From a virus: DNA of 24,048 bases. The stretch lies in IMG/VR virus record IMGVR_UViG_3300017952_000102, positions 1-24,048 of that record; one strand, 5' to 3'. The notes beneath the pieces were generated by a model. It was not told the origin of the DNA. It did no database searches and worked only from the letters and a program-made list of their open reading frames with translations. Within the stretch, counting starts at the first letter, position 1. Every line of letters begins with the position of its first letter. Below are positions 1 through 24,048 of the stretch, one piece after another. The position numbers and the translations under genes were made by a program.

Positions 1-450
1 CCTTGGGATGTAATTGTAAGCAGATACGAATTTATCCTTGCTCGTACAAAAAAAGTCATAGAGTATCTAAAAGATCCGCCGTATGATACACCAGTTGAAA
101 TTGAGATGGGATTGTTGTCTGGTTATTTAAATGATGATAATTTTAATATTGAAACACAAACAAAAATTTTACAAAAGTTAGAAAAAGGTTTTAAAGAGTT
201 TTGTATAGATCATGACATAATTAATCAAACTGATTTTTCTAACGGATGTGATTATGTTTTAAGATATGAAAATTTAGTAGAAGATTTTAAAATTATCCAA
301 CAAAAATTAAAATGCAATAAAGATCTAATGTGCTTAAACAAGACTGCAAACAAAAAAAATTACAAAGATTATTACAAAGATTTTGAGTGTATTGAAATAA
401 TAGCTGAAAAGTATCAAACCGACATAGAAACCTTAGGATATAGTTATTAA
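1..450 (+). CDS. Sulfotransferase-like protein, C-terminal part (5' end outside window)
   Basis: The reading frame is open from the first base and ends at TAA 448-450; the start lies upstream of the window. The first visible residues, PWDVIVSRYE, look like the 3'-phosphate-binding motif of PAPS-dependent sulfotransferases (usual form RxPxxRxxSxY, here beginning inside the motif). Near the C-terminus are LRYENLVEDF and a run ending in YYKDF and DIETLGYSY, the pattern seen at the end of Sulfotransfer_2-type enzymes (RYEnL, then DyY, then Di..fGY). Such enzymes move sulfate from PAPS to a carbohydrate or other acceptor. The 5'-phosphosulfate loop lies outside the window, so activity cannot be judged. 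A second sulfotransferase-like gene lies at 18425-19024. The family call is fairly secure; the substrate is unknown. An internal ATG at 106 is not the start, because the homology begins before it. Confidence 0.7.
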   Translation, partial: PWDVIVSRYEFILARTKKVIEYLKDPPYDTPVEIEMGLLSGYLNDDNFNIETQTKILQKLEKGFKEFCIDHDIINQTDFSNGCDYVLRYENLVEDFKIIQQKLKCNKDLMCLNKTANKKNYKDYYKDFECIEIIAEKYQTDIETLGYSY

Positions 451-457
451 CTAAATA
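451..457 (+). promoter_or_regulatory. Putative T4-type late promoter for gp16
   Basis: CTAAATA directly after the stop of the preceding gene matches the late promoter form of marine T4-like phages (TATAAATA in T4). With the T4 geometry (motif ending at -6) transcription would begin near 463 and give an 18-base leader with a weak GGTGA ribosome site at 472-476. Confidence 0.5.
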
Positions 458-480
458 TAATAGTAGTTAACGGTGAACAC

Positions 481-969
481 ATGACTAAAAAACTTGAAGA
501 ATTATTGAATATGCCAGACTCCAAAGAGCTTATCGAAGAGTCTAGAAATGCTGACAAAGCACAACAAGCGGTAGTTGAACAAGAAGAAACAGCTCGCAGT
601 ATACAAGAGCTTGACAAAATTACAGCAGCTTTGCCTCAGGTTAAAGGCCTAGGAGAAATGGCAGACAATGAGCTTAACGAAGTTTCTCAAAAATCTATGC
701 AGGCATACGAAGATCTAATGGATTTAGGAATGAATGTTGAAAGCCGTTATTCAGGTAGAATTTTTGAAGTTGCAGGGAACATGTTAAAAACCAATTTAGA
801 TGCAAAAGTAGCTAAATTAGATAAAAAATTAAAAATGGTTGAGTTGCAACTTAAAAAAGAAAAGCAAGACAAAGACGGATCTGTTGATGGTGATATAGTA
901 CAAGGTGAAGGTTACGTGGTTACAGATCGTAATAGTTTGCTAGAGAAACTGAAGAATATGGATAAATAA
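481..969 (+). CDS. 16: Terminase small subunit (gp16-like)
   Basis: This 162-residue protein is mostly predicted helix and strongly charged, with a Lys-rich coiled-coil-like segment at about residues 100-132. The segment that starts SGRIFEVAGNMLKTNLDAK resembles the central region of T4 gp16 (DAAKIFLETAK and the helices after it). That region forms the ring-shaped small terminase, which selects DNA and stimulates the gp17 motor during head filling. The length is close to T4 gp16 (164 residues). The ATG at 481 follows a weak GGTGA site and a late promoter motif. In T4 genes 16 and 17 are adjacent; here two genes (991-3542) separate them. The assignment rests on this helical motif, size and linkage to gp17; no catalytic signature exists for the family, so it is likely rather than certain. 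Confidence 0.7.
   Translation: MTKKLEELLNMPDSKELIEESRNADKAQQAVVEQEETARSIQELDKITAALPQVKGLGEMADNELNEVSQKSMQAYEDLMDLGMNVESRYSGRIFEVAGNMLKTNLDAKVAKLDKKLKMVELQLKKEKQDKDGSVDGDIVQGEGYVVTDRNSLLEKLKNMDK
961..968 (+). promoter_or_regulatory. Putative late promoter ahead of the 991 gene
   Basis: GATAAATA overlaps the stop codon of gp16. The T4 geometry would place the transcription start near 974, leaving a leader of about 17 bases that includes AGGA (979-982). Its position just upstream of a start fits, but the motif is AT-rich and short. Confidence 0.4.
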
Positions 970-990
970 CATATAATAGGATCACACGAT

Positions 991-1548
991 ATGAGAAAAT
1001 TTGTAGAATACTTAACAGAAGCACAAAAAACTTACAAGTTTAAAGTAAGAATTGCTGGCGAACTTCCAGAAGGGTATGCTGATAAACTAGAATCAGCACT
1101 GACAAAATACGACATAGTGTCTATTAGCGCAGGCAAAAAGACACCAATTTCAGAAAAACCTTTAGATTTCCCCCAGTTACAAAACATGGAAGTAACGCAT
1201 TATGACGTAGAAGTTAATTATCCTGCAACAGCATTTGTATTAGAACAATACTTAACAACAGAAACAGGTGTTAGCCATAGCCATATTATAGTACGTGGCG
1301 AAGGAGATCCTATAGAACGCTATCAAGAACCTTTAGACGATACACCTTATGAAGCATTGTTAAACACAGAAGACATGGGCGGTGAATCTGCACAGACTGA
1401 AGTTGGTTCAAATAGAGTAATGGATTTATTAAAGGAATTAGAAGTAGCACGTAAAGAAAGAGCTATTGATCCTGTAGAAGGTGTGAAACCAGGAGAGTCC
1501 AAGGACATATCAGACAAACAACAAACAAAAAGCCCGATAGGAAGTTAA
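991..1548 (+). CDS. Conserved phage protein with T4-like capsid targeting N-terminus
   Basis: This 185-residue protein has no catalytic motif that I recognise. Its N-terminus, MRKFVEYLTEA, aligns position by position with the capsid targeting sequence of T4 internal protein III (MKTYQEFIAEA as I recall it). It contains a perfect prohead protease site of the form L/I-x-E|A/G (L8-T9-E10|A11). A second site of that form, L-P-E|G, lies at residues 25-28. The middle has a compact alpha/beta look (residues 14-110), and the C-terminal 60 residues are polar and probably disordered. It sits between gp16 and a modular protein upstream of gp17, consistent with a head-associated role. I infer that it is packaged in or attached to the prohead and cut by gp21; the function is unknown. 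Confidence 0.6.
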   Translation: MRKFVEYLTEAQKTYKFKVRIAGELPEGYADKLESALTKYDIVSISAGKKTPISEKPLDFPQLQNMEVTHYDVEVNYPATAFVLEQYLTTETGVSHSHIIVRGEGDPIERYQEPLDDTPYEALLNTEDMGGESAQTEVGSNRVMDLLKELEVARKERAIDPVEGVKPGESKDISDKQQTKSPIGS

Positions 1549-1550
1549 TT

Positions 1551-3542
1551 ATGGATATCAAAGATCTTATAAAAAAAGCAGACGCTTACGGAAAAGAAAG
1601 TCAAGCACAACAACAGCAAATCGAAGAAGGTTTGTGGGATGACTTTGTTGCAGGTGCAGCAGACCTTGCTAAAAAATTAGGAATACCACCTGAAACAGCA
1701 GACAAAGTTGCAAATGCTATTTCTACTCAGCCAGAAGCAGAACAAGAAGTAAATGCAGTTGATCCAGCGGCTGGTGGAACAGCAGCAAGCGGTTCGGGTG
1801 TATCACCAGATGCGGCAGGCGAAACACAAGATCTTATGACACGTTACAATGCAGGCGGCAAAAAAGCAATGCCTGAGATTGAAAAACTACAACAAGACCT
1901 TAAGGATCTGGGCTTTGATCCTAATGGTGTTGACGGTAAGTATGGAAATGGAACATTCAAAGCAGTTCAGGAATTTCAAAAAGCAAACGGACTACAAGCT
2001 GACGGACAAGCTGGTAAAGACACACTTGCTAAAATAGAACAAGTTAAATCGGGTGGCGGCGACAACACATCAGGAAGTCCAACTCCTACTGATGTACAAG
2101 ATCGTACAAGAGGCAGCGATACTGCTGCACCAGATGCAGAAACACAAGCAATCATTGATGAACTAAACGCACTGTTACAACAAATGGGACAACCAGCAGG
2201 ACCAGCAACCGGTGGCGGTGATCCGGAAGTTATAAGCACTAGCGTTGACTTTAGCGGATATACAAGTATCCAAGAAGCAATGCGCAGAACAATGAATCTT
2301 TACAGTCTATACGAAGCTACACAAGAACAAATTGCCAAAGTAGATGAGCTTTTAGCAAAACTACAAGGTACACAGTGGGCAAAAGATAATGCAGATGCAT
2401 TGCAACAATATGTTGACAGAGTAGGTCGTGCAAAAAATGCTAATGCTGGCACAGACGGACCAGGAGACACTACACCAAATGCAACAACAGCAGCGGCAGC
2501 TGGAAGAGCTGATGCAGCTGATGCAGGCGCCGCAAAAGCAGGTGTAGACGGACCAGCAGATGCCACAGCAGCTGCGGTACAGGGTGGAGATGCGGCAGCA
2601 ACAAGTACTCCAAATGCTTCAACAGCAGCCGCTGCAGGTAGAGCAGATGCTGCAGACGCAGGTGGTGCTACTGATGCCGAAAAAGCTGCAGGAGCAGGCC
2701 AAGCACAAGCGGCGGCACCTAAAGTGGGCAAAGAAGTTTATGTACAAATGGGGTCCAACGGTCCAAGCACAGCAAACTTCAACGTAGCACAAATGAAGAA
2801 AAAATATCCTAAACCATATGTAGATATTCCAGCCGAAGACGGAACAGTTACAAGAGGTTATGGAGCACCAGAAACACTACAAGCATATGTTAAAAAGAAT
2901 CCACAAGCAAAAATTGTAGGAGCAGCAGGTGATGCAGGAGGACAAACTGTTGTTACAAGCAGACAGTTTGATCAAGATGCAATACAAGAAGCTGCAAGCA
3001 TGAACGTTTCAGCAGATAATGCAGCAGAACTAGCAGAACTATTAGGAATCCTAAGAAATGCAGGCATGCCAGACGCAGCCCCTGTAGCAGATATGCACGT
3101 AGATATGCCAATGGCACACGATGCAATGCATACAGATATAGACAGCCACAAACAAGGTCCAATGCCATGTGCAACATGTGGTGCAGATCATGAACCTGGT
3201 CCATGCGGTGGAGGAGAAGATTGGGACAACTCACCAGACGAAGGTTACAGTGACATGATGGATATTATAAAACTATCAGGCGGTCCAAACTCAAACAAAA
3301 ATCCAGGTGATATAAGAGTAAAAGATCCTAGACAAAACGACGAAGCAGTTGACGAAGATGGTTGGGACAACTCACCAGAAGAAGAATACAAAGATGATGA
3401 TTACATGTATCAATCAGGTGGTATTCACAAAAAGAAAAAAGCCTACGCTAAAGCACAAGACGGCGATAATGCAATGGCAGTAGAAAACAGCATTAAAGCA
3501 CAACTGTACAAAGCACTAGAAGAAAAATTTCAAAACAAATAA
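1551..3542 (+). CDS. Large modular protein with peptidoglycan-binding-like domain and Cys/His cluster
   Basis: The 663 residues are clearly modular. Residues about 104-165 match the PG_binding_1 pattern (helix, then DPNGVDGKYGNGTFKAVQ, then FQKANGL and DGQAGKDTL). Residues 300-390 are Ala/Gly/Asp-rich low complexity with two near-identical units (TPNATTAAAAGRADAADAG at 308-326 and a TPNAST copy at 353-371). Residues 395-460 form a short folded-looking segment. Residues 511-552 are Met/His-rich and end in C540-x2-C543-x3-H547-x4-C552. Two WDNSP units follow (558-562 and 605-609). Three sites fit the T4 gp21 consensus (after E26, E242 and E480). The gene starts three bases after the preceding stop and ends at a strong terminator. 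A virion or prohead role is inferred from position; a cell-wall-binding role is possible. The function is unknown. Confidence 0.6.
   Translation: MDIKDLIKKADAYGKESQAQQQQIEEGLWDDFVAGAADLAKKLGIPPETADKVANAISTQPEAEQEVNAVDPAAGGTAASGSGVSPDAAGETQDLMTRYNAGGKKAMPEIEKLQQDLKDLGFDPNGVDGKYGNGTFKAVQEFQKANGLQADGQAGKDTLAKIEQVKSGGGDNTSGSPTPTDVQDRTRGSDTAAPDAETQAIIDELNALLQQMGQPAGPATGGGDPEVISTSVDFSGYTSIQEAMRRTMNLYSLYEATQEQIAKVDELLAKLQGTQWAKDNADALQQYVDRVGRAKNANAGTDGPGDTTPNATTAAAAGRADAADAGAAKAGVDGPADATAAAVQGGDAAATSTPNASTAAAAGRADAADAGGATDAEKAAGAGQAQAAAPKVGKEVYVQMGSNGPSTANFNVAQMKKKYPKPYVDIPAEDGTVTRGYGAPETLQAYVKKNPQAKIVGAAGDAGGQTVVTSRQFDQDAIQEAASMNVSADNAAELAELLGILRNAGMPDAAPVADMHVDMPMAHDAMHTDIDSHKQGPMPCATCGADHEPGPCGGGEDWDNSPDEGYSDMMDIIKLSGGPNSNKNPGDIRVKDPRQNDEAVDEDGWDNSPEEEYKDDDYMYQSGGIHKKKKAYAKAQDGDNAMAVENSIKAQLYKALEEKFQNK
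2472..2678 (+). repeat. Imperfect Ala-rich protein-coding repeat pair
   Basis: Codons for residues 308-331 (2472-2543) and 353-376 (2607-2678) encode near-identical segments starting TPNATTAAAAGRADAADAG and TPNASTAAAAGRADAADAG. They are spaced 45 residues apart. The DNA copies differ at many third positions, so the protein repeat looks old or selected rather than a fresh duplication. Confidence 0.75.
3221..3379 (+). repeat. 18-base direct repeat encoding WDNSP units
   Basis: TTGGGACAACTCACCAGA occurs exactly at 3221-3238 and 3362-3379 in the same reading frame. Each copy encodes the core WDNSP(D/E) followed by an acidic Tyr-containing stretch. Unlike the Ala-rich repeat, this pair is identical at the DNA level. 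Confidence 0.85.
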
Positions 3543-3545
3543 TTC

Positions 3546-3572
3546 AATAGCGTCGAAAGGCGCTATTTTTTT
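3546..3572 (+). terminator. Intrinsic terminator between the 663-residue gene and gp17
   Basis: A nine-pair stem (AATAGCGTC at 3546-3554 with GGCGCTATT at 3559-3567, one T-G wobble) is closed by a GAAA tetraloop and followed by TTTTT (3568-3572). This is a textbook rho-independent terminator. It begins four bases after the upstream stop codon and ends three bases before the late promoter motif of gp17. Confidence 0.92.
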
Positions 3573-3574
3573 GG

Positions 3575-3581
3575 TTAAATA
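3575..3581 (+). promoter_or_regulatory. Putative late promoter of gp17, leaderless geometry
   Basis: TTAAATA is followed by exactly five bases and then the gp17 ATG (3587). In T4 the late motif occupies -13 to -6, which would make the A of this ATG the transcription start. No Shine-Dalgarno sequence is visible. Confidence 0.6.
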
Positions 3582-3586
3582 CTTTC

Positions 3587-5167
3587 ATGAGTAAAAGTTT
3601 AGATGGTGTTCTTACCAAGAAAGCAAATCAACGAGAAACCTATACTGAAGAACAGATCAATGATCTAATGCAGTGTATGAATCCTGACGCAGGTTATCTA
3701 TATTTTGCAGAAAAATTTGCATACATACAACATCCTGTCAAGGGCAAACTTTTATTCGATCCTTTCACATATCAAGAACGACTGTTAAAAAGTTATCATA
3801 ATTATAGATTTAATATTAATATGTTACCACGCCAAACAGGAAAAACTACCTGTGCGGCAATATATTTGCTTTGGTATGCTATGTTTAATCCAGATCAAAC
3901 TGTGCTGATTGCTGCACACAAGTACACAGGCGCACAAGAAATTATGCAACGAGTAAGATATGCATACGAACTATGTCCTGATCATATACGAGCAGGTGTT
4001 GTAAACTACAACAAAGGATCTATGGAATTTGAAAATGGCAGTAGAATAGTAAGTGCAACAACAACAGGCAATACAGGACGTGGTATGTCCATATCACTAT
4101 TATACTGTGACGAGTTTGCATTTGTTAGTCCTACTATTGCAGATGAATTTTGGACTTCAATATCACCTACACTAGCAACAGGTGGTCGTGCTATTATTAC
4201 TTCAACACCTAACTCAGATGAAGATACATTTGCTGTGATTTGGAAACAAGCAGAACAAAAATATGATGAACACGGAAATGAACAAGACGTTGGTGTAAAT
4301 GGTTTTCATTCTTTTACCTGTCATTGGAGTGAACATCCTGATAGAGATGAAAAGTGGAAAGAAGAAGAACTTGGTCGTATAGGTGAAGAACGTTTCCGCC
4401 GTGAATACGAATGTGAGTTCTTGGTATTTGATGAAACACTTATAAATGCTATAAAACTTGCATCACTTGAACCAACTTCACCTTTAATGAACATGGGTCA
4501 AACACGTTGGTATCAAAAATTACAAAAAGACAAAACTTATATTATAGCACTTGATCCTTCAATGGGTACAGGAGGCGACTATGCCGCTATACAGGTATTT
4601 GAACTGCCTACATACAAACAGGTAGCAGAGTGGCGTCACAATACAACACCTATTACAGGACAAATACGTATCCTTGCCGACATATGTAATCATATTGCAA
4701 GCGAAACACAAAACCCTCAAGGCATATATTGGAGTGTTGAAAACAATGCGATTGGCGAAGCTGCATTAATTGTTATTAACGACTTTGGTGAAGAAAACAT
4801 ACCGGGATTATTTGTTAGTGAACCTATGCGCAAAGGACATGTACGCAAGTTCCGCAAAGGGTTTAATACAACTCATTCAACAAAAATCAGTGCTTGCAGT
4901 AGATTAAAAACTATGATCGAAAATGACAAGATGCAGATCTATTCAGGTGCTATGATAAGTGAACTCAAAGGATTTGTAGCAACAGGCAGTACATACAAAG
5001 CAAAAGTAGGAGAAACTGACGATTTAATTAGTGCTACACTACTTGTGATTAGAATAATGAGTGTGTTGAGAGATTGGGATCCTAGGGTGTACAATACATT
5101 CAAAAGCATGGAATCAGAGGAAGATTATGAACCACCAATGCCTATCTTCATTAGCACCAACTATTGA
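3587..5167 (+). CDS. 17: Terminase large subunit, DNA packaging ATPase-nuclease (gp17)
   Basis: This 526-residue protein has the two-domain layout of T4 gp17. The ATPase half shows Walker A PRQTGKTT (81-88), Walker B LLYCDE (171-176) and the coupling motif TSTPN (205-209). The nuclease half shows the RNase H-like acidic residues: D323 in IIALDPSMGTGGD, E386 in WSVENNAIG, and D478/D479 in GETDDLISATLL. It pumps DNA into the prohead at the portal and cuts concatemers, working with gp16. It is somewhat shorter than T4 gp17 (610 residues). The frame appears intact with no intein. The ATG at 3587 is chosen because it lies just after the terminator and late promoter, and the N-terminus resembles those of marine relatives. 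The stop overlaps the promoter motif of the next gene. Confidence 0.96.
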   Translation: MSKSLDGVLTKKANQRETYTEEQINDLMQCMNPDAGYLYFAEKFAYIQHPVKGKLLFDPFTYQERLLKSYHNYRFNINMLPRQTGKTTCAAIYLLWYAMFNPDQTVLIAAHKYTGAQEIMQRVRYAYELCPDHIRAGVVNYNKGSMEFENGSRIVSATTTGNTGRGMSISLLYCDEFAFVSPTIADEFWTSISPTLATGGRAIITSTPNSDEDTFAVIWKQAEQKYDEHGNEQDVGVNGFHSFTCHWSEHPDRDEKWKEEELGRIGEERFRREYECEFLVFDETLINAIKLASLEPTSPLMNMGQTRWYQKLQKDKTYIIALDPSMGTGGDYAAIQVFELPTYKQVAEWRHNTTPITGQIRILADICNHIASETQNPQGIYWSVENNAIGEAALIVINDFGEENIPGLFVSEPMRKGHVRKFRKGFNTTHSTKISACSRLKTMIENDKMQIYSGAMISELKGFVATGSTYKAKVGETDDLISATLLVIRIMSVLRDWDPRVYNTFKSMESEEDYEPPMPIFISTNY

Positions 5168-5173
5168 TAAATA
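5166..5173 (+). promoter_or_regulatory. Putative late promoter overlapping the gp17 stop, leaderless geometry
   Basis: GATAAATA shares bases with the gp17 TGA stop and is followed by five bases and an ATG at 5179. This is the same spacing as at gp17 and at 11623. No ribosome binding site precedes the ATG. Confidence 0.55.
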
Positions 5174-5178
5174 CTAAT

Positions 5179-7377
5179 ATGAAAAACTTGGATTTAATAG
5201 GCGAAGAGCTGTTTAACAAAATTAGAGGAAGATTCCCTTCGGTTACTATAGGTAATCAAGAGGGAGTTGTTACTAATGTGCCATCCGAAGCACGTTTCTT
5301 TGACTTTGACTTCAAAGAAGGTGATAACAACCTAGGCAAAGTCAGCGTAAGTGTTGATGATCAAAGCCTAAGTGTTATGTACAGCAACAATTTTGTTGAA
5401 GGACAAGACGCATTTACAAGAGAAAAATGGTATGGCTTTTTAAAAGAACTACGTTACTTTGCAAAGAAAAGACTATTAAATTTTGACACAAGAGATATTA
5501 CTAAATCAAATCTCAACCGCAGAGATTATAAATTTTTAGCGAATAATACTGGAGACACAACAATGAGCGAATCAAAGATGTATGGTACAAGCAAGACCAG
5601 TTATCAGGATGTTGGCAGTGCAAGACTTGCACTTAGACACAGCAAGCCTGTCAATCAAGAACTTGCACATGGTAGAACACAACATGTAGAAGCAATCTAC
5701 ATAGAAAGTGATCAAGGAGAAAGATTTAAATATCCTTACAGACATTTGAATGGTGCAAGAGCAATGGCTCGTCACGTAGCAGAAGGCGGTAATGCTTATG
5801 ATGACTTCGGCAAATACATTGTTAGTCTTTCAGAAGAATTAAACAAACTACGTAAATTCAAAAATTACATGGGTCGCTCAAGTGTAATGGCTGAAGGTTT
5901 ACAAGGTTACATGGATGTGGTATATGAAAGAATTGATACAGTAAAGAAAACTGTTGAACAACTACAACGTTCTGCATACTACAAAGAAGCATTTGAAAAT
6001 TTTGAAGTTACAACTTTAGAAGAAGTTCCAGAAGATGTTTCAAGTAATTGGATTGATCAACTTACTATTAAACAATTCAATGAAGAATTAAAAGACGTAT
6101 TTCCTTACATCTATAAATTAGTTAACGAAAAAACTAAAGCATCGGAGCTAGGACCTGAAGATTTACTAGGTGAGTTTAACATCGGCGACAAGGTTCGCGG
6201 CGCACTTGGTATTAACCAGGTAAGACCTAACGACTTTGTTAAAAGGTCAATTGAAATTTCCGACAGATATTCAGATCTTGTAAAAAACGGAACAGTATCA
6301 AATGCTGAAGAAGCTAGTAAACAGTTGCACGAACTTTATATGGAATTAATCAACATGAGCAGAGAAATCCAAAAAGCAGGCGGCGGCAACAAAACAATGG
6401 TAAACGCTCAACAGCAGTTGAAAGTAATTAAGGCAGCGGCAAGAGGTGAAGAAAGTGCCGCAAGTAAATTAATAACAGCCGCACAATCCGAACCTAAATT
6501 TATAGTAGATTTTGTAAAACAAGACGTACAATCTATTGGCGAATCAACAGTTGATGAAGGTCCAATTGACTGGCTCAAAGACAAATATGCTGATTTCAAA
6601 CAAGGTCGTGAAGACAGCATGAAAGATTACAAACAAGATTTACATATTCTAAAAACTGTTCTATCACATGGTGGAATGGACGATTCGACTATCAGACGAA
6701 TTGAAGATGGATGCCTTAATGATCCTAGAGTTTGCTTGTACAACACCATTAGGAAAAATGGTATTCCTGCAGGCGATATGGACATGGAAGTTCAACGTAT
6801 AGGTGATGATCTGAATTCAGGTTGGACAACACGAGCAGGAACTACAGATGAAGCAGTTGATGATTTTGATACATTTGAATCATGGGCAGACGAGGTAGTT
6901 GAATCAGGCGTAGTTTCAGAAATGCATGATGATCCAAAATACAAGGCATGGCTAAAAATTTACAAGAAAAGTCCAGATGCTGCAGAAGCAGTACCAAATC
7001 ATTCAGAATTTTTAAAATACTATCAAAGCACACAAGACGACAAGAAAGACACAAAAGAAGGCATGGAAGACGAAGGTCCAAGCATTCCTGTAACAGAATT
7101 TGTTCTTTCTTTGTTTGATAGAGAAAAAGGTACTTTTCCAAAAGGTGAAACAGCAGTGCTAACAGCAATAGAAAAAGATTACGGCGAGCAGTACATTAAT
7201 CCTGCAAAACAATTTATAGAACGGATCATGTCAACATATGAACGCTATGCTGCACCAAAGCAGGATGATATTGTACTAGATGCAGAACCTGAAGGTACTG
7301 TAATGGAACCAACAGTAGGACAAGAAGAAGCAAAAGAATTAGAAGATATGAAGAGAATGGCAGGAATTTCCATTTAA
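5179..7377 (+). CDS. Large conserved marine T4-like phage protein, function unknown
   Basis: The frame is open from a TTG at 5164, but I choose ATG 5179 (MKNLDLIGEELF, 732 residues) because it sits five bases after a late promoter motif. Residues about 1-115 form a compact domain with KEKWYGFLKELRYFAKKRLLNFDTRDITKSNL-type content, described here only as a Lys/Arg-rich helical stretch. Residues about 140-210 include GRTQHVEAIYIES and a segment with YPYRHLNGARAMARHVA. The remainder is highly helical and acidic, with coiled-coil-like stretches (about 200-420). It resembles proteins I know as widespread in marine T4-like phages without an assigned role. I recognise no enzyme motif, signal peptide or membrane segment. 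Expression from a late promoter next to gp17 suggests a structural or assembly role, which is inference. Confidence 0.65.
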   Translation: MKNLDLIGEELFNKIRGRFPSVTIGNQEGVVTNVPSEARFFDFDFKEGDNNLGKVSVSVDDQSLSVMYSNNFVEGQDAFTREKWYGFLKELRYFAKKRLLNFDTRDITKSNLNRRDYKFLANNTGDTTMSESKMYGTSKTSYQDVGSARLALRHSKPVNQELAHGRTQHVEAIYIESDQGERFKYPYRHLNGARAMARHVAEGGNAYDDFGKYIVSLSEELNKLRKFKNYMGRSSVMAEGLQGYMDVVYERIDTVKKTVEQLQRSAYYKEAFENFEVTTLEEVPEDVSSNWIDQLTIKQFNEELKDVFPYIYKLVNEKTKASELGPEDLLGEFNIGDKVRGALGINQVRPNDFVKRSIEISDRYSDLVKNGTVSNAEEASKQLHELYMELINMSREIQKAGGGNKTMVNAQQQLKVIKAAARGEESAASKLITAAQSEPKFIVDFVKQDVQSIGESTVDEGPIDWLKDKYADFKQGREDSMKDYKQDLHILKTVLSHGGMDDSTIRRIEDGCLNDPRVCLYNTIRKNGIPAGDMDMEVQRIGDDLNSGWTTRAGTTDEAVDDFDTFESWADEVVESGVVSEMHDDPKYKAWLKIYKKSPDAAEAVPNHSEFLKYYQSTQDDKKDTKEGMEDEGPSIPVTEFVLSLFDREKGTFPKGETAVLTAIEKDYGEQYINPAKQFIERIMSTYERYAAPKQDDIVLDAEPEGTVMEPTVGQEEAKELEDMKRMAGISI

Positions 7378-7400
7378 TTCAAAAAAATAGCAGAAAACAC

Positions 7401-7429
7401 TTGACTTCTGCTAAATATTATTGTATAGT
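7401..7429 (+). promoter_or_regulatory. Sigma70-like promoter of gp32
   Basis: TTGACT (7401-7406), a 17-base spacer and TATAGT (7424-7429) form a near-consensus host-type promoter with a start expected near 7436. The -35 lies inside a 15-base element (AAACACTTGACTTCT, 7395-7409) found again exactly at 20727-20741. An inverted repeat TAGCAGAA/TTCTGCTA (7388-7395 and 7406-7413) brackets the -35 hexamer. Confidence 0.75.
7411..7417 (+). promoter_or_regulatory. Putative late promoter nested in the gp32 sigma70 spacer
   Basis: CTAAATA lies between the -35 and -10 hexamers of the gp32 promoter. The T4 late geometry would start transcription near 7423. This could keep gp32 expressed late, but in AT-rich DNA the seven-base match may be chance. 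Confidence 0.35.
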
Positions 7430-7477
7430 ACATAATGTGCTATATGATATTAAGGCACAATGCAATAGGCAATATAT

Positions 7478-7484
7478 AAGGAGG
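7478..7484 (+). promoter_or_regulatory. Strong ribosome binding site of gp32
   Basis: AAGGAGG is a full anti-16S match, seven bases before ATG 7492. It is the strongest ribosome site in the window and contrasts with the genes that lack one. It fits a protein needed in large amounts. Confidence 0.85.
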
Positions 7485-7491
7485 CAAAACT

Positions 7492-8496
7492 ATGGCATCA
7501 TTAGCTGAAATTAGAGCAAAACTAAAAGAGCAAGAATCACGCACAAGCGGTGGTTCACAAAGCGGCGGCGACAACGCAATTTTCCCATTTTGGAATATGA
7601 AAGAAGGCGAGACAAGTGTTCTACGCTTTTTACCTGATGGCGATGAGTCAAACACTTTCTTTTGGAAAGAACGTTTGATGATCAAACTTCCATTTGCAGG
7701 AGTAAAAGGTGAAACTGATTCACGTCCTGTGCAGGTACAGATTCCATGTATGGAAATGTATGGCGAGACATGCGATATCTTAAATGAGGTACGTGGTTGG
7801 TTTAAAGATCCAAGTCTAGAAGACATGGGTCGTAAGTATTGGAAGAAGCGTTCATACGTATTCCAAGGCTTTGTAACTGATAGTCCGTTACAAGAAGATA
7901 GAACTCCGGAAAATCCAATCCGTAGATTTATCATTGGTCCACAAATTTTCCAAATTATCAAAGCGGCATTAATGGATCCAGACATGGAAGAACTACCAAC
8001 AGATTATACTGCTGGTGTAGACTTCCGTCTTGCAAAAACAACCAAAGGTGGTTATGCAGACTACTCAACATCAAATTGGGCTCGTAGAGAGCGTCCACTT
8101 GGTGATAGTGAAATGCAAGCAGTAAACACACACGGTTTGTTTAACTTGAGCGACTTTTTACCTAAGAAGCCTACTGATGTAGAACTTAAGGTAATGAAGG
8201 AGATGTTTGAAGCATCTGTTGATGGCGAGGCTTATGATGCTGATCGTTTTGGTCAGTATTTCCGTCCAGCGGGTATGGCAGCACGTACAGGTGATCCAAA
8301 TGTATCATCAACTAACGGTACTGCAACTTCAAGAACAGAGGCGCCAGCAGCAACTCCAGCACCAGCTGTAGAAACTGCACCAGCACCACAAGCAGAAGCA
8401 ACTCCGGCACCAGCGGCTGAAGCGGCTCCTGCAGACAGTGGTGACGGTAAGGCACAAGACATTCTTGCAATGATCCGTTCAAGACAACAAAACTAA
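7492..8496 (+). CDS. 32: Single-stranded DNA binding protein (gp32)
   Basis: This 334-residue protein follows the gp32 plan: a basic N-terminal arm (SLAEIRAKLKEQESR), an OB-fold core with FPFWNMKEGETSVLRFLPDG and WKERLMIKLPFAGV, and a flexible C-terminal tail that recruits partners. It coats single-stranded DNA during replication and recombination and works with UvsX and UvsY encoded just downstream. The C-terminal tail (about 275-315) is Ala/Pro/Glu-rich and ends in KAQDILAMIRSRQQN. T4 gp32 binds zinc through one His and three Cys; here I find only two cysteines in the whole protein (C86 and C94), so the classic zinc site appears absent or altered. It has its own sigma70-like promoter and a strong ribosome site. 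Confidence 0.93.
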   Translation: MASLAEIRAKLKEQESRTSGGSQSGGDNAIFPFWNMKEGETSVLRFLPDGDESNTFFWKERLMIKLPFAGVKGETDSRPVQVQIPCMEMYGETCDILNEVRGWFKDPSLEDMGRKYWKKRSYVFQGFVTDSPLQEDRTPENPIRRFIIGPQIFQIIKAALMDPDMEELPTDYTAGVDFRLAKTTKGGYADYSTSNWARRERPLGDSEMQAVNTHGLFNLSDFLPKKPTDVELKVMKEMFEASVDGEAYDADRFGQYFRPAGMAARTGDPNVSSTNGTATSRTEAPAATPAPAVETAPAPQAEATPAPAAEAAPADSGDGKAQDILAMIRSRQQN

Positions 8497-8503
8497 TAGC
8501 ACA

Positions 8504-8523
8504 GGGAGGGAGCAATCCCTCCC
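8504..8523 (+). promoter_or_regulatory. GNRA-capped hairpin between gp32 and uvsX
   Basis: GGGAGGGA (8504-8511) pairs perfectly with TCCCTCCC (8516-8523) around a GCAA tetraloop. This is the most GC-rich stem in the window. No T-run follows (ATTAACTTGG), so it is not a standard intrinsic terminator. It could protect the gp32 mRNA 3' end, attenuate read-through into uvsX, or act as a processing site. Confidence 0.75.
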
Positions 8524-8546
8524 ATTAACTTGGTAAAGGAGATATA

Positions 8547-9620
8547 ATGGCCAAATCATTTGACCCGAGCAAGTTTAGAACTGCTCTTACAAAATCTATT
8601 TCAGGCATGAGTGCAGGATTTAATGATCCTACTGATTGGATTTCAACAGGTAACTTTGCACTCAACTATCTTATCTCAGGTGACTTCCACAAAGGTGTAC
8701 CTATGGGTAAGGTGACTGTGTTTGCAGGTGAGTCAGGCGCAGGCAAATCATATATCTGTGCAGGTAACATTGTAAAAGCTGCACAGGATCAAGGCATCTT
8801 TGTTGTATTAATTGACTCAGAGAATGCACTTGATGAAAGTTGGCTACACGCACTTGATGTAGATACTTCAGAAGAAAAACTACTCAAACTAAACATGTCA
8901 ATGATTGATGATGTAGCAAAAACTATTTCCACATTCATGACAGACTACAAAGCAATGGACGAAGAAGATCGTCCTAAAGTTCTGTTTGTTATTGATAGTT
9001 TGGGTATGTTACTAACACCCACAGACGTTGATCAATTTAACAAAGGTGATATGAAAGGTGATATGGGTCGTAAGCCTAAGGCATTGACTTCACTTGTTCG
9101 TAACACAGTTAACATGATTGGTTCGCACAATGTAGGACTTGTATGTACTAACCACACATACGCAAGCCAAGATATGTTTGATCCAGATGACAAAATCAGC
9201 GGTGGACAAGGCTTTATCTATGCAAGTTCAATTGTAGTTGCAATGAAGAAACTAAAACTTAAAGAAGATGAAGACGGTAATAAGATTTCAGAAGTACGTG
9301 GTATTCGTGCTGGCTGTAAAGTTATGAAAACACGTTATGCTAAACCGTTTGAAGGCGTACAAGTAAAGATTCCATATGAAACTGGTATGAATCCATACAG
9401 TGGATTGGTAGATCTTTTTGAGAAAAAAGGCCTGCTTGTTAAAGATGGAAACAGACTAAAATACATTGACTCTAATGGTGAAGAACACAAAGAATATCGC
9501 AAAAACTGGACAGGCGAATTGCTCGATATGGTAATGTCAGATCATGTTAATATTACTGATGAAAAGGTAAATATCCAAGATGATGAAGTAGAACCAATCG
9601 AGGAGCCTGTAAATGGATGA
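8547..9620 (+). CDS. uvsX: RecA-like recombinase (UvsX)
   Basis: This 357-residue recombinase forms filaments on single-stranded DNA and catalyses strand exchange in phage recombination-dependent replication and repair. Walker A is GESGAGKS (61-68) and Walker B is VLFVID (145-150). The segment VCTNHTYASQ and the KISGGQGFIYASS loop correspond to the RecA-type ATPase core and L2 region. The N-terminus (KFRTALTKSISG) and the acidic C-terminal tail resemble T4 UvsX, though the protein is slightly shorter than the T4 one (about 390 residues). An AAAGGAG site (8535-8541) six bases before the ATG supports the start. The 3' end overlaps the next gene by eight bases, indicating an operon with the small acidic gene and uvsY. 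Confidence 0.95.
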   Translation: MAKSFDPSKFRTALTKSISGMSAGFNDPTDWISTGNFALNYLISGDFHKGVPMGKVTVFAGESGAGKSYICAGNIVKAAQDQGIFVVLIDSENALDESWLHALDVDTSEEKLLKLNMSMIDDVAKTISTFMTDYKAMDEEDRPKVLFVIDSLGMLLTPTDVDQFNKGDMKGDMGRKPKALTSLVRNTVNMIGSHNVGLVCTNHTYASQDMFDPDDKISGGQGFIYASSIVVAMKKLKLKEDEDGNKISEVRGIRAGCKVMKTRYAKPFEGVQVKIPYETGMNPYSGLVDLFEKKGLLVKDGNRLKYIDSNGEEHKEYRKNWTGELLDMVMSDHVNITDEKVNIQDDEVEPIEEPVNG

Positions 9621-9840
9621 ATCACAAATTGTTGATATATGGACAGTGTTTAAGGATAATATTGACAAGAAAAACATTGAAGTTGTTGCAGAACGTTTTG
9701 TTGATGTTTGTGCAGATTATGGCGCAGATGATGAACATTTTAAAAACGCACTTGGCAACTGCAATGATCTTGACAATGCAATACACTACTATCTTGATAT
9801 TGATAATGACTCATTTGATGACGAAGAAGAGGACTGGTAA
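9613..9840 (+). CDS. Small acidic protein between uvsX and uvsY
   Basis: This 75-residue protein is strongly acidic, with a C-terminal DDEEEDW tail and several aromatic and helical positions (IVDIWTVFKDNID, FVDVCADYGADDE, AIHYYLDID). The start at 9613 has GAGGAG (9600-9605) seven bases upstream and overlaps uvsX; the stop overlaps the uvsY start (TAATG). An alternative frame starting at 9617 lacks these family-like features. Small acidic genes of this type occur at the same place in other marine T4-like phages as I recall, without a known role. Its fixed place between recombinase and mediator suggests a partner of UvsX, UvsY or gp32, but nothing in the sequence proves it. Confidence 0.75.
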   Translation: MDESQIVDIWTVFKDNIDKKNIEVVAERFVDVCADYGADDEHFKNALGNCNDLDNAIHYYLDIDNDSFDDEEEDW

Positions 9841-10295
9841 TGGGTTGGTATAGTGAGATATCACGTGATATTTCTAAGATTCCCGACGCAGTAGCTCACT
9901 TTGAGTCAGAACTTTCTGAAGCTCGTAAGGAAGTAAAACTACACGGCAATGTAGAACGAGCCGCGGCAGAAATGCCCGGCATTGTCGAACACCGCTTTAA
10001 TCAACTACAAGAAATTGAAGCAATACTAAACTATCTTAACATTGAATTGCGTAGATTACGTAGTTCATTTTTCAAAAAATATCTTGAAAATTATCAACGA
10101 GCTCTGTCTAGCCGTGACGTTGAAAAATATGTTGACGGCGAGGCAGACGTTGTTGATTACGAAAAGATTATCAACGAATTTGCTCTCATGCGTAACAAAT
10201 GGCTAGGAGTCTTAAAAGCATTAGATCAAAAGCAATGGCAGATAACTAATGTAGTCAAACTAAGAGTAGCTGGCATGGAAGATGCTACATTATAA
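9840..10295 (+). CDS. uvsY: Recombination mediator (UvsY-like)
   Basis: This 151-residue helical protein has the layout of UvsY, which helps UvsX displace gp32 from single-stranded DNA. The C-terminal two thirds carry a Lys/Arg-rich helix (LRSSFFKKYLENYQRALSSR), then DVEKYVDGE and a segment including RNKWLGVLKALDQKQWQI and VVKLRVAGMED. These correspond to the second half of T4 UvsY (spacing of a basic helix, a YSGRGDGDEF-like turn and a final helical pair). T4 UvsY is 137 residues, so the size fits. The start TAATG overlaps the preceding stop, and GAGGA lies upstream. The 3' end overlaps the first gene of the glycan island by 14 bases. Confidence 0.85.
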   Translation: MGWYSEISRDISKIPDAVAHFESELSEARKEVKLHGNVERAAAEMPGIVEHRFNQLQEIEAILNYLNIELRRLRSSFFKKYLENYQRALSSRDVEKYVDGEADVVDYEKIINEFALMRNKWLGVLKALDQKQWQITNVVKLRVAGMEDATL

Positions 10296-11046
10296 AAGAT
10301 TTAATAAAACACCCGAAACAAAAATAGTTGACGGAATGATTGATTTAATATCAATCAAAACTCCTATAGAATATTCGAATATACCAAATGAACACTCAAT
10401 ACATTTTATAGGAGGATTTAGAAGTTCATTAAACAATATAAACATAGTAAAAAACTTTGTTAATATTGATAAAGGATATATACAACCAAATCCTAAAGTT
10501 ACAGATTTTTGGCGCATGTCATATAACAAGTTTCAACAAACAGAAATACTAGATGTTCCTGATGATAGAATAGGTAATATAAAATTAAAGCCTTGGAAAA
10601 AAGATGGTTCTTATATCATTATACTTGCTCCAAATCCGCATCCACTTGATTATTATTTTAATACAAAAATAGAACAGTGGTTAAATGAAATAAAAATTAA
10701 GTTGTTAAAACTAACAGACAGGAAAATTTTTGTAAGATATAAAGATAATAAAAAAATTAGGTCACATGATCCGCTTAAAAAATATTTAAATGATTGCTAC
10801 GCTATCATTACATTACAAAGTTTAGGATCTGTAGAAGCAACATTAGAAGGCATTCCTTGTATAAATCTTGCGCCTAGTTGTTTGCAAGGATTACACAATA
10901 TGACTCTTGATAATATAGAAAATTTAATCTATCCTGAAAATAGATTTGAATGGCTCAAAAGTCTTACTTACAGTCAATTTACTTGGTCTGAAATGCGATC
11001 AGGATATGCGTTAAATACAATAGAGAAATACCAAATAGGAAAATAA
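10282..11046 (+). CDS. GT-B/capsule-transferase-like protein, divergent paralog A
   Basis: This 254-residue protein is the most divergent of five related proteins in the window (others at 13054, 14749, 15663 and 19902). Shared features are an N-terminal half ending in LKPWKKDGSYIIILAPNPHP, a middle LTDRKIFVRY (the others have YTDRPIxxRxHP), and a C-terminal block with ITLQSLGSVEATLEGIPCINLAP followed by IENL and FEWLKSLTYSQFT. The Y/L-x-S, Glu, GIP block resembles the C-terminal nucleotide-sugar-binding half of GT-B enzymes and KpsC/KpsS-like capsule transferases. The RxHP motif is replaced here by RYKD, so the function may have changed or been lost. Translation is probably coupled to uvsY. 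The sugar and acceptor are unknown. Confidence 0.6.
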   Translation: MLHYKRFNKTPETKIVDGMIDLISIKTPIEYSNIPNEHSIHFIGGFRSSLNNINIVKNFVNIDKGYIQPNPKVTDFWRMSYNKFQQTEILDVPDDRIGNIKLKPWKKDGSYIIILAPNPHPLDYYFNTKIEQWLNEIKIKLLKLTDRKIFVRYKDNKKIRSHDPLKKYLNDCYAIITLQSLGSVEATLEGIPCINLAPSCLQGLHNMTLDNIENLIYPENRFEWLKSLTYSQFTWSEMRSGYALNTIEKYQIGK

Positions 11047-11586
11047 ATGTTTTCAAAACAATACATAGATCAACTTGTTAGTATACATGGTAATGTAAAA
11101 AAGAAAAAAGGCTTTGGCGGAAAACTAAAAGATCTGGGCGAGTTTGAAAATTTTTTAGTAGAATGGAATCCTAAAAATCTTATTGATTATGGTTGTGGTA
11201 AAGGTGCAATACTAAGCGATTTGCAATCAAGATATAAAAATATACAAATGGAAGGTTATGATCCAGCTGTACATATGTTTAAAGAATTACCAAACAAAAC
11301 ATATGAATGTGTTTTTAGCAATGATGTTTTAGAACACATTGAACCTGCATACATAAACGATGTTTTAACACACATTAATAACTTATCTACCAAATATATC
11401 TGGCTTAGAATTGATACAAAACCAGCTCGCAAAGTTTTACCAGATGGAAGAAATGCACATTTAATAATAGAAGATATAAAATGGTGGGAACAAAAAATAC
11501 TATCATTTATTGATGGCAAAATTGTATACAAGCATACAACTGACAAAATGCGTGTAGATTTTGCTATAGATAAAACTATTCATTAA
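11047..11586 (+). CDS. Class I SAM-dependent methyltransferase
   Basis: This 179-residue protein has the nucleotide-binding start of a class I methyltransferase. Motif I is LIDYGCGKGAIL (45-56), the acidic residue after strand two is in EGYDPA (69-74), and FSNDVLEHIEP (90-100) is the typical motif IV/post-motif. A DTKPARKVLPDGRNAH stretch and WWEQKI follow, as in small-molecule or sugar methyltransferases of the Methyltransf_11/23 kind. It starts immediately after the preceding TAA and lies in the glycan island, so methylation of a sugar or lipid-linked intermediate is a reasonable inference. The substrate cannot be read from the sequence. No DNA methylase specificity domain is visible. Confidence 0.8.
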   Translation: MFSKQYIDQLVSIHGNVKKKKGFGGKLKDLGEFENFLVEWNPKNLIDYGCGKGAILSDLQSRYKNIQMEGYDPAVHMFKELPNKTYECVFSNDVLEHIEPAYINDVLTHINNLSTKYIWLRIDTKPARKVLPDGRNAHLIIEDIKWWEQKILSFIDGKIVYKHTTDKMRVDFAIDKTIH

Positions 11587-11609
11587 TTTTTATAGTCATT
11601 AACTGCGTA

Positions 11610-11617
11610 CATAAATA
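11610..11617 (+). promoter_or_regulatory. Putative late promoter of the nucleotidyltransferase-cupin gene, leaderless geometry
   Basis: CATAAATA ends five bases before ATG 11623, the same spacing as at gp17 and at 5179. It lies in one of the few real intergenic gaps of the island (11587-11622), which supports an internal promoter. No ribosome site is seen. Confidence 0.55.
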
Positions 11618-11622
11618 TACGT

Positions 11623-12399
11623 ATGAAACGTATAGTATTAGTAACAGGTGGATTTGATCCACTACACTCGGGACATATTGCATACTTTAAAGCGGCTAAA
11701 CAATTAGGCGATGAACTTGTTGTTGGTGTTAATTCAGACGATTGGTTAGAACGAAAAAAAGGTCGTCCATTTATGACGTTTGAAGAACGTTTAGAAATTA
11801 TAAGATCACTGGAAGTTGTTGATAGGGTAATAGGATTTGATGACAGCGACGATGACGCTTGTCATGCTATATTTTATCTAATGTCTACATCAAGTTCAGA
11901 TACAAAAATTGTGTTTGCTAACGGTGGTGATAGAACAGATTCTAATATTCCAGAATACGAAACTTACAAAAATATGCCAAATGTTGAATTTGCATTTGGA
12001 GTTGGTGGGGAAGATAAAAAGAATTCTTCAAGTTGGATTCTCAAAGATTGGAAACATCCTAAGACCCTAAGACCTTGGGGTTGGTATAGAGTTCTTGATC
12101 ATCAACCAGGCGAATATAAAGTTAAAGAATTAGTAATAGAACCTGGTAAAAGTCTAAGCGATCAACGTCATTATCACCGATCAGAAAATTGGTATGTACT
12201 AAAGGGCTGTGTAAATATTGACATGGAGTCAGACGGTGGAATTAAAAATGGTATACGGTTAGAAGCAAATTCAAATGCTATAAACATTGGTGCAAAAACT
12301 TGGCACAGAGCATTTAATGACACCGATGAAAATGTACATATCCTTGAAGTGCAATACGGAACAAAGTGCATAGAGGATGATATAGAAAGAAGAGACTAA
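11623..12399 (+). CDS. Cytidylyltransferase-like nucleotidyltransferase fused to a cupin
   Basis: This 258-residue protein combines two domains. Residues 1-145 match the cytidylyltransferase family: GGFDPLHSGH (9-18, with the HxGH-type site), VGVNSDDWLERKKGRPFM (34-51) and FEERLEIIRSL. This is the layout of RfaE C-terminal, TagD and similar enzymes that make NDP-heptose or CDP-glycerol precursors. Residues 150-258 are a cupin: WGWYRVLDH, then RHYHRSENWYVLKG (182-195) and WHRAFNDTDENVHILEVQYG, as in type II phosphomannose isomerases and dTDP-sugar epimerase-like cupins. The fusion suggests a single protein that activates and modifies a sugar phosphate. The exact sugar is unknown. The stop overlaps the next start (TAATG). 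Confidence 0.82.
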   Translation: MKRIVLVTGGFDPLHSGHIAYFKAAKQLGDELVVGVNSDDWLERKKGRPFMTFEERLEIIRSLEVVDRVIGFDDSDDDACHAIFYLMSTSSSDTKIVFANGGDRTDSNIPEYETYKNMPNVEFAFGVGGEDKKNSSSWILKDWKHPKTLRPWGWYRVLDHQPGEYKVKELVIEPGKSLSDQRHYHRSENWYVLKGCVNIDMESDGGIKNGIRLEANSNAINIGAKTWHRAFNDTDENVHILEVQYGTKCIEDDIERRD

Positions 12400-13070
12400 T
12401 GAAAGTATTCATAGGATATGAACCAAGAGAAGACATTGCATACCAAGTATGTAAGCACAGTATCAAGCGTAGACAACCTGCGGCTGAAGTACAACCATTA
12501 ATACAAAAAGACTTGAGAGATACTGGATGGTACAAGCGTCCTGTTGACAAATTAGCAAGTACAGAATTTACATTTACAAGATTTCTTGTACCAGAACTTG
12601 CTGGATTTAAAGGATGGGCAGTGTTTATGGATTGTGATATGATTCTTACAACGGATATAAAAGAACTATTTGATCAAGCAGACGATCGATATGCTGTAAT
12701 GTGTGTAAAGCATGATTATACTCCTCGTGAAGGTATTAAAATGGACGGACAGAAACAAACTATCTATCCACGGAAAAACTGGTCAAGTGTAGTGTTGTGG
12801 AACTGTGCTCATCCAAGTAATAGAAAATTAGATTGCGACATGGTTAATGAAATTGAATTGAATGGTGCGTATTTTCACAGATTTAGTTGGCTAAAAGATG
12901 AGGAAATTGGAGAATTAAATCACACATGGAATTATCTTGTAGGTGTATATGACGATATTGAAAAGCCTAAATTAATACACTATACAGAAGGCGGTCCTTG
13001 GTTTGAAAACTATAGAGACTGTGAGTTTAACGAACTTTGGAAAACTGAACTTTATGATATGTTTAAGTAA
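12399..13070 (+). CDS. GT-A glycosyltransferase with DxD motif
   Basis: This 223-residue protein starts MKVFIGYEPREDIAYQVCKHS and has a metal-binding DxD (FMDCDMIL, D78-C79-D80) after a nucleotide-binding N-terminal segment. This is the pattern of GT8-like retaining glycosyltransferases. The C-terminal part has LNHTWNYLVGVYDD and LIHYTEGGPWF, where the HYTEGGPW stretch matches the conserved H..G..KPW-like end of that family. It would transfer a sugar from a nucleotide donor to a glycan or protein. It overlaps the upstream fusion gene by one base and the downstream paralog B by 17 bases. Donor and acceptor are unknown. The frame is intact. Confidence 0.82.
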   Translation: MKVFIGYEPREDIAYQVCKHSIKRRQPAAEVQPLIQKDLRDTGWYKRPVDKLASTEFTFTRFLVPELAGFKGWAVFMDCDMILTTDIKELFDQADDRYAVMCVKHDYTPREGIKMDGQKQTIYPRKNWSSVVLWNCAHPSNRKLDCDMVNEIELNGAYFHRFSWLKDEEIGELNHTWNYLVGVYDDIEKPKLIHYTEGGPWFENYRDCEFNELWKTELYDMFK

Positions 13071-13842
13071 AAATCTTACTGACGAATATATAAATGCATA
13101 CGCAAAAGGTGCAGGTTTAAGTGTGTATGATTATGATCATGACACCAAAGGAAAATCTGTTTTAATTCGTAGTCTTGCAAAAAGAAAATTTATATGGGAG
13201 TGTGAACGCATTGGTCAAACATACTACTATATGGACAGCGGATATATAGGTAATTACAAAAGCGAACTAAATCCGTTTGGGTGGAAATTGTATCATCGCA
13301 TAGTTAAAAACGGTTTGCAACATAGTAATATAATAGAAAGACCCAGTGATAGATGGGAAGCTCTAAAATATAAAATTGAAAAGCGTAAAAAAGGCGGCAG
13401 ACATATACTATTGGTATTGCCAAGTGAAAAACCTTGTAAATTTTACGGAATAGATAGAGACGAATGGAAAGACAAAACTATAGCCCAGCTTCAATTATAT
13501 ACTGATCGTCCTATAAAAATTAGAGAGAAACAAAACAGATTTACTAGATTAAGGAATACAATATTTGATGATTTACAAAATGCACATGCACTTGTAACCT
13601 ACCAAAGTATTGCAGCAGTTGAAAGTGTTTTATTTGGAGTTCCTGCTTTTACACTTGCACCTACTGCGGCTGATCCAGTTGCTAATAAAAACTTAGCCAA
13701 CATAGAAAAACCTGAAAAGTTTGACAAGGATTATATCTATAGTTGGGCTTGTCATTTAGCATACGGGCAGTTTCATATTAACGAATTAAAAGACGGAACA
13801 GCCCATAGAATAATATTAGGAGACAATAATGGCAAAGCCTAA
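13054..13842 (+). CDS. GT-B/capsule-transferase-like protein, paralog B
   Basis: I choose ATG 13054 (MICLSKNLTDEYINAY, 262 residues) instead of an upstream ATG at 13003, because the extra 17 residues only overlap the previous gene and paralogs have similar compact N-termini. Family features are YYYMDSGYIGNYKSELNPFGW (57-77, described here as a Gly/Tyr-rich stretch), YTDRPIKIRE (149-158), and TYQSIAAVESVLFGVPAFTL (182-201), followed by ADPVANKNLANIEKP and LAYGQFHINELKDGTA. The HP of the RxHP motif seen in the other paralogs is EK here. The C-terminal block resembles the GT-B donor-binding half. The overlap with neighbours suggests coupled translation. The substrate is unknown. Confidence 0.68.
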   Translation: MICLSKNLTDEYINAYAKGAGLSVYDYDHDTKGKSVLIRSLAKRKFIWECERIGQTYYYMDSGYIGNYKSELNPFGWKLYHRIVKNGLQHSNIIERPSDRWEALKYKIEKRKKGGRHILLVLPSEKPCKFYGIDRDEWKDKTIAQLQLYTDRPIKIREKQNRFTRLRNTIFDDLQNAHALVTYQSIAAVESVLFGVPAFTLAPTAADPVANKNLANIEKPEKFDKDYIYSWACHLAYGQFHINELKDGTAHRIILGDNNGKA

Positions 13843-14755
13843 ATTTGTAGTTTTTCATAGGATGGATCAAAACAACGTTGGAGATATGTATTCAAATCCT
13901 TTGAGATATTTTTTAAAACCAGATGAATATCAAACAATAGATATTACACACGTTGGATCTGAAGCATATCCTTATGATGTACCTGTTATTGCAGGCGGCG
14001 GCGGATTAATAGGTAATGAATTGTTTGGTGAAAATCTTTTATCATTGTTAAACGATCCAGATAAAAATACTGCCCTACAACAATGGCGTGCTGCTTGGGA
14101 AATAGTAAATCCTACAAATGCAAATGTACATCATAGATTTTTAGAAAAATTACAACCTATTCTAAATGAATATTTAAATAGTTTAGAAAATAGATCTGCA
14201 CCAACAATACTCTGGGGTGCAGGAACAAATGAAGACGTAGGAAATAAAAGGCCTAAGTCTCCAAATTATCCAGGTTGGTTAAATTTTTTCAGTCACGTTG
14301 GATTAAGAGATTGGACAAATGCATATAAATGGGCACCATGTGCAAGCTGTATGCACCCAAGTTTTAATCAAAAATATCCTATAAAGAACAAAGTAATTTG
14401 GTTTGAACACAAAAAACAATTAATTAAATCAAGTAATTTTGGTCCTGAACCTGTACCGCGTTTTGTCAACAGTGGAGCAAATATGGAACAAACAATTGAA
14501 TTACTAGGTAGTGCTGAAACTATTGTAACCAACAGTTATCATGGAGCATATTGGGGCACACTGTTAGGTAGAAAAGTTGTTGTTGTTGAACCTTGGAGTT
14601 CTAAATTCTTTTTCTTAAAACACAAACCTTACATGCTAAGTAAAGGTGAAGATTTACAATGGGGTATAGAACAAGCAGAAACACACCCGCATGCTTTACA
14701 AGAATGTAGACAAGCAACACAACAGTATTGGAATGAGATTCAAGCAGCATGTTAA
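13829..14755 (+). CDS. Polysaccharide pyruvyl transferase family protein
   Basis: This 308-residue protein matches the pyruvyl transferase family (CsaB/WcaK type), which puts pyruvate ketals on cell-surface sugars using phosphoenolpyruvate. Visible marks are NVGDMYSNPL near the N-terminus (N16-G18-D19), the glycine-rich IAGGGGLIGN (54-63), ILWGAGTNED in the middle, VGLRDW, and the C-terminal TNSYHGAYWGTLLGRKVVVV (234-253), whose SYHG is the hallmark of the family. The end is FFLKHKPYML and a helical tail. The start at 13829 overlaps paralog B by 14 bases, and the stop overlaps paralog C by seven. This is one of the best clues that the island modifies an acidic polysaccharide. Confidence 0.87.
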   Translation: MAKPKFVVFHRMDQNNVGDMYSNPLRYFLKPDEYQTIDITHVGSEAYPYDVPVIAGGGGLIGNELFGENLLSLLNDPDKNTALQQWRAAWEIVNPTNANVHHRFLEKLQPILNEYLNSLENRSAPTILWGAGTNEDVGNKRPKSPNYPGWLNFFSHVGLRDWTNAYKWAPCASCMHPSFNQKYPIKNKVIWFEHKKQLIKSSNFGPEPVPRFVNSGANMEQTIELLGSAETIVTNSYHGAYWGTLLGRKVVVVEPWSSKFFFLKHKPYMLSKGEDLQWGIEQAETHPHALQECRQATQQYWNEIQAAC

Positions 14756-15666
14756 AAGTAGTAGCTTACAAAGCAGGAGTACCTAACCCTCATAAAAGTC
14801 CTCACAAAGTAGAAGTACTTGATAAGTTTATTCAAGGTGTTCAAGCATGTGGTGATATAGGTATTCTACATGATAAAACCAATATACTTGAAAGTGATGT
14901 GAATCTTATACAAGGTTGGGTACATGCTGGCAGTCCTAATAGTACACACCTGCAGGTGAGACGCAGAGCATATGATGCAAATAAAAATGCAGGAAAACAT
15001 ACTATAATTGTAGATAGCAATTTGTTTAACTATGATGTAGGTAAATTTCATCCTATGCACTATTCACGATACAGCATGGATGGAGTATTTCCTACTACAG
15101 GAAATTATTTTGGAGATAGTCCTGATCCTAGTCGTTGGAAACAGATATCAAAAGATTTAGGATTAAGTTTAAAAGATTGGCGACAAAATGGCATTCATAT
15201 ATTAATAACGACACAACGAAACGGCGGGTGGAGTATGGCTGGGTTAGGTGTTGTTGATTGGCTAGAACAAACAGTAAAAGAAATTAGAAAATATACAGAC
15301 CGTCCGATTGTTGTGAGAGGACATCCTGGTGATAAAAATGCAGTAAAGTATTTAAAATCAAATAAAAGATATACAGTCAGTAAAAACCCAAAACTAACTC
15401 AAGACTTACAAAATGCTTGGGCTACTATAACCTATAATAGTTCTCCTGGAGTTGCAAGTGCAATAGAAGGTATACCTTTGTTTGTTACAGATCCTAATCC
15501 AAAAATAAGTCAAGCATATGATGTAGCTAATACTAATCTATCACAAATTGAAACCCCACAAATTTTTGAAAGACAACAATGGATCGAAAGGCTTGCTATG
15601 TGTCATTGGAAATTTCAAGAACTACAAGACGGCAGTGCTTGGCGTTATATGAGAGAATATTTATGA
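14749..15666 (+). CDS. GT-B/capsule-transferase-like protein, paralog C
   Basis: This 305-residue member of the five-paralog family has the core motifs in good order: IIVDSNLFNY (86-95), WRQNGIHILITTQRNGGWSM (144-163), KYTDRPIVVRGHP (181-193), DLQNAWATITYNSSPGVASA (219-238), then IEGIPLFV and YDVANTNLSQIETP. A final WIERLAMCHWKFQELQDGSAW block follows. The R-x-H-P, the YNS and the E-G-I-P are the same signature positions that KpsC/KpsS-like capsule transferases use to bind the nucleotide sugar; this comparison is from memory. The start overlaps the pyruvyl transferase stop. Direct coupling to paralog D follows through ATGA at 15663-15666. Confidence 0.7.
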   Translation: MLKVVAYKAGVPNPHKSPHKVEVLDKFIQGVQACGDIGILHDKTNILESDVNLIQGWVHAGSPNSTHLQVRRRAYDANKNAGKHTIIVDSNLFNYDVGKFHPMHYSRYSMDGVFPTTGNYFGDSPDPSRWKQISKDLGLSLKDWRQNGIHILITTQRNGGWSMAGLGVVDWLEQTVKEIRKYTDRPIVVRGHPGDKNAVKYLKSNKRYTVSKNPKLTQDLQNAWATITYNSSPGVASAIEGIPLFVTDPNPKISQAYDVANTNLSQIETPQIFERQQWIERLAMCHWKFQELQDGSAWRYMREYL

Positions 15667-16610
15667 TTAAAATGATCGGGTTTCCTTCACCAGCTAGTAA
15701 ACTTTACTTTGGTTGGGAAAAAGGTATTGCTAAAAATGGTGATAAGTTTATTAGTGTAAAAACTCTAGATGATCCTATTTTAAAACAAGTTGATTGCTAT
15801 TATCAAACTAATGAAATAAAGCCAAAATTTTTAGATGAACGTAGAATAACTTGGCACGGTAAGTATATGCTACACATAAAAAATAGCGGCAAACCTTTTA
15901 TTGTAAGTGAAAGTGAGCCTTTCAGAGAACATAAAGGATGGCTTCGCTTTGGATGGAATAGTTATAGATGGAACGATGCGAATTGGAACAATGACAATGT
16001 TGGACCAGAACGTTGGAATAGATTTGAAAAACTTACTAAAATAAAATTCACTGATTGGCATAGCCCTGGCGATAATATTCTTATAATGGGTCAAAAAGAA
16101 GGAGACAGCAGTTTAGTTAGAATTTACCAAGAAGGATATGAAAGTATCTACAATTGGATCTACGATCAAATTTTAACTATAAGAAAATACACCGACAGAC
16201 CAATAGTAATACGTCCTCATCCTAGAAACTTGGATCGAGGAGTAAAAATTGTAAATAGGTTATTAGAAAAGAATGATTTAAAAAATGTTGCAATTAGTAA
16301 CAATTTAACTTCAGGAGGCAATCAAGGTGGAGAAGGACTAGATAAAGATTTTTCAGAAGCCTATTGCACTGTCACATACAACAGTTTAAGTAGTGTAGAA
16401 TCTGTAGTTCGAGGCATTCCTGTATTTGCACTTGACGGAGGAAGCATGGCATTTCCTGTTGCACACAAAGATCTTAAAGATATTGAAAATTTAAAATATG
16501 ATATTGATTTACAAGATTGGAAAAATAAAATTGCATATGCTATGTGGAATAAACAAGATGTAATCTCAGGTGAGTGTTGGAATCATTTGAAAGGCGTTCA
16601 CTTTAAATGA
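15663..16610 (+). CDS. GT-B/capsule-transferase-like protein, paralog D
   Basis: The start is set at ATG 15663 (MIKMIGFPSPASKLYFGWEK, 315 residues), which forms an ATGA overlap with paralog C; a longer frame from 15579 would add 28 residues inside the previous gene. Family motifs are SPGDNILIMGQKEGDSSL (134-151), KYTDRPIVIRPHPR (175-188), TVTYNSLSSVESVVRGIPVF (236-255), VAHKDLKDIENL and WKNKIAYAMWNKQD. It keeps the complete RPHP motif, which makes it, with paralog E, the best candidate for an active member. The stop overlaps the FkbM gene start by ATGA. Its precise donor and acceptor are unknown. Confidence 0.7.
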   Translation: MIKMIGFPSPASKLYFGWEKGIAKNGDKFISVKTLDDPILKQVDCYYQTNEIKPKFLDERRITWHGKYMLHIKNSGKPFIVSESEPFREHKGWLRFGWNSYRWNDANWNNDNVGPERWNRFEKLTKIKFTDWHSPGDNILIMGQKEGDSSLVRIYQEGYESIYNWIYDQILTIRKYTDRPIVIRPHPRNLDRGVKIVNRLLEKNDLKNVAISNNLTSGGNQGGEGLDKDFSEAYCTVTYNSLSSVESVVRGIPVFALDGGSMAFPVAHKDLKDIENLKYDIDLQDWKNKIAYAMWNKQDVISGECWNHLKGVHFK

Positions 16611-17245
16611 CATATTACAGCCAAATAGGTCAAGACAAATATTATATAGAAAATGTAATCAATCATAAGCGTAATGGTGTATTTTTAGACATAGGTGCTA
16701 ACGATGGGTTGTTTGGTAGTAATACTGCTACACTTGAATTAGAATATGGTTGGACTGGATTATGCGTGGAGGCAAATCCAACATTAATAGAATCATTAAC
16801 AAATAATAGACCTAATAGCTCTATTGCCCACAATGCAGTATGGACAAATAAAGGTATAGTAAAGATAGAAGTGCCTTTGTATTTTAAAAAGAAAGATCCA
16901 GCAAATCAGTTAGGACGTATAGCAAGTTTAGAAAGTAATGCAAAATCTTTTAAGAAGTTTTTTGATAAAGGCAAAGAAACATTTGATGTTGTTTCTAATA
17001 CAGCTACAAATATAATAAATGATAATTTAGGATTGCCCGTTACTATAGACTATATGAGTTTAGACATTGAAGGTGCAGAACTAGAAGCGTTAAAATCAAT
17101 AGACTTTGAGTTAATAGATATACGTTTTATGACAATAGAACACGGTAATCGAAAAGGTTATAAAAATATACTTGCAAATTATTTAAAACAATTTGGTTAT
17201 AAAGTTCATAGAATAAACGAATGGGATATAGAGTTTGAAAAATGA
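16607..17245 (+). CDS. FkbM family methyltransferase
   Basis: This 212-residue protein matches the FkbM methyltransferase family. It opens with YSQIGQDKYYIENV, has the SAM-binding motif FLDIGANDGLFGSNT (26-40), CVEANPTLIESL for the acidic loop, and SLDIEGAELEAL (151-162), the family's best mark. It ends with a MTIEHGNRKGYKNILANYL stretch and a short basic-acidic tail. FkbM members often O-methylate sugars in surface polysaccharides or natural products. The start overlaps paralog D and the stop overlaps the HAD gene, both as ATGA, so it is part of a tightly coupled string. Together with the methyltransferase at 11047 it gives the island two distinct methylating enzymes. Confidence 0.88.
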   Translation: MTYYSQIGQDKYYIENVINHKRNGVFLDIGANDGLFGSNTATLELEYGWTGLCVEANPTLIESLTNNRPNSSIAHNAVWTNKGIVKIEVPLYFKKKDPANQLGRIASLESNAKSFKKFFDKGKETFDVVSNTATNIINDNLGLPVTIDYMSLDIEGAELEALKSIDFELIDIRFMTIEHGNRKGYKNILANYLKQFGYKVHRINEWDIEFEK

Positions 17246-18447
17246 ATAGTTGGGATTGCTTCGATACATTAATTGCAAGATTGCATTATCATCCTAAAAC
17301 AGTGTTTGACGAAGTAGGACGCCGCATAGGCGATCCTAATTTTAAATCCAAAAGAGTTGCTGCTGAAAAAGCCAGCAATAAAACATATCAAGACATATAC
17401 GCAAGACTACCCGGTATTGACCCACAGGTTGAATTAGATGTTGAGTTAGAGCATAATTATCCAATCTTTGAAAACATAAACAAAGTACAAGACGGAGATT
17501 TAATCCTCAGCGATATGTACCTTCCTAAAGATTTTATTTTAAAAATGTTGCGTAATGTAGGTTTATCTAAAGACGTAGATATAATTGTTACACCTGACGG
17601 TAAGAAAAAAGGCTGGGTTTGGAATGAGGTAAAAAACAAATATAGTATAGATAATCACTACGGCGACAACATGAAAAGTGATGTTAAATCTGCGCAAGCC
17701 AATAGTGTTAATGGAGTATATTATAGCGGCTACGAGTTTACTGACATTGAACAAATGGTTTACAAACACGACAAACAACTTGCTTGTTGGATGCGTAGCA
17801 TAAGGTTGCTATGTCCGTTTAACAATGAAAGACATATTAAATTCTGGAATGATCAAGCAAATATAAACATGCCTGTATTAGCACTTGCCACGTTAGAATT
17901 ACCTAATACACCTATAGCATTTAGTTATAGAGATTGTTATAATTGGCATTATCTATATGAAACAATGACAGGAAAAACAGGATATAGATTAGATGTATCA
18001 AGACAAATGTATCTCAGTCCTAATGAATATTTTAAAAAATATATGTCTTTTGTAAAAGAAAAAAAAGCAACAATAGTTGATATGCAAGGCAAAGGTAGAA
18101 GTATATTAAAGTTCTATGAAGGCAACCCACCTGATACATTATACATAGGAGGCAGCACACCTGACTATATAACACAACTTGTGCCATATCAAACTAAGAG
18201 CATGGAAAAACACAACTGCTACGAAGAAGGACCTGTTATAGATTTTAATGAACACGGTCCTGTGCGAGATATAAATGATCATCCAGCTGATGTAGCCGAT
18301 ATACATAAAAAGGCAGGGCAAGCCGCTCGTAGATACGTTAACAAGTTTAAATTTAAAAAAAATAAAGAATTGCTTTTTGAACTTGTAAAACTATATGACA
18401 CAAAAAACTTTACAAACAAAAATGTTAGTTGGTCAAAAAATAATTAA
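17242..18447 (+). CDS. HAD-superfamily protein with second domain (COG5610-like)
   Basis: This 401-residue protein has a HAD N-terminal domain: motif I WDCFDTLIAR with nucleophile D5, motif II ILSDMYLP, a Lys-rich motif III region (DGKKKGW) and motif IV HYGDNMKSDV. The second half has FSYRDCYNWHYLYE, then LDVSRQMYLSPNEYFKKYM and ATIVDMQGKGRSILKFYEG. This order recalls the RDG, SR and VD-G-G-T pattern found C-terminal to HAD domains in COG5610-type proteins that sit next to glycosyltransferases. It could remove phosphate from a sugar or lipid intermediate. The gene overlaps FkbM by ATGA and converges on the minus-strand sulfotransferase with a 23-base overlap. The exact role is unknown. Confidence 0.72.
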   Translation: MNSWDCFDTLIARLHYHPKTVFDEVGRRIGDPNFKSKRVAAEKASNKTYQDIYARLPGIDPQVELDVELEHNYPIFENINKVQDGDLILSDMYLPKDFILKMLRNVGLSKDVDIIVTPDGKKKGWVWNEVKNKYSIDNHYGDNMKSDVKSAQANSVNGVYYSGYEFTDIEQMVYKHDKQLACWMRSIRLLCPFNNERHIKFWNDQANINMPVLALATLELPNTPIAFSYRDCYNWHYLYETMTGKTGYRLDVSRQMYLSPNEYFKKYMSFVKEKKATIVDMQGKGRSILKFYEGNPPDTLYIGGSTPDYITQLVPYQTKSMEKHNCYEEGPVIDFNEHGPVRDINDHPADVADIHKKAGQAARRYVNKFKFKKNKELLFELVKLYDTKNFTNKNVSWSKNN

Positions 18448-19024
18448 AAAATTCAAAATCTTTTTGATATCTATTTAGAATTATTTCTTTAGTATCAGAG
18501 TTAAATTCTATGTCAATATGGTTTGTGTTATGATGATTAAACTGTGGCGCAGGAATATCAAGAGACCATTTATTAATATTTTCTAATTTTATAATTTCAA
18601 GATCATTGACATATGGTTCTACAAAAATAAATTGACTTTTAAAATGGATATCTAGATCCGCATCAGAAGTATTAGATAAAAATTGTGCAAATTCTATTGG
18701 CGACCAATCTAAAGATATGTTTGCTTTTTTACCTCGTTTTGGTCTTTTTATAAACATATCTTTATACATGCTGCAGAATCTATACCAAGGATTTCTCACT
18801 ACAGTAAAATTTTTTAAGCCATTTTTTAAAGCAAGTTCCGGAGAAATAACTTTTTGTTTTGCAAACGATCTTTTAAACTTAATCTCATCATTTATATTTT
18901 GTATACCTGTAGACAAAATTTGAAAATGATTTAAAACTGTAGTGGTGCCACATTTGTATATAGGCCAAAAATTTACTCCAAGATTCGACCATTGAGTAAT
19001 AGCTCTTTTTTTATTGCTTATCAT
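18425..19024 (-). CDS. Carbohydrate sulfotransferase-like protein
   Basis: This 199-residue protein shows both PAPS-binding motifs of the Sulfotransfer_2 family: the 5'-phosphosulfate loop YKCGTTTVLNHF (23-34) and the 3'-phosphate motif VVRNPWYRFCSMY (75-87). Further marks are IHFKSQFIFVEPYV and IIKLENINKW, and a final NRYQKDFEFFNY typical of the family's C-terminus. It would transfer sulfate to a sugar, fitting the island. ATG 19024 is chosen: it makes an ATGA overlap with the upstream glycosyltransferase stop, while a TTG two codons earlier has no support. It is transcribed opposite to most neighbours, in a two-gene unit with the gene at 19021-19863. The partial gene at 1-450 belongs to the same superfamily. 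Confidence 0.82.
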   Translation of the reverse strand: MISNKKRAITQWSNLGVNFWPIYKCGTTTVLNHFQILSTGIQNINDEIKFKRSFAKQKVISPELALKNGLKNFTVVRNPWYRFCSMYKDMFIKRPKRGKKANISLDWSPIEFAQFLSNTSDADLDIHFKSQFIFVEPYVNDLEIIKLENINKWSLDIPAPQFNHHNTNHIDIEFNSDTKEIILNRYQKDFEFFNYFLTN

Positions 19025-19863
19025 TTCCAATAGTCTTCTGAGCGATTTACCATAATATCAGAACGTTTACTTTTTCCTGTAACTTTACGATTACCTTTCA
19101 TGTGGTCAATCCATTGTCCTAAAGGACCATTTATCAACGGATGACCGCCGCCACCTGACTTTGCTTCACGCAAATACATGTCAGCACTATAGTCAAGAAC
19201 GTTTGCATCTATAGGTTTTAATTGATTTAATATATGTCCAAAAACAAAACTATCATGCCATTCATCTAATTCAAATATGCCATTGTCTGCATCTTCGTAG
19301 AATCTTTCAAATTCAGCAAGAAATTGTTTACACATAGGATGCCTTAAATTCATTCCATAAAAGCCACACTCTGGCCAAGTTTGTGATCCTTTGCCTCTGC
19401 CTACATATGTCAACCATTTGTTATCTGGAAGAAGTTTTTTAAATTGCTTGTGCTTCCATTCGGTATGCACAAAAGTATCTGCATCCATCCAAACTAACCA
19501 ATCTGTTCCACAACGTTCGGCAGCATCAAACACAGCATAAACTTTGTTTGCAAATCTAACAGCATCCCATTTAAATGCTTTGTTCCAATCACTGCGCCTG
19601 TTTTTGATATGCTGCGGTGGAATGCCATTTGCTTTAGGATCATCCTTCCAACGTTCTTTGAATGCGTTTAGTTTAGGTAATTCTTTTTTTGCATCTAGTA
19701 TTGTAAGTTGTTTTGTTTCTAAATTCACAGGAGCACAGTTTTCTGCATATACTAACATCTTAATTTTAGATTCTACTTGTTGAGTAAAAGAATTTAAAAA
19801 TCTCTGACCGTATTGTTCAAGACCAGGTTTGTGAAATGTAGTAACCACAGTTATGTCTGACAT
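19021..19863 (-). CDS. GT-A-like glycosyltransferase with DxD motif
   Basis: This 280-residue protein starts MSDITVVTTFHKPGLEQYGQ, a nucleotide-binding-like strand, and contains WLVWMDADTFVHTEW with DxD at D127-A128-D129. It continues with TYVGRGKGSQTWPECGFYGM and a DEWHDSFVFG block where the conserved acidic residues of the second half of GT-A folds would lie. It is a plausible glycosyltransferase, although the C-terminal part does not match a named family that I know. It has AAAGGA (on its strand) a few bases before the ATG and a late-type TTAAATA upstream. It is the first gene of a two-gene minus-strand unit with the sulfotransferase, so the pair may add and then sulfate a sugar. Confidence 0.72.
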   Translation of the reverse strand: MSDITVVTTFHKPGLEQYGQRFLNSFTQQVESKIKMLVYAENCAPVNLETKQLTILDAKKELPKLNAFKERWKDDPKANGIPPQHIKNRRSDWNKAFKWDAVRFANKVYAVFDAAERCGTDWLVWMDADTFVHTEWKHKQFKKLLPDNKWLTYVGRGKGSQTWPECGFYGMNLRHPMCKQFLAEFERFYEDADNGIFELDEWHDSFVFGHILNQLKPIDANVLDYSADMYLREAKSGGGGHPLINGPLGQWIDHMKGNRKVTGKSKRSDIMVNRSEDYWK

Positions 19864-19875
19864 TGCTTATCCTTT

Positions 19876-19882
19876 GTAAATA
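19876..19882 (+). promoter_or_regulatory. Putative late promoter of paralog E
   Basis: GTAAATA lies in the 38-base divergent gap before ATG 19902. The T4 geometry puts the start near 19888, giving a 14-base leader with no ribosome site. A minus-strand counterpart occurs at 19893-19899. Confidence 0.4.
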
Positions 19883-19892
19883 TAGTACAGAG

Positions 19893-19899
19893 TATTTAA
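19893..19899 (-). promoter_or_regulatory. Putative late promoter of the minus-strand pair
   Basis: Read on the minus strand this is TTAAATA, with a start expected near 19887 and a 24-base leader that includes AAAGGA before the ATG at 19863. It faces away from the plus-strand motif and would drive the glycosyltransferase and sulfotransferase. Confidence 0.45.
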
Positions 19900-19901
19900 T
19901 C

Positions 19902-20750
19902 ATGAAATTTAATTTATGGAGACAATATGGCGCACTTAATTCTGGCCCTGTTTTTGACGCCTTTCACGCTGGCGCTAATGCTCTTGGGCATGATGTTATT
20001 GTTAATGGTAACGATGGGATTGATGTTATTTGGAGCGTACTTTTCAACGGTCGTATGGGTAGAAACCGTGCTATTTGGGAAAAGAACATTCAAGAATCCA
20101 AACCGACCATCGTACTAGAAGTTGGCGGCATCAAGCGAGGTACAACTTGGAAAGTTGGGCTTAATGGTATTAACAGAGATGCCTACTTTGGTGAAAGCGG
20201 CAACGATAACAGTAGAGCAAAAAAATTTAATTTGAAATTAAAACCTTGGCACAATGATGGTGAATTTATTTTAATAGCAGGTCAACACGACAAAAGTTTA
20301 CAATGGGCCAACATGCCTAGAATGAGCACCTGGACTTTAGACATTATAGATAAACTACAAAAATATACAAAAAGACCTATTATTTTTAGACCGCATCCTA
20401 GGTGTCCTTTACCTGACATAGAAAAAGAATACAAGAACGTAAAAAGACAAGATCCTGCTCACATAAGAGGATCATATGATGATTTTGATATGTCTTTTTC
20501 AAATGTATATGCTACAATAAATTATTCTAGTAATCCTGGAATCCATAGTGTAATAGAAGGTGTTCCTGCATTTGTAGGTATATCGTCATTAGCCTATGAT
20601 GTTGCTAATGATATAGATTTCTTACACGACATTGAGAATCCTTTGATGCCAGATAGGCAACAATGGTTAAATGACTACGCATTTACCGAATGGACGACTG
20701 AAGAAATTTCTCAAGGTTTGCCACTTAAACACTTGACTTCTAAGTTGTAA
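19902..20750 (+). CDS. GT-B/capsule-transferase-like protein, paralog E
   Basis: I choose ATG 19902 (MKFNLWRQYGALNSGPVFDA, 282 residues); an upstream ATG at 19863 would add 13 residues lying in the divergent gap. Family motifs are TIVLEVGGIKRGTTWKVG (69-86), WHNDGEFILIAGQHDKSLQW (116-135), KYTKRPIIFRPHPR (154-167), TINYSSNPGIHSVIEGVPAF, then YDVANDIDFLHDIENP and RQQWLNDYAFTEW. It retains the RPHP motif and is most like paralog C near its end. The 5' third (19902-20130) is less AT-rich than neighbouring genes, which may mark a different source or constraint. It lies apart from the other paralogs, after the inverted pair, and just before the uvsW promoter. Confidence 0.7.
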   Translation: MKFNLWRQYGALNSGPVFDAFHAGANALGHDVIVNGNDGIDVIWSVLFNGRMGRNRAIWEKNIQESKPTIVLEVGGIKRGTTWKVGLNGINRDAYFGESGNDNSRAKKFNLKLKPWHNDGEFILIAGQHDKSLQWANMPRMSTWTLDIIDKLQKYTKRPIIFRPHPRCPLPDIEKEYKNVKRQDPAHIRGSYDDFDMSFSNVYATINYSSNPGIHSVIEGVPAFVGISSLAYDVANDIDFLHDIENPLMPDRQQWLNDYAFTEWTTEEISQGLPLKHLTSKL

Positions 20751-20761
20751 TCAGTTATAAT
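20733..20761 (+). promoter_or_regulatory. Sigma70-like promoter of the uvsW operon, leaderless geometry
   Basis: TTGACT (20733-20738), a 17-base spacer and TATAAT (20756-20761) is an almost perfect host-type promoter. The -10 ends six bases before ATG 20768, so the expected start is at or next to the A of the ATG. The -35 lies in the 15-base element AAACACTTGACTTCT, identical to that of the gp32 promoter. The -35 is inside the end of paralog E. Confidence 0.85.
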
Positions 20762-20767
20762 AAACTT

Positions 20768-21988
20768 ATGAAAATACAAACAGCAGAAGATCTCATCGAA
20801 ATCATATCTGGAATGACGCAGGGTAACTACACCTTTAAAATCGATCCTAGTGATAAAAATTTAATGTTCAGTCTTGGCAAACAGTGTTTGAGGCAGATAC
20901 CTTTTACCGATAGACAGTACGAACTAGCCAAACGAAAGATATTAGATTACAAACATCAGCTAGAGCAAAACGGTTTCGACAACATTAATGAAACTATTGA
21001 TAATTTACGACAACCATTAAGATCAATAGATAGATCAAAAACTATAAGGTTAGTAGAAATTAATGATGATTTAAAAATAGCTGTGCGTTTTCCTTTTGCA
21101 AAAAACATGATCAAATACATTGAAATTTTAAATCAATTACATAAAAATAAAGGCTACGACAAAGCAAACAAAACACATTACATAGACCCAACTGAAAAAA
21201 ATATTTACAAAATAGTAGGCAACTTCCAAAAGGCAAACTTTGAGATAGAGGATTCTCTCGAAAAACAATATAGGAAGTTATTAGAAATGAAACAAAACGA
21301 AAAAGGTTATGTACCCGGTATATACGGATTGCAACTGAAAAATTTACATAACAAAGCATTTGATTATGCAATAAGTTCAATTGGACAACCTAGTTTGGAA
21401 AATTTAGCACTGTATAAAGACAGACAAGAAATTTTTGGTTTAGATTATTTTGACGAAGAAGATCTTAATGAAAGTGTTAAACATTTACAACCTTTAACAA
21501 AAAGTATTATCAATAGAAAGAAACAACATATACTTGTAAAAAATACAAAGTATACTATTAACAATCTAGCTGAATCTATATTAGAATTACATAGATTTCC
21601 TTTGCTAGTTGTGTTACCTAATGACGATGATAGTTTGGATGCATTACAAACTGTGTATGAATGTTTTAAAGGAATACTACTTGACGAATCATGCACAGTG
21701 ATGTTTAGGAAAGACAATAAAAATGAATTAGATAGAAGGTTCAATGATTATATTAAAGAAAAAAATCTTAACAATTCTCTTGCAAAATCAACAAAAGTAG
21801 TGTATATTAGTAATAATAAAATACCAAAACCGTTACTAGCAAGCAACTGGACTCCTAGTGCTGTGCTAATGTGCGGTAGCCGGAGAGCTAATGTGAAACT
21901 TGAACCATATACTAACGAATGTGATTTAGTAATTCATTATGACTCCGACTCAACACCTTTTATGCATCGGGATATTGAAGAAGTATGA
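20768..21988 (+). CDS. Unknown protein with HARP-like segment, upstream partner of uvsW
   Basis: This 406-residue protein has no complete motor motif. Residues about 103-161 (KIAVRFPFAKNMIKYIEILN, then GYDKANKTHYIDP and FQKANFEIEDSL) follow the pattern of the HARP-like domain of SMARCAL1-type remodellers: a strand, a helix, a variable W/Y turn and a final strand-helix. The last third (FPLLVVLP, CTVMFRKDNK, TKVVYISNNKIPKPLL, VLMCGSRRANVKLEPYTNECDLVIHY) looks like the second RecA fold of a superfamily 2 helicase without its arginine finger, so it may be a degenerate motor. It overlaps uvsW by ATGA and shares its promoter, which suggests a job in replication fork or branch handling with UvsW. 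This is inference. Confidence 0.6.
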   Translation: MKIQTAEDLIEIISGMTQGNYTFKIDPSDKNLMFSLGKQCLRQIPFTDRQYELAKRKILDYKHQLEQNGFDNINETIDNLRQPLRSIDRSKTIRLVEINDDLKIAVRFPFAKNMIKYIEILNQLHKNKGYDKANKTHYIDPTEKNIYKIVGNFQKANFEIEDSLEKQYRKLLEMKQNEKGYVPGIYGLQLKNLHNKAFDYAISSIGQPSLENLALYKDRQEIFGLDYFDEEDLNESVKHLQPLTKSIINRKKQHILVKNTKYTINNLAESILELHRFPLLVVLPNDDDSLDALQTVYECFKGILLDESCTVMFRKDNKNELDRRFNDYIKEKNLNNSLAKSTKVVYISNNKIPKPLLASNWTPSAVLMCGSRRANVKLEPYTNECDLVIHYDSDSTPFMHRDIEEV

Positions 21989-23442
21989 CAACTTGTAGAA
22001 TAGTAATACAAGATGAAGTTAATATTAAACTAGAAAACCTTCCTGTAGAAATACGTAGGAAGATAGCCAATCGTTTGAAATTTGAAGTGCCATACGCACG
22101 ATATATGCCGCAGTATAAACTAGGACGTTGGGACGGCAAAGTTAATTTTTTTGGTATTGGCGGCACAGGATATGTTAACCATCTTGATGTAATTCAACAA
22201 GTGCTATTAGAAAACAATGTTGAAATCACAGACATTGACGATCAACGCATACCTGTTGATTTGAAATTTAATACTATTGAAGAAGATTTCTGGGGTGATA
22301 AAACCTGGCCAAAAGGTCATCCTGCCGAAGGCGAACCGATACGATTAAGAGATTATCAAGTAGAGGTTATAAACAACTTCTTGCAAAATCCACAATCATT
22401 GCAAGAGGTAGCTACAGGCGCTGGTAAGACTATTATCACTGCTACACTGAGTAAGATCACAGAACCATATGGACGTAGTCTAGTTGTAGTTCCTAACAAA
22501 AGTTTGGTAACACAAACTGAAGAGGACTATATTAATTGTGGTCTTGATGTTGGCGTATATTTTGGCGACAGAAAAGAGCTTGGCAAGACTCACACCATCT
22601 GCACTTGGCAAAGTTTAAACATACTTGACAAGAAGCACAAGGATGGTTCGGCTGTTTTGAGCCTTGCCGAGTTTCTAGAAGGCGTAAACACTATTATTAT
22701 TGACGAAGTACATCAAGCAAAAGCAGAAGTACTTAAAAACTTGTTAACACGCAATTTGCGTAATGCTCCTATCCGTTGGGGCTTGACAGGAACTATTCCA
22801 AAAGAAAAATTTGAGTTTGAAAGTATTCATGCAAGTCTTGGTCCAGTGATTGGACAGGTAAGTGCCAAAGAACTACAGGACAAAGGTGTGTTATCACAGT
22901 GTCATGTAAATGTTGTACAACTTATGGATTTGCCAGAGTTCCGTGACTATCAATCTGAATTAAAATATCTTGTTACAGATAAAAAGAGAATTGAGTATAT
23001 AGGCAAACTATTAAATGGTGTAAAAGATTCGGGCAACACTCTAATACTTGTAGATCGTATTAGTGCAGGTGAAATGCTACAAGAACTTATACCAGGCTCA
23101 ACATTTGTAAAAGGCGATGTTAAACTAAAAGATAGAAAGGAAGCATATGACGAAATCAACGAGGGGACTAACCACGTGGTTATTGCAACGTATGGCGTGG
23201 CGGCTGTTGGTATTAATATTCCTCGTATTTTTAATCTTGTTCTCATAGAACCAGGCAAGTCATTTGTAAGAGTGATACAATCAATAGGCAGAGGCGTAAG
23301 AAAGGCAAAGGACAAAGACTTCGTGCAAATATGGGATCTTACAAGCACTTGTAAGTTTGCGAAGCGGCATCTCACACAACGTAAAAAGTTTTACAAAGAG
23401 GCGCAATACCCATTTACAATAGAAAAAGTAGATTGGAACTAA
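21985..23442 (+). CDS. uvsW: Superfamily 2 DNA/RNA helicase (UvsW)
   Basis: This 485-residue helicase resembles T4 UvsW (503 residues), which remodels branched DNA, unwinds R-loops and helps shift the phage from origin- to recombination-dependent replication. The N-terminal UvsW-specific domain includes RYMPQYKLGRWDGKVNFF (39-56). Motor motifs are RLRDYQVEVI (Q-like, 120-129), Walker A ATGAGKT (143-149), DEVH (240-243), LTGTIP (267-272) in domain one, and YGVAAVGINIP, LIEPGKSFVRVIQSIGRGVR in domain two, ending with QIWDLTSTCKFAKRH. All motor motifs look intact. It starts at an ATGA overlap with the upstream gene, so translation is probably coupled. Confidence 0.95.
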   Translation: MTTCRIVIQDEVNIKLENLPVEIRRKIANRLKFEVPYARYMPQYKLGRWDGKVNFFGIGGTGYVNHLDVIQQVLLENNVEITDIDDQRIPVDLKFNTIEEDFWGDKTWPKGHPAEGEPIRLRDYQVEVINNFLQNPQSLQEVATGAGKTIITATLSKITEPYGRSLVVVPNKSLVTQTEEDYINCGLDVGVYFGDRKELGKTHTICTWQSLNILDKKHKDGSAVLSLAEFLEGVNTIIIDEVHQAKAEVLKNLLTRNLRNAPIRWGLTGTIPKEKFEFESIHASLGPVIGQVSAKELQDKGVLSQCHVNVVQLMDLPEFRDYQSELKYLVTDKKRIEYIGKLLNGVKDSGNTLILVDRISAGEMLQELIPGSTFVKGDVKLKDRKEAYDEINEGTNHVVIATYGVAAVGINIPRIFNLVLIEPGKSFVRVIQSIGRGVRKAKDKDFVQIWDLTSTCKFAKRHLTQRKKFYKEAQYPFTIEKVDWN

Positions 23443-23445
23443 TAT

Positions 23446-23952
23446 ATGAGAATACTAACACTAGACAACAAATGTTTTAATCTTACTAATCTGCCAGATG
23501 AGCTTGATGAAGATGTTAGATTTGCTGTTTTAGATAACAGTGATCCTAACGAACCTGATTTCTTTTTTATACCTCTTATATTTTTAGAGAGTTTTAGCTC
23601 GCCTGCGATAGTAATGGAAATAGATGGAAATGAAATAATGATGCCCGTAGATTGGCACATTGCTGTAGGAGATCACGAAACAGGAAATGATTTAGAAATA
23701 CTCCCATTAACTAGTTTGAATGATCGTGGTTTTGAAGCATTTATTTTTAATCCATTAAAAAGTTACAAAGCAGATTATGCTGAGGTTAAAATATTAAATT
23801 TTTACTCAGATGTTAAATGGTATTTTCCTAAAATGAAAAACGGACAACTACTAAGTGTACCGTTGCGTGAAGGAAGTAATCCTCCTTGCGTATATTTTGT
23901 GAAAGACATATCACGTCAAATGGAAACTATAGACTATGGTAAATTATTATAG
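23446..23952 (+). CDS. Unrecognised protein downstream of uvsW
   Basis: This 168-residue protein begins four bases after the uvsW stop. It has MRILTLDNKCFNLTNLPDEL, a hydrophobic FFFIPLIFLESF segment, VDWHIAVGDHETGNDLEILP in the middle and YFVKDISRQME near the end. I recognise no family and see no catalytic motif, signal peptide or convincing membrane helix. Its beta-rich look (alternating hydrophobic residues, many turns) suggests a small beta domain. The start follows a weak ribosome site. Position suggests co-transcription with uvsW; I cannot say more about function. Confidence 0.6.
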   Translation: MRILTLDNKCFNLTNLPDELDEDVRFAVLDNSDPNEPDFFFIPLIFLESFSSPAIVMEIDGNEIMMPVDWHIAVGDHETGNDLEILPLTSLNDRGFEAFIFNPLKSYKADYAEVKILNFYSDVKWYFPKMKNGQLLSVPLREGSNPPCVYFVKDISRQMETIDYGKLL

Positions 23953-23961
23953 GAAGGAAAT

Positions 23962-24048
23962 ATGAAAATGAAAGCAGGAAAAATTTGGGGACAGACAGAA
24001 CTCATCCATGCTAACGGTGTGCTAGAGTTCCACCGCATTGAATACAAA
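23962..24048 (+). CDS. Cupin-like protein, N-terminal 29 residues (runs off window)
   Basis: The frame starts at ATG 23962 with AGGAAGG just upstream and is open to the window end. The 29 visible residues, MKMKAGKIWGQTELIHANGV onward to HRIEYK, resemble the N-terminal strands of small cupin proteins (the KxWG.te.l pattern before the metal-binding HxH motif). The metal ligands would lie outside the window, so the call is tentative. A cupin also occurs fused to the nucleotidyltransferase at 11623, but the two sequences do not look closely alike. Confidence 0.5.
   Translation, partial: MKMKAGKIWGQTELIHANGVLEFHRIEYK

What the first reader, a model, noticed from the sequence alone, without database searches (positions are those of the whole stretch)
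11623..12399. Nucleotidyltransferase-cupin fusion
A cytidylyltransferase-type domain (GGFDPLHSGH) is joined to a C-terminal cupin with HYHRSENW. Phosphomannose isomerase cupins are usually fused to a different, mannose-1-phosphate guanylyltransferase fold, so joining one to a TagD/RfaE-type fold is an unusual combination and may reveal the sugar that feeds the island.
Basis: partly seen in the sequence, partly recalled or inferred. Interest (0 to 1): 0.52.

Follow-up and report, generated by a model that had tools for sequence, protein, structure and literature searches.

The report
Alternative mannose-activating enzyme in marine phages
A phage gene joins two enzyme parts that together probably make activated mannose, by a protein design that also seems to replace the textbook enzyme in some of the ocean's most abundant bacteria.

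Summary
ORF 11623-12399 (258 aa) is a HIGH-type nucleotidyltransferase (NT, residues 1-143) fused to a phosphomannose-isomerase-type (PMI) cupin (144-258). It is not a rarity: the fusion occurs in 55 IMG/VR loci (a few cut off) and at least 80 genome-contig loci, and is a syntenic chromosomal gene of SAR86 and part of SAR11.

Genomes with the fusion lack ManC, the standard enzyme with another NT fold but the same PMI cupin. Pelagibacterales: 48 fusion, 58 ManC, 0 both, of 117. SAR86 order: 62, 15, 0, of 121. Type I PMI was found in 1 of 80 genomes. GDP-mannose 4,6-dehydratase (GMD) is in 24 of 48 and 16 of 62 fusion genomes. The fusion takes ManC's place in SAR86 sugar operons and overlaps gmd in two phages. 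The NT is one clade, but its cupins come from more than one PMI lineage.

Best reading: a non-orthologous ManC analogue making mannose-6-phosphate and GDP-mannose; in this phage it sits in a glycosyltransferase cassette between uvsX and uvsW. Activity and nucleotide are inferred. One phage operon with heptose genes supports a manno-heptose rival.

The parts
11623..12399 (+). NT-cupin fusion ORF, 258 aa
   Evidence: Pfam; 55 IMG/VR loci; 80 genome-contig loci
11623..12051 (+). HIGH-superfamily nucleotidyltransferase domain (residues 1-143): HSGH motif, NGGDR, K-x-N-SSS
   Evidence: invariant residues
11665..11676 (+). HSGH catalytic-type motif (residues 15-18)
   Evidence: H15 and H18 in 132 of 133 NT rows, the other a gap
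12052..12396 (+). PMI-type cupin domain (residues 144-258)
   Evidence: PF01050; structural match to Thermococcus PMIs
12163..12186 (+). candidate metal ligands Q181, H183, E188 with R186 (H228 lies at 12304-12306)
   Evidence: identical in 126 of 126 fusion cupins and 19 of 19 ManC or stand-alone cupins; ligand role recalled from type I PMI
12399..13070 (+). GT8-like glycosyltransferase, next gene of the cassette
   Evidence: Pfam PF01501 and phrog_28018; a homologue follows the NT-cupin at +1 in 26 of 56 viral loci
13003..13842 (+). glycosyltransferase-like protein (weak DUF6716, below cut-off)
   Evidence: homologue in 32 of 56 viral loci
14749..15666 (+). glycosyltransferase-like protein, cassette member (label by resemblance to its neighbours)
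   Evidence: homologue in 33 of 56 viral loci
19863..20750 (+). glycosyltransferase-like protein near the uvsW end (label by resemblance to its neighbours)
   Evidence: homologue in 32 of 56 viral loci
8547..9620 (+). UvsX-like recombinase, left border of the island
   Evidence: homologue upstream of the NT-cupin in 33 of 56 viral loci; gene name by recall
21985..23442 (+). UvsW-like helicase, right border of the island
   Evidence: homologue in 12 of 56 viral loci, many of which are cut before it; gene name by recall

Best explanation
The protein is a bifunctional mannose-activating enzyme. The cupin converts fructose-6-phosphate to mannose-6-phosphate. A phosphomannomutase, which the phage would have to borrow from its host, makes mannose-1-phosphate. 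The HIGH-type NT domain then joins this to a nucleotide, most likely from GTP, giving GDP-mannose. It works like ManC (GMP-PMI), whose NT domain has an unrelated fold, and it replaces ManC in much of SAR86 and part of SAR11. The phage carries it in a glycosyltransferase cassette, probably to secure sugar donor for glycosylating its virion or the host surface. Shown: domains, conserved sites, distribution, exclusion with ManC, gene neighbours, more than one cupin source. Inferred: catalysis, GTP as nucleotide, use by the cassette.
For: (1) Exclusion with ManC: 48 fusion, 58 ManC, 0 both of 117 Pelagibacterales; 62 intact fusions, 15 ManC, 0 both of 121 in the SAR86 order; counts. (2) Among 80 chosen genomes, none of the 60 SAR11 and SAR86 fusion genomes (one, G159, with a broken copy) showed a ManC NT domain. 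Type I PMI was found in 0 of 80 (PF01238) and 1 of 80 (PF20511). (3) GMD over its curated cut-off in 24 of 48 and 16 of 62 fusion genomes. Of 28 such genomes examined, 25 have two phosphohexomutases, and their NTP_transferase hits look by size and score like RmlA, GalU, GlmU and MurU kinds, except one of 344-368 aa in five genomes that I did not identify. (4) Operons: pgsA-ugd-NTcupin-galU-wzz-gmd-fcl (L146) and metK-NTcupin-ahcY-gmd-fcl (L145), against ugd-ManC-fcl-gmd (L161) and wzz-ugd-ManC-fcl-gmd (L159). (5) Phages L017 and L044: NT-cupin overlaps a gmd gene by 4 and 1 bp; L022 has both in one operon. (6) The NT is one clade against HldE-type domains, but the fusion cupins are not one clade. 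(7) All 126 fusion cupins keep Q181, H183, E188 and H228.
Against: No biochemistry exists, and NT specificity cannot be read from sequence. NT-only forms lie in slots where relatives carry the fusion (L151, L153) and in cyanophages (L179, L180), so the NT can do without the cupin. The fusion is kept in 24 of 48 and 46 of 62 genomes with no GMD over the cut-off, and GMD is over its cut-off in 7 of 10 Pelagibacterales genomes with neither enzyme, so GMD alone proves nothing. In SAR11 the gene sits beside polA, not in a sugar operon. One phage operon (L022) adds HddA- and GmhA-like genes, which fits heptose. G009 carries the fusion together with a separate ManC-like NT and a type I PMI; G006 also has a ManC-like NT, but its fusion lies on a phage contig. 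The window itself has no gmd, fcl or phosphomannomutase homologue. Genomes within an order are related, so the Fisher p-values overstate the evidence; the number of independent switches was not counted.
Confidence: 0.6

Rival explanations
1. Same two activities, but the NT uses ATP, CTP or UTP, giving a non-GDP activated mannose (for example ADP- or CDP-mannose) for a dedicated glycosyltransferase.
For: The nearest NT families are HldE (ATP) and TagD, ECT and CCT (CTP) (nucleotides recalled). In SAR11 the gene is not beside gmd.
Against: It lies beside or overlaps gmd, which is named for GDP-mannose, in SAR86 and phages. Genomes with GMD show no other recognised mannose guanylyltransferase.
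Confidence: 0.15
2. The NT activates a manno-heptose-1-phosphate (an HldE or HddC replacement), and the cupin acts on a related sugar phosphate.
For: Nearest equivalog model is RfaE domain II. Phage L022 carries HddA- and GmhA-like genes in the same operon. GMD homologues that act on GDP-heptose are known (recalled).
Against: In the SAR86 order HldE-type proteins occur in 10 of 62 fusion and 10 of 15 ManC genomes: the fusion excludes ManC but not HldE, although HldE is less frequent with the fusion. HddA- and GmhA-like genes were found together only in L022 and L148, plus GmhA alone in L174, among the loci held. The HldE motif KGGDY is NGGDR here.
Confidence: 0.15
3. The NT is a TagD- or ECT-like cytidylyltransferase for an alditol or amino-alcohol phosphate, and the cupin is only a binding or regulatory appendage.
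For: The fold is close to glycerol-3-phosphate cytidylyltransferase (1coz Z 15.8); ECT tops phmmer; NT-only homologues exist.
Against: Cupin sites are invariant in 126 of 126; different PMI cupins are joined to one NT lineage; exclusion with ManC. It scores 50.5 bits against a cut-off of 165.4 for the GCT equivalog.
Confidence: 0.08

Closest known systems
ManC / GMP-PMI (type II phosphomannose isomerase, TIGR01479)
   Same: C-terminal PMI cupin with the same invariant residues; place in the ugd-gmd-fcl operon; mutually exclusive distribution
   Different: N-terminal NT is HIGH-type (PF01467), not the NTP_transferase fold; about 258 aa against about 400-480; phage cupins (0 of 39) and most SAR86 ones (28 of 35) lack the C-terminal YGR-type tail
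HldE / HldC heptose-1-phosphate adenylyltransferase (RfaE domain II, TIGR02199)
   Same: Fold, HxGH motif, GGD motif region; HldC 5xf2 has the highest sequence identity among the structural matches listed (33%)
   Different: Separate clade (97/95 support); NGGDR for KGGDY; no kinase domain; scores 74.2 bits against a cut-off of 181.5
TagD / glycerol-3-phosphate cytidylyltransferase (TIGR01518, 1coz)
   Same: Fold, Z 15.8 over 126 residues
   Different: 50.5 bits against a cut-off of 165.4; TagD has no cupin (recalled)
Stand-alone archaeal PMI cupins (7zvy, 7zvm)
   Same: Cupin fold, Z about 17; called phosphomannose isomerase by the depositors
   Different: Not fused to an NT; 15-16% identity

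Membership tests
ManC / GMP-PMI (TIGR01479) | N-terminal NTP_transferase-fold mannose-1-phosphate guanylyltransferase domain | tested here: not met
   Only profile positions 355-460 match (72.3 bits, cut-off 372.95); the N-terminus is PF01467
ManC / GMP-PMI (TIGR01479) | C-terminal PMI cupin with conserved metal-site residues | tested here: met
   PF01050 77.6 bits; Q181, H183, E188, H228 identical to 19 of 19 ManC or stand-alone cupins
ManC / GMP-PMI (TIGR01479) | Both enzyme activities | not testable with these tools
   needs an assay
MannoseP_isomer cupin (PF01050) | score over the gathering cut-off | tested here: met
   77.6 against 23.6 bits
CTP_transf_like (PF01467) | score over the gathering cut-off and HxGH motif | tested here: met
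   57.4 against 21 bits; HSGH at residues 15-18
HldE adenylyltransferase (TIGR02199) | score over the equivalog cut-off | tested here: not met
   74.2 against 181.5 bits
HldE adenylyltransferase (TIGR02199) | KGGDY-type motif | tested here: not met
   N100 and R104 in 133 of 133 rows; K and Y in 6 of 6 HldE-type rows; that the motif defines the family is recalled
Glycerol-3-phosphate cytidylyltransferase (TIGR01518) | score over the equivalog cut-off | tested here: not met
   50.5 against 165.4 bits

The most novel reading that the evidence does not exclude
A second, unrelated-fold solution to GDP-mannose synthesis: a HIGH-superfamily mannose-1-phosphate guanylyltransferase that has paired with PMI cupins from more than one source, has displaced ManC in much of SAR86 and part of SAR11, and is carried by aquatic phages to feed their own glycosylation cassettes.
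Probability: 0.55. Interest if true: 0.75.

Novelty: new variant of a known kind. Interest (0 to 1): 0.62.

Why it matters
If right, the step that makes GDP-mannose in some of the most abundant marine bacteria is done by an enzyme that today scores under heptose or glycerol cytidylyltransferase models, so pathway reconstructions of SAR86 and SAR11 would miss mannose and fucose synthesis. The phage copy would identify a sugar behind a cassette conserved in aquatic T4-like phages. The same PMI cupin joined to two unrelated NT folds would be a clear case of convergent enzyme fusion, and a short enzyme assay can test it.

Tried and rejected
'Unique phage oddity' was rejected. 'HldE replacement' was ranked lower, because HldE-type proteins occur with both fusion and ManC. 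'The fusion marks a polysaccharide island everywhere' was rejected: in SAR11 the slot is polA-NTcupin-MFS, with pckA further on. Reading L057/L157 as a bacterial copy was rejected: the 335 kb contig filed under a Neomarinimicrobiota MAG has the window's own gene order around the island, so it is a phage contig. L059-L061 also carry a distant terminase homologue. No isolate phage with the whole fusion turned up: of 32 INPHARED records with a match, 0 cover 80% of the query. Plasmids: 0 of 403. Ten paper searches gave no description; of the papers listed I saw passages of two, PMC3569297 (SAR86 hypervariable region with GDP-mannose dehydratases) and PMC8231724, and listings of the rest. In the VIA-align list most rows are cupins, and its absence of a family excludes nothing.

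Rows dropped: one search left out cupin hits of 60 bits or less or spanning under 100 profile positions, and NT rows of L050, L052, L053 and the second NT-like ORFs of L024 and L145. Trees were thinned at 80% identity to 82 and 80 rows. Rows named HldE in the trees were labelled by frame length and profile hit only; two of them (L169, L170) are long-branched and may be other cytidylyltransferases.

Full report
What is there. ORF 11623-12399 (258 aa) has a CTP_transf_like domain and a MannoseP_isomer cupin, both over Pfam's gathering scores. NCBIfam gives RfaE domain II (74.2 bits, cut-off 181.5), GCT (50.5, cut-off 165.4) and GMP_PMI (72.3 bits over profile positions 355-460, cut-off 372.95): related to all, a member of none. 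The model (pLDDT 91) puts residues 1-143 on GCT and HldC and 144-258 on solved PMIs.

Setting. The window is a 24 kb virus record. Its terminase is nearest to PA5oct-type jumbo phages (about 55% identity). The island between uvsX- and uvsW-like genes recurs: of 56 viral loci (55 of IMG/VR plus L057), 33 hold a uvsX homologue, and in 26 the NT-cupin is followed at once by a homologue of the GT8-like protein at 12399. A 335 kb contig in a Neomarinimicrobiota bin shows the same order (L157) and is taken to be a mis-binned phage.

Distribution. The fusion was found in 55 IMG/VR loci (a few are cut off, and L054 is a cupin alone) and the best 80 of at least 356 confirmed genome-contig loci, mostly SAR11 and SAR86. 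In 41 SAR11 loci it lies between polA and an MFS gene.

Exclusion with ManC. The A1 search also detects ManC through its cupin. Of 117 Pelagibacterales genomes, 48 have the fusion, 58 a ManC-type frame, none both, one a fusion fragment and 10 neither. Loci from eight of the ManC-type genomes were read and show ManC-like N-termini. Of 121 genomes in the SAR86 order, 62 have an intact fusion, 15 ManC, none both; 4 have broken copies and 3 NT only. In the order of G007, 1 of 81 has the fusion and one has NT and cupin as separate genes on different contigs. Among 80 chosen genomes, none of the 60 SAR11 and SAR86 fusion genomes shows a ManC NT; G006 and G009 do. Type I PMI is absent from all 80 by PF01238 and present in 1 of 80 by PF20511 (G009).

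Link to GDP-mannose. GMD over its curated cut-off is in 24 of 48 and 16 of 62 fusion genomes, 34 of 58 and 5 of 15 ManC genomes, and 7 of 10 Pelagibacterales genomes with neither. From the coordinates, 13 of the 16 SAR86-order pairs of fusion and GMD lie within 40 kb on one contig, in genomes of about 0.7-1.5 Mb. Operons: L145, L146 and L147 (GMD and Fcl of L145 and L146, Fcl below its cut-off) beside ManC operons L159-L162. In L164 and L165 ManC lies just before uvrC-pgsA, and in L087, L146, L147 and L175 the fusion lies after uvrC-pgsA (uvrC and pgsA named in L087 and by eye elsewhere). In phages L017 and L044 the NT-cupin overlaps a gmd gene (427.9 and 397.3 bits, cut-off 415). L022 has gmd (432.2), Fcl-like, GmhA-like and HddA-like genes with it.

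Evolution. The NTs form one clade against HldE-type domains (97/95). The cupins do not: the SAR11 fusions and six SAR86 fusions group with ManC and stand-alone PMI cupins (100/98), and AU rejects one clade of all 67 fusion cupins, p 0.0016 (post hoc). One NT lineage has thus been paired with PMI cupins from more than one source, or has exchanged them; this argues that the pairing is functional.

Mechanism. Cupin: Q181, H183, E188, H228, K168, R186, N232, E242, E251, D253 and R256 are invariant in 126 fusion cupins and in 19 ManC or stand-alone cupins; Gln-His-Glu-His as the metal site is recalled from type I PMI. NT: H15, H18, K45, K46, N100, R104, S136 and S137 are invariant apart from gaps. 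Inferred path: fructose-6-P, mannose-6-P (cupin), mannose-1-P (host phosphomannomutase), GDP-mannose (NT). The use made of it by the phage is inference from the cassette; GT8 enzymes mostly use UDP-sugars (recalled), so the direct user may be another gene of the island.

Verdict. It works like ManC, as far as genome evidence can show, and is not a ManC by family rules. New variant of a known kind; function unproven.

Noticed in passing
L057 / L157 (PBPT01000016.1, 335 kb): A jumbo-phage contig with the window's gene order is filed inside a Candidatus Neomarinimicrobiota MAG; L059-L061 in a Rhodobacteraceae bin also carry a distant terminase homologue.
   Followed up: partly
window 10282-11046, 13003-13842, 14749-15666, 15579-16610, 19863-20750: Several glycosyltransferase-like proteins of the island resemble each other (shared YTDRPI...HP stretch by eye, cross-hits) and have no confident Pfam match (where run): a paralogous family expanded within the island.
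   Followed up: no
L179 8992-9456; L180 8992-9453: Cyanophages S-SSM7 and P-TIM68 carry the NT without a cupin between gp43 and uvsX, annotated as a heptose kinase/adenylyltransferase.
   Followed up: partly
L151 5011-5475; L153 4107-4550: SAR86-order genomes with NT only in slots where relatives carry the fusion (metK-NT-ahcY, and between transhydrogenase and gyrA genes): the cupin appears lost.
   Followed up: partly
L022 4484-10276: A phage operon with HddA-like, Fcl-like, GmhA-like, NT-cupin, methyltransferase and gmd genes: possibly a 6-deoxy-sugar or heptose path carried by a phage.
   Followed up: partly
window 18425-19030 (-): By eye a sulfotransferase-like protein in the island, on the opposite strand; not run against any family library.
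   Followed up: no
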